A stretch of 64,000 nucleotides of DNA from Streptomyces sp. AV19 (GTDB taxonomy: Bacteria > Actinomycetota > Actinomycetes > Streptomycetales > Streptomycetaceae), in NCBI RefSeq assembly GCF_015999245.1, contig NZ_JAEAMR010000009.1, forward strand, positions 247,531-311,530, given 5' to 3'. A program made the position numbers and the translations under genes. The notes under the pieces were generated by a model. That model made no database searches, was not told the DNA's origin, and was given only the letters and a program-made list of their open reading frames with translations. Shown one piece after another: positions 1 through 64,000 of this stretch (the stretch's first letter is position 1; every line of letters begins with the position of its first letter).

Positions 1-130
1 CAGGGGTCCAGGGGGCGGAGCCCCCGGTGGGGGCGCAGGGGGCGAAGCCCCCGCATCACCGCGCGGAGCGCGGTGCCGGGCCGAGGGGCGGAGCCCCGGG
101 AGAAACGGTGAAAGGGCGGGGCCGGGGCGC
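1..130. repeat. Intergenic repeat mosaic with gene-end tag
   Basis: Non-coding GC-rich stretch made of short hairpins of the type gggggcggagccccc and ggggcggagcccc, ending in the tag gaaacggtgaaagggcggg at about 102-120. The same tag recurs near 17.96, 22.09, 26.76, 53.22, 53.84 and 57.94 kb. Whatever gene precedes it lies outside the window. Confidence 0.75.
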
Positions 131-175
131 ATCCCTCCCCCGGGCCGGGTACCGGGCCCGCCCCCACCCGTACAC

Positions 176-194
176 TTAGCGTCGCCTAACTCGG
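176..194 (+). promoter_or_regulatory. Iron box (DmdR1/IdeR-type operator)
   Basis: The 19-mer ttagcgtcgcctaactcgg retains the TTAG and CTAAC halves of the actinobacterial iron box TTAGGTTAGGCTAACCTAA. It lies just upstream of the siderophore permease genes. Iron-loaded DmdR1/IdeR represses such promoters, so derepression under iron starvation is the expected behaviour (inference). Confidence 0.7.
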
Positions 195-265
195 GCCTTT
201 CGGTCAGGGTGGCCGAGTTTCGGCCGGTCCGCCGCCGATCCGATCCGATTCGTCGAGAGAGCGCC

Positions 266-1306
266 GTGGAAGCCCTGTCAGCCACCGACCCGGTCGGTGA
301 CGCCCGTCCGCGCACGGCCGCCCGCCGACTCGGCTGGACCGCGGCCGCCGTCGCCGCGCTGCTGGCCGCCGTCCTGCTCAGCCTCGCGGTCGGCAATCGC
401 GCCATCGCCCCCGACCGCGTCCTGGACGCCCTGCTGCACGGCGGTGACGACACCACCGCGGGCGTCGTCCGCTCGCTGCGGCTGCCCCGCACCCTCATCG
501 GGCTGATGACCGGCGCCGCCCTCGCCATGGCGGGAGTGGTCCTGCAGGGCGTCACCCGCAACCCCATCGCCGACCCCGGCATCCTCGGCATCAGCCAGGG
601 CGCCTCGCTGGGCGTGGTCCTGGCCATCGCCGCGGCCGGGGTGCACACGCTCAGCGGGCAGGTGTGGTTCGCCTTCGCGGGCGCCGCCCTCGCCTCCGTC
701 GCCGTCCACGCGATCGCCACCCGCGGGCGCGGCGGCGCCTCGCCGATCAAACTCGCGCTCTCCGGCGCCGCGATCAACGCGCTGCTGGTCTCGGTGATCT
801 CCGGCATCCTCACCACCAAGGCGTCGGCCCTGGACGAGTTCCGGTTCTGGCAGATCGGCTCGCTCGCCGGGCGGGACGCGGAGATCGCCGGGCAGATGTG
901 GCCGTTCCTGCTGGCCGGCACGCTCCTCGTCCTGGGCTCGGCCCGCGGCCTGGACGCGCTCGCGCTCGGCGAGGACGCGGCCCGCGGCCTGGGCCGCAAC
1001 GTCGCGGCCGTCCGGATCGCGGCCGGCACCGGCGCGACCGTGCTGACCGGCGTCGGCGTGGCCGCCGCCGGGCCCATCGCCTTCGTCGGCCTGGCCGTGC
1101 CGCACATCGCCCGCGCCCTCGTCGGCGGCGACCACCGCCGGCTGCTGCCCATGGCGGCGCTGCTCGGCCCGGTCGTCCTGCTGCTCTCCGACGTCGTCGG
1201 CCGGGTGGTCTACGCCGACAGCGAGGTCCCTGCGGGCGTCACCACCGCCCTCATCGGCCTCCCGTTCCTCGTCGCCCTCGCCCGCCGCCGGACGGTGGCG
1301 GCGTGA
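266..1306 (+). CDS. Iron-siderophore ABC transporter permease (FecCD family), first subunit
   Basis: Inner-membrane permease of about 346 residues with the many hydrophobic helices of the BtuC/FecCD fold. The family signature [16 protein letters not shown], the [15 protein letters not shown] segment and the C-terminal [15 protein letters not shown] are all visible. FecCD pairs carry ferric siderophores from a lipoprotein receptor through the membrane. I chose GTG 266 because GAGAGA sits just upstream; GTG 209 in the same frame would add 19 residues but has no ribosome site and lies very close to the iron box. Its stop overlaps the GTG of the next gene (GTGA), so the three genes are one translationally coupled operon. 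No substrate-binding lipoprotein is present in the window. Confidence 0.93.
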
Positions 1307-2388
1307 GTACACAGACCGTGCGTACACAGACCCTCCCCACGGGCTACGCCCTCGTCCGCGCCGGCCGCCGCGGCTCCTTCCTGCTGCACCGCCGGGCCGC
1401 CGTCACCGCCCTGTGCCTGGCCGGGGCGCTGGCCGCCGTCTGCCTGGCCTACCTGTGCGTGGGCGAGGAGTTCGTCTCCCCCGGCGAGGTGATCGACGTC
1501 CTCCTCGGCCGGCCGTCGGCGCAGGAGCTGACCGTCGGCACGTTCCGGCTCCCGCGCATGACGGTCGGGATCCTGGTCGGCGCCGCCTTCGGCATCGCCG
1601 GCGGCCTGATCCAGACCGTCGCCCGCAACCCGCTCGCCAGCCCCGACATCATCGGCGTCTCGCAGGGCGCGGGCGCGCTGACCGTCGGCGCGATGACCTT
1701 CGGCGTCACCTCGTTCGCCCTGCTGCCGTACGTGTCGATGGCGGGCGGCCTGCTCGCCGCCGCCCTGGTCTACCTCTTCGCCTGGCGCGGCGGGCTGCAC
1801 GCGGGCCGCTTCGTCCTCATCGGCATCGGCTTCGCCGTCGCCCTGCGCGCGATCATTCAGCTCTTCCTCACCAGCGGCGACTACCTGGTCGCCCAGCAGG
1901 CCAAGGTGTGGCTGACCGGCTCGCTCAACGACGCCGGCTGGGACCGCGCCGCGCCCGTGGCCTGGACGCTGCTGCTGCTCGCCGTCCCCCTGTGCTGGGC
2001 CGCGCGCGCCCAGCGCACGGTCGCCCTGGACGACGACACCGCCACCGCCCTGGGCGTCCGGCTGAACCGGGTGCGCGGCGGGCTCGTCCTCATCGGCGTC
2101 GTCCTCGCCTCGGTCGCCACGGGCGCGGCCGGGCCGGTGGACTTCGTCGCCCTGCTCGCCCCGCAGATCGCCCGCCGCACCGCGCGCACCGCGCAGACCC
2201 CGCTGGTCTGCTCGGCCCTGACCGGCGCGCTGATCGTGGTCCTCGCCGACCTGCTGGCCCGCAGGCTCTTCGCGCCCACCGAACTCCCGGTGGGCGTCCT
2301 CACGGCGGCCGTCGGCGCGCCGTACCTGATCCGGCTGATCATCAAGGGGCGCGGCGCGCAGGCCCGTACAGGAGGCGGCACGGCATGA
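1303..2388 (+). CDS. Iron-siderophore ABC transporter permease (FecCD family), second subunit
   Basis: Second FecCD permease, 361 residues, expected to form a heterodimer with the upstream protein. It carries the family motif [19 protein letters not shown] and the late [15 protein letters not shown] and [16 protein letters not shown] segments. The GTG start overlaps the previous stop by GTGA and its own stop overlaps the ATPase start by ATGA, so the subunits are probably made in fixed ratio. The very different N-terminus rules out a recent duplication. The siderophore cannot be told from sequence. Confidence 0.93.
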
Positions 2389-3239
2389 CCAAGCACCGTA
2401 TGACCGACAGCAGGCTGCGGGCGCGGGACCTGACGCTCGCCTACGAGAACCGCACCGTCGTCGAGGGCCTCGACCTCGACGTCCCCGACGGCGAGGTGAC
2501 GGTCGTCGTCGGCCCCAACGCGTGCGGGAAGTCCACCCTGCTGCGGGCCCTGGGCCGGCTGCTGCGCCCGGCGGGCGGCTCCGTCCTCCTCGACGGCGAG
2601 GAGCTCGCCCGCATCCCCACCCGGCAGCTGGCCACCCGGCTGGGCCTGCTGCCGCAGACCCCCGTCGCCCCCGAGGCGATCACCGTGGCCGACCTGGTCG
2701 CCCGCGGCCGCCAGCCGCACCAGCGCTGGTGGCAGCAGTGGTCCGAGGCCGACGAGCGGGCGGTCGCGGACGCGATGGCCCGCACCGACGTGACGGCGCT
2801 GGCCGATCGCCCGGTGGACGAGCTCTCCGGCGGCCAGCGGCAGCGCGTCTGGATCGCCATGGCGCTCGCCCAGGACACCGACCTGCTGCTCCTCGACGAG
2901 CCCACCACCTACCTGGACATCGCCCACCAGGTCGAGGTCCTCGACCTGGTCCGCCGCCTCAACGCCGAGCGCGGCCGCACGGTGGTGGCCGTCCTGCACG
3001 ACCTCAACCAGGCGGCCCGGTACGCCGGTCACCTCGTCGCGATGAAGGACGGCCGCGTGGTGGCCCGGGGCCGCCCCGAGGACGTGGTGACGGCGGAGCT
3101 GGTGCGCGAGGTGTTCGGCCTGGAGGCGGTCGTCGTCCCGGACCCGGTGACCGGCGGCCCGATGGTCGTGCCCGGGGCCCCGGCCGGGGTCGGCGCGGCG
3201 CGGCGGAGCCCGCTGCCGTCACCGGGACGCGGTGCATGA
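2385..3239 (+). CDS. Iron-siderophore ABC transporter ATP-binding protein
   Basis: Cytoplasmic ATPase of 284 residues that powers the two permeases. Walker A is GPNACGKST (residues about 45-53), the Q-loop is LGLLPQTP, the signature is LSGGQRQR, Walker B is [12 protein letters not shown] and the switch His lies in [11 protein letters not shown]. This FepC/FecE arrangement is typical of ferric siderophore importers. ATG 2385 has a strong AGGAGG about 10 bases upstream and overlaps the preceding stop. It closes the iron-box-controlled operon; about 370 bases without a convincing gene follow. Confidence 0.94.
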
Positions 3240-3614
3240 CATGACGCGCCGCCCGCCGGGGCGGGGCGACCCGGCCCGGTGCGTCACCCGCGCGACGTCC
3301 TCCATCCGCAGGTGCGCCGCGGTGCACTCGTCCGGCAACGGCAGCCGGGCCGGCTCCCGGCCCGCGGCACCGGCCGGCACGGCCTCGCCGAGCGCCTCCA
3401 TCAGGCCCGTCCGAACGGACCGCCCGGGGTTTCGCCGAATGCGGTCACGCGGCTCGAGATACCCGGCGGATCACACCGGCCCACCGGGCGGCGGGAGTTC
3501 GGCCGGAACACGCGCGCCGGCTCCCGCCACGGAGGCGACCTTGTGACGCCCCGACGGGCCGTGCTAACCCTTCGGTGACAGCTGATCCAGGCAAGCCCCG
3601 CGGAACGGAGTCGC
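3240..3614. other. Intergenic region without a convincing gene
   Basis: GC-rich spacer between the siderophore operon and the terpene synthase. Short open frames exist on both strands (for example 3219-3401 on the minus strand), but they show no recognisable domain and no ribosome site. A terpene synthase promoter is expected in the last 100 bases, though I cannot assign it. Confidence 0.5.
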
Positions 3615-4748
3615 ATGAAGGCGCCAACCCCCGGCACGACCGACTCTCCCATGCCCATGACCCGCCTCCCGACCGGCCCGACCGGCCTGGGGACGAGCTC
3701 CCTGCGCCTCGGCCCGCTCGTGGAACCGTCGTTGACGGTCCCCGTCGCGGAACCGTCGCCGCCGTCGTCCTCGCAGTACATCGAGGGCCTGTACTGCCCC
3801 CCGGCCGTACGGGACGACCGCGTGCTGGCGGACGAGGTCAACGCCCGGCTCGTGGAGTGGGCCGAGAAGGAGGTGGACCTCTACCCGGACGCCGATCTGC
3901 GGGACGCCCTCGTCGGCTTCGACGCCGGGCGGTCGGTGGTCCTGTGCCACCCGGACGCGCCGGACGTCGACCATCTCATGGCCGCCGCCCGGCTCCTGGC
4001 CGCCGAGAACGCGGTGGACGACTACTTCTGCGAGGCGGAGTACGGCGGCACCGCGAACCGCCGCGGCGCGGCGCTGGCCGTAGCCCAGTCCGCGATCGAC
4101 CCCGCCCACAACACGCTCCGCTACGAGGCGGATTGGCGTGCCGGGGTCGCATCGCACCCGGCCCTGCGCTCGATGCGCTCGGCCATGGAGTACTTCGACG
4201 CGCTGGCCACACCGGCGCAGTCGCACCGCTTCCGGCACGACATCGCCAACCTCTACCTCGGCTACAACGCGGAGGGCGACTGCATCACCCAGCACCGCAC
4301 CCCGGCGGTGTGGGAGTACCTCGTGCAGCGGCAGTTCAACAGCTTCCGCCCCTGTCTGACCCTCACCGACTCCGTCGGCGGCTACGAACTGCCCGCCCAC
4401 CTCTTCGCGGAGCCCGCCGTCCAGCGCGCCGTCGCCCTGTCCTCCAACGCCTCGACCATCTGCAACGACCTCTACTCGCTGCGCAAGGAACAGGCGAGCG
4501 GGCGCTTCCACTACAGCCTGCCGACGGCGATCGCGGCCGAGGAGGACTGCTCCATCGAGGACGCCTTCCAGCTGGCGATCGAGGTCCACAACGACATCGT
4601 CCACCGTTTCGAGGAACAGGCCGCCGAACTCGCCGCCACGGGCGGCCCGCTCATGGCCCGCTTCATGGCCGGCCTGTCCAACTGGCTGGGCGGCAACCAC
4701 GAATGGCACGCGGGGAACGTGGGGACGCGCTACGCGACTTCGCCGTAG
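3615..4748 (+). CDS. Class I terpene synthase, 2-methylisoborneol-synthase-like
   Basis: Protein of 377 residues. The Asp-rich metal motif DDYFCE is at about 136-141 and the NSE-type triad appears as NDLYSLRKE; both bind the Mg2+-diphosphate cluster that starts terpene cyclisation. The block LYCPPAVRDD and the C-terminal GGNHEWH match the 2-methylisoborneol synthase branch as I recall it. The first 55 residues are Pro/Ser/Thr-rich and contain TGLGTS, the short motif family 2 encapsulins use to load such synthases. The ATG is preceded by GGAG. In known loci an encapsulin and a geranyl-diphosphate C-methyltransferase are adjacent; neither is here. The product (2-MIB, 2-methylenebornane or an ordinary terpene) is therefore inferred. 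Confidence 0.82.
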   Translation: MKAPTPGTTDSPMPMTRLPTGPTGLGTSSLRLGPLVEPSLTVPVAEPSPPSSSQYIEGLYCPPAVRDDRVLADEVNARLVEWAEKEVDLYPDADLRDALVGFDAGRSVVLCHPDAPDVDHLMAAARLLAAENAVDDYFCEAEYGGTANRRGAALAVAQSAIDPAHNTLRYEADWRAGVASHPALRSMRSAMEYFDALATPAQSHRFRHDIANLYLGYNAEGDCITQHRTPAVWEYLVQRQFNSFRPCLTLTDSVGGYELPAHLFAEPAVQRAVALSSNASTICNDLYSLRKEQASGRFHYSLPTAIAAEEDCSIEDAFQLAIEVHNDIVHRFEEQAAELAATGGPLMARFMAGLSNWLGGNHEWHAGNVGTRYATSP

Positions 4749-4779
4749 CCGTACGGGAGGGGGGCACGGCGCACGCCCC

Positions 4780-5901
4780 TCAGCCCCGCACGCTCAGCAC
4801 GTCGACGACGTCCCGCAGATCACCCCGCCGCGCGTACGCCGCCCGTTGCAGCTCCGCGCCCCCGCCGCCCGTGCGGAGGCGGTGCCACGCGCTCCGCACG
4901 AACGGCAGCTCCCCCGTCTCGTCGAGAGCCGGGGCCGCGCGGGCGACGAGGCGTTCGACCAGTTCGGCGGCGGGGTGGAGGCGGCCGGTGAGGGGGTCGA
5001 GGCCCGAGCCGCGCAGGCCGTCGCGGGCGGCGCGCCAGTGCGCGGCGCGCAGCAGGGGGTCGGCGATGCCGGGCGGCGGGACGTCGCGGCGGACGTCGGA
5101 CTTCAGGACGGCGACCAGGGCGCGGGTCAGGGACGCGACGAGCAGGACGACGTCCAGGTCGGCGTTGACGTCGGGGACCCGGACCTCCAGGGTCGGCCAG
5201 TGCTCCGAGGGGCGGGCGTACCAGTAGACGTGCTTGCGGTCGAGCAGCATGCCGGACGTGATGAGGGAGTCCACGAGATCGTCGTACGCCGCCGCGTCGC
5301 GGAACGGCGGCGTCGGGCCGACGTGCGGCCAGCGGCCGAAGTGGAGCGCCCGCCAGCTCGCGAAGCCGCTGTCCCGGCCGTCGTTGAAGGGCGAGTTGGC
5401 CGCCATCGTCTGGAGCACCGGCAGCCAGGGCCGCAGGTGGTTGCAGAGCCGGACGGCCTCCTCGCGGCCGGACACGGCGACGTGCACGTGGCACGCGCAG
5501 GCACCGGTGTTGTGGTCGTCTGAGACGAACGGGCCGTAACGGTCGGCCAGTTGCCGGTAGCGCGGCTCCTCGGCGATCTCCCGGTGCCCCCGGAAGGGGA
5601 CGACCGGCGTGCCCGAGGCCACCACCCGGCAGCCGCCCTCCTCCGCGGCCACGGCGAGCCCCTCGCGCAACCGCCGCAGCTCCTGCCGCATTTCGTCGAG
5701 CGTGCCGACGGGACGGGTGCGCGTCTCGACCGTGGTGGTGAAGAGTTCGGCACCTATGCGGTCGCCGAGGCGGTCATGGGCGCGCTTGATGACGTCCGCC
5801 GCCCGCGCGACCGTGGCCCGCGTCCCCTCGTCGGCGAGGAAGAACTCCTCCTCGACGCCGAAAGTCGGCACGCCCGCGACCGGGGCTCCGTTGTCCTGCA
5901 T
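4780..5901 (-). CDS. Carboxylate-amine ligase, YbdK/GCS2 family
   Basis: About 373 residues of the glutamate-cysteine ligase type 2 fold. Visible family signatures are FGVEEEFFL near the N-terminus, the CACHVHVAV segment with metal-binding His residues, ANSPFNDGRDSGFASWR, and the LEVRVPDV block. Members join a carboxylate to an amine using ATP; Streptomyces paralogues have weak or unknown gamma-glutamylcysteine activity, and these organisms make mycothiol rather than glutathione. ATG 5901 starts just before the conserved domain; an in-frame GTG at 5913 has GGAAGG ten bases upstream and may be the real start. It converges on the terpene synthase with a gap of about 30 bases. Confidence 0.88.
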   Translation of the reverse strand: MQDNGAPVAGVPTFGVEEEFFLADEGTRATVARAADVIKRAHDRLGDRIGAELFTTTVETRTRPVGTLDEMRQELRRLREGLAVAAEEGGCRVVASGTPVVPFRGHREIAEEPRYRQLADRYGPFVSDDHNTGACACHVHVAVSGREEAVRLCNHLRPWLPVLQTMAANSPFNDGRDSGFASWRALHFGRWPHVGPTPPFRDAAAYDDLVDSLITSGMLLDRKHVYWYARPSEHWPTLEVRVPDVNADLDVVLLVASLTRALVAVLKSDVRRDVPPPGIADPLLRAAHWRAARDGLRGSGLDPLTGRLHPAAELVERLVARAAPALDETGELPFVRSAWHRLRTGGGGAELQRAAYARRGDLRDVVDVLSVRG

Positions 5902-6043
5902 GGCTGACGACACGGCGTCACGACCTTCCGCCCGGGAAACGAACGCTTCGACGGTGCGTGAGCGATCGTAAGCGGCGGGCTGATCGTTCGGTAACCCGCA
6001 AATCGGGACGGGTATCGGCGCGTCGCCGCACGCCGCGCCGCCG

Positions 6044-6559
6044 CTAGTGCGCCTTGACGAACTGCGCCTTGCTGGTGGTCGTGCCCTTGGTGCCACGGAC
6101 CGGGGAGGTGATCTGGACGGTGGACGAGCCCTGGAACTTGCCGGACCAACGCACCTTCTTGCCGCGCACCTTGGGCGTGTAGTACGTCGCCGCCCTGCCA
6201 TTGGTGGCGATCACCCGGGTCTCGTTGGACGTCGCGGCCGTGGACGGGCCTCCGCCACTGGAGTAGATGAGCCAGCCGCGCACCTTGACGTGGACCCTGG
6301 ACACATTTCCCTTGCAGGTGACGCGCGTCTTGTAGATGACGCTCCTGGCGCCCCGCGACCAGTGCGGCGTGTCCGCCTTGGCCGTGCAGGCGGCCCACTT
6401 GGTCCCCTTCTTGAGCGTGAGCTCCTGGGCCACGGCGGGCCTGGCGAAGTCCCGCTCGTCGGAGCCCGCGGATCCCGCCGCGTGGCCGGCCGGCGCCGAT
6501 ACGGCGAGCAGCGCCGTCCCGGCGACGACCGTACCGATGATCCGTCCGCTACCGCGCAT
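6044..6559 (-). CDS. Secreted hypothetical protein
   Basis: 171 residues with a clear Sec signal: MRGSGR, a hydrophobic stretch, then APAGHAAG as a likely cleavage site near residue 28. The mature part is rich in Lys, Thr, Gly and Ser, with two Cys (AACTAK and VTCKGN) that could form one disulphide, and looks like a small extracellular beta protein. AGGGGG lies upstream of the ATG. I do not recognise the family. It sits alone on the minus strand. Confidence 0.75.
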   Translation of the reverse strand: MRGSGRIIGTVVAGTALLAVSAPAGHAAGSAGSDERDFARPAVAQELTLKKGTKWAACTAKADTPHWSRGARSVIYKTRVTCKGNVSRVHVKVRGWLIYSSGGGPSTAATSNETRVIATNGRAATYYTPKVRGKKVRWSGKFQGSSTVQITSPVRGTKGTTTSKAQFVKAH

Positions 6560-6637
6560 GAGTAGCCCCCTTTGCAGGCCCTTGCAGGCATCGACGGCAA
6601 GGCAGCGGAGTCTACAGCCCGCGCTCCCTCAACTCCA

Positions 6638-6922
6638 CTATTGTGTAGGCCCGTTGAGCTCCGTCCCGAACGGCTCCCCCGCGACGCCGCACAGCCGCAC
6701 CAGCCCCGGCCCGTCCCCGCCGTCGACCCTGACGTACAGCGTGAACGCCCACCCCTCCGCCTCGGCCCGCCCCCGCGCCCAGCCGAGGACCTCGCCGACG
6801 TCGGCACCGGTCACCTCGTACTCGTACGAGGCCACCGCCGACCGGTCCCAGAAGTGAACGCGGTACACCGCCTGGTCCTGCTCCCAGGTCATGTCCCTGG
6901 GATCAACGGGTTGAGTCTTCAT
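6638..6922 (-). CDS. Small conserved hypothetical protein
   Basis: 94 residues beginning MKTQPVDPRDMTWEQDQ. It is rich in aromatic residues and acidic, with no signal peptide and no catalytic motif I recognise; the DMTWEQDQAVYRVHFWD stretch reads like a cytoplasmic alpha/beta domain. ATG 6922 is preferred to the upstream start at 7069, because the extra 49 residues are Arg-rich and overlap the divergent acetyltransferase start at 6993. No good ribosome site is visible. Confidence 0.6.
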   Translation of the reverse strand: MKTQPVDPRDMTWEQDQAVYRVHFWDRSAVASYEYEVTGADVGEVLGWARGRAEAEGWAFTLYVRVDGGDGPGLVRLCGVAGEPFGTELNGPTQ

Positions 6923-6992
6923 GGCCGCATGGTAGGCGGACGGCCGGGACCGCACGCGGAACCCACCGCCCGCGCTTGATCGTTGACCTCGT

Positions 6993-7583
6993 ATGACAAC
7001 CCTGCCCATACGCCCCGCCACCCCCGCCGACATCCCCGCCGCCGTCCGCACGCTCACCCGCGCCTTCACCGGTTACCCGTTCATCCGGCACATCGTCGCC
7101 GCCGACGACCACGAGGAACGGCTCCGCCGCTTCCAGGAGTTGTTCCTGACCGAGGTCGGGATGCCCTTCGGCCGGGTCTGGGTCGCCGACGACGGGCGCG
7201 GCGCGGCGGCCGTGTGGACGACACCCGACCGGGACCCGGGTCCCGCCGTGGCCGGACTCGGCCCGCGCGTCGGGGAGCTGTCCGGCGACCGCGCCGCCGC
7301 GTTCGAGTCCGCCGAGCGGGCGCTGGAGCCGCACCGGCCGAAGGAGCCCGTGTGGTTCCTCGCGACCGTCGGGGTGGATCCCGGACGGCAGGGGCAGGGG
7401 CTCGGACGGGCCGTGCTGGAGCCGGGGCTGGAGACGGCGGCGCGGGCCGGGTACCCGGCGTTCCTGGAGACGTCCACCGAGTCGAACGTACGGTTCTACG
7501 AACGGCTCGGGTTCGCCGTCACCGCCGAGGTGGAGCTGCCGGACGGCGGGCCGCGCACCTGGTGCCTGCGCAAGGGCGCCTGA
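6993..7583 (+). CDS. GNAT-family N-acetyltransferase
   Basis: 196 residues with the GNAT fold. The start IRPATPADIPAAVR is typical, and the acetyl-CoA pyrophosphate loop is GRQGQGLGRAVL at about 131-142, followed by the ETSTESNVRFYERLGF motif B region. It should transfer an acetyl group from acetyl-CoA to a small molecule or protein amine; the substrate is unknown. It stands alone, divergent from the preceding small gene. Its stop runs straight into a 12-base tandem repeat. Confidence 0.88.
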   Translation: MTTLPIRPATPADIPAAVRTLTRAFTGYPFIRHIVAADDHEERLRRFQELFLTEVGMPFGRVWVADDGRGAAAVWTTPDRDPGPAVAGLGPRVGELSGDRAAAFESAERALEPHRPKEPVWFLATVGVDPGRQGQGLGRAVLEPGLETAARAGYPAFLETSTESNVRFYERLGFAVTAEVELPDGGPRTWCLRKGA

Positions 7584-7616
7584 CCTGGACGTGGACCTGG
7601 ACCCGGACCTGGACGG
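7582..7616. repeat. Three copies of a 12-base tandem repeat
   Basis: Three tandem units of ggacctggac plus two variable bases lie directly after the acetyltransferase stop codon. They are non-coding on the plus strand and lie before the 3' end of the minus-strand gene at 7677. No function is evident. Confidence 0.7.
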
Positions 7617-7676
7617 GGTGCCCGGCCCGGGGTGCGACACCTGGGCCGGGCGGAACGCCCAGCCCGGCCGGAACGC

Positions 7677-8618
7677 CTAACCCGGCCGCCGCGCCCGCCA
7701 CAGCACGTACGCCGCCGACGCCAGCGCCGCCACCCGCACGACCACCGGCAGCGTGTCCGCCAGCGCCGTGCCCAGCCCGCCCTGCGGGATCGGGGCGCCC
7801 CAGCGGTGCTCCAGCCGGCCCCACAGCCAGGCAACGCCGCCCGCGGCGGCCAGGCCCGGCACGCCCATGACCGCCCATTTCGACTCGCTCTGGGAGAGCC
7901 GGCGCGTGACGTAGGCCAGGGCCCAACCGACGACCAGCACGAGCCAGTTGCCGAGCACCGCGCCGATGACGAGCAGGACCGCGACCAGGGCGAGGAGCGG
8001 GCTCATCGGCACCGTGCCGACGGGCGCGGCCGGGCCTCTCCCCCGGCGGATCGGCGCGAGGCGGCGGCGGGGGGCCGGGGCCTCCTCCGCCGGCGCCTGC
8101 TCGGCGGCCGTCGAGGCGGGCTGTCCGCCCTCCGCCTCCAGGGGCCGCGGCGGCTTGAGCATGTCCGGGATCTCGATCCCGCCCGTGAAGCCGTGGATCG
8201 GCTCGCCCGCCGGGAGGACGGGGGCGCCGCCCGCGACGCTCCACCAGTCGTCCGCGGAACCACCGCGCGCGCGGCCCAGCTCCTCCTCCGTGGCGAGGTG
8301 CGGCGGCGCCCCCGCGTCCGGGAAGCGCACCCCCTCGCCGCCCGTCGCCGGCCCGCGCCGCTGCTCGGGCACCCGGCCGCCCGGCCCCGGGGAGGAACCC
8401 GCGTCCGCCACCGCCCGCTCCGGCGGGCCCAGCCCGTCGAGGATGCGCCGCACCGCGGCCGGGGTGTCCGCGCCCTCCGTGGCCCGGCGCCGCTCGATCT
8501 CCGTGCGCAGCCCGGAGACCAGACGCATCCGGTCCCCCGAGGTGAGGGACTCGCGCTGCGCTATGTCGCCCACCCTGCTCAGGTAGTCGTAGACGAGCTG
8601 GTCGCTCTCGATCCCCAC
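7677..8618 (-). CDS. Conserved actinobacterial membrane protein
   Basis: 313 residues. The N-terminal soluble part (IESDQLVYDYLSRVGDIAQ and a helical segment around SGLRTEIERRR) is a pattern I know from hypothetical Streptomyces membrane proteins. A disordered Pro/Ala-rich middle follows, then hydrophobic helices at about 200-245 and 260-305. GTG 8618 is chosen because GGGGGAC precedes it and the conserved block begins there; the longer frame to 8750 adds Arg-rich sequence with no ribosome site. The function is unknown; it is divergent from the helicase-associated gene. Confidence 0.72.
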   Translation of the reverse strand: MGIESDQLVYDYLSRVGDIAQRESLTSGDRMRLVSGLRTEIERRRATEGADTPAAVRRILDGLGPPERAVADAGSSPGPGGRVPEQRRGPATGGEGVRFPDAGAPPHLATEEELGRARGGSADDWWSVAGGAPVLPAGEPIHGFTGGIEIPDMLKPPRPLEAEGGQPASTAAEQAPAEEAPAPRRRLAPIRRGRGPAAPVGTVPMSPLLALVAVLLVIGAVLGNWLVLVVGWALAYVTRRLSQSESKWAVMGVPGLAAAGGVAWLWGRLEHRWGAPIPQGGLGTALADTLPVVVRVAALASAAYVLWRARRPG

Positions 8619-8785
8619 CACGTCCCCCAGGCTCCCCGGTTCCCTCCGACGCGACGTCTCCGTCCGGACCGACGGTACCCGCTCCCTCCCCGGCGCGTCC
8701 GTGAGAACGAACGGGACGGCGGAGCGCAACCGCCGGGCGGGCGGACCCACGGCTCCGCGCGCACCGAACCGGTACCGTTAACAGA

Positions 8786-11215
8786 ATGACCACTTCGCGG
8801 GAGACGCGGCAGACCAGCAGTGGCGGCACGGCGCCGCGCACCCTCGCCGAGGAGCTGCGCGCCCGCCCCGACGAGGCCCTGGCCGGCCTCCTGCGGGCCC
8901 GCCCCGACCTGCTGAACCCGGTCCCCGGCGACCTCACCCAGCTCGCCACCCGCGCCGCGACGCGCGCCTCCGTCGTCCGGGCCCTGGACCGGCTGGACCG
9001 GTTCGCGCTCCAGACCGCCGAGGCGCTGGCGGTGGCGCCGGACCCGTGCCCGTACGGGACGCTCGCCGCGCTGCTGACCGGTGACCGCCCCGACGACCCG
9101 AGGATCGCCCGCGAGCTGCCGCGCGCCCTCGCGACCCTGCGCGAGCAGGCGCTCGTCTGGGGCGACGAGGACCGCCTCCGCCTCGTCCGCACCGCCCGCG
9201 AACTGCTCGCCCCGACCCCGGCCCGGCCCTCGGCGACCGGCCTCGGCCCGACCGTGGCGGAGGCGACCTCCGGTATGTCGCCGGGGCGGCTGCAGGAGCT
9301 CCTCGCCGCGGCGGGGCTGCCCGCGACGCACGATCCGGTGACCGCCGTCACCGCCCTGGCCGGGCTGTTCGAGGACCGTACGCGGATGGGGGCGCTGCTG
9401 GCCGGCGCCCCGGAGGAGGCGGCGGCCGTCCTCGGACGGCTGATGTGGGGGCCGCCGTACGGGACCGTGACCGCCGACCCCGCCCCGCACCTGCGCTGGC
9501 TGCTCGACCGGGGGCTGCTGCTGCCGGCCGGGCAGGGCTCCGTCGTCCTGCCGCGCGAGGCGGCACTGCACCTGCGCGCCGGGCGCGCGCACCGCGCGCC
9601 CGAGCCGGTGCCGCCGGAGCTCACACCCGTCACCGGGCACGCGGAGCGGCTGGTGGACGCCACCGCCGCCGGGCAGGCGTTCACGGCGCTGGCCACGGTC
9701 GAGGAGCTGCTGGCGGACTGGGAGTCGGCCGGGCCGCTGGTGCTGCGCGCGGGCGGGCTGAGCGTGCGGGACCTCAAGCGGACGGCGACCGTCCTGGACG
9801 TACCGGAGCCGGCGGCCGCCTTCTGGGCCGAACTCGCCCACGCGGCCGGGCTGTTGGCGACCGACGGGGACGTGGACGAGCGGTACGCGCCCACGCCCGC
9901 GTACGACGACTGGCTGGACCTGCCCGCCGAGGAGCGCTGGACGCGGCTGGCCGCGGCCTGGCTCGCCGCGACCCGGACGGCGGGGCTGGCCGACACGAAG
10001 GACGCGCGGGGGCGCACCCTTTCGGCCCTCGGGCCGGAGCTCGACCGGGCCCCGGCGCCGGAGGTCCGCCGCCGCGTCCTCGCCCTGCTGGCCGGGCTGC
10101 CGGCCGGAAGCACCGTGCCCGCCGACGCGCTGCTGGCCCGCCTGGCCTGGGAGCGGCCGCCGCGGGGCGGCGACGAGTCGCGCGCCCGGCTCGCCCGCTG
10201 GGCCCTGGAGGAGGCCGAGCTCCTCGGCGTCACCGGCCGCGGCGCGCTCTCCGCGCACGGCCGGGCGCTGCTGGCGGGCACCGATCCGGCGCCCGCCCTG
10301 GCGCCGCTGCTCCCGGAGCCGCTCGACCACGTCCTCGTCCAGGCCGACCTGACGGCCGTGGCGCCGGGTCCGCTGCACCGCCCGCTCGCCCAGCAGTTGG
10401 GCATCCTGGCGGACGTCGAGTCCAAGGGCGGCGCGACGGTGTACCGCTTCACGCCGGAGTCGGTGCGGCGGGCCCTGGACGCCGGCCGGACGGCCTCCGA
10501 CCTCACCTCCTTCCTCACCACCCACTCGCGCACCCCGCTCCCCCAGCCCCTGCTGTACCTGATCGACGACGTGGCCCGCCGCCACGGCCGGCTGCGGGTG
10601 GGCGCCGCGTCCTCGTACCTGCGCTGCGACGACGAGGCCGTGCTCGCCGAGCTCCTCGCCGACCGGCGGTCCGCCCCGCTGCGCCTGCGGCGCCTGGCCC
10701 CGACCGTGCTCGCGGCGCAGGCCGCGCCGGACGCGCTGCTGGAGGGCCTGCGGGCGATGGGCTACGCGCCGGCGGCGGAGTCGGCCGCGGGCGACGTGGT
10801 CGTCGCGCGCGCCGACGCCCACCGCACGCCGCCGCGCGCCGCGCCCGCGCCGGTGCCGGAGGGCCCGCCCGTGCCCGACGCGACGCTGCTGGACGCGGCC
10901 GTCCGCGCCATCCGCGCGGGCGACCTCGCGGCGACGGCCGAACGCCGGCCGCGCGCCTCGTCCCCCTCGGACGGCGGCCTCCCCCGCACCACCTCCGCCG
11001 AGACCCTCGCCACCATGCAGGCGGCGGTCCTCACCGGCTCGCCCGTCTGGATCGGCTACGTCAACGCGGACGGCGCGGCGAGCCAGCGCGTGATCGCCCC
11101 GGTGCGGGTGGAGGGCGGCTTCGTCACGGCGTACGACCACACGGCGGACGAGGTGCGCACGTTCCCCCTGCACCGCATCACGGGCGTGGCGGAACTGGCG
11201 GACGAGCACGCGTGA
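8786..11215 (+). CDS. Helicase-associated (Helicase_C_3-type) protein
   Basis: 809 residues, mostly helical and winged-helix-like, with no Walker motifs. It matches the actinobacterial helicase-associated domain proteins found beside XPB-type helicases; I recognise LAEELRARPDEALAGLLRARPDL at the start, a middle block with HVLVQADLTAVAPGPL, and a C-terminal WYL-like end (VWIGYVNADG, GGFVTAYDH). It probably binds DNA and works with the XPB helicase at 12147, which carries the motor. A Uma2 nuclease-like gene lies between them on the other strand. The ATG at 8786 starts about 165 bases from the divergent gene. Confidence 0.8.
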   Translation: MTTSRETRQTSSGGTAPRTLAEELRARPDEALAGLLRARPDLLNPVPGDLTQLATRAATRASVVRALDRLDRFALQTAEALAVAPDPCPYGTLAALLTGDRPDDPRIARELPRALATLREQALVWGDEDRLRLVRTARELLAPTPARPSATGLGPTVAEATSGMSPGRLQELLAAAGLPATHDPVTAVTALAGLFEDRTRMGALLAGAPEEAAAVLGRLMWGPPYGTVTADPAPHLRWLLDRGLLLPAGQGSVVLPREAALHLRAGRAHRAPEPVPPELTPVTGHAERLVDATAAGQAFTALATVEELLADWESAGPLVLRAGGLSVRDLKRTATVLDVPEPAAAFWAELAHAAGLLATDGDVDERYAPTPAYDDWLDLPAEERWTRLAAAWLAATRTAGLADTKDARGRTLSALGPELDRAPAPEVRRRVLALLAGLPAGSTVPADALLARLAWERPPRGGDESRARLARWALEEAELLGVTGRGALSAHGRALLAGTDPAPALAPLLPEPLDHVLVQADLTAVAPGPLHRPLAQQLGILADVESKGGATVYRFTPESVRRALDAGRTASDLTSFLTTHSRTPLPQPLLYLIDDVARRHGRLRVGAASSYLRCDDEAVLAELLADRRSAPLRLRRLAPTVLAAQAAPDALLEGLRAMGYAPAAESAAGDVVVARADAHRTPPRAAPAPVPEGPPVPDATLLDAAVRAIRAGDLAATAERRPRASSPSDGGLPRTTSAETLATMQAAVLTGSPVWIGYVNADGAASQRVIAPVRVEGGFVTAYDHTADEVRTFPLHRITGVAELADEHA

Positions 11216-11429
11216 GTCGCTGAACTACGGCTGGATCTCCAGTTGCACACCCCCGGAAGCCTGCCGCACCCCGCCTCCCGAGCACCGCGTCGGCACCTGA
11301 TCCGGAAGCGTCACCAACTCCCGCCGCACGGACCGCCTTCGCCGAACCCGCCCCTCACCCGGCCATGCGCAGCACGCGAGCGGAGCGCGCGCCCCGGCAG
11401 ACGGTGCCCGCGCCCCCTCGACCGACCGG

Positions 11430-12008
11430 TCAGCGGCCCTGGCGCACCAGGACCCCGGGATCGATCTTGACCGGAAACGGCTTCTCGACCAGCGTCGTAC
11501 GCCCTGCCTCGGCCACGGCCCGCTCCGCGTAACGGCCGTTCCGCAGCTCGGAGATGATCAACGCAGGCATGGGCTCCAGCTCCAGCCGCCACAGGTGCTC
11601 GATGCCGCCCTCGGCGTAGTACGGAGGCTTGAGCAGCCGGTCCGTGCGACGGCCGGACGAGGACGGCGAGACGATCTCCACGACGAGCAGCACGGCCTCG
11701 GCGTCATAGGTGACCGGGTCGTCAGCGGCAGCGGCGGCATCCACCACAGCGATGTCCGGGATGAACAGCCCGTCGGGCAGCACGACGTTGACGGCCTCCA
11801 GCACCTCCACCGGAGCTTCGGCCTCCTCGACGGCCGCGTCCAGCAGGTGCCACAGCCGGGATGACGCCCGCTGGTGCTTGGTTCCCGGAGCCGGTGACAT
11901 CAAGAGCGCTTCCCCCATCAATTCACGACGCTGACCACGGTCCTCCCCCAGAGCCAGAACCTCCTCTATCGTCCAAGGCCCGTAGTGGGGATCGTGTGCA
12001 ACGCTCAT
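11430..12008 (-). CDS. Uma2-family putative restriction endonuclease
   Basis: 192 residues of the DUF820/Uma2 group, which has a PD-(D/E)XK nuclease fold. The core is visible as FIPDIAVVD, then LLVVEIVSPSSSGRRTD and LLKPPYYAEGGIEHLWRL, giving the D...E-x-V and K arrangement. AGGAGG sits a few bases before the ATG. Uma2 proteins are abundant in Streptomyces and their targets are unknown. Its placement between two helicase-module genes, on the opposite strand, is notable but may be chance. About 210 bases of non-coding DNA separate it from the upstream convergent gene. Confidence 0.85.
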   Translation of the reverse strand: MSVAHDPHYGPWTIEEVLALGEDRGQRRELMGEALLMSPAPGTKHQRASSRLWHLLDAAVEEAEAPVEVLEAVNVVLPDGLFIPDIAVVDAAAAADDPVTYDAEAVLLVVEIVSPSSSGRRTDRLLKPPYYAEGGIEHLWRLELEPMPALIISELRNGRYAERAVAEAGRTTLVEKPFPVKIDPGVLVRQGR

Positions 12009-12146
12009 CACGCCACCTCCTTCTCGGAAACCGTCGCCATCAGTGTGGCACCCGCCACGGACATCGGCCCGTGTTCTCCGTCTCGCCCACCCGTTCGGGA
12101 GCCACGGCGATACCCTGGACGTTTGGCCGGAAGGAATGGGTGAGGC

Positions 12147-13796
12147 GTGAACGGACCCCTGATCGTCCAGAGCGACAAGACGCTCCTGCTCGAGGTCGAC
12201 CACGAGCAGGCCGACGCCTGCCGGCGGGCCATCGCGGCGTTCGCCGAGCTGGAGCGGGCGCCCGAGCACATCCACACGTACCGGGTGACGCCGCTGGGGC
12301 TGTGGAACGCGCGGGCCGCGGGGCACGACGCCGAGCAGGTCGTGGACGCGCTGGTGACCTACTCGCGGTACCCCGTGCCGCACGCGCTGCTCGTCGACAT
12401 CGCCGAGACCATGGCCCGCTACGGGCGGCTGCGGCTGGTGAAGCACCCCACGCACGGGCTGGTGCTGGAGAGCAGCGACCGGCCGGTGCTGGAGGAGATC
12501 CTGCGGTCGAAGAAGATCCAGCCGCTGGTGGGGGCGCGGCTCGACGAGGACACCGTGGCCGTCCACCCGTCCGAGCGCGGGCAGATCAAGCAGGCGCTGC
12601 TGAAGCTCGGCTGGCCGGCCGAGGACCTCGCCGGGTACGTGGACGGCGAGGCGCACCCCATCGAGCTGCGCGAGGACGGCTGGGCGCTGCGGCCGTACCA
12701 GCGGCAGGCCGTCGACGGGTTCTGGCACGGCGGCTCGGGTGTGGTCGTGCTGCCCTGCGGGGCGGGAAAGACGCTGGTCGGGGCGGGGGCGATGGCCGAG
12801 GCCAAGGCGACGACGCTGATCCTGGTCACCAACACCGTCTCCGCGCGGCAGTGGAAGCACGAGCTCGTGAAGCGGACGTCGCTGACCGAGGACGAGATCG
12901 GCGAGTACAGCGGCACGCGCAAGGAGATCCGGCCGGTCACCATCGCCACGTACCAGGTGCTGACGACGAAGCGGAAGGGGATCTACCCCCACCTGGAGCT
13001 GTTCGACTCCCGCGACTGGGGGCTCGTCGTCTACGACGAGGTGCACCTGCTGCCGGCGCCGGTCTTCAAGTTCACCGCCGATCTCCAGGCGCGGCGGCGG
13101 CTCGGGCTCACGGCCACCCTCGTCCGGGAGGACGGGCGTGAGTCGGACGTCTTCTCGCTGATCGGACCGAAGCGGTTCGACGCGCCCTGGAAGGAGATCG
13201 AGGCACAGGGCTACATCGCGCCCGCCGACTGCGTCGAGGTCCGCGTCAATCTGACGGACTCGGAGCGGCTCGCGTACGCCACGGCCGAGACGGAGGAGAA
13301 GTACCGCTTCTGCGCGACGACGGACACCAAGCGGAAGGTGACCGAGGCGCTGGTGCGCCGGCACCGGGGCGAGCAGACGCTGGTCATCGGCCAGTACATC
13401 GACCAGCTCGACGAGCTGGGCGAGCACCTCGACGCCCCCGTGATCAAGGGCGAGACGAGCAACGCGCAGCGCGAGAAGCTCTTCGACGCGTTCCGGGAGG
13501 GCGAGATCTCCGTGCTCGTCGTCTCGAAGGTCGCGAACTTCTCGATCGACCTGCCCGAGGCGACGGTCGCGATCCAGGTCTCCGGCACGTTCGGCTCCCG
13601 CCAGGAGGAGGCCCAGCGGCTGGGCCGCGTCCTCCGCCCGAAGGCGGACGGGCACGAGGCCCGCTTCTACTCGGTCGTGGCGCGCGACACGGTCGACCAG
13701 GACTTCGCGGCCCACCGCCAGCGCTTCCTCGCGGAGCAGGGATACGCGTACCGGATCATGGACGCGGACGCGGTGCTGGCGGGCGAGGACGACTGA
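12147..13796 (+). CDS. XPB-type DNA repair helicase
   Basis: 549-residue superfamily 2 helicase. After a damage-recognition-like N-terminus come LRPYQRQAV (motif Q region), PCGAGKT (Walker A, about 205), VYDEVHLLP (DEVH box), LTATLVREDGRE (motif III plus the RED motif diagnostic of XPB) and QRLGRVLRPK (motif VI). Bacterial XPB unwinds 3'-5' and, with a partner nuclease (Bax1 in archaea), is proposed to act in nucleotide excision repair. The GTG start has GGAAGGA upstream. The upstream 809-residue protein is its likely partner. Confidence 0.95.
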   Translation: MNGPLIVQSDKTLLLEVDHEQADACRRAIAAFAELERAPEHIHTYRVTPLGLWNARAAGHDAEQVVDALVTYSRYPVPHALLVDIAETMARYGRLRLVKHPTHGLVLESSDRPVLEEILRSKKIQPLVGARLDEDTVAVHPSERGQIKQALLKLGWPAEDLAGYVDGEAHPIELREDGWALRPYQRQAVDGFWHGGSGVVVLPCGAGKTLVGAGAMAEAKATTLILVTNTVSARQWKHELVKRTSLTEDEIGEYSGTRKEIRPVTIATYQVLTTKRKGIYPHLELFDSRDWGLVVYDEVHLLPAPVFKFTADLQARRRLGLTATLVREDGRESDVFSLIGPKRFDAPWKEIEAQGYIAPADCVEVRVNLTDSERLAYATAETEEKYRFCATTDTKRKVTEALVRRHRGEQTLVIGQYIDQLDELGEHLDAPVIKGETSNAQREKLFDAFREGEISVLVVSKVANFSIDLPEATVAIQVSGTFGSRQEEAQRLGRVLRPKADGHEARFYSVVARDTVDQDFAAHRQRFLAEQGYAYRIMDADAVLAGEDD

Positions 13797-13866
13797 GGAC
13801 AGGTCCCGTCGCGCGCCCCCGATCGGTAACCTTGTTGGCCACGGACGCCACGGCACGGAGGGACCA

Positions 13867-14148
13867 ATGCCTCACCAGGACATCTACGAGGTGCTGTACA
13901 CGGAGCCGGCGGCACGCGACCGTGATCGTCTCGAACCGGCGCGCAGGGCCTCCTTCGACAAGGCGGTCGAGATGCTGGCCCGGGACCCGTACACCGAGCT
14001 CTCCCGGCCCATCGGTGTGGGCGAGCAGGACCGGGAGATCCGGCTGACCTCCCAGATCGTGGCGGAGTACATGATCTCGCGCGGACGTCTGCTGCTCGTC
14101 GTCCTGCGGATCTTCGACGACGCGGACATCCTCCTCACGGAGGACTGA
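13867..14148 (+). CDS. RelE/ParE-like protein without adjacent antitoxin
   Basis: 93 residues. The order DIYEVLYTEPAARDRDRL, a central helix FDKAVEMLARDPYTE, then REIRLTSQIVAEYMISRGRLLLVVLRIFDD resembles the RelE/ParE toxin fold, where the C-terminal strands carry the active residues. ACGGAGG precedes the ATG with good spacing. ParE/RelE toxins normally sit next to a small antitoxin; the neighbours here are XPB and HelD-type genes and no candidate antitoxin fits in the short flanks. Either it is a domesticated solitary protein or its partner lies elsewhere. Confidence 0.65.
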   Translation: MPHQDIYEVLYTEPAARDRDRLEPARRASFDKAVEMLARDPYTELSRPIGVGEQDREIRLTSQIVAEYMISRGRLLLVVLRIFDDADILLTED

Positions 14149-14310
14149 ACAGCGCCCCTGAGGGCGCGCGCGGAAAACCGTTCGCGCCCGGTGGTCACCC
14201 TGGCTAAAATCGCGGGCTTCCGCCTCCCGCCGCGCGACCCGGGAGCGCCGCCGTCCGGCCGGAAACCGGCGGCCGCCCACCGCTCGTGACCACCGCATGG
14301 AGGCAACGCC

Positions 14311-16344
14311 GTGCCCGCCCACGCCGCCGACCCGCTCGCCCTCGAACGCGACCACCTCGCCTCCTCCCGCGCCGCGCTGCGCGCGATGCGCGCCGACGTC
14401 GAGGCGCTCGACATCAAGGACGTCACTGCCAACTGGGTCAACGCCGCCGTGCTGGAGCGGCAGATCGAGGAGCGCGTCACGGCGCTCGCGGACCTCGCGC
14501 ACACGCCGCTGTTCTTCGGACGGCTGGACTACCGGGCGCACGACGCGGGGACCACGTTCTACATCGGGCGGCGGCACGTGCACGACGCCGGCGGGGACCC
14601 GATGGTCGTCGACTGGCGCGCGCCCGTCTCGCAGCCCTTCTACCGCGCCTCGGCGAAGGAGCCGATGGACGTCCGGCGGCGCCGCAGGTTCGGTTACACC
14701 GGCGGCGAGTTGACCGCGTACGAGGACGAGGACCTCACCGACGCGGCATCGGCGTCGCGGGAGCGGACGAGCAGGCTGCTCCAGGCGGAGATCGAGCGGC
14801 CCCGCGTCGGTCCCATGCGCGACATCGTGGCGACGATCCAGCCGGAGCAGGACGAGATCGTCCGCGCCGGGATCGGCGGCACGGTCTGCGTCCAGGGGGC
14901 GCCCGGCACCGGGAAGACCGCCGTCGGCCTGCACCGCGTCGCCTACCTCCTCTACGCGCACCGCGAGCGGCTGGCCCGCACGGGCACGCTGGTGATCGGC
15001 CCGAACGCGTCCTTCCTGCGCTACATCGAGCAGGTCCTGCCCGCGCTGGGCGAGTTGAACGTGGCGCAGGCGACGGTGGACGACCTGGTCGCGCACGTGG
15101 AGGTGCGCGGCACCGACTCCGCGGAGGCCGCCCGGATCAAGGGCGACGCCCGCATGGCCGAGGTGCTGCGGCGCGCGGTGCGGTCGGGCGTGACGATGCC
15201 GGCGGACCCGGTGGTCGTGGTGCGCGGCTCGCGCCGCTGGCGGATCCCGGCGTACGAACTGGAGGAGATCGTCCGCGAGTTGCTGGCCCGCGACATCCGT
15301 TACGGCGCCGCCCGCGACGCCCTGCCGCAGCGGATCGCGCACACCGTGCTCGTCCGGATGGAGGAGGCGGGCGAGGCGCCGGACGACCGGGTGCAGGACG
15401 CGGTGGCGCGGACGCCCGCCGTGAAGGCGGCGGTCCGGGCGGTGTGGCCGGCGGTCGATCCGGTGAAGCTGGTGCTGCGGCTGCTGTCGGACGCGGAGTT
15501 CCTGGCGGAGCACGCGGAGGGCGTGCTCACGGCGGAGGAGCAGGCGGCGATCCGCTGGGCGAAGCCGGCGCGCGGCCCGAAGTCGGCCAAGTGGTCGGCG
15601 GCGGACGCGGTGTTGGTGGACGAGGCGGCGGACCTGGTCACGCGGACGCCGTCGCTGGGGCACGTGGTGCTGGACGAGGCGCAGGACCTGTCCCCCATGC
15701 AGTACCGGGCGGTGGGCCGGCGCTGCACGACGGGTTCGGCGACGGTGCTGGGCGACATCGCGCAGGGCACGACGCCGTGGGCGACGCCCGGCTGGCGGGA
15801 GGCGCTGGCGCACCTGGGCAAGCCGGACGCGGCCGTCGAGGAGCTGACGCAGGGCTTCCGCGTCCCGCGCGAGGTGATCGCGTACGCCTCGCGGCTGCTG
15901 CCGGCGATCGCGCCGGGGCTGGCGGAGGCGACGTCGGTGCGCGAGTCGGCGGGCGACTTCGCCGTACGGCCCGTGGCGGGGCGGGAGTTGGACGCGGCCG
16001 TGGTCGCGGCGTGCCGGGAGGCGCTGGCGCGCGAGGGCTCCGTCGGCCTGATCGCGGCGGACGCGCGGGTGCCCGTCCTGGCGGCGGCGCTGGCGGAGGC
16101 GGGGCTGGCGCACCTCACCCCCGGCGAGGAGACCTCCGCGGAAGCGCGGCTGACGCTGGTGCCGGCGTCGCTGGCCAAGGGCCTGGAGTACGACTACGTG
16201 GTGCTCGACGAGCCCGCCGCGGTCGTCGCGGGCGAGCCGGACGAGCGGACGGGGCTGCGGCGGCTGTACGTGGCGCTGACGCGGGCGGTGTCGGGGCTGA
16301 CGGTGCTCCACGCGGAGCCGCTGCCGCGGGAGTTGACGGCCTAG
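14311..16344 (+). CDS. HelD/HelR-type UvrD-like ATPase
   Basis: 677 residues with a superfamily 1 helicase core. An N-terminal helical arm (LALERDHLASSRAALRAMR) precedes FYIGRRHVHD and VVDWRAPVSQPFYRA, a pattern seen in HelD proteins. Walker A is VQGAPGTGKTAV, Walker B is HVVLDEAQDLSPMQYRAV, and LYVALTRAVSGL is motif VI. HelD binds RNA polymerase and strips it from DNA or nascent RNA; the actinobacterial HelR branch also displaces rifamycins. Which branch this belongs to needs a tree; I see no obvious rifamycin-associated element upstream. Its TAG overlaps the convergent ArsR stop within CTAG. Confidence 0.85.
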   Translation: MPAHAADPLALERDHLASSRAALRAMRADVEALDIKDVTANWVNAAVLERQIEERVTALADLAHTPLFFGRLDYRAHDAGTTFYIGRRHVHDAGGDPMVVDWRAPVSQPFYRASAKEPMDVRRRRRFGYTGGELTAYEDEDLTDAASASRERTSRLLQAEIERPRVGPMRDIVATIQPEQDEIVRAGIGGTVCVQGAPGTGKTAVGLHRVAYLLYAHRERLARTGTLVIGPNASFLRYIEQVLPALGELNVAQATVDDLVAHVEVRGTDSAEAARIKGDARMAEVLRRAVRSGVTMPADPVVVVRGSRRWRIPAYELEEIVRELLARDIRYGAARDALPQRIAHTVLVRMEEAGEAPDDRVQDAVARTPAVKAAVRAVWPAVDPVKLVLRLLSDAEFLAEHAEGVLTAEEQAAIRWAKPARGPKSAKWSAADAVLVDEAADLVTRTPSLGHVVLDEAQDLSPMQYRAVGRRCTTGSATVLGDIAQGTTPWATPGWREALAHLGKPDAAVEELTQGFRVPREVIAYASRLLPAIAPGLAEATSVRESAGDFAVRPVAGRELDAAVVAACREALAREGSVGLIAADARVPVLAAALAEAGLAHLTPGEETSAEARLTLVPASLAKGLEYDYVVLDEPAAVVAGEPDERTGLRRLYVALTRAVSGLTVLHAEPLPRELTA

Positions 16345-16676
16345 GCCTGGCCGTCCAGGCCGGCCAGGAGCACGTCCACCAGCCCGGGGAAGCGGGCGTC
16401 CAACTCCTCCTTGCGCAACCGCACATGGCGGTTGCGCCCGACCACCTTGGTCGAGGTGACGCCCGCCTCGCGGAGCACCTTCATGTGGTGCGACACCGTC
16501 GACTTGTGCAGGTGCTGCAGGCCGAAGCGGCGCGGGTCGCAGTCGCACTGCTCGCCCTCGCGGGCGTAGATGGCCATCAGCTGCAGCCGGACCGGGTCAC
16601 CCAGGGCCTGGAGCACCTTCTCCAGCCGGATGTCCTGAATGTCCGGCTGCGGCAGCAGCTCTCCCTCGCCGTCCAT
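16341..16676 (-). CDS. ArsR-family winged-helix repressor
   Basis: 111 residues. LQALGDPVRLQLMAIYAREGEQCDCDP is the ArsR start, and STVSHHMKVLREAGVTSTKVVGRNRHVRLRK gives the recognition helix and wing. The nearby ECDCD-like Cys residues could sense a metal or thiol-reactive compound, but the ligand is unknown. GGAGG precedes the ATG. It is divergent from an MFS exporter with an operator-like palindrome between them, the usual arrangement for a repressor controlling its own exporter. Its end overlaps the HelD stop. Confidence 0.9.
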   Translation of the reverse strand: MDGEGELLPQPDIQDIRLEKVLQALGDPVRLQLMAIYAREGEQCDCDPRRFGLQHLHKSTVSHHMKVLREAGVTSTKVVGRNRHVRLRKEELDARFPGLVDVLLAGLDGQA

Positions 16677-16695
16677 GAGCCCTTCCTCCGTGAAC

Positions 16696-16732
16696 TGTTT
16701 GACGATCGCCCAACAATCTCTATTGTTTGACG
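16696..16732. promoter_or_regulatory. Probable ArsR operator between arsR-type gene and MFS gene
   Basis: In the 93-base divergent spacer, AACAAT at 16712-16717 and ATTGTT at 16722-16727 form a palindrome with a 4-base centre. TGTTTGACG occurs twice as a direct repeat on either side. The stretch is markedly AT-richer than its surroundings and could hold the operator and both promoters. Confidence 0.6.
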
Positions 16733-16769
16733 TGCGTCCAACCTTACCTCTCGTCCCGGAAGGGCACCC

Positions 16770-18021
16770 GTGCGTCTGCGCCTGCTCCTGCTCGCCCTCG
16801 GCACGTTCGCCGTGGGCACCGACACCATGGTCATGGCCGGGATCCTCGACGGGATCGCCGGCGACCTCGGCGTCTCCGTCTCCGCGGCCGGTCAGCTGGT
16901 CTCCGTCTTCGCCCTGTCCTACGCGCTGCTGGCGCCGGTCCTGGCCGCGCTGACCGCCCGCTGGGACCGCCGCCGGCTGCTGCTCGCCGCGATGGGGGTC
17001 TTCACCCTCGCCAACGCGCTCAGCGCGCTCGCCCCCGGCTACGGCACCCTCCTCGCCACGCGGGTGCTCGCCGCGGCCGGTGCCGCGCTCTACTCGCCGA
17101 CCGCCGCGGCCGTCGCCACCGCCCTCGCCCCGCCCGAGCGGCGCGGACGGGCGCTCGCCACCGTGCTGGGCGGGATGACGGTGGCCACGGCGCTCGGCGT
17201 ACCGCTCGGCGCCTACCTCGGAAGCGCGGACTGGCGCCGGACGATGTGGCTGATCGCGGCGCTCGGCGTCGTCGCGTTCGCGGGCCTCGCGCTGCTGATG
17301 CGCGGCCTGCCCGCACCGGCCGGGGCGCCCGGCCTGCGGGAACGGCTGGCGCCGCTGCGGAACCGGCGGGTGGCGGCCGGTGCGACCACCACGCTCGTCT
17401 TCTTCCTCGCCTTCAACTCCGTCTACATCTACCTGGCCACGGCCGTCCGCCCCGCGACGGGCGGCGACCAGGGCCGGCTCAGCCTGATCCTGCTGGCCAC
17501 CGGCCTCGCGTCGATCGCGGGCAGCTGGCTGGGCGGACGGCTGGTGGACCGGCTCGGGGTGCGGACGGTGCTGCTCGCGGGCAGTGTGGCCGCCGGACTC
17601 GCGTTCGCGGCACTGCCGTGGCTGTCGCGCAGCCTGCCGGGGGCGCTGGCGTACGCGGTGGTCTCCCCCCCTGGCCGGCTGGGCCGTGAGCGTCGCGCTC
17701 CCCCACCGGATGGCCTCCATCGACCCGCCGAACGCACCGCTGCTGATCTCGCTCAACAGCAGCGCGCTGTACCTGGGGGTGGCGTCGGCCGGGGCCGTGG
17801 GGAGCGGGGCGATCGGGGTGCTCGGGGAGCGGTGGTTCCCGCTGGTGTCGGCGGGGTTGGCCGTGGGCGCGTGGGGGGTCTCGTTCGTGACGGTGCGGCG
17901 GTCGACCGGCGCTGGGCGCGTAGGGAATACGCCCCGGACCCTCCCCCAGAGGGGGCACCCCCATTTCACCGTTTCCTCCGAGGCTGCGCCCCGGGCCCGC
18001 AACGCGGCTTCGCCGCGTTAG
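16770..18021 (+). pseudogene. MFS exporter, interrupted by a frameshift
   Basis: Major facilitator of the arabinose-efflux/DHA1 type. The first about 300 residues are intact (GTFAVGTDTMVMAGILDGI, RWDRRRLL, then GSWLGGRLVDRLG), from GTG 16770 with GGAAGGG upstream. After ALAYAVVS the frame changes at a run of seven C near 17665-17671. The next frame continues with LAGWAVSVALPHRM and LNSSALYLGVASAGAVGSG, the expected last helices. Removing one C restores a protein of about 416 residues. It may be a sequencing error or a true null. The restored C-terminus would read into the intergenic repeat at 17961. Confidence 0.75.
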
Positions 18022-18045
18022 TCCTCAAGCGCCGGACGGGCTGGA
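17955..18045. repeat. Gene-end tag plus rcREP-like half element
   Basis: Contains catttcaccgtttcctcc (the gene-end tag, minus orientation) followed by gaggctgcgcccc and, at 18021-18044, gtcctcaagcgccggacggg, one half of the palindrome found perfectly at 22192-22262. It lies between the MFS pseudogene and the minus-strand HD gene. Confidence 0.75.
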
Positions 18046-18054
18046 TCGGTCAAC

Positions 18055-18717
18055 TCACACGCCGGTGAGCAACGCCAGCTCCGTCCCCAAGTTATGCCGC
18101 GCCACCCGCTCCCACCGCTCGTACCCCCGCTCCGTACGGAACAGCCGCGGAAGCCCGAGCAGTTGACGCAGCACATCCGCCCGCCCCGCCCGGAACGCCT
18201 CGTCCGGCACGAACCCGTACTCCTGCCGCACCTCCGCCGCATACGTCGCATACGCCTCGGGCGAGCCGCCCAGCACCGCGAGGTCCGCGTCGCAGAGCAC
18301 CTCGCCGTTCCTGTCCCCGGGGGCCGGGTCGTGACCGACCGTCAGCCGGACGAGCCGGGCCACCTCGGCCACGCGCGCGGCGGGGACGCCCAGTTCGGCC
18401 AGGGCCCGCTCCGCCAGCCGGGCGCTGCGCTCCTCGTTGGTGGAGCGTTCGGGCAGGTAGACCGCGTCGTGGAACCAGGCGGCGAGGCGGACGGCCACCG
18501 GATCCTCGGCGTGGCCGGCCAGTTCGTCCACCCGGTCCAGGACGGCGGCCAGGTGGGTGACCGTGTGGTAGCGGCGCTGCGGTTCGGACCAGCGCTTGAG
18601 GAGCTCCTCGGCGTACGGGCCGGGATCCGGGCCGGGGCGCGGCGCGCCGGCGTCCGCCGACCGGGCCGCGAGGACCGTCCCGGTCCAGCGCTCCTGCAGT
18701 CCATGGGTGGTGGCCAT
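18055..18717 (-). CDS. HD-domain protein, predicted metal-dependent phosphohydrolase
   Basis: 220 residues. Visible motifs are RRYHTVTHLAAVLD with the first His, then LAAWFHDAVY, the HD doublet, and LRTVGHDP-like LVRLTVGHD and DADLAVLG with the later metal-binding Asp. This is the pattern of the large hypothetical HD family seen across Streptomyces and proteobacteria. Substrate unknown. ATG 18717 was taken; GTG 18735 has GAGGA only three bases away, so it is a possible alternative. It is divergent from cutC, with about 55 bases between the two starts. Confidence 0.82.
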   Translation of the reverse strand: MATTHGLQERWTGTVLAARSADAGAPRPGPDPGPYAEELLKRWSEPQRRYHTVTHLAAVLDRVDELAGHAEDPVAVRLAAWFHDAVYLPERSTNEERSARLAERALAELGVPAARVAEVARLVRLTVGHDPAPGDRNGEVLCDADLAVLGGSPEAYATYAAEVRQEYGFVPDEAFRAGRADVLRQLLGLPRLFRTERGYERWERVARHNLGTELALLTGV

Positions 18718-18771
18718 GGGCCAATTGTGGGGCACGCTTCCTCGTCGGTGTCCGCGTGTGGCACCCTTGCT

Positions 18772-18787
18772 ACATGTCTAGACCAAT
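18772..18787 (+). promoter_or_regulatory. DasR dre-like 16-mer over the cutC start codon
   Basis: ACATGTCTAGACCAAT matches 13 of 16 positions of the DasR consensus A(G/C)TGGTCTAGACCA(G/C)T, including the central GTCTAGACCA. It overlaps the ATG of cutC. The codons it imposes (TCT, AGA, CCA, ATT) are rare in this genome, which suggests the DNA sequence itself is under selection. Confidence 0.5.
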
Positions 18788-19478
18788 TCTCGAGGTAATC
18801 GCGCTCGGCCCGGAGGACGCGGCGGCGGCACAGGCCGGCGGGGCGGACCGGCTGGAACTGGTCAGCGACATGGCCGCCGACGGCCTGACCCCCGCGCGCG
18901 AGACCTTCGCCCGGGTGCGGTCGGCCTGCGACCTGCCCGTCCGCGTGATGCTGCGGGCGTCCAACGACTTCTCCGCCGGCGGCCCGGCCGGGCTGGACGC
19001 GCTCTGCGCGACGGCGGCGGAGCTGCGGGCGGAGGGGGCGTCGGAGTACGTCCTCGGCTTCCTCGACGACGACGGCCTGGCCGACCTCGCGGCGGTGACG
19101 GCCGTGGTGGAGGCGATCGGGCCGCAGGCACGGTGGACCTTCCACCGGGCGATCGACCGCGCCGCGGACCGGGACGCCCTGCGCAAGCAGCTCGCGGACC
19201 GGCCCGGCCTGGACACCTACCTCACCGCCGGCTCGCCGTCCGGCGTGGACGACGGCCTGGCGACGCTGCTGGCCGAGGCGGCGCGCGGGGACGACGCGGG
19301 GTACGAGCCGCGGATCCTGGCCGGCGGCGGACTGGCGCTCAAGCACGTACCGGTGCTGCGGGCCGCCGGGATCGACGGATTCCACATCGGCGGCGCCTCG
19401 CGCCCGGCCGGCTGGTCGGGCCCGGTGGACGCGGGAGCGGTACGCGTGTGGCGGGAGGCGCTGGACAGCGGCGCGTAG
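18774..19478 (+). CDS. cutC: CutC-family protein
   Basis: 234 residues with the CutC TIM-barrel pattern: LEVIALGPEDAAAAQAGGADRLELV at the start, then LTPARETFARVR, VRVMLRA, TFHRAIDRA, and the closing ILAGGGLALKHVPVLRAAGIDGFHIGG. CutC was named for copper handling in E. coli, but a direct copper role is disputed and the enzymatic activity is unknown. The N-terminal codons are unusually AT-rich because the start overlaps a DasR-like site. It converges on murQ with a gap of only four bases. Confidence 0.92.
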   Translation: MSRPILEVIALGPEDAAAAQAGGADRLELVSDMAADGLTPARETFARVRSACDLPVRVMLRASNDFSAGGPAGLDALCATAAELRAEGASEYVLGFLDDDGLADLAAVTAVVEAIGPQARWTFHRAIDRAADRDALRKQLADRPGLDTYLTAGSPSGVDDGLATLLAEAARGDDAGYEPRILAGGGLALKHVPVLRAAGIDGFHIGGASRPAGWSGPVDAGAVRVWREALDSGA

Positions 19479-19482
19479 CGGG

Positions 19483-20421
19483 CTACCGCTCCCGCGCCGC
19501 GTCCAGTGCGGGACGCAGCCGGCCGTCCGCCGCCGCCAGCAGCCGGGCGGCGGCCGGCCCGTCCACCCCGCCCAGCAGCACGAGGATCGCGTTCTTCACC
19601 TCGCCGCCCGTCTCCGCGAGCGCCGCCTCGATCTCCGCGTCCCCCGCCCCCGTGGCCTGCGCGACGATCCGCCGCGCCCGGGCGCGCAGCTTGTCGTTGG
19701 AGGCGCGGAGGTCGACCATCAGGTTCCCGTAGGTCTTGCCGAGCCGGACCATCGTGATGGTCGAGATCATGTTGAGGACGAGCTTCTGGGCCGTGCCGGC
19801 CTTCAACCGGGTGGATCCGGTGATCAGTTCGGGCCCGGTGACCACCTCGATCGCGTGCTCCGCCGCCGCCCCCAGCGCGGACCCCGCGTTGCAGGACAGC
19901 CCGACCGTCAGCGCCCCGGCCCGCCGCGCGTGCTCGACGGCCCCGACCGCGTACGGCGTGCGGCCGGACGCGGAGACGCCGACGACCGCGTCGTCGGCCG
20001 TCAGCCCGAGCGCGGCCAGGTCGGCCACCGCCGCCTCCGCCCGGTCCTCCGCCCCCTCGACCGCGTTGACCAGCGCGTCCGGCCCGCCCGCGACGAGCCC
20101 GACCACCTGCCCCGGGCCGGTGGCGAAGGTCGGCGGGCACTCGCTCGCGTCCAGCACGCCGAGCCGGCCAGCCGTGCCGGCGCCCGCGTAGACCAGCCGG
20201 CCGCCGCGGCCCATCCGTTCGGCGATGGCGTCGATCGCGGCGGCGATCCGGGGGAGCTGCCCGGCGACGGCGGCGGCGACCGCCGCGTCGTCGGCGTTCA
20301 TCAGCTCGGCGATGGCCCGGGTCGGCAGCCGGTCGAGGTCCGCGAGCTCGGGGCGGAACGCCTCGGTGGTCAGCGCCGCGAGCTGGGCGCGGAGGGCCGC
20401 GAAGGCGGCGGTGGACGTCAT
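19483..20421 (-). CDS. murQ: N-acetylmuramic acid 6-phosphate etherase
   Basis: 312 residues, cytoplasmic SIS-fold lyase. It splits MurNAc-6-phosphate into GlcNAc-6-phosphate and D-lactate, the key step of muropeptide sugar recycling. LVYAGAGTAGRLGVLDASECPPTF is the family signature, followed by GVSASGRTPYAVGA (SIS motif) and TRLKAGTAQKLVLNMIST. The C-terminus has the usual UBA-like helices. Its ATG overlaps the stop of the RpiR gene (ATGA), so the two are one operon. NagA at 36.4 kb would take the product further. Confidence 0.95.
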   Translation of the reverse strand: MTSTAAFAALRAQLAALTTEAFRPELADLDRLPTRAIAELMNADDAAVAAAVAGQLPRIAAAIDAIAERMGRGGRLVYAGAGTAGRLGVLDASECPPTFATGPGQVVGLVAGGPDALVNAVEGAEDRAEAAVADLAALGLTADDAVVGVSASGRTPYAVGAVEHARRAGALTVGLSCNAGSALGAAAEHAIEVVTGPELITGSTRLKAGTAQKLVLNMISTITMVRLGKTYGNLMVDLRASNDKLRARARRIVAQATGAGDAEIEAALAETGGEVKNAILVLLGGVDGPAAARLLAAADGRLRPALDAARER

Positions 20422-21365
20422 CGGTGATCCTCTGCCGGGTCGTGGCGGTGGACGAGCGCCTCGTAGGAGGCGGACAGGGCGGGCGCCGCGCGGTCGTACG
20501 TCCGCTGCGCGACGCCGACGAACAGGCAGTCCACGACGAGGAGCTGGCTCGTCCGGCTGGACATCGCCGCCGGGCGCAGCTCGCTCTCCCGCGCCGAGGA
20601 CGTGGTCAGGACGTGATCGGCGTACTGCCCTATCCCGCCGTCCGGGCGGCCGGTGACCGCGACCGTGGTCGCGCCGTGCTCGAAGGCGACCCGCAGCGGC
20701 TCGATGACGTCCGTCGTGGCGCCCGAATGGCTGATCGCGAGCGCCACGTCGCCCGGGCGCAGCTGGACGGCGGTGGTGACGGCCAGGTGGGGGTCGGGGG
20801 GCGCGTGCGCGATGAGCCCGATCCGCAGCAGCTTCTGGACCAGGTCCTGGCCGACGAGATGGGAGGCGCCTATGCCGTAGACGTCGACGCGCCGGGCCGT
20901 CGCGAGCGCGGCCACGGCCGCCTCCAGGGCCGTGGTGTCGAGGGCGGCGGCCGTGTCGGCCAGGCAGCGCGCCTCCTCGTGGGCGAGCTTGGCGACCACC
21001 CGGTCCAGCGGGTCGTCCACGGTGATGTCCGGGGTGACGGCCGGGGCCCGGCCGGCCGCCTGCTCGGCGGCGAGCGCGGCGAGGGCGAGGCGCAGATGGC
21101 GGTAGCCCGGGTAGCCCAGGGCGCGGGCGGTGCGCACGACGGTGGCCTCGCTGGTGCCGGTGCGCTCCGCGAGGGCCGTGACGGTGAGCGCGGCGGAACC
21201 GGCCGGGTCGGCCACCAGGGCGTCGGCCACGCGCTGCATGGAGCGGGTCATGGACGGGGCGAGCGTGCGGACCTTGGCGACCAGGGCGGCCGGGGGCGGG
21301 AGCACGGGGGAATGCCGCAGGGGACGGAGCGGAGCTTCGGCGCTTTCCTTCGGATCGCGGCTCAC
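20418..21365 (-). CDS. RpiR-family transcriptional regulator (MurR-like)
   Basis: About 315 residues: an N-terminal HTH (SMQRVADALVADPAG, ALAERTGTSEATVVRTARALGY) and a C-terminal SIS domain (VDVYGIGASHLVGQDLVQKLLRIG, LAISHSGATTDVIE). SIS domains in this family sense sugar phosphates; with murQ next door, MurNAc-6-phosphate or GlcNAc-6-phosphate is the natural candidate. GTG 21365 was chosen because it begins just after an operator-like palindrome; the longer frame to 21446 runs through that site. The PTS gene at 22347 may be part of its regulon. Confidence 0.88.
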   Translation of the reverse strand: MSRDPKESAEAPLRPLRHSPVLPPPAALVAKVRTLAPSMTRSMQRVADALVADPAGSAALTVTALAERTGTSEATVVRTARALGYPGYRHLRLALAALAAEQAAGRAPAVTPDITVDDPLDRVVAKLAHEEARCLADTAAALDTTALEAAVAALATARRVDVYGIGASHLVGQDLVQKLLRIGLIAHAPPDPHLAVTTAVQLRPGDVALAISHSGATTDVIEPLRVAFEHGATTVAVTGRPDGGIGQYADHVLTTSSARESELRPAAMSSRTSQLLVVDCLFVGVAQRTYDRAAPALSASYEALVHRHDPAEDHR

Positions 21366-21369
21366 ACCG

Positions 21370-21384
21370 TGAAAGGTATTTTCG
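21370..21384. promoter_or_regulatory. Candidate RpiR operator
   Basis: TGAAAGGTATTTTCG is a near-palindrome (GAAA-N5-TTTC), five bases upstream of the RpiR start. It resembles TGAAA-type half-sites reported for sugar-phosphate RpiR regulators. Position suggests autoregulation; this is inference. Confidence 0.45.
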
Positions 21385-21427
21385 GCCCGATGTGCCGTCA
21401 ACCTCCGGTGTCCCGGACAATGGCGCC

Positions 21428-21790
21428 ATGGAGCTCGAACAAGCACTGCACGCGGCCCGGGCCCTCGTCCTCGCCGACCTGACCGCCGGGCGCGTGGCCG
21501 AGCCGGACATCGTCTCCCTGGTCGAGGACGCGGTGGCGGCGCGGCGGTGGTGGGTCGAGCAGTGGCCGGAGGGCGCCGCCTTCGTGGCCGGGCTCATCGC
21601 CCAGGACGTCCAGGACGCGCTGCTGGAACGGCACGGCCGCTGGCCGCTGTGCCCGGTGTGCGTGCACTCGGGCGATCCCCACGCGCTGGAGGTCGAGCCG
21701 GAGCTGGGCCCCGACCCGCACTGGGCCTGCACGAAGCAGGCGGTGCTGGTGGCACCGGTGGGCCACCTCTCCTCCGCACTGCACGACTGA
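21428..21790 (+). CDS. Conserved hypothetical protein with CPVC motif
   Basis: 120 residues starting MELEQALHAARALVLADLTAG, helical in the first half, with a short CPVCVH knuckle at about 77-82 that may hold a metal with the later WACTK Cys. I do not recognise a named family, though the block WPLCPVCVHSGDPHALEVEPEL looks conserved in Streptomyces. It is followed after four bases by the DUF4031 gene, so both are probably cotranscribed. It is divergent from the RpiR gene. Confidence 0.68.
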   Translation: MELEQALHAARALVLADLTAGRVAEPDIVSLVEDAVAARRWWVEQWPEGAAFVAGLIAQDVQDALLERHGRWPLCPVCVHSGDPHALEVEPELGPDPHWACTKQAVLVAPVGHLSSALHD

Positions 21791-21794
21791 CCCC

Positions 21795-22073
21795 ATGGCT
21801 CTGTACATCGACCCGCCGCTGTGGCCCGGCCACGGCCGGATGTGGTCCCACCTGGTGAGCGACGCGAGCTTCGAGGAACTGCACGCGTTCGCGGCCCGGA
21901 TGGGCCTGCCGCCCCGGGCGTTCGACGGTGACCACTACGACGTGGCGTCGTCGGCGTACGGGGACGCCGTGCGGCTGGGCGCGGTGGAGATCAGCAGCCG
22001 GGAGGTGGTCCGGGTGCTGGTGGGCGCGGGCTTGCGCCGGAGGAAGGGCTTGCGGAGGCGGGGGCTGGTGTAG
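21795..22073 (+). CDS. DUF4031 domain protein
   Basis: 92 residues. YIDPPLWPGHGRMWSHLVSD, FEELHAFAARMGLPPRAFDGDHYDV and the closing AVEISSREVVRVLVGAGLRRR cover the whole DUF4031 pattern. The domain is a small actinobacterial and gammaproteobacterial family of unknown function, with conserved Trp-His and Asp-His-Tyr clusters that could bind a metal or ligand. It lies four bases behind the CPVC gene in the same operon. Confidence 0.85.
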   Translation: MALYIDPPLWPGHGRMWSHLVSDASFEELHAFAARMGLPPRAFDGDHYDVASSAYGDAVRLGAVEISSREVVRVLVGAGLRRRKGLRRRGLV

Positions 22074-22084
22074 GGGGGTATTTG

Positions 22085-22320
22085 CCCCAGCCCCGCCCTT
22101 TCACCGTTTCTCCCGGGCTCCGCCCGGCCCCGAGCGCGGCTCCGCCGCGCGGTCGGGCGGGGGCTCCGCCCCCTGCACCCCCGAAACCGCGCTCCGGGCG
22201 CTGTCCTCAAGCGCCGGACGGGCTGATTCAGCCCGTCCGGCGCTTGAGGACAGCGCCCGGAGGGCACTTGCGCGGCGGAGCCGCGCTCGGGGCCCGGGGC
22301 CGTGCCCCGGTTACGGGAAG
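22085..22320. repeat. Intergenic repeat mosaic with gene-end tag
   Basis: About 270 non-coding bases between DUF4031 and the PTS gene. The tag ccccgccctttcaccgtttc starts 18 bases after the DUF4031 stop. It is followed by cggggctccg-type hairpins, a long perfect palindrome (separate entry), and a gcggcggagccgcgc stem. Confidence 0.85.
22192..22262. repeat. Perfect inverted repeat with 35-bp arms
   Basis: Arms 22192-22226 and 22228-22262 are exact reverse complements around a single central base. The core tcctcaagcgccggacgggct appears as a half or degraded copy at 18021, 53405-53463 and 57504-57546. It would act as a strong bidirectional terminator in RNA and could extrude as a cruciform in DNA. 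Confidence 0.92.
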
Positions 22321-22346
22321 GGGCGGGGTGGGGGAAAAGAAAACCC

Positions 22347-23798
22347 ATGCCCCCACCCGCGCCCCACACCCGCCCCCTCGCCCCCGCCCTCCTCCCCCTC
22401 CTCGGCGGCCCCGCCAACATCGTCTCCGCCACCACCTGCATGACCCGCCTCCGCCTCACCCTCCACGACCCCACCGCCCTCCGCGCCGCCGAACTCCGCG
22501 CCCTCCCCGGCGTCCTCGGCCTCGTCACCGACGCCGAGACCTGCCAGATCGTCCTGGGTCCGGGGGCCGTCACCCGGGTCGCGGCCGACCTCGAACAGCT
22601 CCGCCGCGCGGAGACGCTCCGCACCGAGCACAGGACCCGCAACGCCACCCCGCCCAAACTCGCCCTCCGCCGCGTCGCCCAGATCTTCGTCCCCCTGATC
22701 CCGGCCCTGATCGGCTGCGGGATCGTCGCCGGCCTCGCGGGCCTGCTCGCCAACCTGCACCGCCTGCCGGGGCTCGTCACGGCGCTCACCGCCACCGCCT
22801 CCGGCTTCATGTCGCTGATCGCGGTGTTCGTCGGGTACAACACCGCGAAGGAGTTCGGCGGGACGCCCGTCCTCGGCGGCGCGGTGGCCGCGGTCACGGT
22901 CTGGCCGGGGGTCGCCCAGGTGCACGCGTTCGGCGCACGGCTGACGCCCGGTCAGGGCGGGGTGCTCGGCGCGCTCGCCGCGGCACTCCTGGCCGTGTAC
23001 GTGGAGAGGGCGTGCCGCCGCCTCGTGCCCGAGACGCTCGGCGTCCTGGTCGTGCCGACGGTCACGGTCCTGCTCCCGGGGCTGGTCGCGCTCTACGGGC
23101 TGATGTGGCTGTCGGGCGAAGTCGCCACCGTCGTCGGGCAGTTCGCGGACCGGCTGCCGGCCGAGGGCGGCGCGGCCGCCGGGCTGGTGCTGGGCGGGCT
23201 GTTCCTGCCGCTGGTCATGCTGGGGCTGCACCAGGCGCTGATCCCGGTGCACACCACGCTGATCGCCCAGCAGGGCTCCACGGTCCTGCTGCCGCTGCTC
23301 GCGACGGCGGGCGCGGGGCAGGTCGGCGCGGCGCTGGCGGTGTACGTCCGGGTGGCCCGGGACGCGGCCGTGCGCCGGACGGTCCGGTCCGCGCTGCCGG
23401 CGGGCCTGCTGGGCATCGGGGAGCCGTTGATCTACGGGGTGTCGCTGCCGCTGGGCCGCCCGTTCGTCACGGCGTGCGTCGGCGGGGCGATCGGCGGCGG
23501 CTTCCTGGGCCTGCTGGAACAGTTCGGCGGCGCGATCGGCGCCACCGCGATCGGCCCCTCGGGCTGGGCCCTGTTCCCGCTGCTCAAGGGGGAGCACGGG
23601 GTGCTGCGCGCGGCGGCCGTCTACGGCGCGGGGCTCGCGGCGGGGTACGCGGCCGGCTTCGTCACCACATACCTCTTCGGATTCCCCGCCGAGAAGGAGG
23701 CCGAGAAGGAGAAGCTTGCCCCGGAGCCGGAAAACGCCCGAGGGCGGCACCCCCGTGACAACGGGGATGCCGCCCTCGGCTCGGTTCAGGACCGGTGA
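22347..23798 (+). CDS. PTS EIIBC permease, glucose/MurNAc superfamily
   Basis: About 483 residues. The N-terminal EIIB domain carries the phosphocysteine in SATTCMTRLRL (Cys31). The membrane EIIC domain follows, with FVPLIPALIGCGIVAGLAGLL, KEFGGTPVLGG and the signature GIGEPLIYGVSLPLG. There is no EIIA domain, so phosphate must come from a separate EIIA, as in MurP. Location beside murQ and the RpiR gene suggests uptake of MurNAc or a related amino sugar as its 6-phosphate. ATG 22347 begins the domain; the ribosome site is weak. The stop lies past a terminator hairpin, so the last about 20 residues are encoded by that hairpin. Confidence 0.88.
   Translation: MPPPAPHTRPLAPALLPLLGGPANIVSATTCMTRLRLTLHDPTALRAAELRALPGVLGLVTDAETCQIVLGPGAVTRVAADLEQLRRAETLRTEHRTRNATPPKLALRRVAQIFVPLIPALIGCGIVAGLAGLLANLHRLPGLVTALTATASGFMSLIAVFVGYNTAKEFGGTPVLGGAVAAVTVWPGVAQVHAFGARLTPGQGGVLGALAAALLAVYVERACRRLVPETLGVLVVPTVTVLLPGLVALYGLMWLSGEVATVVGQFADRLPAEGGAAAGLVLGGLFLPLVMLGLHQALIPVHTTLIAQQGSTVLLPLLATAGAGQVGAALAVYVRVARDAAVRRTVRSALPAGLLGIGEPLIYGVSLPLGRPFVTACVGGAIGGGFLGLLEQFGGAIGATAIGPSGWALFPLLKGEHGVLRAAAVYGAGLAAGYAAGFVTTYLFGFPAEKEAEKEKLAPEPENARGRHPRDNGDAALGSVQDR
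23738..23779. terminator. Bidirectional terminator hairpin between PTS gene and groEL
   Basis: CCGAGGGCGGCA at 23738-23749 pairs with TGCCGCCCTCGG at 23768-23779, with an inner CCCCGT/ACGGGG stem. It lacks a T tract, as is common in Streptomyces. It serves the convergent PTS and groEL transcripts and lies inside the annotated 3' end of the PTS frame. Confidence 0.8.
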
Positions 23799-23818
23799 GC
23801 CCGCGTGGAACGCGTGGC

Positions 23819-25759
<1,941 letters not shown>

Positions 25760-25963
25760 TCAGGCGGTCACCCTCACCATGTCTGCCTGCGGTCCCTTCT
25801 GGCCCTGCGAGATCTCGAACTCGACCCGCTGGCCTTCCTCCAGGGTGCGGTAGCCGTCCATCTGGATCGCGCTGTAGTGGACGAAAACATCCGCACCACC
25901 GTCGACCGCGATGAAGCCGTACCCCTTCTCCGCGTTGAACCACTTGACGGTGCCCTGAGCCAT
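25760..25963 (-). CDS. Cold-shock family RNA-binding protein
   Basis: 67-residue OB-fold protein. [21 protein letters not shown] holds RNP1 (KGYGFI) and DVFVHYSAI holds RNP2 (VFVHY), the single-stranded nucleic acid binding strands. It acts as an RNA chaperone or antiterminator. The length is exactly that of Streptomyces CspA-type proteins. GGGGAG lies upstream of the ATG. It has its own terminator and a leader region of over 400 bases to the next gene, consistent with a long regulatory 5' UTR. Confidence 0.96.
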
Positions 25964-26313
25964 GCCTAACTCCCCTATTACTGGCCCTTGCGCAGGACCG
26001 CACTTCGCGGACCCGGGTCAGACCTCACCCCTCGTGACACCCAGAGGTGTGCGCCGGAACGCGTCGACCGCGGCTGAATGTATCTGCACGGATGCCGTCT
26101 GCAACAGGTCAGACGGACGAGAAATCCCGGGGAGGCCGAGCGGTGATACCCGGCGAACTGGGGTGGTTCCAGGGCAAGTCGGGCCGGACAGACTGCACCA
26201 TCGCGACAATTCGCGCACGTATTTCCTGTGCAAATTGACGGGTTCTCATATGCGTTCGGCTCTGACACCGAAGGGGGAACGCCCCAACTGTATCGCGCTT
26301 CAACAGACGGAAT
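25964..26313 (-). promoter_or_regulatory. Upstream/leader region of the cold-shock gene
   Basis: About 350 bases of moderate GC without a confident gene. A 46-codon minus frame starts at 26249 (MRTRQFAQEIRARIVAMV) but has no ribosome site. A long leader is normal for csp genes; I cannot mark the transcription start. Confidence 0.45.
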
Positions 26314-26340
26314 CACCCCGTCCGCTTCGCGGCCGGGGTG
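26314..26340 (-). terminator. Terminator after the moaD-like gene
   Basis: CACCCCGTCCGC at 26314-26325 pairs with GCGGcCGGGGTG at 26329-26340 with one bulge and a three-base loop. It stands about 60 bases beyond the stop of the MoaD-like gene on the minus strand. Confidence 0.65.
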
Positions 26341-26401
26341 GTCCGTGTTTTGTACAGGCTTGCTGCGAAAAGGGAGTTGGCGCGCCGCCGGCCGGTGCCG
26401 G

Positions 26402-26677
26402 TCAGCCTCCCGCGACGGCCGGGATGATCGAGACCCCGGCGCCGTCGGGGGTGGGCGCGGCGAGGCCGCCCCCGAAGCGGACGTCGTCGTCGTTGACGTA
26501 GACGTTCACGAAGCGGCGCAGCTTGCCGGCGTCGTCGAGGACGCGGGCCCCGATGCCGGGGTGGCTCCGGTCCAGATCGGCGATCACCTCGGCGAGGGTG
26601 GCCCCCTCGGCGGGGACCTCGGTCTTACCGGCGGTGTAGGTGCGGAGGATGGTGGGGATGCGGACGGTGACGCTCAT
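26402..26677 (-). CDS. MoaD/ThiS-family ubiquitin-like sulfur carrier (CysO-like)
   Basis: 91 residues with the beta-grasp order VRIPTILRTYT, EVIADLDRSHPGI, FVNVYVNDDDVRF and the required C-terminal Gly-Gly (VSIIPAVAGG). After adenylation, that end is thiocarboxylated and donates sulfur. The GTVL-type insertion and the position next to threonine synthase match actinobacterial CysO, which feeds CysM for O-phosphoserine-dependent cysteine synthesis; a molybdopterin role cannot be excluded. It follows thrC on the same strand with about 150 bases between them, which contain a repeat tag. Confidence 0.88.
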   Translation of the reverse strand: MSVTVRIPTILRTYTAGKTEVPAEGATLAEVIADLDRSHPGIGARVLDDAGKLRRFVNVYVNDDDVRFGGGLAAPTPDGAGVSIIPAVAGG

Positions 26678-26749
26678 GGGGTGGGCTCGCTTTCTGGGTG
26701 ATGTGTGTTGTGGTGCGGGTAGTTCATGGGTGCCCGACGGCGTGGTCCG

Positions 26750-26800
26750 CCCCCGCCCCGCCCTTTCACCGTTTCTTCCGGGGCGGGGGCGGGGAGGAAC
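26750..26800. repeat. Gene-end tag and G-rich hairpin
   Basis: ccccgccctttcaccgtttc at about 26756-26775, followed by ccggggcgggggcgggg. It lies between the thrC stop and the moaD-like start, so it interrupts what would otherwise be a tight operon. Confidence 0.75.
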
Positions 26801-26825
26801 AAACCCCCGAGAGACAGCCGCCCCG

Positions 26826-28094
26826 CTACCCCAACCCCGCCTCCCGGAACGCCTCCACGCTCGGCCGGATCGTCGCCCGCGGCCCCGCCGCCACCGCGTC
26901 CAGCGTCTTGAGGCCGTCGCCCGTGTTCAGGACGACCGTCGTCAGGGACGGATCCAGCACGCCCTCCCGCAGGAGCTTGCGGGTGACGCCGACCGTCACC
27001 CCGCCGGCCGTCTCCGCGAAGATCCCCTCCGTCCGGGCGAGCAGCCGGATCGCGTCCACGACCTCCTCGTCCGTCACGTCCTCCACCGCCCCGCCCGTGC
27101 GCCGGGCGATGTCGAGCACGTACGGCCCGTCCGCCGGATTGCCGATGGCCAGCGACTTCGCGATCGTGTCCGGCTTCACCGGGCGGACGACGTCGTGGCC
27201 GTCCTTGTACGCCCGGGAGACCGGCGCGCACCCCGTCGCCTGGGCGCCGAAGATCCGGTAGGGGCGGTCCTCGACCAGCCCCAGCGCGATCAGCTCCCGC
27301 AACCCCTTGTCGATCTTCGTGAGTTGGGAGCCCGAGGCGACGGGGACCACGATCTGGTCCGGCAGCCGCCATCCCAGCTGCTCGCAGATCTCGTACGCGA
27401 GGGTCTTGGAGCCCTCCCCGTAGTAGGGGCGCAGGTTGACGTTGACGAAGCCCCAGCCCTCCCCCGCCGGATCGCCGATCAGCTCGGAGCAGAAGCGGTT
27501 CACGTCGTCGTAGGTGCCCTCGATGCCGACCAGGTCGCCGCCGTACACCGCGGCCATGACGACCTTGCCGGCCTCCAGGTCGTGCGGGATGAAGACGCAG
27601 GAGCGCAGGCCCGCGCGGGCCGCGGCGGCGCCGACCGCGCCGGCCAGGTTCCCGGTCGACGAACAGGACAGCGTCGTGAAGCCGAAGGCCCGCGCCGCCT
27701 CGACGGCGACGGCGACGACGCGGTCCTTGAAGGAGTGGGTGGGGTTCCCGGAGTCGTCCTTGACGAACAGGCCGCCGGTGACGCCCAGTTCGCGGGCGAG
27801 GTTGTCGGCCCGGACGAGCGCGGTGAAGCCGGGGTTGAGGTTCGGTTTGTCCGCGACGTCGGCGGGGACGGGCAGCAGGGGGGCGTAGCGCCAGATGTTC
27901 GCCGGCCCGGACTCGATGCGGCGCCGCAGGCCCTCCGGGTCGCCGGCCGGGAGCTCGTAGGCGACCTCCAGCGGACCGAAGCAGGAGGCACAGGCGAAGA
28001 CCGGTCCGAGGTCGAAGCGCTCGCCGCACTCGCGGCAGGAGAGAGCGACGGCGGGACCGAAAGACGTGACGCGTTCGACGGCTTGCACAGCCAT
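26826..28094 (-). CDS. thrC: Threonine synthase
   Basis: 422 residues, PLP enzyme converting O-phosphohomoserine to threonine. The N-terminus has a Cys pair set, LSCRECGERF and FACASCFGPL, of the zinc-ribbon-like threonine synthase type. The PLP lysine is in NPTHSFKDRVV, SSTGNLAGAV is the phosphate-binding loop, and the end ETAGGVTVGVTRKL and NTGDGLKT is typical. ATG 28094 was chosen because the next upstream start (ATG 28118) lies in the P1 helix of the riboswitch. The SAM-I riboswitch immediately upstream ties threonine synthesis to S-adenosylmethionine level. Confidence 0.96.
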   Translation of the reverse strand: MAVQAVERVTSFGPAVALSCRECGERFDLGPVFACASCFGPLEVAYELPAGDPEGLRRRIESGPANIWRYAPLLPVPADVADKPNLNPGFTALVRADNLARELGVTGGLFVKDDSGNPTHSFKDRVVAVAVEAARAFGFTTLSCSSTGNLAGAVGAAAARAGLRSCVFIPHDLEAGKVVMAAVYGGDLVGIEGTYDDVNRFCSELIGDPAGEGWGFVNVNLRPYYGEGSKTLAYEICEQLGWRLPDQIVVPVASGSQLTKIDKGLRELIALGLVEDRPYRIFGAQATGCAPVSRAYKDGHDVVRPVKPDTIAKSLAIGNPADGPYVLDIARRTGGAVEDVTDEEVVDAIRLLARTEGIFAETAGGVTVGVTRKLLREGVLDPSLTTVVLNTGDGLKTLDAVAAGPRATIRPSVEAFREAGLG

Positions 28095-28111
28095 GGAGGC
28101 GAGGCCCTTTC

Positions 28112-28256
28112 TCCTCATCTTCCCCGTGGCGAACCTCGCCACGAGACGGAATTGGCACCTTCCCCGCCGGGAGCCTCGCGTTCCTGCGAACGGAGACCGG
28201 CTGGAGGGTTGCCGGGGCTTCATCGGGCCGTGTCCCTCTGCCCCTCTGGATGAGCG
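28112..28256 (-). ncRNA. SAM-I (S-box) riboswitch in the thrC leader
   Basis: On the minus strand the conserved S-box core is present: CTCATC (P1, 28254-28249), CCAGAGGGGCAGAGGGA, GGCCCGATGAAGCC, CGGCAACC, then GGTGCCAATTCC. Next comes a P4 hairpin CGTGGCGA/TCGCCACG (28125-28143), and GATGAG (28119-28114) closes P1. The 3' strand of P1 runs directly into GAGGAGAAAGG, the likely ribosome-binding region of thrC, and no terminator follows. Control is therefore probably translational: SAM binding would stabilise P1 and hide the ribosome site. Confidence 0.94.
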
Positions 28257-28454
28257 GTATGGCGCCGGGCGGTCTGTGGTCACCCGGGCGTTTGTGACAT
28301 GCGGTGCATGCGCGCGGGACCCCGACATACGGGCGGGCTCCGCGTTGTTCAAGACTGTATCGGAAGGTGCGGACCCTTGAGAGGGGCGTCCGCACAGCGA
28401 GATGCGTCACAGGACGGGACGCGTCACAGGAAACGGGAACGAGGAGTCGTACAC

Positions 28455-29402
28455 GTGCTGGAAGAGGTGGAGCGCTGGCTGGCCCGGCGGTCCTGGTCCG
28501 CCGCAGACCGTCCGCTCGACCGGCTGCTCGCCGCCAAGCGCGAGACGGGGAGCACCGTGAGCGTGGTACTGCCCGCTCTGAACGAGGAGGCCACGGTCGG
28601 GGAGATCGTGGCCACGATCCGGCGCGAGCTGATGACCGGGGACGTGCCCCTGGTGGACGAGCTGGTGGTGCTCGACTCCGGTTCCACGGACGGAACGGCG
28701 CGGGCGGCCCGGGCCGCCGGGGCCCGGGTGGAGCACCGGGACGCGGTGCTGCCGGAGCTGCCCGCGGTGCCCGGCAAGGGCGAGGTGCTGTGGCGGTCGC
28801 TGCTGGTGACGAGCGGCGACATCGTGTGCTTCGTGGACGCCGACCTGCGCGACTTCTCGGCGTCGTTCGTCTCGGGGATCGTCGGCCCGCTGCTCACCGA
28901 CCCGGACGTGGCCTTCGTCAAGGCGATGTACGACCGTCCGCTGGGCGAACTGGAGGGCCAGGGCGGCCGGGTGACCGAGCTGGTGGCCCGCCCGCTGCTC
29001 AATCTGCACTGGCCGCTGCTGGCCGGCTTCGTCCAGCCGCTGGGCGGCGAGTACGCGGCGCGGCGCTCGCTGCTGGAGCGGCTGCCGTTCCCGGTGGGGT
29101 ACGGGGTGGAGCTGGGGCTGCTGGTGGACGCGCTGCACACGGTGGGGCTCGACGCGCTCGCGCAGGTGGACGTCGGGGTGCGCAAGCACCGCCACCAGGA
29201 CGGGCGGGCGCTGGGCCGGATGGCCGCCGCGATCTACCGCACCGCGCAGCTGCGGCTGGGCCGCGGGCCGCTGGTGCGGCCGGAACTCGTCCAGTTCGAG
29301 CGCACGGCGGAAGGTTTCTCCCCGCGGACGCACCCGGTGGACACGGAGGAGCGGCCGCCGATGGCCGATGTGCCCGAGTACGCGCGGCACCGCGCGGCGT
29401 AA
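28455..29402 (+). CDS. gpgS: Glucosyl-3-phosphoglycerate synthase
   Basis: 315-residue GT-A glycosyltransferase. VSVVLPALNEEATVGEIV is the nucleotide-sugar binding start, and VCFVDADLRDF contains the DxD metal motif. ELVARPLLNLHWPLLAGFVQPLGGEYA and KHRHQDGRALGRMA match GpgS of mycobacteria. The reaction joins UDP- or ADP-glucose to 3-phosphoglycerate, the first step to glucosylglycerate and, in mycobacteria, methylglucose polysaccharides. GTG 28455 has GAGGAG at good spacing; the frame upstream is the thrC leader. otsA follows 50 bases later, so the two are likely coexpressed. Confidence 0.93.
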   Translation: MLEEVERWLARRSWSAADRPLDRLLAAKRETGSTVSVVLPALNEEATVGEIVATIRRELMTGDVPLVDELVVLDSGSTDGTARAARAAGARVEHRDAVLPELPAVPGKGEVLWRSLLVTSGDIVCFVDADLRDFSASFVSGIVGPLLTDPDVAFVKAMYDRPLGELEGQGGRVTELVARPLLNLHWPLLAGFVQPLGGEYAARRSLLERLPFPVGYGVELGLLVDALHTVGLDALAQVDVGVRKHRHQDGRALGRMAAAIYRTAQLRLGRGPLVRPELVQFERTAEGFSPRTHPVDTEERPPMADVPEYARHRAA

Positions 29403-29452
29403 GCGGACCGGGCGTACGTTTGAGCGGTTGGCGGCGCGGCAAGGCTGGCGTC

Positions 29453-30952
29453 ATGGTCGCTGAGCACGTGCACGCCGCCCCTCATGCCACCCCTCGCTCG
29501 GCCCCGATCGTCGTGGCCTCCAACCGGGGCCCGGTCACCTACCGCCTCGGCGGGGACGGCGGCCTCACGGCGGGCCGCGGCGGCGGCGGGCTCGTCTCGG
29601 GGCTGAGCGCGATCGGGCCGGAGGCCGGGGCGGTGTGGGTGTGCGCGGCGCTCGGCGAGGGCGACCGGCTGGCGGCCCGCCGCGCGGGCCGCAGACTCGA
29701 CCCCGCCGACACCGGCGGGCAGCAGGTGCGGATGCTGGACATCCCCGCCGAGACCTTCGCCACCGCGTACAACGACGTGGCCAACTCGGTGCTGTGGTTC
29801 GTCCACCACATGCTCTACCAGACGCCGCTGGAGCCGGAGTTCGACGCCGGCTTCCGCGAGCAGTGGGCCGCGTACGAGGCGTACAACGCGGCCTTCGCGG
29901 ACGCGCTCGCCGAGGAGGCGGCCGAGGGCGCCGCCGTCCTCGTCCAGGACTACCACCTGACGCTGGTCCCCGGTCTGCTCCGGTCCCGCCGCCCCGACCT
30001 GCGCATCGGCCACTTCTCCCACACGCCCTGGGCCCCGCCGGACTACTACCGGATGCTCCCCGACGACGTGGCGGCGCAGGTGCTGCGCGGCATCCTGGGC
30101 GGCGACCGGGCGGCGTTCCTCACCCGCCGCTGGGCGGAGGCGTTCGCCGCGTGCTGCGCGGACGTCCTGGGGGCCGACGTCCTGCGCGTCGGGGACCGCC
30201 TCGCGGTGCGGTCCGAAGGGCGGACGACGGCGCTCGGCGTCCACGGGCTGGGCGCGGACGCCGACTTCCTGCGCGAGCGCGCGCACCGGCCGGACGTCGA
30301 GGAGCGGTTGGCGGCGCTGCGGCGGCAGATCGGGCCGGACCGCCGCACGATCGTCCGCGTCGACCGCACCGAGCTGTCCAAGAACATCGTGCGCGGCCTG
30401 CACGCCTTCCGGGCGCTCCTGGAGGAGCACCCGCAGTGGCGCGGCAAGGTGGTGCACATCGCCTTCGCCTACCCCTCGCGGCAGGACCTGGCCGTCTACC
30501 GCGACTACACCGCCGAGGTGGAGCGGGTGGCGGGCGAGATCAACGCGGCCTGGGGCACGGCCGGCTGGACCCCCGTCGCCCTCCACGTCAAGGACGACTT
30601 CGCCCGCTCCCTGGCCGCCTACCGCATGGCGGACGTGGCCCTGGTCAACCCGATCCGGGACGGGATGAACCTGGTGGCCAAGGAGGTCCCGGTGGTCTCC
30701 GACCACGGCTGCGCGCTGGTGCTCTCCCGGGAGGCGGGCGCGGCGGCGGAGCTGGGCGAGGACGCGATCCTGGTCAATCCGTACGACGTGGCGGCGACGG
30801 CCCGCGCCCTGCACGAGGCGCTGCTGATGGACCCGGCCCAGCGCGCGGAGCGCTCCGAGCGGCTGGCCGCGGCGGCGACGGCGCTGCCGCCGGCGCGATG
30901 GTTCGTCGAGCAACTGGCGGCGCTGATGCCAACCGCGGGGCGTGCGGCCTGA
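29453..30952 (+). CDS. otsA: Trehalose-6-phosphate synthase (GT20)
   Basis: 499 residues. VVASNRGPVTYRL opens the GT20 fold; WFVHHMLYQTP, VQDYHLTLVPGLLR, IGHFSHTPWAPPDYYRMLP and VDRTELSKNIVRGLHAF line the donor and glucose-6-phosphate sites; VNPIRDGMNLVAKEV and LSREAGAAAELGEDAILVNPYD bind the diphosphate. It makes trehalose-6-phosphate from UDP- or GDP-glucose. The ATG lies 50 bases after gpgS. The phosphatase gene otsB is close by but on the other strand, so the pathway is not one transcript. Confidence 0.95.
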   Translation: MVAEHVHAAPHATPRSAPIVVASNRGPVTYRLGGDGGLTAGRGGGGLVSGLSAIGPEAGAVWVCAALGEGDRLAARRAGRRLDPADTGGQQVRMLDIPAETFATAYNDVANSVLWFVHHMLYQTPLEPEFDAGFREQWAAYEAYNAAFADALAEEAAEGAAVLVQDYHLTLVPGLLRSRRPDLRIGHFSHTPWAPPDYYRMLPDDVAAQVLRGILGGDRAAFLTRRWAEAFAACCADVLGADVLRVGDRLAVRSEGRTTALGVHGLGADADFLRERAHRPDVEERLAALRRQIGPDRRTIVRVDRTELSKNIVRGLHAFRALLEEHPQWRGKVVHIAFAYPSRQDLAVYRDYTAEVERVAGEINAAWGTAGWTPVALHVKDDFARSLAAYRMADVALVNPIRDGMNLVAKEVPVVSDHGCALVLSREAGAAAELGEDAILVNPYDVAATARALHEALLMDPAQRAERSERLAAAATALPPARWFVEQLAALMPTAGRAA

Positions 30953-31019
30953 GTTGACGCGCTCCGTCGCGCATCTCCCGCCCGGCTGACGGGACATGGT
31001 CCCGGGTAGTCATCAGGCC

Positions 31020-31268
31020 ATGTCCACATCACCGCGTCGGACAGCCCTGGCCTCGGCCGCGCTCCTCGCCGTGACGGCGTCCGGCTGTTCCTCGGACTCC
31101 GGCGACAAGAAGCCCGATCCAAGGGGACGTCATCCAAGGGGACGTCGACCTCGGCATCACCCCCGCCCTCCGCGTCCCCCACCGACGCCGACGGCGCGTC
31201 CGTGGCGGAGCCGGAGCCCGGGGCGGAGCCCCGGAAGAAATGGCGGAAGGGCGTGCCGGGGGCAGAAC
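31020..31268 (+). pseudogene. Small lipoprotein remnant, frameshifted
   Basis: ATG 31020 opens a good lipoprotein signal: MSTSPRR, hydrophobic core, lipobox VTASGC, then SSDSGDKKP. At a 15-base direct duplication (atccaaggggacgtc, twice, near 31117-31146) the frame departs into Arg/Pro-rich nonsense. A second frame continues plausibly as KGTSSKGTSTSASPPPS and DADGASVAEPEPG. The end merges with a degraded gene-end tag near 31230. It is probably a broken or misread small secreted protein between otsA and otsB; the boundaries are approximate. Confidence 0.42.
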
Positions 31269-32141
31269 TCACCCCCCAGCACCACCACCCACCGCATCCG
31301 CCACCGCCCCCAACAGCCTCACCACACCCCCCGGCCCGTCCACCACCACATCCGCCCGCGCCGCCAGCTCGGCCACCTCCGGACTCCCGCTGCACACCAG
31401 CACGCCCCGCACCCCCTCCCCCCGCAGCGCCTCCACCGCCCCGAACGCCGCCAAGTCGCCCAGATCGTCGCCGGCGTACAGCACGCACTCCGCGCCCACC
31501 TCGCGCACGTACTCCGCGAGGGCGACGCCCTTGTCCATGCCCGGGGGACGGAGCTCCAGCACCAGGCGGCCCGGTTCGACGATCAGGCCGTGGCGGGCGG
31601 CGAGTTCGGCCAGCGGCTCGCGGAGGGCGTGGAAGGCGGCCTGGGGGTCGGGGGCTCGGCGGGTGTGGACGGCGACCGCCTGGCCTCCTTTGTTCTCGAT
31701 GGGCGAGGATTCGGCCCAAGTGGCGGGCCAGGCACCGGATTTGGCGAGAACGCCGGGCAACTCCGCCCGGGCGGCCGCGACGCCGGGATGCGGGGCGGGC
31801 GAGCTCACCGTCCCCGAGACCGCGTCCCAGCGCTCCGCGCCGTAGTGGCCGAGAACGACCAGGTGTTCCAGACCCGCGACCCCGGCGAACCCCCCGTACC
31901 GCACGGCGACCCCGGCCGGCCGACCGGTGATCACCGCGACGGAGGCCAGGCGCGGGGCGAGCCGCGAGAGCACCGGCACGGCGCCGGGGTGGGCACGGGC
32001 CCGCTCGGGATCGGGCACGATCTCGGCGAGCGTGCCGTCGAAGTCCAGGGCGACGACCGCCCGCTGGGGCCGGGCGAGAAGCGCGGCGAGGCCCTCGCGC
32101 CCGGCGGGGGTGACGGGTTCCGGAAGGGGATGGCTGCCCAT
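31269..32141 (-). CDS. otsB: Trehalose-6-phosphate phosphatase (HAD family)
   Basis: 290 residues. The HAD nucleophile is in VVALDFDGTLAEIVPD, motif II is VAVITGRPAG, and the last metal motif is YAGDDLGDLAAF. LVVLGHYGAERW and the LELRPPGMDKGVAL block are OtsB hallmarks. It removes phosphate from trehalose-6-phosphate to give trehalose. ATG 32141 follows GGGGG; a GTG at 32159 is an alternative. It is convergent with otsA across the lipoprotein remnant. A duplicated 22-base sequence lies upstream. Confidence 0.94.
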   Translation of the reverse strand: MGSHPLPEPVTPAGREGLAALLARPQRAVVALDFDGTLAEIVPDPERARAHPGAVPVLSRLAPRLASVAVITGRPAGVAVRYGGFAGVAGLEHLVVLGHYGAERWDAVSGTVSSPAPHPGVAAARAELPGVLAKSGAWPATWAESSPIENKGGQAVAVHTRRAPDPQAAFHALREPLAELAARHGLIVEPGRLVLELRPPGMDKGVALAEYVREVGAECVLYAGDDLGDLAAFGAVEALRGEGVRGVLVCSGSPEVAELAARADVVVDGPGGVVRLLGAVADAVGGGAGG

Positions 32142-32156
32142 GCCCCCGACCCTACC

Positions 32157-32203
32157 CACGGAGTCCGGAACAGAACGGACACGGAGTCCGGAACAGAACG
32201 GAA
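32157..32203. repeat. Tandem 22-base direct repeat upstream of otsB
   Basis: acggagtccggaacagaacgg occurs twice in tandem between the DUF3263 stop and the otsB start. Each copy includes tccgga and gaacagaac sub-palindromes. Its position suits a regulatory site for otsB, but a simple duplication is equally possible. Confidence 0.7.
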
Positions 32204-32207
32204 CGGC

Positions 32208-32456
32208 TCAGCGCCGCGCCCGCCGCGCCTCCCGCAGCCGTCGCAGCCGGTTGACGGTCACGGGGTCGTGCGCGAGGGCCCGCGGGTCGTCCAGGAGCGC
32301 GTTGAGCAGCTGGTAGTAGCGGGTCGGGGTGATACCGAGCCGCTCGCGGACGGCCCGCTCCTTGGCGCCGGGGCCCGGCCAGGGCTCCCGTTCCAGGGCG
32401 AGGACGGCGAGGTCGCGTTCGGACAGCCCGGACGGCTCGGACGGCTCGGACATCAT
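32208..32456 (-). CDS. DUF3263 protein
   Basis: 82 residues with the complete DUF3263 pattern: LSERDLAVLALEREPW, PGAKERAVRERLGITPTRYYQLLNALLDDPRAL and DPVTVNRLRRLR. The middle looks like a helix-turn-helix (GITPTRYYQLL), so DNA binding is a reasonable guess, although the family is officially uncharacterised and restricted to actinobacteria. It starts just after the sugar-binding protein stop and is likely in the same transcript, followed by otsB. Confidence 0.9.
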   Translation of the reverse strand: MMSEPSEPSGLSERDLAVLALEREPWPGPGAKERAVRERLGITPTRYYQLLNALLDDPRALAHDPVTVNRLRRLREARRARR

Positions 32457-32467
32457 GGCCGCCAAGG

Positions 32468-33757
32468 CTAGCGGGACGCGCCGTCCGTGGAGTCCGCCTC
32501 CCGCTGGATCTCGTCGAGGATGCCCTGCACGTCGGCACCCTTCTGGACGGTGCTGCCGATCTTCTCCTTGATCGTCTTGCTGACCTTCGCCCAGGAGGTC
32601 TTGTCGGCGGGGTAGAACTCGGCGTTCTTGAGCTGCTGCAGGAACGGGATCAGCTTCTTGCGCCGCGGCGTCGCGTCGTCGTCCTTCATCATCTTCTCGG
32701 ACGCGGAGGTGGTCACCGGCAGCAGGTCGTACTTGCCGGTGAAGTCCAGCACGGTCTGCGTGCTGTAGAGGAAGTCGAGGAACTGGCCGACCTCCTTCTT
32801 GTGGCCGGTCTGCTTGAACGCCATGACCCAGTCGGCGACGCCCATGGTCGAGGCGGCCTTGCCGGTGCGGCCCGGCAGCGGCGCCATCCCGTACTTCAGG
32901 TCCTTGGCCTCGGCCTGCTGCATCAGGGACGGGTGGCCGTGGAGCATGCCGACCTCGCCGCGGACGAAGGCGTCGAAGAGCTCCTGGCGGTTGGTGCGGG
33001 CGGGGTTTCCGGGGCCGGTGAGGTCCTTGCCGACGAGCTCGTCGCGCAGCCACTCGAAGGCCTCGACGTTCTTCGAGTGACCGATGGTGTAGTTGCCGTT
33101 CCTGTCGGTGTAGCCACCGCCGCCGCCCAGCATCCACAGCATCGTCTCGGCCGGCGCCTCCTCGGGGCCCAGCGGCAGGCCGAAGGGGATCTTCACCTTG
33201 GCGGCCTTCAGCCTGACGGCCGCGGCCTGGAGCTCGGCCCACGTCTCGGGGGCCTTGGCGATCCCGGCCTTCTCGAAGAGCGCCTTGTTGTAGAAGAGCA
33301 GTCGCGTGGAGGAGACGAACGGCAGGCCGTACTGCATCCGGTGCACCTCGCCCGCATTGCCGATCGAGGTGATGAAGTCGGCCTGGGTGGGGACGGAGAG
33401 CAGCTGGTCGGCGCTGAGCAGCTTGCCGGCCGCGGCGAAGTCGGCGTACGCGCCGATCTGCGCGATGTCCGGCGCGTTGCCGGCCGCGACCATGTCGGCG
33501 ACCTTCTTGTCGACGTCGGTCCAGCTGTAGACCTGGACCTCGACCTTGACGCCGCTGTGGTCGCCCATGAAGGTACGGGCCACCGACTCCCAGTACTTCT
33601 GGGAGCTGTTCTCCGGCTTGCCGTCGCCGTACTCGGCCGCGACCACCGTCAGCGTCTTGCCGCCGGGACCGCCCCCGCTGCACGCCGTGAGCGTGGGCGC
33701 CATCGCCGCCGTGGCGGCACCCGCCGCCGAGAGACCCAAGAAACGCCGCCGCTGCAC
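32468..33757 (-). CDS. ABC sugar-transporter solute-binding lipoprotein
   Basis: 429 residues. MQRRRFLGLSAAG is a twin-arginine-like start, and LTAC at about 23-26 is the lipobox. The rest is the family 1 binding-protein fold (LLFYNKALFEKAGIAKAPETWAEL, GYTDRNGNYTIG, FVRGEVGMLHGHPSLM). Such proteins deliver sugars or oligosaccharides to a membrane permease pair. No permease genes are adjacent, making it an orphan. The ATPase in such systems is often MsiK, which is encoded at 58.3 kb. The amino-sugar genes begin divergently about 180 bases away, so an amino sugar ligand is plausible but unproven. Confidence 0.9.
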   Translation of the reverse strand: MQRRRFLGLSAAGAATAAMAPTLTACSGGGPGGKTLTVVAAEYGDGKPENSSQKYWESVARTFMGDHSGVKVEVQVYSWTDVDKKVADMVAAGNAPDIAQIGAYADFAAAGKLLSADQLLSVPTQADFITSIGNAGEVHRMQYGLPFVSSTRLLFYNKALFEKAGIAKAPETWAELQAAAVRLKAAKVKIPFGLPLGPEEAPAETMLWMLGGGGGYTDRNGNYTIGHSKNVEAFEWLRDELVGKDLTGPGNPARTNRQELFDAFVRGEVGMLHGHPSLMQQAEAKDLKYGMAPLPGRTGKAASTMGVADWVMAFKQTGHKKEVGQFLDFLYSTQTVLDFTGKYDLLPVTTSASEKMMKDDDATPRRKKLIPFLQQLKNAEFYPADKTSWAKVSKTIKEKIGSTVQKGADVQGILDEIQREADSTDGASR

Positions 33758-33940
33758 TTGCTTTCCGCCCTTGTGGTTGTGATCGTCCGACCTCGCCGAG
33801 ACCGCGTGTCGCTCCGAGTCTCTTCCGCGCCACCTTAAGGGCTCTTCGAACGGGCACTCGCCCCGGCCTCACCCTTCCGTTTTCCGCCGCCGGGCTGCTA
33901 TCCACGGATGACCCGCCGGATTCATGGAGGAGCCCAGGTC

Positions 33941-34834
33941 ATGGCTGTTTCCCGTACCGCGTCCGAACTCGTCTCCCAGCCCGACTGCTGGCGCCGGGCC
34001 GCCTCCGCGCCCATCGCCGAGGGGCTTCCGCTTCCCGGCGAACGGGTCGCCGTCACCGGCTGCGGCACGTCCTGGTTCATGGCCCAGGGGTACGCCGCGC
34101 TGCGGGAGGCGGCGGGGGACGGCGAGACGGACGCGTTCCCGGCGTCCGAGTTCCCGGCGGGGCGGCGCGCCGCGTACGACCGGGTCGTGGCGATCACCCG
34201 CTCCGGGACGACGACGGAGGTCCTGGACCTCCTCGCCGCCCTGCGCGGCGGCCCCGCCCTGCTGGCGGTGACCGCCGATCCGGACACTCCGGTGATGCGG
34301 GCGGCGGACGCGGTGGCGGTGCTGGACTGGGCGGACGAGGAGTCCGTCGTCCAGACCCGGTTCGCGACGACGGCCCTGGCGCTGCTGCGGGCCGCCCTGC
34401 CCGGCGGCGCGGACGCGGTGGCCGCGGCCGCGGACGCGGCGGAGGCCGCCCTCGCGGAGCCGCTCCCGGCGGAGGTGGTGGAGGCGGAGCAGTGGACGTT
34501 CCTTGGCCGCGGCTGGGCGTACGGGCTCGCGCAGGAGGCGGCGCTGAAGATGAGGGAGGCGGCGGGGGCGTGGACGGAGGCGTACCCGTCCATGGAGTAC
34601 CGCCACGGGCCGGTGGCGATCGCCGGGCCGGGCCGGGTGACGTGGTCCTTCGGCCCGCTGCCGGAGGGCCTGGAGAAAGCGGTGGCCCTGGCGGGCGGCT
34701 CGGTGGCGGGCGGGGGCGACCCGCTGGCGGAGCTGGTGCGCGCGCAGCGGGCGGCGGTCGCGGTGGCGGAGCGGCGGGGGTACGACCCGGACCGGCCGCG
34801 GGGGCTCACGCGGAGCGTGATCCTCACGCGGTGA
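33941..34834 (+). CDS. SIS-domain sugar-phosphate isomerase/deaminase (AgaS/GlmS-like)
   Basis: 297 residues with two SIS domains. VAVTGCGTSWFMAQGYAALRE and VVAITRSGTTTEVLDLLAAL form the first; LGRGWAYGLAQEAALKMREAAG with the trailing PSMEYRHGPVAI forms the second, all typical of the GlmS isomerase half. Without a glutaminase domain it should act on amino-sugar phosphates as AgaS-type deaminase/isomerase. GGAGGAG precedes ATG 33941. It heads the run of amino-sugar genes, separated from nagK by about 600 bases of repetitive DNA. Confidence 0.87.
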   Translation: MAVSRTASELVSQPDCWRRAASAPIAEGLPLPGERVAVTGCGTSWFMAQGYAALREAAGDGETDAFPASEFPAGRRAAYDRVVAITRSGTTTEVLDLLAALRGGPALLAVTADPDTPVMRAADAVAVLDWADEESVVQTRFATTALALLRAALPGGADAVAAAADAAEAALAEPLPAEVVEAEQWTFLGRGWAYGLAQEAALKMREAAGAWTEAYPSMEYRHGPVAIAGPGRVTWSFGPLPEGLEKAVALAGGSVAGGGDPLAELVRAQRAAVAVAERRGYDPDRPRGLTRSVILTR

Positions 34835-34861
34835 GGGGCGGGCGGCGGGCGCCGCGGCCTC

Positions 34862-35400
34862 AGCCTTTGCCCGGCGGGCACCCGCGCCGTCCGGCCGAGC
34901 GCCGATCGACGACTGACGACTTACGGCGCGTTGCGGCGCGTCGGCCCAGCCCCACCCACGCACCACCGGCACCCAACCCGCAGCGTTCGCCCACCAGCGG
35001 GGGCCGGACGCCGTCGGCGACCCACGGCACGTCGCGGAGCACGCGCCTGCGGCGCGTCGGCGGCGCTCGCTCGCAGCCGGTGCGGCGCCGCCCCACCCGC
35101 CGCCGCGCACGCCGCCGCGCACGCCGACGGCGCCCGGGCCCCAACGGTGAGCGAACCCTCACTGCGAGGGCGCCGGATGGCGCGCGGGTGGGGTGGGCCG
35201 GGCACCGGGTGGCACGCGGGTGGGGCTGGGCCGACGCGCCGCAGGCGCGTGCCCCCCGGACCACCCGCAGTCGCCGACGGGCACTCGGCCGCCGGAGCCG
35301 CCGGGCCACGCCGCAGGCGCCGGCCCACGGCCGCCACGGCGCGCCGCCCGTCCAACGCGCCGCCCCCTCCGCGGGAACAGCGCCCCGCGAACCCACCACT
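34862..35400. repeat. Non-coding region with nested inverted repeats
   Basis: About 600 bases of extreme GC without a plausible gene; the open frames on both strands are Arg/Pro/Ala-rich. The block gcggcgcgtcggcccagccc near 34931 recurs inverted near 35224 (gggctgggccgacgcgccgc), and its core cgcgcctgcggcgcgtcgg appears again near 35042. Related IR material occurs at 46020-46200. Confidence 0.65.
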
Positions 35401-35406
35401 CCCCCG

Positions 35407-35422
35407 AGTGGACTAGACCTTT
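35407..35422 (+). promoter_or_regulatory. DasR-responsive element (dre) upstream of nagK
   Basis: AGTGGACTAGACCTTT matches 13 of 16 positions of A(G/C)TGGTCTAGACCA(G/C)T. It ends 28 bases before the nagK start. The nagKA operon is a known DasR target in S. coelicolor, where glucosamine-6-phosphate releases DasR. Confidence 0.85.
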
Positions 35423-35450
35423 CACGCCCCCACGCGCGACACTACCTCCC

Positions 35451-36413
35451 GTGAAACATGTCATCGCCCTCGACGTGGGCGGCACCGGCATCAAGGCCGC
35501 CCTCATCGGCGACGCGGACACCCGGCTCCTGCACGAGACCCGCCGGCCCACCGGCCGCGCCCGCGGCCCGGAGGCCGTCGTCGAGGGCATCCTCGACCTC
35601 GCCGCGGAGCTGTACGCCCTCGGCGAGAAGGAGCTGGGCGAACCGCCGGCCGCCGCCGGCGCCGCCGTCCCCGGCATCGTCGACACCCGCACCGGCACCG
35701 CCGTCTACGCCGCCAACCTCGGCTGGCGCGACCTCCCGCTCCGCGACCTGCTGAGCCGTCGGCTGGGCGGCATCCCCGTCGCCCTCGGCCACGACGCCCG
35801 CACCGCCGGCCTCGCCGAGGGCCGCGTCGGCGCCGGCCGGGGCGCCGACCGCTTCCTGTTCGTGCCGCTCGGCACCGGCATCGCGGGCGCGATCGGCATC
35901 GACGGCCGCGTCGAGGAGGGCGCCAACGGCTCCGCCGGCGAGATCGGCCACATCGCCGTACGCCGCGGCCCCGACGCCCCGGTCTGCGGCTGCGGCGCCC
36001 GCGGCTGCCTGGAGACGCTCGCCTCCGCGGCCGCGATCGGCCGCGCCTGGGCCGAGGCGTCCGGAAACGCGACGGCCGACGCCGCCGACTGCGCCCGCGC
36101 CGTCGAGGCCGGCGACCCGGCCGCCGCCCGCGTCTGGCAGGACGCGATCGACGCCCTCGCCGACGGCCTCGTCACCGGACTGACGCTGCTCGACCCCCGT
36201 ACGCTGATCATCGGCGGCGGCCTCGCCGAAGCCGGCGAGACCCTGTTCCGGCCGCTGCGCGCGGCGGTCGCGGAGCGCGTCACCTTCCAGAAAATCCCCC
36301 TCATCGTCCCGGCGGCCCTCGGCGACACCGCCGGCTGCCTGGGCGCGGGCCTGCTCGCCCGGGATCTGCTCAGCGCCCCAGACACCCCAAACACCACGGA
36401 GGTAACCGGCTGA
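35451..36413 (+). CDS. nagK: N-acetylglucosamine kinase, ROK family
   Basis: 320 residues. IALDVGGTGIKAALIG is the ROK ATP-phosphate loop, LGHDARTAGLAEG holds the catalytic Asp, FVPLGTGIAGAI is phosphate 2, and CGCGARGCLETLAS the zinc-binding ROK signature. It should phosphorylate GlcNAc or a near relative at C6. The GTG start follows a DasR site; its stop overlaps the nagA ATG (TGATG), giving a tight nagK-nagA operon. A glucose kinase role is possible for ROK proteins, but context favours GlcNAc. Confidence 0.93.
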   Translation: MKHVIALDVGGTGIKAALIGDADTRLLHETRRPTGRARGPEAVVEGILDLAAELYALGEKELGEPPAAAGAAVPGIVDTRTGTAVYAANLGWRDLPLRDLLSRRLGGIPVALGHDARTAGLAEGRVGAGRGADRFLFVPLGTGIAGAIGIDGRVEEGANGSAGEIGHIAVRRGPDAPVCGCGARGCLETLASAAAIGRAWAEASGNATADAADCARAVEAGDPAAARVWQDAIDALADGLVTGLTLLDPRTLIIGGGLAEAGETLFRPLRAAVAERVTFQKIPLIVPAALGDTAGCLGAGLLARDLLSAPDTPNTTEVTG

Positions 36414-37567
36414 TGGTCGAACGAACGGTTCTCGACGGCGCCCGTGTCGTCCTGCCGACCGGGGTGGCGGAGAACGGCCGGCTCACGGTCGAGGGCACCC
36501 GCATCGTCGCGGACGCCCCCGAGGAGCCGCCGACCTGGGACCTCACCGGCCACTGGATCGTCCCCGGCTTCGTGGACATGCACGTCCACGGCGGCGGCGG
36601 CGCCTCCTTCTCCTCCGGCGACCCGGAAGAGGCCCTCACCGCCGTCCGCGCGCACCGCGCCCACGGCACGACCACCATGGTCGCCTCGACCGTCACCGGC
36701 GACCTGGACGACCTCGCCCGGCAGGCCGCCGTCCTCGCCGAGCTGACCCAGCAGGGCGAGCTGGCGGGCATCCACTTCGAGGGCCCGTTCATCTCCCCGC
36801 ACCGCTGCGGCGCGCACCAGCCGGACCTGCTGCGCGACCCCGACCCGTCGGACGTCCGCAAGCTCCTCGACGCCGCGCACGGCACCGCCCGCATGATGAC
36901 GCTGGCGCCGGAGCTCCCCGGCGGCCTGGACTCGGTCCGGCTCCTCGCCGACCACGGCGTCATCGCGGCCGTCGGCCACACGGACTCGACGTACGAGGCG
37001 ACCCTCGACGCCATCGACGCGGGCGCCACCGTCGCCACCCACCTCTTCAACGCGATGCCGTCCCTCCTGCACCGCGCCCCCGGCCCGATCGCCGCGCTGC
37101 TGGAGGACGAGCGCGTCACCGTCGAGCTGATCAACGACGGGACGCACCTCCACCCGTCCGTCCTGGAGCTGGCGTTCGCCCGCGCGGGCGCGGACCGGGT
37201 CGCGTTCATCACCGACGCGATGGGCGCGGCCGGCATGAGCGACGGCATGTACGCGCTGGGCCCGATGAAGGTCGAGGTCAAGGACGCGGTCGCGCGGATC
37301 GCCGACGGCCCGACGGCGGGCTCGATCGCCGGCTCGACCCTGACCCTGGACACGGCCTTCCGCCGCGCGGTGACCGTCGACCGGCTCCCGGTCGAGGACG
37401 CCGTGCGCGCCCTGTCGGCCACCCCGGCCCGCCTGCTGGGCGTGTCGGACCGGGTCGGCTCGCTGGAGGAGGGCAAGGACGCGGACCTCGTCGTACTCGA
37501 CGCGGCGTTCGAACTCGTCGGCGTGATGCGCAAGGGCGAATGGCTGATTCGCCCCGAAGTGCGGTAG
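36413..37567 (+). CDS. nagA: N-acetylglucosamine-6-phosphate deacetylase
   Basis: 384 residues, amidohydrolase fold. WIVPGFVDMHVHGGGG is the metal-binding start, HFEGPFISPHRCGAHQP follows, AVGHTDSTYEATLDAI and THLFNAMPSLLHRAPG carry further metal and substrate His residues, and FITDAMGAAGM holds the catalytic Asp. It removes acetate from GlcNAc-6-phosphate to give GlcN-6-phosphate, the DasR effector. GGAGGT precedes the ATG within the nagK end. A T-rich terminator follows 20 bases after the stop. Confidence 0.96.
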   Translation: MVERTVLDGARVVLPTGVAENGRLTVEGTRIVADAPEEPPTWDLTGHWIVPGFVDMHVHGGGGASFSSGDPEEALTAVRAHRAHGTTTMVASTVTGDLDDLARQAAVLAELTQQGELAGIHFEGPFISPHRCGAHQPDLLRDPDPSDVRKLLDAAHGTARMMTLAPELPGGLDSVRLLADHGVIAAVGHTDSTYEATLDAIDAGATVATHLFNAMPSLLHRAPGPIAALLEDERVTVELINDGTHLHPSVLELAFARAGADRVAFITDAMGAAGMSDGMYALGPMKVEVKDAVARIADGPTAGSIAGSTLTLDTAFRRAVTVDRLPVEDAVRALSATPARLLGVSDRVGSLEEGKDADLVVLDAAFELVGVMRKGEWLIRPEVR

Positions 37568-37587
37568 TTCTCCCCGAGGTTGATGAA

Positions 37588-37627
37588 CAGCGGCAGGTCC
37601 CGGGTCTGGGCCTGCCGCTGCTGTTTT
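37588..37627 (+). terminator. Intrinsic terminator after nagA
   Basis: CAGCGGCAGG (37588-37597) pairs with CCTGCCGCTG (37611-37620), followed by CTGTTTT. This is one of the few terminators here with a T tract. It separates nagKA from the downstream PfkB-aldolase pair, or attenuates readthrough. Confidence 0.88.
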
Positions 37628-37696
37628 GGCATGATCGCTCCCGCAGTCGCGTCCACGCGCCACCGCCCTGCCCGCCCGGTCCGAGAGAGGTCGCCG

Positions 37697-38626
37697 ATGA
37701 TCCTCACGGTCACGCTCAACGCCGCGCTCGACCTCACCTACCGGGTGCCGAGACTGCGTCCGCACACCGCGCACCGGGTCACCGACGCGGTCGAACGGCC
37801 GGGCGGCAAGGGCCTCAACGTGGCGCGCGTCCTGGCCCGGCTGGGCCACGCCGCCACTGTCACGGGCTTCGCCGGCGGCCCGACCGGGGAGACCCTGCGC
37901 CGCCTCCTCTCGGACACCTCCCCCGCCCTGACGGACGCCCTGGTGCCCGTCACCGGCTCCACCCGCCGCACGGTCGCCGTCGTCGACGCGGCCACCGGCG
38001 ACACGACGCAACTCAACGAGCCGGGCCCGCAGATCACCCCCGCCGAGTGGTCCGCCTTCACCACCCGCTACGACCGGCTCCTCGACGGCGCGGGGGCCGT
38101 CGCCCTGTGCGGCAGCCTCCCGCCGGGCGTACCGGTCGGCGCGTACGCCCACCTGATCCGCCAGGCCCGGGCCCGCCGCATCCCCGTCCTCCTCGACACG
38201 GACGGCGAACCGCTGCGCCGCGGCATCGCGGCCCGCCCCGACGTCGTCAAGCCCAACGCCGTCGAACTCGCCGCCCTCACCGGCTCGACGGAGCCCCTGC
38301 GCGCGGCCCTCGACGCCCGGCGCCGCGGCGCCCACGCGGTCGCCGCGACCCTGGGCCCCGACGGCATGCTCGTCGTCACCCCCGACGGCACCTGGCGCGC
38401 CACCCCGCCGGCCCGCGTCAAGGGCAACCCCACGGGCGCGGGCGACTCGGCCGTCGCCGGCCTCCTCTCGGCCTGGCTGGAGGGCCTCCCGTGGCCGGAC
38501 CGGCTGACCCGCGCGGTGGCCCTGTCGGCCGCGACGGTCCGGGCGGCGACGGCCGGGGAGTACGACGAGGGGGCGTACGAGGCGGCACTGCCGCTGGTGA
38601 AAGCAGTCCCCCTGGGAGGGAGTTGA
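37697..38626 (+). CDS. PfkB-family 1-phosphofructokinase/tagatose-6-phosphate kinase
   Basis: 309 residues. ILTVTLNAALDLTYRVP is the 1-phosphofructokinase/LacC-type start, ERPGGKGLNVARVLARLG the first PfkB motif, and GNPTGAGDSAVAGLLSAWL the second with the catalytic Asp. It phosphorylates fructose-1-phosphate, tagatose-6-phosphate or a related ketose phosphate. The class II aldolase six bases downstream would cleave the bisphosphate. With NagA and a SIS deaminase upstream, a tagatose-6-phosphate (galactosamine) role fits well. GAGAGAGG precedes ATG 37697. Confidence 0.9.
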   Translation: MILTVTLNAALDLTYRVPRLRPHTAHRVTDAVERPGGKGLNVARVLARLGHAATVTGFAGGPTGETLRRLLSDTSPALTDALVPVTGSTRRTVAVVDAATGDTTQLNEPGPQITPAEWSAFTTRYDRLLDGAGAVALCGSLPPGVPVGAYAHLIRQARARRIPVLLDTDGEPLRRGIAARPDVVKPNAVELAALTGSTEPLRAALDARRRGAHAVAATLGPDGMLVVTPDGTWRATPPARVKGNPTGAGDSAVAGLLSAWLEGLPWPDRLTRAVALSAATVRAATAGEYDEGAYEAALPLVKAVPLGGS

Positions 38627-38632
38627 CCCGCC

Positions 38633-39460
38633 TTGCCCCTGACCCGCACTGCGGACCTGCTGGCGAACGGCTCGCCGCCCGTGGCCGCGTTCAACGTCAT
38701 CACCGTCGAGCACGCCGAGGCCATCGCGGCGGGCGCGGAGGCGGCGGGCCGCCCGGCCATCCTCCAACTCTCGGAGAACGCCGTGAAGTTCCACGGCGGC
38801 CGCCTGGCGCCCATCGCCTCGGCCGCCTCGGCCGTAGCCCGCGCCTCCTCCGCCCCCCTGGCTCTCCACCTGGACCACGTCGAGTCGGCGGACCTCCTCC
38901 ACGCCGCATCCGCCCACGACTTCTCGTCCGTCATGTACGACGCGTCGAAGCTCCCCTACGCGGAAAACGTCAAGGCGACGGCCGAAGCGGCCCGCTGGGC
39001 CCACGCCCGGGGCCTGTGGCTGGAGGCCGAACTGGGCCGCGTGGGCGGCAAACCGGGCGATGCCCACACGCCGGGCGTCCGCACGGACCCGGCGGAGGCG
39101 GAGGCGTACGTCGCGGACACGGGCGTGGACGCGTTGGCTGTCGCGGTCGGCTCCACCCACGCGATGACGTCCCGCACCGCCGCCCTCGACCACACCCTGA
39201 TCGCAACCCTCCGCGCCGCCGTCCCCGTCCCCCTCGTCCTCCACGGCTCGTCCGGCGTCCCGGACGACGAACTCCGCCGCGCGGTCGCCTCCGGCATCGC
39301 GAAGATCAACGTGGGCACGGCCCTCAACACGGCCTATACGGGCGCCATCCGCGCCTTCCTGGAGGCCCACCCGTCCACGGTGGACCCCCGCCGCTACCTC
39401 GCCCCCGCGCGGGAGGCGATGGCGGCGACGGTGGAGCGGATCCTTCGTGTGATCGGCTGA
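38633..39460 (+). CDS. Class II ketose-bisphosphate aldolase (GatY/KbaY-like)
   Basis: 275 residues. PVAAFNVITVEHAEAIAAGAE opens the barrel; ALHLDHVESADLLHAA contains the catalytic Asp and first zinc His; DASKLPYAENV, ELGRVGG, LVLHGSSGVPDDELRRAVASGIAKINVGTAL carry the remaining zinc and phosphate sites. It yields dihydroxyacetone phosphate and glyceraldehyde-3-phosphate from tagatose- or fructose-1,6-bisphosphate. The start is TTG 38633, six bases after the kinase stop, so the pair is coupled. No better ATG/GTG covers the conserved N-terminus. Confidence 0.9.
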   Translation: MPLTRTADLLANGSPPVAAFNVITVEHAEAIAAGAEAAGRPAILQLSENAVKFHGGRLAPIASAASAVARASSAPLALHLDHVESADLLHAASAHDFSSVMYDASKLPYAENVKATAEAARWAHARGLWLEAELGRVGGKPGDAHTPGVRTDPAEAEAYVADTGVDALAVAVGSTHAMTSRTAALDHTLIATLRAAVPVPLVLHGSSGVPDDELRRAVASGIAKINVGTALNTAYTGAIRAFLEAHPSTVDPRRYLAPAREAMAATVERILRVIG

Positions 39461-39477
39461 CGCCGGGCAACCTCGTG

Positions 39478-39570
39478 GGGCGGCATGGTGCTCTGCCGGG
39501 CGTCCGCCTCGTCTCGGGCCCTTCGGGCCCAAAGAAGGCTGGCTACGGGAGGGGAGGGCCGGGGCCGGCT
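39478..39570 (+). repeat. Left inverted repeat of the DUF397 island
   Basis: About 93 bases beginning ggggcggcatggtg, through ctcgtctcgggcccttcggg to aaggctggctacggg. Its reverse complement, with substitutions, lies at 42168-42262. It starts just after the aldolase stop. Confidence 0.82.
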
Positions 39571-39650
39571 CGCGGGTGCGGGCGGGCCGGGACGGGACGG
39601 GAGGGCGGAGTGTGCAGGTCGGCGGCCGTGTGATCGTTGAATGTTTGATT

Positions 39651-39711
39651 GCGGGCGATTTGGTCGTGCGAGCGGCCCGGGATCGCCCGGGGCACGAACC
39701 AAATCGCCCGC
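39651..39711. other. Long cruciform/hairpin
   Basis: GCGGGCGATTTGGT (39651-39664) pairs perfectly with ACCAAATCGCCCGC (39698-39711). Inside, GTGC/GCAC and CCCGGG/CCCGGG pairs make an almost continuous 61-base fold. The outer arms are AT-richer than the surroundings. It may be a terminator, a small RNA or a recombination structure. Confidence 0.8.
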
Positions 39712-40088
39712 TACCCACGGTTAATGGGGGCGGGCCCGCGCCCGGCGACGGGCATTGGCCCGCCCCCTCCCTCGCCGTAGCCCGCTTTCTTTGGGCCCGA
39801 AGGGTCCGAGACGAAAGGGGAAGTCGAACCCCGTCGGCACAGCGACGCGTCGCTCCTCGTACCACTCCAGCGGGTGCGCTCCCAGCCGCCCTCACCGGAG
39901 GGACCGGCGGCCTCGATGGCGATGCCGGACCACAGGGCCAGGACATGCGCCCGCTCGGTCAGCGCCGCGCCGCTGATGGCCTGGTCGAACTCGGCACGCA
40001 CACCCTCGGGAAGAGCACGCCGGATCTCCGCGCTGGTGCGCAGCCGCCCGGGAGGATCGCATGACCGCTCGGCGGGTTGTGCGCTCAT
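39711..40088 (-). CDS. DUF6247-like small protein, C-terminus fused to repeat
   Basis: 125 residues. PGRLRTSAEIRRALPEGVRAEFDQAI and LTERAHVLALWSGIAIEA resemble the small DUF6247 proteins that accompany Streptomyces XRE/DUF397 and toxin-like loci. After about residue 85 the frame enters the intergenic repeat and reads SDPSGPKKAGYGEGG, the same peptide the other repeat copies would encode. The natural C-terminus was probably lost when the repeat arrived or spread. It may act as an antitoxin-type protein, but this is speculative. Confidence 0.6.
   Translation of the reverse strand: MSAQPAERSCDPPGRLRTSAEIRRALPEGVRAEFDQAISGAALTERAHVLALWSGIAIEAAGPSGEGGWERTRWSGTRSDASLCRRGSTSPFVSDPSGPKKAGYGEGGGGPMPVAGRGPAPINRG
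39758..39816 (-). repeat. Third, partial copy of the island repeat
   Basis: cgtagcccgctttctttggg followed by cccgaagggtccgagacg, the same orientation as the right-hand copy at 42185. It forms the 3' part of the DUF6247-like frame. Confidence 0.75.
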
Positions 40089-40185
40089 GCTGTGCGCTCC
40101 TCTCCGACGCAGCGATGCCGCAGCCCGCTGGATCGTACGGCGCCCTCCACCCGCCCGCGTGACCTCGATCGCTCCGAGGCGCCGT

Positions 40186-40452
40186 TCAGACGGCCAGGCG
40201 CCACATGCTGGTACTCGTACCCCAACGACTGAGGTTGTGGAGCCCGAGCGCGATGAGAGTGGCGGCCGAGCGGTCGGCCCGCTCCCGGTCGCGCGGTGGC
40301 GCGGTGACCGCCACCGGGGGCTCCGGCATGCGCAGCGCGGCGTAGTCCGTGAAACGGCGCGCGCCGCAGTCGCGGCAGCGCGCCTCGCCGTCGCCCGGCT
40401 CCCAGCCGGAGCGGTGCTCGCAATGCCGCACCAAGCGTCCTACGGCTCGCAT
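40186..40452 (-). CDS. Hypothetical protein with Cys knuckle
   Basis: 88 residues starting MRAVGRLVRHCEHRSGWEPG, with HC at residue 10-11 and CRDCGARRF at about 24-32, suggestive of a small zinc ribbon. The C-terminal half ends LHNLSRWGTSTSMWRLAV. The ATG shares one base with the stop of the upstream gene (TGATG), with GGAGGGG ahead, so the two are translationally coupled. I do not recognise a function. Confidence 0.65.
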   Translation of the reverse strand: MRAVGRLVRHCEHRSGWEPGDGEARCRDCGARRFTDYAALRMPEPPVAVTAPPRDRERADRSAATLIALGLHNLSRWGTSTSMWRLAV

Positions 40453-40790
40453 CAGTTGCCCCTCCTCGGTGCGGGCGCGGAGTGCGCCACGATCCAGTGC
40501 GTGTACGCGGCAGCGGTGGCGTTCCGCGAGCGGGTGACGTCGCCGCCCTCGGCGGCGTTCCTCTTGGCTGCTTCGAGCGCGGCGCACTCGTCGCAGCCGG
40601 TCTGGTAGGGGCGCAGGCCGGCGGCCTGCCGCTCCTCCCGGGTCGCCAGGCGCAGGGCACTGGGCGGTACGCCCCAGGGGTCACCGCCGCTCAGCGCACG
40701 CACCCGTACGAGGTCATCGGCGGCCTCCGCGACCTGTACGAGGACGCCGTCGCGCACGTCCACCACGTAGCTGCCTGCTCGGTATGTCAC
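40452..40790 (-). CDS. Hypothetical protein with DECAALE motif
   Basis: 112 residues from GTG 40790. A small barrel-like start (TYRAGSYVVDVRDGVLVQVAE) precedes a helical half with TGCDECAALEAAKRNA, a CxxC pair common in phage- and island-borne Streptomyces proteins. AAAGGGG lies eight bases before this GTG, so it is preferred to GTG 40808. Coupled to the next gene and divergent from the XRE regulator; this trio arrangement is common around DUF397 pairs. Confidence 0.65.
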   Translation of the reverse strand: MTYRAGSYVVDVRDGVLVQVAEAADDLVRVRALSGGDPWGVPPSALRLATREERQAAGLRPYQTGCDECAALEAAKRNAAEGGDVTRSRNATAAAYTHWIVAHSAPAPRRGN

Positions 40791-40948
40791 TGCCGGACCC
40801 CTTTGCACCTGTCCTCTATAGACACCTTGGAGCTACGAGAAATATCATTGCAAATTTTCAACTCATAGTTCCCACTAAAGAGTTAACCGGCGTACCCACG
40901 CTGACGGTTGTCGTAGAGTCGAGCCCCGAAAGTGAGGGAGGTGATCAC

Positions 40949-41824
40949 TTGCCGGACCCTGTGCCCGCCCTGATGCGCCGACGCCTCGGAGCAGAGCTAC
41001 GGACGATGCGGATTCGGGCGGGCCTGAGTCTCGTGAAAGCCGCCAAGCTGCTCGGCGTAACGGGCGCACCAAGCCTGAGCAAGATCGAAAACGGCAAGCT
41101 GCGCGCCGACCTCGATAGGTTCTTCCGCGTGTACGGCATCAAGGACGAGGCACGCATCGCCGAGGTCCGGAGGCTCGCCAAGCTCGCGGAAGTGGGCCGC
41201 CGGAGAGGCTTGTTCGCCCAATACGGCGATGTCATCTCCGATTCGTTCGCCGACGTCATCGAGCTCGAAGAGCTGGCGAGCCAGGCCGACACCTACGCGG
41301 CACTGGTCGTTCCGGAGCTGCTGCAGACGATGGACTACGCCTGCGCGGTCATCGAAGGCAGCCGAGCCTGGAGCACCACCCGCCAGGCGAGGGCCTTCGC
41401 CGAACTACGGATGAAGCGCCAACACGCACTGACTCGGCGCCAGTTCGAAGACCGGCCCATGACGCCGCTCATGATGCGCTGCGTACTCGACGAGGCATGC
41501 CTGAGACGCCAGGCAGCAGAGCCGAGAGTCCTGCAAGGCCAGCTCAAGCGCCTACTGGACGTCTCCGAGATGCCGAACATCGAGATCCGGGTCATGCCGT
41601 TCAGCGCCGGGACGCACACCGGCCTCAACGGGGCGTACACCCTCTTCCACTTCGACGAAGGAGAGCCGGTGGTCGCCATCGAGCCGATGACGACCTCCTT
41701 CTACCTGGAGGAGGACGCCCACGTCGTACGCTACGAATCGGCGTTCAACCACCTGCGCGAGCAGGCCCTCGGCGCGGCCGACTCCCGCGACTTCATCAAC
41801 AGCCTGATCAAGCAGGGGAGTTGA
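40949..41824 (+). CDS. XRE-family regulator with DUF5753 domain
   Basis: 291 residues. The N-terminal HTH is LGAELRTMRIRAGLSLVKAAKLLGVTGAPSLSKIENGK; the C-terminal DUF5753 region spans about 100-285 (AALVVPELLQTMDYA, RQHALTR, VMPFSAGTHTGLNGAYTLFHF). These proteins pair with DUF397 partners in Streptomyces; the BldB/WhiJ systems are characterised examples linked to development. The start is TTG 40949, with an almost complete anti-SD complement GGAGGTGATC seven bases before it. GC is visibly lower than the flanks. DUF397 overlaps its stop. Confidence 0.92.
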   Translation: MPDPVPALMRRRLGAELRTMRIRAGLSLVKAAKLLGVTGAPSLSKIENGKLRADLDRFFRVYGIKDEARIAEVRRLAKLAEVGRRRGLFAQYGDVISDSFADVIELEELASQADTYAALVVPELLQTMDYACAVIEGSRAWSTTRQARAFAELRMKRQHALTRRQFEDRPMTPLMMRCVLDEACLRRQAAEPRVLQGQLKRLLDVSEMPNIEIRVMPFSAGTHTGLNGAYTLFHFDEGEPVVAIEPMTTSFYLEEDAHVVRYESAFNHLREQALGAADSRDFINSLIKQGS

Positions 41825-42021
41825 ACAGACACGTCTTCCGGAAGAGCACCTACAGCTCCGGCAGCCGGAACTGCGCAGAGGTTGCCCTCCCCGGCAACAC
41901 GGCAGATGTCCTGATCCGCGACTCGAAGCGCCCCGGCGCACCCGTACTCAGGCTGGGAGCGACCACCTTCGCCTTCTTCACGCGGGGGACCACAACCGGC
42001 CACCTCGCCCTGCGCGGATAG
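41821..42021 (+). CDS. DUF397 protein, partner of the XRE regulator
   Basis: 66 residues, TTG start overlapping the XRE stop (TTGA). VFRKSTYSSGSRNCAEVALP, VLIRDSKRPGAPVLRLG and TTFAFF give the full DUF397 pattern. These small proteins act with XRE/DUF5753 regulators (WhiJ/BldB type), perhaps as toxin-antitoxin-like or anti-activator pairs. Direct coupling here suggests a fixed stoichiometry. Confidence 0.9.
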   Translation: MNRHVFRKSTYSSGSRNCAEVALPGNTADVLIRDSKRPGAPVLRLGATTFAFFTRGTTTGHLALRG

Positions 42022-42167
42022 CGGGCAATCGGGTGTGCACACCAGTCCGTCATCACACCCAAAGTGCCCGCAATTCACAAGTCGACCACCACACGACCAC
42101 CGCGCCGCGCATCAGGCCCGCAGCCCACTGCATGGCATGCGCACGAACGACTGGGCACCCGGAGACC

Positions 42168-42262
42168 GGCCCCGGCCACCCCCTGCCGTAGCCAGCCCGC
42201 TTTGGGCCCGAAGGGCCCGAGACGAGACGGGCAGCCGCTCGATCACCATGCCGCCCCGACCG
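42168..42262 (-). repeat. Right inverted repeat of the DUF397 island
   Basis: Reverse-complement counterpart of 39478-39570: it includes ccgtagccagcccgctttgg, gcccgaagggcccgagacgag and caccatgccgcccc. It ends about 40 bases before the 3' end of the minus-strand carbohydrate-binding gene. Confidence 0.82.
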
Positions 42263-42299
42263 GCGACGGCAAGGCCAGCGGGTGACCGGGACTGTGAGG

Positions 42300-43229
42300 C
42301 TATGACTTGTACCAGCCCGGGAGCAGCTTGATGCGGGCCACGTTGGCATTGCAACTACCCGACTCGCACGACAGCTTGATGTCGTTCTTGCCGTTGTTGA
42401 GCTGAACGTAGTTGTAGGTATACGACCAGCTGGTGCTGCCATAGCTCTTCAGCTTCACCGTGGTGTCGAGCTTCTTGCCGTTGATCCACAGCGAGCCGCT
42501 TGCGTCCCCGCCCGGTGCGCCGTATTCGACGTACACCGTGTAGTCACCCGCGCTCGGGACACTCACGCCGTTCCACTCGATCGAGGCACCCGGCTTCATG
42601 ACGACATAGGTGCCACCATCCGACGGCGCCCCCTTGACGTCCTTGGACGTGGTCGCGCCGCCGCCCAGGCGGAGGGTCCCGGCGTCCCGCTGCAGGTCCT
42701 TCACCGGCTTGCCGGTCGGCTTGTCGTCGCCGTCCTTCTTCTTCTCGTCCTTCTTCTTTTCCTCGGCGCTCGGCGACTGCGAGCCGTCCGCGTTCAAGGA
42801 CGTGCTCTTGTCGTCGCCGTTGTCCTGGTTCAGGACAATCGCGGTGCCGATGCCGCCCGCCACGACCAGCACCACGGCTATCGCGGCTATGAGCAGCCCC
42901 CGCCGCTTCGGGCGGGGCTGCGAGCCGGGCGGCGCCGGGCGGGCCGGGGCGCCGCCGCCGGGGAGGGTCTCCGGGGCGGCGTAGTGCGGTGCCGGCTGGT
43001 GCTGCGGGGGGATGCCCGCGCCGTACGTACCACCGCTCGGCTGCGGGTTGTACTGGCGGGAGCCGACCGGGCGGACCTGGTTGTACGACGTGCGGGGGAC
43101 GCCGGGCTGCGGGGCCTGGCCGCCCTGCGTGCCGCCGGCGCCGCCCTCCGAGCGGTAGAGGTGGGCGAACGGGTCGTCCTCCTCCGGCTTGCCCGTGCCG
43201 TCGGCGCCGCCGTTGTTACCGGCCGTCAT
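42300..43229 (-). CDS. Membrane-anchored carbohydrate-binding (CBM6/35-like) protein
   Basis: 309 residues. An N-terminal cytoplasmic Pro/Gln-rich tail precedes one membrane helix (RRGLLIAAIAVVLVVAGGIGTAIVL, in two parts, about 110-133) and a Lys/Glu/Asp linker. The C-terminal domain of about 140 residues has the jelly-roll pattern of CBM35/CBM6: GDYTVYVEYGAPGG, SLWINGKKLD, YVQLNNGKNDIKLSCESGSC, NVARIKLLPG. It probably displays a sugar-binding module outside the cell. No catalytic domain is attached. It is convergent with the DUF397 island. Confidence 0.82.
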   Translation of the reverse strand: MTAGNNGGADGTGKPEEDDPFAHLYRSEGGAGGTQGGQAPQPGVPRTSYNQVRPVGSRQYNPQPSGGTYGAGIPPQHQPAPHYAAPETLPGGGAPARPAPPGSQPRPKRRGLLIAAIAVVLVVAGGIGTAIVLNQDNGDDKSTSLNADGSQSPSAEEKKKDEKKKDGDDKPTGKPVKDLQRDAGTLRLGGGATTSKDVKGAPSDGGTYVVMKPGASIEWNGVSVPSAGDYTVYVEYGAPGGDASGSLWINGKKLDTTVKLKSYGSTSWSYTYNYVQLNNGKNDIKLSCESGSCNANVARIKLLPGWYKS

Positions 43230-43395
43230 CCCTTGTCACTCCCCACGTGATGTGCCCGTCGGCACCCACGTTGCTGTGCACCGGATCACGCGGTTGGCGA
43301 GGCCGGTTCGGCCGCCACGGTCCGGGGGCGGTGCCGTTCGGCGCAGCCTACCTCGGGCCACCCGCCCGCGCGCAGCCCGCACCTCGGCCCGGCCC

Positions 43396-45135
43396 TCAGC
43401 CCGCACGGCGTCCCGCCCGGGCCCGGGACCTCTTCTCGACGTACATCCGCTGGTCGGCGGAGCGCAGCACCTCGTCCGCGGACATGCCGCAGCCCGCCCA
43501 GCCGATGCCGAAGCTGGCCCCGACGCGGACCGCGCGGCCGTCCACCCGTATCGGGGGGATGATCGCGTTCCGCAGCCGGACGGCGAGGTCCTCCGCGTCG
43601 GCGAGACCCAGCCCGTCGGCCAGGACGACGAACTCGTCGCCGCCGAGCCGGGCCACCGTGTCGCCGTCGCGGACGCCGTCGGTCAGCCGGCGGGCGACCT
43701 CGATCAGGACGGCGTCGCCGGTGTGGTGGCCGAAGCGGTCGTTGATCGACTTGAAGCCGTCGAGGTCGCAGAAGAGGACGGCAAGGCCCTTGCCGCCGTC
43801 GTCGTTGTCCTCGTCGAGGGCGACGGTGTGGACGTGGTGGTCCGTGTGGTGGCCGAAGCCGCCCTCGATGCCGGCCGGGTAGTCGTCGACGAGCGTGTGG
43901 CCGCGGTCGGCCGCGTACGCCCCGTCCGCGCCCAGCAGGACCGGCTCGCCGAACGGGCCGCCGAAGGGGCTGCCCACGCCGACGACCTCCGCGAAGCCGT
44001 CGAGCCGGCCGAAGGGGCCGGGGGCGGCCTCCCGCTCGTCGCCGCCCGGCGGGCGGGAGCAGAGCCGGCTGCTGAGCCGGGCCCGCAACTCGGCGCTGTT
44101 GGGCAGGCCGGTGAGCGCGTCGTGGCTGGCGCGGTGGGCGAGCTGGAGCTCGTGCCGCTTGCGGTCCTCGATGTCCTCGACGTGGGTGAGCAGGAAGCGC
44201 GGGCCGTCGGCGGCGTCGGCGACGACGGAGTTGCGCAGCGAGACCCACATGTAGCTGTCGTCGCGCCGGCGCAGCCGCAGCTCGGCCCGGCCGCCCTCGG
44301 CGGAGGTGCGCAGCAGGGTGCCGACGTCGTCGGGGTGGACGAGGTCGGAGAACGAGAGGCGGCGCAGCTGGGAGACCGAGCGGCCCAGCAGCCGGCAGAG
44401 GGCGTCGTTGATGCGGTGCAGCCGGCCGTGCTGGTCGCCGCCCAGCTCGGCGATGGCCATGCCGCTGGGCGCGTACTCGAATGCCTGGCGGAAGCTCTCC
44501 TCGCTGGCCCGCAGCGCCTGCTGCTCGCGCTCCAGGCGGACCAGGGCGCGCTGCATGTTGGCCCGCAGCCGGGCGTTGCTGATGGCGATGGCGGCCTGGA
44601 AGGCGTACATCTGCAGGGCCTCGCGGCCCCAGGCGCCCGGGCGGAGGCCGTTGCGCGGCCGGTCGACGGAGATGACGCCGAGCAGCTCGCCGGTGGCGGA
44701 GCCGGCGGTGTACATGGGGGCGAGGAGCCGGTCCATGGGGTGCCACTCGTCGGCGAAGCCCGGGGCCGGGCCGGTGGTGCGCCACTGCGGGACGTCGTCC
44801 TCGTCGAGCACCCACCCCTCCGTGTACGGGATGAAGCGCAGCTCGCCCCAGCGCTCCCCCATCGACAGCCGGCGCTCCCAGGACACGCGTGATCCCACGC
44901 GGCCGGACAGGAACGCCTCGGCACTCGCGTCGCCCGCCACGGCGGCGACGACGAGGTCACCGTCCGGACGGACCAGATTGACGGCCGCGAGCTCGTACCC
45001 GAGCCCGTTCACCACACCCTCGGCGACCGTCTGCAGGGTGTCCGCGAGACTTCGCGCGCTATTCAGCTCCGCTACGGCCTGATGAACCTGCCTCAAGGTC
45101 GCCAGACGGACATACGGCTCCGACTCGGTTTCCAT
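43396..45135 (-). CDS. cdgB: Diguanylate cyclase CdgB-like (GAF-PAS-GGDEF)
   Basis: 579 residues. GAF covers about 20-195, PAS/PAC about 212-330, and the GGDEF domain 335-575. The active site is GGDEF at 498-502, with an inhibitory RxxD site (R489-D492) five residues earlier, so it should make c-di-GMP and be product-inhibited. An insertion of about 90 residues rich in Gly, Pro, Asp and His (360-449) interrupts the GGDEF domain after its first helix. Domain order and gene neighbourhood match S. coelicolor CdgB, a BldD-regulated enzyme of development. A BldD-like box lies upstream. Confidence 0.92.
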   Translation of the reverse strand: METESEPYVRLATLRQVHQAVAELNSARSLADTLQTVAEGVVNGLGYELAAVNLVRPDGDLVVAAVAGDASAEAFLSGRVGSRVSWERRLSMGERWGELRFIPYTEGWVLDEDDVPQWRTTGPAPGFADEWHPMDRLLAPMYTAGSATGELLGVISVDRPRNGLRPGAWGREALQMYAFQAAIAISNARLRANMQRALVRLEREQQALRASEESFRQAFEYAPSGMAIAELGGDQHGRLHRINDALCRLLGRSVSQLRRLSFSDLVHPDDVGTLLRTSAEGGRAELRLRRRDDSYMWVSLRNSVVADAADGPRFLLTHVEDIEDRKRHELQLAHRASHDALTGLPNSAELRARLSSRLCSRPPGGDEREAAPGPFGRLDGFAEVVGVGSPFGGPFGEPVLLGADGAYAADRGHTLVDDYPAGIEGGFGHHTDHHVHTVALDEDNDDGGKGLAVLFCDLDGFKSINDRFGHHTGDAVLIEVARRLTDGVRDGDTVARLGGDEFVVLADGLGLADAEDLAVRLRNAIIPPIRVDGRAVRVGASFGIGWAGCGMSADEVLRSADQRMYVEKRSRARAGRRAG

Positions 45136-45227
45136 GGTTCGCTCTCCCCCGAGACCTCGACAGCGACTCTCCAGATTTTCTTGTCGTCCGTTTACACGGC
45201 CACTGAATCACAGCGAGCTGACAACTC

Positions 45228-45242
45228 GGTACACAGGGTCAA
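45228..45242 (-). promoter_or_regulatory. Candidate BldD box upstream of cdgB
   Basis: On the minus strand, ttgaccctgtgtacc fits nTnACnC(A/T)GnGTnAn at all but one fixed position. It is about 93 bases upstream of the cdgB ATG. BldD-c-di-GMP is known to repress cdgB in Streptomyces. Confidence 0.6.
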
Positions 45243-45458
45243 CAAATAGGGCCTTATGTGACTCATGTCACAGGTCGATCTTGGTCGGAACGCTTCGGTA
45301 AATGCCGCCCATTGACCGTTCACGAATAGCAAATAAGGCAGCCCCTGCCGCGTTCCCGGAACGCTTCGCAGCGCGAAAGCGGAGCTGGCCCTAGTCCCTA
45401 TTACCAGTCCGTCCCTGGTCCCGCAGCCCGATGCAACGGCCCGTCGGGGACGGCTAGC

Positions 45459-46019
45459 GTGCTGGGCGTGTTGCAGACGACTTCGCCCGCAGAGGCCCGC
45501 ATACCGCATCCTGACGGTGTGACCGCCGAGGAATTCCGCGCAGCTCTCGCCCGCCTCGCCGCCGGTGTGGTGCTGGTGACGGCGCACGACCCCGAGGAGG
45601 GCCCGCACGGCGAGGATGTGGGGATGACGGCGACGGCGTTCCTCTCCGTGTCCCTGGATCCGCCGCTCGTGATGGTGAGCGTTCGCAACGATTCGCGCAT
45701 GGAGGACCTGCTCGACCGGCAACCGCTGTGGGCGGTGTCCCTGCTCTCGGAGAGCCAGCGGCACATCGCGGGCCGCTTCGCGATGAAGGGCCGCGTCAGC
45801 GACCGGCTGCTCTTCGAGGACTTCCCCTGGGAGCGCGGCGAGGTCTCGGGCGCGCCCCTGGTACGGGGCTCGCTCGCGGTGGTGGAGTGCCGGACCGAGC
45901 AGCGGGTGGCCGCGGGCGATCACACGCTCTACATCGGCCGGGTGCTCGGCGCGGCCACCCCCAGCGCGGACAGCTCCCCCCTGATGTACTTCCGCGGCCG
46001 CTACCGGCAGCTGTCGTAG
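45459..46019 (+). CDS. Flavin reductase-like FMN-binding protein
   Basis: 186 residues, split-barrel FMN fold. VTAEEFRAALARLAAGVVLVTAHD starts the domain, MTATAFLSVSLDPPLVMVSVRNDSR holds the FMN-contact TAFLSVSL segment, and LLSESQRHIAGRF and LMYFRGRYRQL complete the family pattern. It reduces FMN/FAD with NAD(P)H, often supplying a monooxygenase; no monooxygenase is adjacent. GTG 45459 or 45468 could be the start. It is divergent from cdgB across about 320 bases that hold the BldD-like box. Confidence 0.88.
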   Translation: MLGVLQTTSPAEARIPHPDGVTAEEFRAALARLAAGVVLVTAHDPEEGPHGEDVGMTATAFLSVSLDPPLVMVSVRNDSRMEDLLDRQPLWAVSLLSESQRHIAGRFAMKGRVSDRLLFEDFPWERGEVSGAPLVRGSLAVVECRTEQRVAAGDHTLYIGRVLGAATPSADSSPLMYFRGRYRQLS

Positions 46020-46424
46020 CACCGGACGACGCGTTCGGCGCCCGCCCGGTCGGCCCTGCCGCCGTCTGCTCAGCCGGCCCTGCCGCCACCCGGCGGGCGG
46101 CCTGCGGCTCCTGCGGGCGGATCGCCGCTCGGGCTGCCGCACCCGCCGCTTCGGCGGCGAAGGGCCGCCGAAGTGGGCGCCGAACGCGTCGGCTTGACGC
46201 GCGGACCACCGCCTCGGCGCACGAACGACGTACGGCCGCCGGCCGCCACGACCTGGCCCTACGCCCGACGCCCGAGCCGAAGCCCCGCGGCCTGTCCGGC
46301 CAACCGGCGACCCGCTGCACCAGCGGCGGCACACCCCCAGGCGGTGGTCCATCCGCTTCAACGGGCTCAACGGGGCGCCCGCCGCCCGGACATGGCCGCC
46401 GCCCCCGGCACAGCGCCCCCGCCC
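46020..46424. other. Long GC-rich intergenic region with inverted repeats
   Basis: About 400 bases without a convincing gene. gacgcgttcggcgcccgcc near 46025 recurs inverted as ggcgccgaacgcgtc near 46179, and several CCGGCC-rich hairpins follow. It resembles the 34.9-35.4 kb spacer in composition. Confidence 0.6.
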
Positions 46425-46850
46425 TCAGTCCCAGCGACCCGAGCGCCCCCGCTTCGTGTCCGACCGCTGCTTCTTCTCCCTGAGCCGCCGCTCGTTGATG
46501 CCGCGCGGGATCCGCGTCGCCCGCCGCGCCTTGGGCGGGGGTGCCGTCGCCTCGGCCAGCAGGGCGGTCATGCGGACCGCCGCCGTCTCGCGATTGCGCC
46601 ACTGGGAGCGGTGCTCCGAGGCCCGTACGGTCAGCACGCCGCCCGTCAGGCGGCCGGCCAGCCGCTCCAGGGCGCGCTCCTTCCACACGGCGGGCAGCGC
46701 CTCCGTGGCGGCCAGGTCGAAGCGCAGCTCCACCTGACTGTCGCTGGTGTTGACGTGCTGGCCGCCCGGGCCGGAGGAGCGCGAGAAGCGCCACACCAGC
46801 TCCGCCTCGGGCAGGGCCACGGCACCGCGGATGACGTGGGGACCGGACAT
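46425..46850 (-). CDS. arfB: Alternative ribosome-rescue factor ArfB
   Basis: 141 residues. The catalytic SRSSGPGGQHVNTSDS contains GGQ, and LRFDLAATEALP follows; the tail KARRATRIPRGINERRLREKKQRSDTKRGR is the basic, disordered extension that enters the mRNA channel. ArfB hydrolyses peptidyl-tRNA on ribosomes stalled without a stop codon. It is much shorter than RF1/RF2, which settles the assignment. ATG 46850 is chosen because the conserved region starts there. Confidence 0.95.
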   Translation of the reverse strand: MSGPHVIRGAVALPEAELVWRFSRSSGPGGQHVNTSDSQVELRFDLAATEALPAVWKERALERLAGRLTGGVLTVRASEHRSQWRNRETAAVRMTALLAEATAPPPKARRATRIPRGINERRLREKKQRSDTKRGRSGRWD

Positions 46851-47062
46851 GGACCCATGGTCGCCCGCTGGGGGTGCCCATGTCACCTGGGTTTGTCCCA
46901 CTCCGTCACCGACCTGGCATCAGAAACCGGTAAAGAAAGTAAAGAAGGGTGGAACCTCACCACCCCGACCGACGTTTACCCGGGTGACAGCGGCTCGCGC
47001 CGGCGGCGGCGCGAGCCGCGACCGACGAGAGCCGCGAGCCCGACGAGAAAGGGATCACTCCC

Positions 47063-47638
47063 ATGCCTGTAAGCCTGTCCAAGGGCGGCAACGTCTCCCT
47101 CACCAAGGAGGCCCCGGGCCTGTCGGCCGTCACCGTCGGCCTCGGCTGGGACGTCCGCACCACCACGGGCACGGACTTCGACCTCGACGCGAGCGCGATA
47201 GCGGTGAACCCCGCCGGCAAGGTCTACTCGGACGCCCACTTCGTCTTCTTCAACAACAAGCAGACGCCCGACGGCTCCATCGTGCACACCGGCGACAACG
47301 TCACCGGCCAGGGCGACGGCGACGACGAGCAGATCAACGTCAACCTCGCCGCCCTGCCGGCCGACGTCGACAAGATCGTCTTCCCGGTCTCCATCTACGA
47401 CGCCACCGCGCGCTCGCAGAACTTCGGCCAGGTGCGCAACGCCTACATCCGCGTCGTCAACCAGGCCGGCGGCACCGAGATCGCCCGTTACGACCTGAGC
47501 GAGGACGCGGCCACCGAGACCGCCATGGTCTTCGGCGAGCTCTACCGCAACGGCGCGGAGTGGAAGTTCCGTGCCGTGGGCCAGGGTTACGCCTCCGGCC
47601 TGGTCGGCATCGCGCAGGACTTCGGCGTCAACGTCTGA
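47063..47638 (+). CDS. TerD-family calcium-binding stress protein
   Basis: 191 residues. [48 protein letters not shown]-like [16 protein letters not shown], and the acidic [12 protein letters not shown] are TerD hallmarks; the Asp clusters bind calcium. Streptomyces carry many tellurium-resistance-type TerD paralogues, with roles in stress and differentiation. No other ter genes are adjacent. AAGGGATC lies upstream of the ATG. Confidence 0.95.
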
Positions 47639-47640
47639 CA

Positions 47641-47730
47641 TTCCACGGGCGATTGAGCCGGATCAGGTGATTGAGCCGGACCGGACCATTGAGCCGGGCC
47701 GGGCGATCGATCCGGATCGCGCCACGAGGG
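47641..47730. repeat. Degenerate tandem repeats after terD
   Basis: Four diverged units of about 20 bases built on gattgagccggaccgg, running from three bases after the TerD stop. They are followed by a more AT-rich segment to 47830. No coding signal is seen. Confidence 0.65.
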
Positions 47731-47917
47731 CCGCTTTCCCGCCAGGGAAGCGGCCCTCCGCACTGCCATTGCCGAAACCGCCATTGTCGAAATGCATTCG
47801 AAAATGCAAGTACGCGCCCGGATTCTTTCGGCGAATATGTCAGGTGCCGGTCCCGAACGGATGAAGGGCCGCCGTTTCCCGGCCCCGGCCCCGTCGTACG
47901 GACCATCATCGGCCACG

Positions 47918-48232
47918 ATGACGGACAGCGATAACCCCCAGGATCCGGACCAGGATCCCGGCCCGGATTCCGAGTCCGGCGAGGATTCCGGATCGGGCCC
48001 GGATTCCGGCTCCGGCCCCTTTCCGGCGCGGCCGGTCTGCCATTGGTGCCAGGGCTCCGGATTCGTCCCCCGCGTGCTGGCCCACCACCCCGGCCCCGAC
48101 CCGTTCCGCGGTCCGGCCGAGACCGTCCACCGCACCGGCCAGTGCAAGCACTGCCGGGGCACCGGGACGTACGACTCGGCCCTCGACCCCACGATCGGCC
48201 CGGAGGAGCGCACGCCCCCGCGCGAACCCTGA
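47918..48232 (+). CDS. Small protein with DnaJ-type Cys repeats
   Basis: 104 residues from ATG 47918. The first 45 residues are Asp/Pro/Ser/Gly repeats (NPQDPDQDPGPDSESG), encoded by repeated gatccgga-like DNA. The C-terminal part has two CxxCxGxG units, CHWCQGSGF and CKHCRGTGT, which in DnaJ bind one zinc ion. No J domain is present. The ribosome site is poor; in-frame starts at 47861 and 47792 are alternatives. The function is unknown, possibly a zinc-binding adaptor. Confidence 0.6.
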   Translation: MTDSDNPQDPDQDPGPDSESGEDSGSGPDSGSGPFPARPVCHWCQGSGFVPRVLAHHPGPDPFRGPAETVHRTGQCKHCRGTGTYDSALDPTIGPEERTPPREP

Positions 48233-48332
48233 CGCGAGACCCGGCCCTGACGCGAACTCCTGGGACGCGCACTGGCCAAACAGGGCGAATGAGGCGATCC
48301 TGGAATTGTCAGGCACTCGCAAGGAGGACTCC

Positions 48333-48518
48333 ATGTCCATGCTCGACAAGCTCAAGGGCCTGCTCAAGGGTCATGAGGACACTGCCCGGAAGGGCGTCGA
48401 AAAGGCCGGTGACGCATTCGACGCCAAGACCGGCAACAAGTACCAGAGCCAGGTCGACGAGGCCCAGCGCAGGATCAACGAGCAGCTCGGCAAGCAATCG
48501 CCCGACGACCGGTCCTGA
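48333..48518 (+). CDS. MT0933-type antitoxin-like protein
   Basis: 61 residues: MSMLDKLKGLLKGHEDTARKG, then KAGDAFDAKTGNKYQSQVDEAQ, the amphipathic, Lys-rich pattern of the MT0933/Rv0909-type antitoxin family. AAGGAGG stands just before the ATG. In mycobacteria such a gene pairs with a toxin (SRPBCC-like). No toxin gene is next to it here, so the label is by family only; Streptomyces often carry the gene alone. Confidence 0.82.
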   Translation: MSMLDKLKGLLKGHEDTARKGVEKAGDAFDAKTGNKYQSQVDEAQRRINEQLGKQSPDDRS

Positions 48519-48575
48519 CGGAAGGAGCCCTTCCACCCACCACAGCCCGGAGACTCGCCACAGTCCGCCGACGCC

Positions 48576-49133
48576 TCACCACAGCCTGTCGATGCCGCCC
48601 GGGTACAGCCCGACGCGGCACCCCCGGAACGCGTCCGCGTCCCGCCGCGCCCGTGCCGTGAAGAATCCGGCCATGGTGACTTTGCCGAACCCGGGCCCGT
48701 CACTGGGGAAGGGATCCTCCGGCGTTCCGCCGACGAGGACGGTGCCCTCCAGCACCTCCCACCCCGCGCTCTCGTAGAAGCCCCGCAGGGGGCGGTCACA
48801 GGTGAAAAGGCCCAGGTCGACGCCTTGCGCGGCGATCCATTCACGGGCGGCGGCCACCAGCCGCCGCCCGTTTCCGCTGCCCCGGTGCGCCGGGTCGGTG
48901 ACCACCGCGCTCAGCCCGGCGGCCCGGTAGACCCGGCCCGCGTGGGCGACGTCCTTGAAGAGGACGTCCAGCGCCGCCACCACCTCGTCCTCCGCTGAGC
49001 ACAGCAGCATCGCCACCGGCCGCAGCGCCGGATCGTGCGGCCCGCCGCCGGGCCACTCCCGCTCGCGCAGCGCCTCGGCCGCGGCGGCCGCCCGGCCCGG
49101 TACGTCGCCCTCCGCATACGTCCTGACCCGCAT
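48576..49133 (-). CDS. GNAT-family N-acetyltransferase
   Basis: 185 residues. RVYRAAGLSAVVTDPAHRGSGNGRRLVAAAREWI gives the acetyl-CoA loop (RGSGNGRR), and LGLFTCDRPLRGFYESAGWEVLEG the later motif B. The C-terminus ends GGIDRLW. GGGGGATCC precedes ATG 49133; the longer frame to 49235 runs into the protease promoter region. The acceptor substrate is unknown. Confidence 0.88.
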   Translation of the reverse strand: MRVRTYAEGDVPGRAAAAAEALREREWPGGGPHDPALRPVAMLLCSAEDEVVAALDVLFKDVAHAGRVYRAAGLSAVVTDPAHRGSGNGRRLVAAAREWIAAQGVDLGLFTCDRPLRGFYESAGWEVLEGTVLVGGTPEDPFPSDGPGFGKVTMAGFFTARARRDADAFRGCRVGLYPGGIDRLW

Positions 49134-49432
49134 GGATCCCCCGTACCCCGGTCCGTCTCCACCGGCCGGCGGTGCGGGGGATCCGGCATGCCCGAGGGGC
49201 TGTCCCACCAGCCTCGCAGGCCACTTCAGGCTCAACTGTGCCTCCCCTAAACCCGATCCGCCAACTCCGGCCGGAATTGGTCGTTCCAGGAAAACGACAG
49301 ATCAAATCCTTGTTGCGCCCCTGTCAAAAGCGCTCAAGGGGTGGCACGCTCTCCTCACATTCGCTCCTGCACCTCTCGTACCAGCGGGCGGCCCCCACCC
49401 GGCTGCCCGAACCCCCCTCAGAGGAGACAGAG

Positions 49433-51046
49433 TTGAGACTCACCGCCACCCCCCGCACCACCGCCCTGCGTGCCGCCGCCCTCGTCGCCTCCGCCGCGAT
49501 GGTCGTGGTCGGCGTGCAGACCGGAAGCGCGAGCGCCTCGGGTGACCGTGACAGCGGAGGACTTCCGCTGAGCCTCTCCGCCGGCCAGCGGGCCGCCGCC
49601 ATCCAGGACGCCCAGGGTGCCGCCGCGTCCACCGCCGCCAGGATCGGGCTCGGCGACAAGGAGAAGCTCGTCGTCCGCGACGTCGTCAAGGACGCCGACG
49701 GCACCGTGCACACCCGCTACGAGCGCACCTACGACGGACTCCCCGTCCTGGGCGGCGACTTGATCGTCCATGAGACGAAGGCCGGGTCGCGCTCGGTCAC
49801 CAAGTCGACCGACGCGAAGATAGCCGTGGCCTCGACGAGCCCGTCCCTGGCCCCGACGGAGGCCAAGAAGTCCGCGCTGAGCGCGGCCGCCGCAAAGAAG
49901 ACGGCCAAGCCCGCCGGCCAGTCCCCGCGCAAGGTCGTCTGGGCCGCCCAGGGCAAGCCGGTCCTGGCGTACGAGACCGTGGTCACCGGCGTCCAGAAGG
50001 ACGGCACCCCGAGCGAGCTGCACGTCATCACCGACGCGGCCAACGGCAAGAAGCTCTTCCAGTACGAGGGCGTCGAGACCGGCAGCGGCACCAGCACCTA
50101 CAGCGGCACGGTGCCCCTGGACACCACCAAGTCCGGCTCGCAGTACCAGCTCGTCGACGGCAAGCGCGGCGGCCACAAGACGTACGACCTCAACCAGGGC
50201 TCGTCCGGCACCGGTTCGCTGTTCACCAACAAGACCGACACCTGGGGCGGCGGCCGGCAGACTGCCGGCGTCGACGCCCACTACGGCGCCGCCGTCACCT
50301 GGGACTTCTACAAGAACACCTTCGGCCGCAACGGCATCCGCAACGACGGCAAGGCCGCCTACTCCCGCGTCCACTACGGCAAGGGCTACGTCAACGCCTT
50401 CTGGCAGGACTCCTGCTTCTGCATGACCTACGGCGACGGCGAGGGCGACAAGAAGCCGCTGACCGCCGTCGACGTGGCCGCGCACGAGATGAGCCACGGC
50501 GTCACCGCCGCCACCGCCAAGCTGGTCTACAGCGGCGAGTCCGGCGGCCTCAACGAGGCCACCAGCGACATCTTCGGCACCGCCGTCGAGTTCTCCGCCA
50601 ACAACAAGGCCGACGTGGGCGACTACCTCATCGGCGAGAAGATCGACATCTTCGGCAACGGCAAGCCGCTGCGGTACATGGACAAGCCCAGCAAGGACGG
50701 CCAGTCGAAGGACAGCTGGTACTCCGGCCTCGGCGGCATCGACGTCCACTACTCGTCCGGCCCGGCCAACCACTTCTTCTACCTGCTCTCCGAGGGCAGC
50801 GGCAAGAAGACGATCAACGGCGTGACCTACGACAGCCCGACCGCGGACGGCTCCAAGGTCACCGGCATCGGCCGCGACAAGGCCCAGGCGATCTGGTACA
50901 AGGCGCTGACCACCCAGTTCACCTCCAACACCAACTACGCCAAGGCCCGCACCGGCACCCTCGCCGCCGCGGCCTCGCTCTACGGCAACAACAGCGCGGA
51001 GTACAAGGCGGTGGCCGCGGCCTGGACCGCGATCAACGTCAAGTAG
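49433..51046 (+). CDS. Secreted M4 (thermolysin-like) metalloprotease
   Basis: 537-residue prepropeptide. A Sec signal (RLTATPRTTALRAAAL, then VVVGVQTGSASAS) precedes an FTP/PepSY propeptide (about 45-200) and the catalytic domain. VAAHEMSHGVT is HExxH, GGLNEATSDIFG supplies the third zinc ligand Glu, and DVHYSSGPANHFFYLL the catalytic His region. TTG 49433 is preferred: GAGGAGACAGAG precedes it. The 5' flank has tandem promoter-like sequence (tgtcaaaagcgctcaagggg). A perfect 19-bp terminator follows. Confidence 0.95.
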   Translation: MRLTATPRTTALRAAALVASAAMVVVGVQTGSASASGDRDSGGLPLSLSAGQRAAAIQDAQGAAASTAARIGLGDKEKLVVRDVVKDADGTVHTRYERTYDGLPVLGGDLIVHETKAGSRSVTKSTDAKIAVASTSPSLAPTEAKKSALSAAAAKKTAKPAGQSPRKVVWAAQGKPVLAYETVVTGVQKDGTPSELHVITDAANGKKLFQYEGVETGSGTSTYSGTVPLDTTKSGSQYQLVDGKRGGHKTYDLNQGSSGTGSLFTNKTDTWGGGRQTAGVDAHYGAAVTWDFYKNTFGRNGIRNDGKAAYSRVHYGKGYVNAFWQDSCFCMTYGDGEGDKKPLTAVDVAAHEMSHGVTAATAKLVYSGESGGLNEATSDIFGTAVEFSANNKADVGDYLIGEKIDIFGNGKPLRYMDKPSKDGQSKDSWYSGLGGIDVHYSSGPANHFFYLLSEGSGKKTINGVTYDSPTADGSKVTGIGRDKAQAIWYKALTTQFTSNTNYAKARTGTLAAAASLYGNNSAEYKAVAAAWTAINVK

Positions 51047-51055
51047 TCCCGCCCG

Positions 51056-51096
51056 ACGGCTGAGCCGCCCCCGGAGGCCGGGGGCGGCTCAGCCGT
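51056..51096 (+). terminator. Terminator after the M4 protease
   Basis: A 19-bp perfect stem, 51056-51074 with 51078-51096, and a three-base loop. It starts ten bases after the protease stop. There is no T tract. Confidence 0.9.
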
Positions 51097-51111
51097 GACA
51101 CCATCGACGGC

Positions 51112-51609
51112 GTGATCGACCTCGGCTACTCCCTCTCCCGCCGCTTCCCCGACCCGCCGCAGACGGACTACCGCACCGCCGACGTGCGCACCCTGCGGCA
51201 CGACCTGTTCTGCGGCGACGTCTACCTCGCCGACACGAAGGAAGACCGGGAGCTGTCCACAGCCTGGGGATGGGTGCCCGTACTGGACTTCGCCTGGGCC
51301 CTGTGCGACATCGTCGAGGAGCTCGACCGCGACCCCCGCGGCTCCCGCTCGGCCGCCCCGCAGTACGCGGAGCTCGACTTCACCGAGTCCAGCGACCGCA
51401 TGCTCTTCGAGCGCCGCTTCGGCTGGGTCGAGGTCACCGCCGACTGGGCGCCGGCCGACGAGCCCCCGCTCGTCCTCGACCACCGCGCGCTGCGCCGCGA
51501 GGCCCGGGACTTCCTGCACGACCTCGTCGCGGACCTGACCGACATGCACGAGGGCCTCGACGAGAACCCGGCCGTCTGGACGCTGCTGAGCCGCTTCCCC
51601 CGGGTCTGA
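51112..51609 (+). CDS. Conserved hypothetical protein
   Basis: 165 residues from GTG 51112. The block DVYLADTKEDRELSTAWGWVPVLDFAWAL and LDFTESSDRMLFERR look conserved among Streptomyces proteins, and the C-terminus is helical (RREARDFLHDLVADLTDMHEG). The protein is acidic, without signal or membrane segments. No function can be given. It follows the terminator of the protease by 15 bases. Confidence 0.72.
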   Translation: MIDLGYSLSRRFPDPPQTDYRTADVRTLRHDLFCGDVYLADTKEDRELSTAWGWVPVLDFAWALCDIVEELDRDPRGSRSAAPQYAELDFTESSDRMLFERRFGWVEVTADWAPADEPPLVLDHRALRREARDFLHDLVADLTDMHEGLDENPAVWTLLSRFPRV

Positions 51610-51692
51610 CGCCCGGTGCACGCTGCCGTCGCCCGGCCGCCCCGGCGGGCGGATGTCACCCGACGGGCCTAGCCTGGTGCGGGAGGCCCGCG

Positions 51693-53204
51693 ATGAGCAC
51701 CACGTACCCCCCTCCCGACACCACCCGCCGTTCCCACCGCTGGTGGGGGCTGGCCTTCATCGGCACCGCCCAGCTGATGGTCGTGCTCGACGCGACCATC
51801 GTGAACATCGCCCTGCCGTCCGCCCAGCGCGAGCTGCACATGTCGGACACCAACCGGCAGTGGGTGATCACCGCCTACACGCTCGCCTTCGGCGGCCTGC
51901 TGCTGCTCGGCGGACGGGTCGCGGACCTGCTGGGCCGCAAACGGACGTTCCTGGCCGGCCTCGTCGGCTTCGCGGTCGCCTCCGCGATCGGCGGCGCGGC
52001 GCAGACGGACTGGCAGCTGTTCGGCGCCCGTGCCCTGCAGGGCGTCTTCGCGGCGACCCTCGCACCGTCCGCGCTCTCGCTGCTGACGACGACGTTCACC
52101 GAACCGCGGGAGCGGGCCCAGGCGTTCGGCGTCTTCAGCGGCATCGCCGGTGCCGGGAACGCGATCGGGCTGATCACCGGCGGCGTGCTGACCGAGTACC
52201 TCGACTGGCGCTGGTGCATGTACGTCAACGCCCCCATCGCCGTGGCGGCCTTCCTCGGCGGCTCGTGGTCCCTGCACGACCACCGCCCCGAGCGGCGGCC
52301 CCGGCTGGACGTCCCCGGCGCCCTGCTCGCCTGCACCGGCCTGGTCGGCGTGGTCTTCGGCTGCAGCGAGGCGTCCTCCCTGGGCTGGGACAGCCCGCGG
52401 GTCCTGGGTTCGCTGAGCGCCGGCGGGCTGCTGCTGGGGCTGTTCGCCGTGCGTCAGACCCGGGCGGCGACCCCGTTGCTGCCGCCCCGGATCGTTCGCG
52501 ACCGCAACCGCACCGGGGCGTTCCTCACCCTCGCCCTGGCCGTCGTCGCCATGTTCGGGATGTTCCTGTACATGACGTACTACTTCCAGAGCGTCCTGGA
52601 CTACCGGCCCGTGGAGGCGGGCCTGGCGTTCCTGCCGATGTCCGCGACGATCATGCTGACCAGCACCCAGCTCTCGCCGCGCCTGCTCCACCGGCTGCCC
52701 CCGCGGGCCCTGCTCTCCTCAGGAGCCCTGCTGGCCGCCGCCGGCCTCTTCCTGCTCACGTCCCTGCCCATCAGGGCGGAGTACGCGGGGCACGTCCTGC
52801 CGTCCACGATCCTCTTCGGGCTCGGCATGGGCCTGATCTTCGTGCCCGTCGTGGACACCGCCACGAAGGGGGTGGACCCGGCGGACGCGGGCGTCGCCTC
52901 CGCGACGGTCAACACCTGCCAGCAGGTGGGCGGTTCGATCGGAACGGCGCTCCTGAACACGATCGCGACGAGCGCGACGGCGGCCTACCTCGCGGCCCGC
53001 CGCCCCGCGGCGACCCCGGCCGTCGTCAAGTCCGCCGTGGTGCACGGCTTCCATGTGGGCCTGGCGTGGGCGTCCGCGATCATGCTCCTGGCGGCGGTGA
53101 CGGCGTGGGTCCTGATCGTGGCCGGGCCACCGTCCCGCCGCGAGGCGGCGGAGAGGGAGCTGGAGGGCGAGTACGACCCGCACCGCATGCGGGCGGGTCG
53201 GTGA
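51693..53204 (+). CDS. MFS drug transporter, DHA2/EmrB-QacA type
   Basis: 503 residues with about 14 membrane helices. LMVVLDATIVNIALPSAQREL is motif D1 of the DHA2 family, LLLLGGRVADLLGRKRTF the motif A loop, and GNAIGLITGGVLTEYLDWRW motif C, the antiporter signature. It should export lipophilic drugs or natural products with protons. GGGAGG precedes ATG 51693. No regulator is adjacent. The stop is followed after 16 bases by a gene-end tag. Confidence 0.93.
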   Translation: MSTTYPPPDTTRRSHRWWGLAFIGTAQLMVVLDATIVNIALPSAQRELHMSDTNRQWVITAYTLAFGGLLLLGGRVADLLGRKRTFLAGLVGFAVASAIGGAAQTDWQLFGARALQGVFAATLAPSALSLLTTTFTEPRERAQAFGVFSGIAGAGNAIGLITGGVLTEYLDWRWCMYVNAPIAVAAFLGGSWSLHDHRPERRPRLDVPGALLACTGLVGVVFGCSEASSLGWDSPRVLGSLSAGGLLLGLFAVRQTRAATPLLPPRIVRDRNRTGAFLTLALAVVAMFGMFLYMTYYFQSVLDYRPVEAGLAFLPMSATIMLTSTQLSPRLLHRLPPRALLSSGALLAAAGLFLLTSLPIRAEYAGHVLPSTILFGLGMGLIFVPVVDTATKGVDPADAGVASATVNTCQQVGGSIGTALLNTIATSATAAYLAARRPAATPAVVKSAVVHGFHVGLAWASAIMLLAAVTAWVLIVAGPPSRREAAERELEGEYDPHRMRAGR

Positions 53205-53220
53205 CGGGGGTTCGTCCCCA

Positions 53221-53690
53221 CCCCGCCCTTTCACCGTTTCCGCAGGGGCTGCGCCCCTTCGCAACCCTCTCGCGGGCGGGGGCGCGCGGGGGCGGGGCGG
53301 GCGGAGCGCGCGGGGGCTTCACCCCTGCGTCGCCACCGGGGCTCCGCACCGGGCCCGCATTTCGGGGGCGTCGCCCCGGACTTCGCAATGCGGCTTCGCC
53401 GACCCTCGGACGGGCTGAATTCACGCCTGGGCGCACACTTCAGCCCGTCCGGCGTTTGAGGACGAGCGGCGAAGCCGCGATACGGGGTCCGGGGCGCAGC
53501 CCCGGTGGGGGCGCAGCCCCGGTGGGGGCGCAGGGGGCGGAGCCCCCGCACCCACCGCGCGGAGCACGGTGCCGGGCCGAGGGGTCCAGGGGACGCAACC
53601 CCGCAAAGGGGGCCAGGGGCAGAGTCCCGGCAGGGGTGCAGGGGACGGAGCCCCCGCCCGCCCGCGCGGAGCGCGGGGCCCCGGGGCCCC
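53221..53690. repeat. Large intergenic repeat mosaic
   Basis: Begins with the tag ccccgccctttcaccgtttc, continues with many cggagccccc/ggggctccg stems and contains a split copy of the 35-bp palindrome family (53405-53463). No gene is present on either strand. Confidence 0.85.
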
Positions 53691-53820
53691 CCCGGGGCCC
53701 CCGGGGGGGGGCCGGGGGGCCCCCCCCGGGGGAAACGGGGAAGGGGGGGGGGGGGGAAGGGGCCCCCCCCCCCCCCCACCCCCCCCCCCGGTTTTTTAAC
53801 CCCCCCCCCCCCCGGGGTGG
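53690..53820. other. Homopolymer stretch, probable sequence artefact
   Basis: Runs of up to fourteen or so G or C, with g9, c8, then long g, c, and c/a blocks, a t6 run, and cccc again. No real genome segment nearby looks like this. It fits collapsed or mis-called sequence within the repeat mosaic. Confidence 0.85.
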
Positions 53821-53862
53821 CGCAGGGGCGCAGCCCCTGCGGAAACGGTGAAAGGGCGGGGC
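53821..53862 (-). repeat. Hairpin and gene-end tag after the M24 gene
   Basis: caggggcgcagcccctg hairpin followed by gcggaaacggtgaaagggcg. On the minus strand this reads as the standard tag about 12 bases after the peptidase stop. Confidence 0.85.
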
Positions 53863-53871
53863 GGGGAAAGG

Positions 53872-55011
53872 TCACCCCACCACACGCAACGCGCGCTCCG
53901 TGTTGTTCAGCCGCCGCCCACCCGACTCCCCGCACACCACGATGTCCTCGATCCGCACCCCGAACCGCCCCGGCAGATAGATCCCCGGCTCGATCGAGAA
54001 ACACATCCCCGGCACCAGCGGCTGGTGCTCCCCCTCCACCATGTACGGCGGCTCGTGCGTCGTGACGCCGATCCCGTGCCCCGTCCGGTGGATGAAGTAC
54101 TCGCCGAAACCGTTCCGCACGATCACCGCCCGCGCCGCCCGGTCGACGTCCTGGCACGCCGCCCCGGGGCGCACCGCCTCGAACGCCGCCTGCTGGGCCT
54201 CCCGCACGACGTCGTGCACCTTGCGCTCCTCCGCGGTCGGCTCGCCGACGTGCACGGTGCGCGTCGTGTCGGAGCCGTAACCGCCCAGCAGACCGCCGAA
54301 GTCCATGACGACCATGTCACCTTCCTCGATGACGCGGTCCCCCGAATCGTGATGCGGATCGGCCCCGTTGGGCCCGGAACCGACGATCGTGAAGTCGACC
54401 TGGGAGTGCCCGTGCTCGCGCAGCAGCCGGTCCAGGTCGGCCGCGACCTCCAGCTCCCGCCGCCCCGCGAACGGCCGCTCCACGATCTCCCCGTAGACCG
54501 CGTCGGCCGCCGCCCCCGCCGCCGCGAGCCGCTCCACCTCGGCCGCGTCCTTGACCGCCCGCAGCATCGGCAGGGCCTCGGTCAGCGCGGCGTAGCCGGC
54601 GCCGGGGCGCAGGCGCTGGAGGGCCAGCAGGTGCAGGGCCCAGGTGTTGTCCGAGACGCCGTAGCGGCCGTGCGCGTCGAGGTGCCCGGCGGCCACGTCG
54701 TACGGATCCTCGGCGTCCCGCCAGCCCGTGATGGTCAACGCCGAGGCGCCCGGGGCGCGTTCGGCGCCGCCCCGCTCCAGCTCGGGGACGATCAGCAGGG
54801 GCCGCCGGCCGGGGACGAGGATCAGGGCGGTGAGCCGTTCGGAGCCGGGCGAGGCCCGGTAGCCGCAGAGCCACACCAGGTCGGGGCCGGGCGAGACGAC
54901 CAGCCCGGAGAGGCCCTCCTGGGCCGCCGCCCCGGCGGCACGCTCCATGCGGGCCGCGTAGTCGCCGGGGGTCTCGGCACCGGAGGGACCGTCCGCCGTC
55001 ATAGGAGCCAT
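53872..55011 (-). CDS. M24 family metallopeptidase (Xaa-Pro peptidase-like)
   Basis: 379 residues. An N-terminal creatinase-type domain (LSGLVVSPGPDLVWLCGYRASPGSERLTAL) precedes the pita-bread catalytic domain. Metal ligands are VMDFGGLLGGYGSDTTRT (two Asp), HRTGHGIGVTTHEPPY (His), FSIEPGIYLPG (Glu) and VRIEDIVV (Glu). It should cleave after the N-terminal residue of Xaa-Pro peptides, or act on a small amide, and it is cytoplasmic. ATG 55011 or 55002 may be the start. The repeat mosaic lies directly after the stop. Confidence 0.93.
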   Translation of the reverse strand: MAPMTADGPSGAETPGDYAARMERAAGAAAQEGLSGLVVSPGPDLVWLCGYRASPGSERLTALILVPGRRPLLIVPELERGGAERAPGASALTITGWRDAEDPYDVAAGHLDAHGRYGVSDNTWALHLLALQRLRPGAGYAALTEALPMLRAVKDAAEVERLAAAGAAADAVYGEIVERPFAGRRELEVAADLDRLLREHGHSQVDFTIVGSGPNGADPHHDSGDRVIEEGDMVVMDFGGLLGGYGSDTTRTVHVGEPTAEERKVHDVVREAQQAAFEAVRPGAACQDVDRAARAVIVRNGFGEYFIHRTGHGIGVTTHEPPYMVEGEHQPLVPGMCFSIEPGIYLPGRFGVRIEDIVVCGESGGRRLNNTERALRVVG

Positions 55012-55245
55012 GGGGGCAGCGTAATCCGGGTGGAGACGTTCGGCAGGGGATCTCTACCCCACGGGTGACAGGTCTCTCCTCCCCTGGGAGGAGGGTTCCC
55101 CCACCCCAGGACCGATTTCCCCCTGATATTCCAAGGATTCGTTGTCTCCGGATAAAGAGCGTCCCTAGCGTAGGTCTGCCCGCACAGACATTCCCATCCC
55201 GTCTCCGGGCCGTGCCGTCACCAGCTTGAGGGGGAGCTCCACACC

Positions 55246-57405
55246 ATGTTCCGACGAATCGGACGGTTCGCCGTCCACCGGCCATGGCTCACGATCGTCG
55301 CGTGGATACTCGCGGCGGTCGCGCTGGGCATGCTGGCGCCGGGCCTGAAGTCCACCAGGGACCAGGCGGAGTTCCTGCCGTCGCACTACGAGTCGGTGAA
55401 GGCGGGCAAGCTCCAGGAGAGGGCCTTCCCCCAGACCGAGCAGTCCGCGTCGATCATCGTCTTCAAGCGCGCGGACGGCGGCAAGCTCACGGCCACGGAC
55501 AAGCAGGACGTCGTCAAGGTCTCGGACGGCCTGCAGAGCAAGCACTTCGAGAAGATAGCCAAGGTGGCGACGAGCCCCCAGGCGGTCTCCCCGAACGGCG
55601 AGATCGCCCTGGCGAACATCATCTCCACCGACAAGGACCTGTCCGACGCGAAGCTGCTGGACTCGGTCAAGAAGCTCCGCGAGGACGCCAAACCCCTGCT
55701 GAAGAGCACCCAGTTGAAGATGGGCGTCACCGGCCAGGCGGCGTCCACCCTGGACGCGCAGGACTCCTCCGGTGACACGGACGCCCTGATCATGATGGCC
55801 ACGCTCGTGCTCATCGTCGTGCTGCTGCTGGTCATCTTCCGCAGCCCGCTGATCGCGATCCTGCCGGTGATCATCATCTTCCTCGTGGCCTCGGTCGCCA
55901 ACGGCCTCATCGGGACCGCCGCCGAGGTCGGCGGGCTCAAGGCCGACTCCAGCATCACGCCGATCCTGATCGTCGTGCTCTTCGGCGTCGGCACCGACTA
56001 CATCCTCTTCCTGCTCTTCCGCTACCGCGAGCTGCTGCGGGCCGGCAAGGAGCCGAAGGCGGCCCTGGCCGAGGCCGTGGCCCGGGTCGGCGAGACCATC
56101 GCCTCCGCCGCCGGCGCGGTCATCGCGTCCTTCCTCGCCCTGCTGCTGTCCACCATGGGCATGATGAAGGCGATGGGTCCGTCGCTGGCGATCGCCGTCG
56201 GCGTGACCCTGGTCGCGGCGCTGACCCTGGTCCCCGCCGTCTTCTCGCTGCTGGGCCGCGCGGCGTTCTGGCCGTCGAAGTCCTGGAAGAAGACCCCGAA
56301 GAACCGCATGGCCAACGGGGTCGGCGGCATGGTCGCCCGCCGTCCGGCCGCGGTGGCGCTGCTGTCCACCACGGTGCTCGCCGTGCTCGCGGTCGGCGCG
56401 TTCAGCTTCAAGTCCAAGTTCGACATGGACAGCCAGCTGCCCGACAAGCTGGAGTCCGTCCAGGCGATGAAGGACCTGCAGAGGGGCTTCTCCGCCGGCC
56501 AGGCCGACCCGGCCATGGTCTACCTGGAGTCGAAGGACAAGGCCCCGCTCGACAAGAGCGAGCTGAAGGCGTTCCACGACAAGCTGACCGCGGTGAAGGG
56601 CGTGTCCCAGGTCGCGCCCGCCGTCCCGAGCAAGGACGGGACGGTCGCCCAGTACACCGTCATCACCAAGGACAAGCCCACCGCGGACAAGGCCATCGAG
56701 GTGGTCGGCAGCGACCTGCGCGACGCCGCGCACCAGGCCGCTCCGCAGGGCACCGAGGCCCTGGTCGGCGGCACCTCCGCGGTCCTCGCGGACATCGAGA
56801 AGGCCGTCGCGCACGACTACAAGGTGGTCTTCCCGGTCGCCGGTCTGGCGATCATGCTGATCCTGGGCCTGCTGCTCCGCAGCCTGGTCGCGCCGGTCTA
56901 CCTGATGCTCGCCGTGGCCCTCGGCTTCGGCGCCACGCTCGGCTCGACGGTCTGGCTCTTCCAGGACCTGAAGGGCGAGAACGGCATGCTGTTCATGCTG
57001 CCGATCATCATCTATCTCTTCGTGGTCGCGATCGGTACGGACTACAACATCCTGATGGTCGCCCGCCTCCGGGAGGAGGTCCGCAAGGGCGTGCCCCCGC
57101 GGCAGGCCGTCCGCACGGCCGTGGCCCAGTCCGCGCCGACGGTCTCCTCCGCGGCGATCATCCTCGCCGGTACGTTCGGCGTGCTGCTGCTGGCCGACAA
57201 CTCGATGCTCCAGCAGATGGGCTTCGCGGTGGCCTTCGGCATCCTGCTGACGGCCTTCGTGATGGCGATGCTGCTGGTGCCGACGGTCACGTCGCTGCTG
57301 GGGCACAAGGCGTGGTGGCCGGGCCACCAGGACGCGGTCCGGCCCTCGGAGCCGGACGACCACGAGGCGGTACCGGACGCCCCGTCCTACTCGGGTCACC
57401 GATAG
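55246..57405 (+). CDS. MMPL-family RND transporter
   Basis: 719 residues. The N-terminal helix WLTIVAWILAAVALGML, an extracellular loop, then a six-helix bundle (about 185-340) with FGVGTDYILFLLFRYRE, and a second bundle (about 525-680) with AIGTDYNILMVARLREEV, whose GTDY pairs carry proton-relay Asp residues. MMPL proteins export lipids, polyketides or pigments across the membrane. GAGGGGGAG precedes ATG 55246. No accessory gene is adjacent, so the substrate is unknown. Confidence 0.94.
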   Translation: MFRRIGRFAVHRPWLTIVAWILAAVALGMLAPGLKSTRDQAEFLPSHYESVKAGKLQERAFPQTEQSASIIVFKRADGGKLTATDKQDVVKVSDGLQSKHFEKIAKVATSPQAVSPNGEIALANIISTDKDLSDAKLLDSVKKLREDAKPLLKSTQLKMGVTGQAASTLDAQDSSGDTDALIMMATLVLIVVLLLVIFRSPLIAILPVIIIFLVASVANGLIGTAAEVGGLKADSSITPILIVVLFGVGTDYILFLLFRYRELLRAGKEPKAALAEAVARVGETIASAAGAVIASFLALLLSTMGMMKAMGPSLAIAVGVTLVAALTLVPAVFSLLGRAAFWPSKSWKKTPKNRMANGVGGMVARRPAAVALLSTTVLAVLAVGAFSFKSKFDMDSQLPDKLESVQAMKDLQRGFSAGQADPAMVYLESKDKAPLDKSELKAFHDKLTAVKGVSQVAPAVPSKDGTVAQYTVITKDKPTADKAIEVVGSDLRDAAHQAAPQGTEALVGGTSAVLADIEKAVAHDYKVVFPVAGLAIMLILGLLLRSLVAPVYLMLAVALGFGATLGSTVWLFQDLKGENGMLFMLPIIIYLFVVAIGTDYNILMVARLREEVRKGVPPRQAVRTAVAQSAPTVSSAAIILAGTFGVLLLADNSMLQQMGFAVAFGILLTAFVMAMLLVPTVTSLLGHKAWWPGHQDAVRPSEPDDHEAVPDAPSYSGHR

Positions 57406-57964
57406 GCCCCACCCCACCCCGTCCCTTCCCGGCAGCACCGATGTGCGGCTCCGCCGCGCGAGGGGCGGGACCCCGGACCCCATGACGCGGCCGCGCCGCG
57501 TCGGTCCTCAAGCGCCGGACGGGCTGATTCAGCCGGTCCGGCGCTTTGCGTGCAGCACCCGGAGGGCGGAGCCCCCGGACAGGGGCAGGGGGCACACTCC
57601 GGCAGGGGTCGAGGGGCGGAGCCCGATCGAGGAGCGAAGGAGCGCAGCTCCGAGCGGGGGGAACCAGGGGACGCAGCCCCGAGCGGTGGTCCAGCGGACG
57701 CAGCTCCAGTCGGGGGCCAGGAGCACACCCCCGGCAGGGGCCCAGGAACACACCCCCGGCAGGAGTGCAGAGGCACACCCCGGCAGGGGTCCAGGGGGCG
57801 CAGCCCCCGGTGGGGTGCAGGGGCAAAGCCCCGCCCACCACGCGGAGCGTGGACCCTGTACCCACCACGCGCAGCGTGGACCCGTACCCGCCGCGCAGAG
57901 CGCGGCCCCCGCCCCGCGGGGTGGCGCAGGGGCGCAGCCCCTGCGGAAACGGTGAAAGGGCGGG
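57406..57964. repeat. Large intergenic repeat mosaic
   Basis: About 560 bases, no gene on either strand. It carries a near-complete copy of the palindrome family (57504-57546), many ggagcccccgg and gggcgcagcccc stems, repeated ccacgcggagcgtggaccc units near 57838-57890, and the gene-end tag at 57944-57964. Confidence 0.88.
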
Positions 57965-57980
57965 GCGGGGACAAACAAAA

Positions 57981-58004
57981 GAGCCCGGGCAGAAGCCCGG
58001 GCTC
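57981..58004 (-). terminator. Intrinsic terminator of tRNA-Thr
   Basis: GAGCCCGGGC (57981-57990) pairs with GCCCGGGCTC (57995-58004) around a four-base loop. On the minus strand the stem is followed by TTTTGTTTG. It lies about ten bases after the tRNA 3' end. Confidence 0.95.
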
Positions 58005-58014
58005 TCCTCCTCTG

Positions 58015-58088
58015 AGCCGCCTGTCGGGTTCGAACCGACGACCCCCTGTTTACAAGACAGGTGCTCTGGCCAACTGAGCTAAGGCGGC
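58015..58088 (-). tRNA. tRNA-Thr (anticodon TGT)
   Basis: Minus strand, 74 bases including the discriminator. The acceptor stem GCCGCCT/AGGCGGC is perfect, the D arm is TAGCTCAGTTGGCCAGAGCA, and the anticodon arm CCTGT-CTTGTAA-ACAGG gives TGT. The T arm contains GGTTCGAACCC. CCA is not encoded. It reads ACA codons, which are very rare at this GC. Confidence 0.97.
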
Positions 58089-58204
58089 ACGCGGAAGAAG
58101 TCTAACCGGACTCCCCCGTCCCCCCGCCCGTGATTTTCACGACGTCCCCCACCCCTGCTGACAACCGCCCCCCGCAGCGGTAGCGTCACCCGCAACCCGG
58201 CCCA

Positions 58205-58220
58205 ATTGGACTGGACCACT
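58205..58220 (+). promoter_or_regulatory. DasR dre-like site upstream of msiK
   Basis: ATTGGACTGGACCACT matches 13 of 16 positions of A(G/C)TGGTCTAGACCA(G/C)T. It is 54 bases before the msiK ATG. If bound by DasR, ATPase supply for sugar import would be linked to amino-sugar status. Confidence 0.65.
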
Positions 58221-58273
58221 CCCTCTACTCGGATCGTCCGGCACGTTCCTGCCGGTGAAGGGACCGCATCACC

Positions 58274-59422
<1,149 letters not shown>

Positions 59423-59430
59423 TTCACGCC

Positions 59431-59473
59431 GCCGGGCCCCGCCCGTGCCGCCCCGGTACGGGCGGGGCCCGGC
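59431..59473 (+). terminator. Terminator after msiK
   Basis: A 16-bp perfect stem, 59431-59446 with 59458-59473, and an 11-base loop, nine bases after the msiK stop. Confidence 0.9.
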
Positions 59474-59636
59474 GGGCCCCGCGGCCGGTCAACCGGGCGC
59501 CCGCGGGCCCGCGCGGGGGCCTCCCCTGGTCCGGCCGCGCGGGCGTCAACCGATCGCGCGCGGCCGCCGAAACAAACGTCACTCGACAGGGTGACTAAAT
59601 GTCGCGGGATCATTACGCCTCGCTACCATCTGCGGC

Positions 59637-60053
59637 ATGAACCAGGCCGCCCGCCGCATCGGCAGAACCCTCGCCCTCGTCCTCCCCGTCGTCCTCGTGC
59701 TCTCCGGGACCCTCGCGGTGACCCGCGTCCCGTGGGCGGCGCCCAACGCCGAGTCCCAGGTCCTCACCGCGTCCTCGGACGCCGCCTCCAGCCAGGCCAG
59801 GGCCCGCGCCCCGCACGAGGTGCTGCGCGACAAGCTGCTGACCGAGCTCCAGGAGAAGAACCCGGGCGTGGCCCTCACCCACCTCCAGGAGGCCACCAAC
59901 GGCCGCCCCTCACTGGCGCGTTATTGCGTGGACATCGCCCGGGTGCTGGGCCAGGCGGCCCGCGCCAAGTACCACTCGGCGGTGAAGGCCCAGGCGTACT
60001 CCCGCCCCGTCTGCGACACCTCGTACGCCGCCGGGGTGACCCAGGGCCACTGA
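59637..60053 (+). CDS. Small secreted or membrane-anchored hypothetical protein
   Basis: 138 residues. RRIGRTLALVLPVVLVLSGTLAV is a signal or single membrane anchor. The external part is helical with two Cys (LARYCVDIARVLG and RPVCDTSYA), likely disulphide-linked. I have seen homologues only as hypothetical proteins next to msiK in Streptomyces. It has an ATG start and follows the msiK terminator, so it is a separate unit. Confidence 0.7.
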   Translation: MNQAARRIGRTLALVLPVVLVLSGTLAVTRVPWAAPNAESQVLTASSDAASSQARARAPHEVLRDKLLTELQEKNPGVALTHLQEATNGRPSLARYCVDIARVLGQAARAKYHSAVKAQAYSRPVCDTSYAAGVTQGH

Positions 60054-60171
60054 CGGGCCCTCCCGGCGAAAGGACGGATCCCTCCCGAGGACGGGCCTCT
60101 CCCGGCGAAAGCCTCCCTTGCGGTGCCCGCCGGTCGCACCGCACCCCGCGGCACGGCATATCGTGCGGGGC

Positions 60172-60894
60172 ATGACCGGCACGCACCCCGCCCCCGCACC
60201 CGCGCAAGCCGTGATCCTGGCCGGTGGCCAGGGGTCACGGCTTCGCCCTTACACCGACGACCGCCCCAAGCCGATGGTGGAGATCCCCGGCACGGGCGTC
60301 CCGATCATCGGGCACCAGCTGGCCTGGCTGGCCGCCGAGGGCGTCACCGACGCGGTGGTCTCGTGCGGCCATCTGGCCGAGGTCCTCCAGGCGTGGCTCG
60401 TGTCGGCCGACCTCCCGCTGCGGGTGACGACGGTCGTCGAGCAGGAGCCGCTCGGCCGCGGCGGCGGCCTCAAGCACGCGGCGGCCTCGCTGCCCCGTCC
60501 CGACCAGCCCTGGTACGCCACCAACGGCGATATCTGGACCCGGTTCTCGCTGCGCGACATGGCCGCCTTCCACCACGAGCGGGACGCCACCGCCACCCTG
60601 GCGCTGGCGCGCCCGCGCATCCCGTGGGGCGCGGTGGAGACCGACGAGTTCGGCCACGTCCTCGACTTCATCGAGTCGCCGCCCTCGCCGTACCTCATCA
60701 ACGCGGGCGTGTACGTCTTCTCGGCCGGCTTCGCGGACCTGCTGCCGGAGCGCGGCGACCATGAGCGCACCACGTTCCCCCGGCTGGCCCGCGAGCGCCG
60801 ACTGGCCGGATTCCCGCTGCCGCAGGGCTCGTACTGGCGGGCCATCGACACGGCCAAGGACCTGACCGAGGCCGCCCGCGAACTGGGCGGCTGA
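60172..60894 (+). CDS. Sugar-phosphate nucleotidyltransferase
   Basis: 240 residues, Rossmann-like. AVILAGGQGSRLRPYTDDRPKPMVEI is the nucleotide-binding signature; RGGGLKHAAASLP, ATNGDIWTRFSLRDM (metal Asp) and LINAGVYVFSAGF are the expected later motifs. It should make an NDP-sugar from NTP and a sugar-1-phosphate (mannose-1-phosphate guanylyl- or glucose-type). At this length there is no acyltransferase tail. ATG 60172 starts just before the domain; the longer frame overlaps non-coding DNA. The substrate is unknown. Confidence 0.9.
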   Translation: MTGTHPAPAPAQAVILAGGQGSRLRPYTDDRPKPMVEIPGTGVPIIGHQLAWLAAEGVTDAVVSCGHLAEVLQAWLVSADLPLRVTTVVEQEPLGRGGGLKHAAASLPRPDQPWYATNGDIWTRFSLRDMAAFHHERDATATLALARPRIPWGAVETDEFGHVLDFIESPPSPYLINAGVYVFSAGFADLLPERGDHERTTFPRLARERRLAGFPLPQGSYWRAIDTAKDLTEAARELGG

Positions 60895-60895
60895 C

Positions 60896-60961
60896 CCAGG
60901 GCAGTTGAGCTGACCCAGGGCAGTTGAACGGCCCCGTACCCGGAACCGGGTACGGGGCCGT
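60896..60961. terminator. Direct repeat and bidirectional terminator
   Basis: ctgacccagggcagttga occurs twice (60893-60927, starting in the stop codon), then a perfect 16-bp stem, 60928-60943 with 60946-60961, with a two-base centre. It separates the nucleotidyltransferase from the convergent DoxX gene. Confidence 0.88.
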
Positions 60962-60981
60962 TCGCGCGGCCGGCGGACGGA

Positions 60982-62568
60982 TCAGCCGAGGAGGCCGCCG
61001 AGGGCGCCACCGCCGCTGAGACCGCCGGAGGAGCCGTTGCCGCCCGACGTCCCGCCACCGCCCGTGCCACCGCTCGTCGCGGCACCCGTGGGGCTGTGCG
61101 GCGCGGCCGGTGCGGCGGGCCGCTGGTGGGGCGTCTGGGGCGCGGGACGGGGCCCACCCGAAGTGGCCCCCGGACGGCTGGAACCGGCCGGTCCCGTCGG
61201 GGACTTGGCGGCCCCCCGGGCCGGCGGGGTGGCGGACGGGGTGGCCGTCTTGCGACCGGTGGCGCTCGGCCGGGGGCTGCCCGGGCCGGTGGGACCGTGG
61301 GTGCCGCGCCGGGGGGTGCCGGTCTCCGGCCGCGGCGCGAACGGCGAGCCGGGCAGGCTGTTGACCGGCGGCGAGGACGGGCTGCCGGGCAGGGTGGCCG
61401 GCTGCGCGGAGCGGACCGCGCCGCCGAGCATCGAACCCGTCAGCAGCGTCAGCCCGATGAGCACGGTCGCCATCACGGCGCCGCGGCGCAGCACCCGCCG
61501 CCGCAGCTCCCCGATCGCGGCCCGCGGGCCGAGCTTGCGCCACGCCTCGCCGGCCAGCCGGCCGTCGACGGAGTAGAAGGGGGCGCCCGCGATGACCAGC
61601 GGGCTCCAGGCGGCCAGGTAGATGATGTCGGGCGTGTCGTAGGCGGGGTGGGTGCGCCAGCTGACGGTGACCAGCAGCGCGATGGACAGCAGAGCGCCGA
61701 CGGCGGCGGCGAGCCGCTGCCAGAGGCCGAAGATGGTCAGGACGCCGACGATGATCTGGAGGAAGGCCACCGTCAGGCCGGAGCCGACGGGGTGGGCGAG
61801 GGCGAACTCCCGCAGCGGCGCCGCGGCGTCCCAGGGGTGCAGGGAGGTCAGCCAGGTGACCATGGAGCCGCGCTTGCCGCCGTCGAAGTAGACGGGGTCG
61901 CACAGCTTGCCCATGCCGGCGTAGACGGAGATCAGCCCGAGGAAGATCCGCAGCGGCAGCAGGACGACGCCGAGGTTCATCCGGCGGCCGGGATAGTAGG
62001 CGTGCCGGACGGCATCGTCCTGACGGGAGCCGCCCGCCCGCCCGTCGTCCTCGTCGGGCCAGTCGGCCTCCTCGTCGAACTCGCCGTCCGGGTACGGCTG
62101 TTCGTCGAACGCCCCGGTCGCGGGGCGCATGCCGCGCAGGAGCCGGGTGTGCTCCTCGGCGGGGCCCCGGGGCCCGACCACGGTGGCGGGGGCGCCCCCG
62201 TCGACGCCGAGGCGCGGCAGGACCTGGGTGGCACCCGCGTCACCGCCGCCCCCGACGGCGGCGTGCATGGCCTCCAGCAATTGGGTGGGGGCCGCGTCCC
62301 CGGGCGCCGCCCGCCCGCTCCACACCACGGGCGCCCGGCGCCTGGCCGGGCCCTTGACGGTGGGCAGCTGCGCCGTGTCGGCGGCGATCCCGGCGAACTG
62401 CCGGGCGCGGTGCGGGGGACGCGCGAGCTGCACGCGGAAGCTCAGGTGGTTGCCGGAGACCTGCGCGGGATCGGACGGGACCTTCACCGTACTCAGCGCG
62501 GGCTGGTCGTCGTACCCGGAAGAGCTTCCCCCCGTAGGTGTGCGGGGTGTTCTGGTGTCCACACTCAT
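60982..62568 (-). CDS. DoxX-family membrane protein with disordered tails
   Basis: 528 residues. The N-terminal about 195 residues are Asp/Glu/Pro-rich and disordered. A DoxX-like four-helix membrane core spans about 198-345 (VVLLPLRIFLGLISVYAGMGKL, TVAFLQIIVGVLTIFG, RTHPAYDTPDIIYLAAW). After one more helix (VLIGLTLLTGSMLGG) comes a Pro/Ser/Thr tail ending in poly-Gly (GGALGGLLG). DoxX proteins have been linked to thiol and redox homeostasis in actinobacteria. ATG 62568 has no strong ribosome site. Confidence 0.85.
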   Translation of the reverse strand: MSVDTRTPRTPTGGSSSGYDDQPALSTVKVPSDPAQVSGNHLSFRVQLARPPHRARQFAGIAADTAQLPTVKGPARRRAPVVWSGRAAPGDAAPTQLLEAMHAAVGGGGDAGATQVLPRLGVDGGAPATVVGPRGPAEEHTRLLRGMRPATGAFDEQPYPDGEFDEEADWPDEDDGRAGGSRQDDAVRHAYYPGRRMNLGVVLLPLRIFLGLISVYAGMGKLCDPVYFDGGKRGSMVTWLTSLHPWDAAAPLREFALAHPVGSGLTVAFLQIIVGVLTIFGLWQRLAAAVGALLSIALLVTVSWRTHPAYDTPDIIYLAAWSPLVIAGAPFYSVDGRLAGEAWRKLGPRAAIGELRRRVLRRGAVMATVLIGLTLLTGSMLGGAVRSAQPATLPGSPSSPPVNSLPGSPFAPRPETGTPRRGTHGPTGPGSPRPSATGRKTATPSATPPARGAAKSPTGPAGSSRPGATSGGPRPAPQTPHQRPAAPAAPHSPTGAATSGGTGGGGTSGGNGSSGGLSGGGALGGLLG

Positions 62569-62634
62569 CTAACCGAGTGACCAGAGGTTAGGACACTGCC
62601 TTGACCGACACGGGTGTCCGAGACCCGTCAACCT

Positions 62635-62666
62635 GGCTGCGCCGCCCGTACGAGGACGGCGCAGCC
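62635..62666 (-). terminator. Terminator after rlmB
   Basis: GGCTGCGCCG (62635-62644) pairs with CGGCGCAGCC (62657-62666). It is eight bases beyond the rlmB stop on the minus strand. Confidence 0.82.
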
Positions 62667-62673
62667 GTTCGCG

Positions 62674-63624
62674 CTACGCGCGGCGGCGGGCCGCCTCGTA
62701 GAGGACGACGCCGGCCGCGACGCCCGCGTTGAGCGACTCCGCGCCGCCCGGCATCGGGATGCGCACCCGGAAGTCGCAGGTCTCGCCGACGAGCCGGGAC
62801 AGGCCCTTGCCCTCGCTGCCCACGACGATCACGACCGGGCCCTCCAGGGCGTCCAGCTCGTGCAGCTCGACGTCGCCGTCGGCGGCCAGGCCGACGACCA
62901 TCAGGCCCTCCTTCTGGTACGCCTCCAGCATCCGCGTCATGTTGGTGGCGCGGGCCACGGGGGTGCGGGCGGCGGTGCCGGCGGAGGTCTTCCAGGCGCT
63001 GGCGGTCATGCCGGCCGCGCGCCGCTCGGGGACGACCACGCCGTGGCCGCCGAAGGCGGAGACGGAGCGGACGACGGCGCCGAGATTGCGCGGGTCGGTG
63101 ATGCCGTCGAGGGCGACGATCAGCGGGTCCTCGCCGTTGCCGGCGGCGGTGGCCGTCAGGTCCTCGGGGTGGGCGTAGTCGTACGGCGGCACCGACAGGA
63201 CCAGGCCCTGGTGGTTGAGGCCGTTGGTCATCCGGTCCAGCTCGGGGCGGGGGGCCTCCATGAGGTTGAGGCCCTTCTCGGTGGCGAGCTGGATGGCCTC
63301 GCGCACGCGCTCGTCGCTGTCCACGAACTGCTGGACGTAGAGCGTGGTCGCGGGGACGCCCTCGCGCAGCGCCTCGACCACGGAGTTGCGGCCGACGACG
63401 AGCTCGTTGGTGCCCTTGGGGCCGCCGCGGCGCGGGGCCGGGCGGCGGGTGGCCTGCTTGGCCTGGGCATTGGCGACGCGGTTCTTCTTATGGCCCTTGC
63501 GCATGTGCGCGGGCGGGGTCGGGCCCTTGCCCTCCAGGCCCCGGCGCCGCTGGCCGCCGCTGCCGACCGTCGCGCCCTTCTTGTTGGACGTGCGGCGGTT
63601 CCTGCGCTGGCTGTTGCCGGCCAT
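62674..63624 (-). CDS. rlmB: 23S rRNA (guanosine-2'-O-)-methyltransferase RlmB
   Basis: 316 residues, SPOUT family. A basic, disordered N-terminal extension (residues 1-75) precedes the substrate-binding domain ([19 protein letters not shown]) and the knotted SAM domain, with [36 protein letters not shown] and [19 protein letters not shown] as motifs 1-3. It methylates G2251 of 23S rRNA. The gene commonly follows cysS, as here with a 74-base gap. The ATG is preceded by AGGTGACC. Confidence 0.95.
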
Positions 63625-63698
63625 GGGGTCACCTGTTTCTTTACTGCTCAGAGCCGCCGGGACAGCGGCTCAGTAAACGTACGTACGAAAAGTGTCGC

Positions 63699-64000
63699 TC
63701 AGGACAGCGACCAACGCGGACCGGACGGGGTGTCCTCGATCGCCAGACCGGACTGCTGGAGCTGGTCGCGGATGGCGTCGGCGGCGGCCCAGTCCTTGCG
63801 GGAGCGGGCCGCCTGGCGCTGCTCCAGCACGAGACGGACCAGGGAGTCCACCACGCCGTGCAGGTCGTCGCCGCGCCCGGCGCCGCCGGCCCACCGCTCG
63901 TCCAGCGGGTCCAGGCCCAGGACGCCGAGCATCGCCCGGACCTCGGCCAGGCGGGCGACGGCGGACTCCTTGTCGTCCGCGCTCAGCGCGGCGTTGCCCT
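63699..64000 (-). CDS. cysS: Cysteinyl-tRNA synthetase, C-terminal part
   Basis: The 3' end of the gene; the start lies beyond the window. The visible 100 residues read ALSADDKESAVARLAEVRAML, then LVLEQRQAARSRKDWAAADAIRDQL and the end GLAIEDTPSGPRWSLS. This is the standard C-terminal helical bundle of CysRS, which recognises the anticodon; the catalytic domain is off the edge. Followed by rlmB in the same direction. Confidence 0.93.
   Translation of the reverse strand, partial: GNAALSADDKESAVARLAEVRAMLGVLGLDPLDERWAGGAGRGDDLHGVVDSLVRLVLEQRQAARSRKDWAAADAIRDQLQQSGLAIEDTPSGPRWSLS

Follow-up and report, generated by a model that had tools for sequence, protein, structure and literature searches.

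A SAM-I riboswitch upstream of a putative metM-metO pair in Streptomyces sp. AV19, and its recurrence with metM across the class

Introduction

In the CysM/CysO system of Mycobacterium tuberculosis, a fold-II PLP enzyme is fed by a protein thiocarboxylate and converts O-phosphoserine to cysteine. MetM and MetO share with this system the type of enzyme, a related carrier and the use of a protein thiocarboxylate, which is the form in which MetO acts, but they lead from O-phosphohomoserine to homocysteine. The homocysteine synthase MetM was identified in Streptomyces by Hasebe et al. 2024 (as cited in PMC12172450), and the part of PMC12172450 considered here gives O-phosphohomoserine as its substrate and describes an SAM riboswitch upstream of metM in S. 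albulus. The same part describes a relative from Microcystis that shares 51.6% identity with S. albulus MetM. It has a metO-like carrier adjoining it, is without the SAM riboswitch and is active both as threonine synthase and as threonine deaminase; the authors judge that its role in Microcystis is not fully that of MetM. The link between an SAM riboswitch and metM is thus already in print, and its regulatory logic is conventional.

In S. lividans TK24, an RNA-seq-supported SAM riboswitch (RF00162 leader) has been placed before SLIV_16930-SLIV_16925, and the section of PMC8079986 concerned files this locus under ‘threonine biosynthesis’, unlike the reading reached here. We infer that it is the same locus as the one described below and that SLIV_16925 is the carrier. 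Moreover, actinobacterial riboswitches have base stems that overlap the translation start, according to the part of PMC1262725 considered.

Results

The window, that is, the whole stretch of 64,000 nucleotides from Streptomyces sp. AV19 analysed here, had been predicted from its letters to carry a complete S-box (SAM-I) core at 28112-28256, with no strand given, directly upstream of thrC. The covariance search proposed with that prediction, for which a score below threshold would count against it, was run with cmscan on the whole window and returned a match to RF00162 (SAM-I) at exactly these coordinates, on the minus strand (28256-28112), with 78.5 bits and an E-value of 8.8e-17. This exceeds the gathering cut-off of 44.4 bits, the match covers model positions 1-108 of 108, and it is the sole RF00162 match of the assembly at E<=0.001; the riboswitch is confirmed as real. 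From the sequence and the Rfam structure line, the 5′ strand of P1 is CUCAUC at 28249-28254, and the Rfam match places its 3′ strand, GAUGAG, at 28114-28119, both on the minus strand. Elsewhere in the window, an msiK RNA motif (RF01747, 50.5 bits; 58213-58270, plus strand) lies near a tRNA-Thr gene (58015-58088, minus strand).

The gene behind the aptamer lies at 26826-28094 on the same strand and encodes 422 amino acids. Its product matches PF00291 and passes the curated ‘threonine synthase’ model TIGR00260 (265.2 bits, above the cut-off of 167.1), and its nearest solved structures are threonine synthases. TIGR00260, however, does not separate MetM from ThrC. We aligned 65 MetM-type proteins (this genome's and 64 of 67 loci given, the rest having a short match or a stop) with 31 canonical ThrC rows, in which this genome's protein is counted twice. 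Relative to ThrC, the MetM type has an added CxxC..CxxC N-terminus and fixed differences at three places, G59 to H120, R161 to Y225 and GNA 188-190 to ASG 253-255, while the lysine of SFKD is common to both. We take these three places to line the substrate pocket. A quick tree, which carries a warning about long branches (L214 with the ThrC group), put MetM and ThrC on separate branches with SH-aLRT values of 100 and 98. The 422-aa protein neither groups with the enzyme of the hom-thrC-thrB cluster nor carries its fixed pocket residues.

The next gene on the strand (26402-26677, minus) encodes a ThiS-family sulfur carrier of 91 amino acids that ends in AVAGG and hence has a C-terminal GG (PF02597, 56.1 bits). 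Among solved structures it is closest to 4n6e_B (E 2.1e-28) and 3dwg_C (E 3e-28), the latter presumably CysO of M. tuberculosis. Riboswitch, thrC-like gene and carrier together form, judged from sequence, the layout of metM-metO, the published homocysteine route of Streptomyces. Compared with the published description of S. albulus metM-metO, not with its sequence, and within the part of PMC12172450 considered, the locus has the same thrC-like gene, the same kind of ThiS-like carrier beside it, an SAM riboswitch upstream and the same genus, and no difference was found.

The genome holds a canonical hom-thrC-thrB cluster elsewhere, the ThrC of which is 38% identical to the 422-aa protein, and a relative of canonical ThrC is present in 60/60 class genomes (E<=1e-60). 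A MetA-type protein (PF04204) is absent from this genome and occurs in only 1 of 101 Streptomyces genomes. For MetX, the curated cut-off was reached in no genome, controls included, and we therefore set thresholds of our own, 300 bits and E<=1e-60; the best MetX model match in this genome has 23.6 bits and none passes E<=1e-60. In 30 of the 101 Streptomyces genomes a MetX-like match scores 300 bits or higher, which means that not every strain has MetM as its only route. In the class, 103 genomes lack metM and 193 have it; MetX (E<=1e-60) was found in 92 of the former and in 85 of the latter, so that 85 genomes combine metM with a MetX-like match. A third threonine-synthase-like gene of this genome (L034:1483-2613, plus strand; 35% identical, with a CxxC..CxxC N-terminus) has a canonical-like G where the MetM type has H120, and another ORF lies close upstream of it.

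On these grounds (the canonical cluster elsewhere, the separate clade with changed residues, and the sulfur-carrier neighbour) we judge that the gene at 28094-26826 is most unlikely to encode a real threonine synthase and is very probably that of the methionine-pathway enzyme MetM. The original prediction of thrC directly downstream thus stands for a thrC-like gene and falls for its identity as threonine synthase, given the separate clade and the changed pocket residues. Its statement that the riboswitch does not precede a methionine gene is not supported, given the clade, the carrier behind the gene, the canonical thrC elsewhere and the lack in this genome of MetA and, at the thresholds used, of MetX.

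The start codon of the metM-type gene, 28094, is 19 nt past the GAUGAG strand of P1. Between them lies a Shine-Dalgarno match, AGAAAGG (28106-28112, minus strand), separated from GAUGAG by one base, so that P1 abuts the ribosome site as had been predicted. A CCUC (28101-28104, minus strand) is a possible partner, judged by conservation and folding, for the GAGG at 28116-28113 in an alternative hairpin that overlaps P1. No terminator-like site was found between the aptamer and the gene when the minus strand was scanned over 26300-28500, again in agreement with the prediction; the only such site in that range, a weak one (26825-26808, minus strand; 5 pairs, loop 8, tail GGGGTTTGTT), falls between metM and metO, and counts against regarding co-transcription of metO with metM as certain. 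A base stem that adjoins or overlaps the Shine-Dalgarno sequence, with no terminator, is the layout of a translational OFF switch. The riboswitches in the part of PMC1262725 considered are alike in that P1 adjoins or overlaps the Shine-Dalgarno sequence and a further hairpin is unneeded; that part gives no conserved RNA structure before methionine and threonine operons, whereas the metM leader has both SAM-I and a conserved GAGG:CCUC hairpin.

This layout is shared widely. Among the 99 Streptomyces leaders, from which a second-copy region without metM (L136) was left out, GAUGAG precedes the start codon by 16-21 nt in all 99; the Shine-Dalgarno sequence is exactly AGAAAGG in 88, GAAAGG in 5 more and a shorter match in 6, and GGxCCUC is retained in 98 when the list is read by eye. 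The distance from P1 to the start is 8-22 nt in the 40 leaders that could be parsed of 43 from other families (15 of 30 class loci and 28 of 29 further loci), and by eye the other 3 are laid out similarly. In the two leaders with the shortest distance (L204 and L205) Shine-Dalgarno-like bases lie partly inside P1. Some leaders of other families are without CCUC, while in them the Shine-Dalgarno sequence still touches or overlaps P1.

Streptomyces leaders were folded computationally without SAM. The 7-base Shine-Dalgarno window was predicted to be unpaired with a probability of 0.61 when P1 was forced, 0.85 when the P1 5′ strand was barred and 0.76 without constraint, and it was more open without P1 in 93/99 leaders. 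The P1-forced and P1-barred states differed by a mean of 1.0 kcal/mol, GAGG:CCUC paired with a probability of 0.60 when the P1 5′ strand was barred, and the start codon was no more open without P1 (0.52 unpaired) than with it (0.56). The predicted contrast between the two states is modest, given that the Shine-Dalgarno window would still be 0.61 unpaired with P1.

The large RF00162 searches, in the genus as well as in the class and family, were run with strict filters, at the cost of weak matches. RF00162 was found in 99 of 101 Streptomyces genomes, twice in one of them; in the two others metM begins at or near a contig edge, so the leader was probably lost to assembly. The proposed survey of Streptomyces leaders bore out an SAM-I aptamer before a thrC-like gene in 99/100 regions, the gene being of metM type (80-94% identity outside this genome) and not canonical thrC; the remaining region is the second copy L136, which precedes another gene. 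A metO match is present in 98/100 regions, and in one the contig ends before metO. We take SCO4293 of S. coelicolor to be the metM ortholog. ArgR binding upstream of SCO4293, as a putative threonine synthase, is reported in the part of PMC3293853 considered.

Beyond the genus, metM follows the aptamer in 58/58 best-scoring loci of the class and family searches (six from Streptomyces, three of these already in the genus survey), and metO was matched in 53 of these loci, which are only about 3.1 kb long. Forty further loci were picked to cover other families and second copies. In 34 of these metM follows, and each of the remaining 6 is the second of two RF00162 copies in its genome; metO is present in 25 of the 34, and of the 9 without it 2 end at a contig edge and 7 continue past metM. 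Among 296 class genomes, with metM called at E<=1e-90 (193 positive) and RF00162 searched with stricter filters, which lose weak matches, 191 have SAM-I and metM, 11 SAM-I alone, 2 metM alone and 92 neither; Fisher values for these pairings, including that of metM with MetX, overstate the evidence because the genomes are related. One of the 11 genomes with SAM-I alone holds a metM cut by a contig end, in 4 the aptamer is followed by an ORF resembling, by eye, cystathionine gamma-synthase, MetE, MetF or sulfite reductase, in 2 by an ABC ATPase, and the other 4 received no assignment; 2 of all 11 score below the cut-off. What this analysis adds is that, throughout the class, SAM-I and metM go together almost one to one and that the leaders share the layout of P1 and the Shine-Dalgarno sequence; we found no earlier description of either in the literature searched, although one may exist.

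Second SAM-I copies of 59.7-68.5 bits occur in five Streptomycetaceae genomes (L136:2842-2701 and L228:2843-2701, minus strand; L227:301-443, L229:301-443 and L231:301-444) upstream of an IclR-type regulator, assigned by Pfam for L136 and L227 and by eye for the others. In these copies P1 is followed, by eye, by a short reading frame that starts with GTG, and the regulator presumably resembles NdgR. Two more second copies precede an MFS transporter assigned by Pfam (L226:301-437, 69.2 bits) and an ORF that is GNAT-like by eye (L230:2797-2701, minus strand, 62.0 bits).

Discussion

We consider it highly likely that the SAM-I riboswitch heads a metM-metO pair and that MetM falls when SAM is plentiful, as end-product feedback exerted by a translational OFF switch through P1 and the Shine-Dalgarno sequence. 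MetM would convert O-phosphohomoserine, with sulfur from the carrier MetO, into homocysteine, from which methionine and SAM are made. Abundant SAM would bind the aptamer and stabilise P1, which touches the Shine-Dalgarno sequence, thereby hindering ribosome loading and lowering MetM; when SAM is scarce P1 would open, the conserved CCUC could pair with the 3′ strand of the stem, and the Shine-Dalgarno sequence would be freer. Leader layout and folding support a translational OFF switch on metM and do not prove it, and we infer both the OFF direction and the translational mode.

The original prediction took the gene for a true threonine synthase, with SAM exerting a cross-branch control of threonine. 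Such a reading can point to the TIGR00260 score and to the threonine synthases among the nearest structures, yet a canonical thrC sits in hom-thrC-thrB in this genome and relatives of it in all 60 class genomes searched, the protein belongs to a separate clade with a changed pocket, a sulfur carrier is its neighbour, and MetM activity is published, as the part of PMC12172450 considered relates; we set it aside as highly improbable. It is also unlikely that MetM has retained genuine threonine synthase activity in addition to its role in methionine synthesis, so that SAM would touch threonine supply as well. The Microcystis relative does make threonine from O-phosphohomoserine, and deaminates threonine, but it is without the SAM riboswitch (both from the same part of PMC12172450), and the canonical ThrC of this genome and the fixed pocket changes across the class-wide MetM clade speak against a dual role at this locus.

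Given the metM-type gene, the direction and level of control remain to be weighed. An ON switch, also raised in the original prediction, would have SAM raise translation by releasing the Shine-Dalgarno sequence from the loop of the GAGG:CCUC hairpin; this hairpin and P1 are mutually exclusive, and its bases are kept in 98/99 Streptomyces leaders by eye. The idea finds no support in the folding, where the Shine-Dalgarno window is more open without P1 in 93/99, and some leaders of other families lack CCUC but keep the contact or overlap of P1 with the Shine-Dalgarno sequence; moreover, a methionine gene needs OFF logic, and we regard the ON switch as very doubtful. There is a somewhat better, still small, chance that the same gene is switched off at the level of transcription, for example by Rho-dependent termination, since factor-dependent termination leaves no pattern that a scan would find. 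Against this, no intrinsic terminator was found before metM, P1 lies 8-22 nt from the start codon wherever leaders were parsed, and base stems of actinobacterial riboswitches overlap the translation start (part of PMC1262725 considered). The translational OFF switch on metM thus remains our preferred reading.

For the class as a whole, SAM-I may in essence serve one target only, mostly with one copy in each genome, and may have come down together with metM from an early ancestor; it would control how O-phosphohomoserine is divided between methionine and threonine through a P1 that touches or overlaps the Shine-Dalgarno sequence. A few Streptomycetaceae would have a second copy placed before the gene of an IclR-type regulator, perhaps acting via a short leader reading frame. 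We hold this picture to be evenly balanced between right and wrong.

The apparent paradox of SAM acting on the threonine branch arose because the gene was labelled ‘threonine synthase’, a label that TIGR00260 also gives. With a gene of metM type, repression by SAM would be plain feedback, and the false paradox is removed. A methionine gene is hidden under the label of a curated model, and metM-type matches occur in 193 of the 296 class genomes; riboswitch and carrier gene are handy marks by which metM can be told from thrC. Furthermore, with SAM-I and metM paired almost one to one, how O-phosphohomoserine is divided between methionine and threonine can readily be tested.
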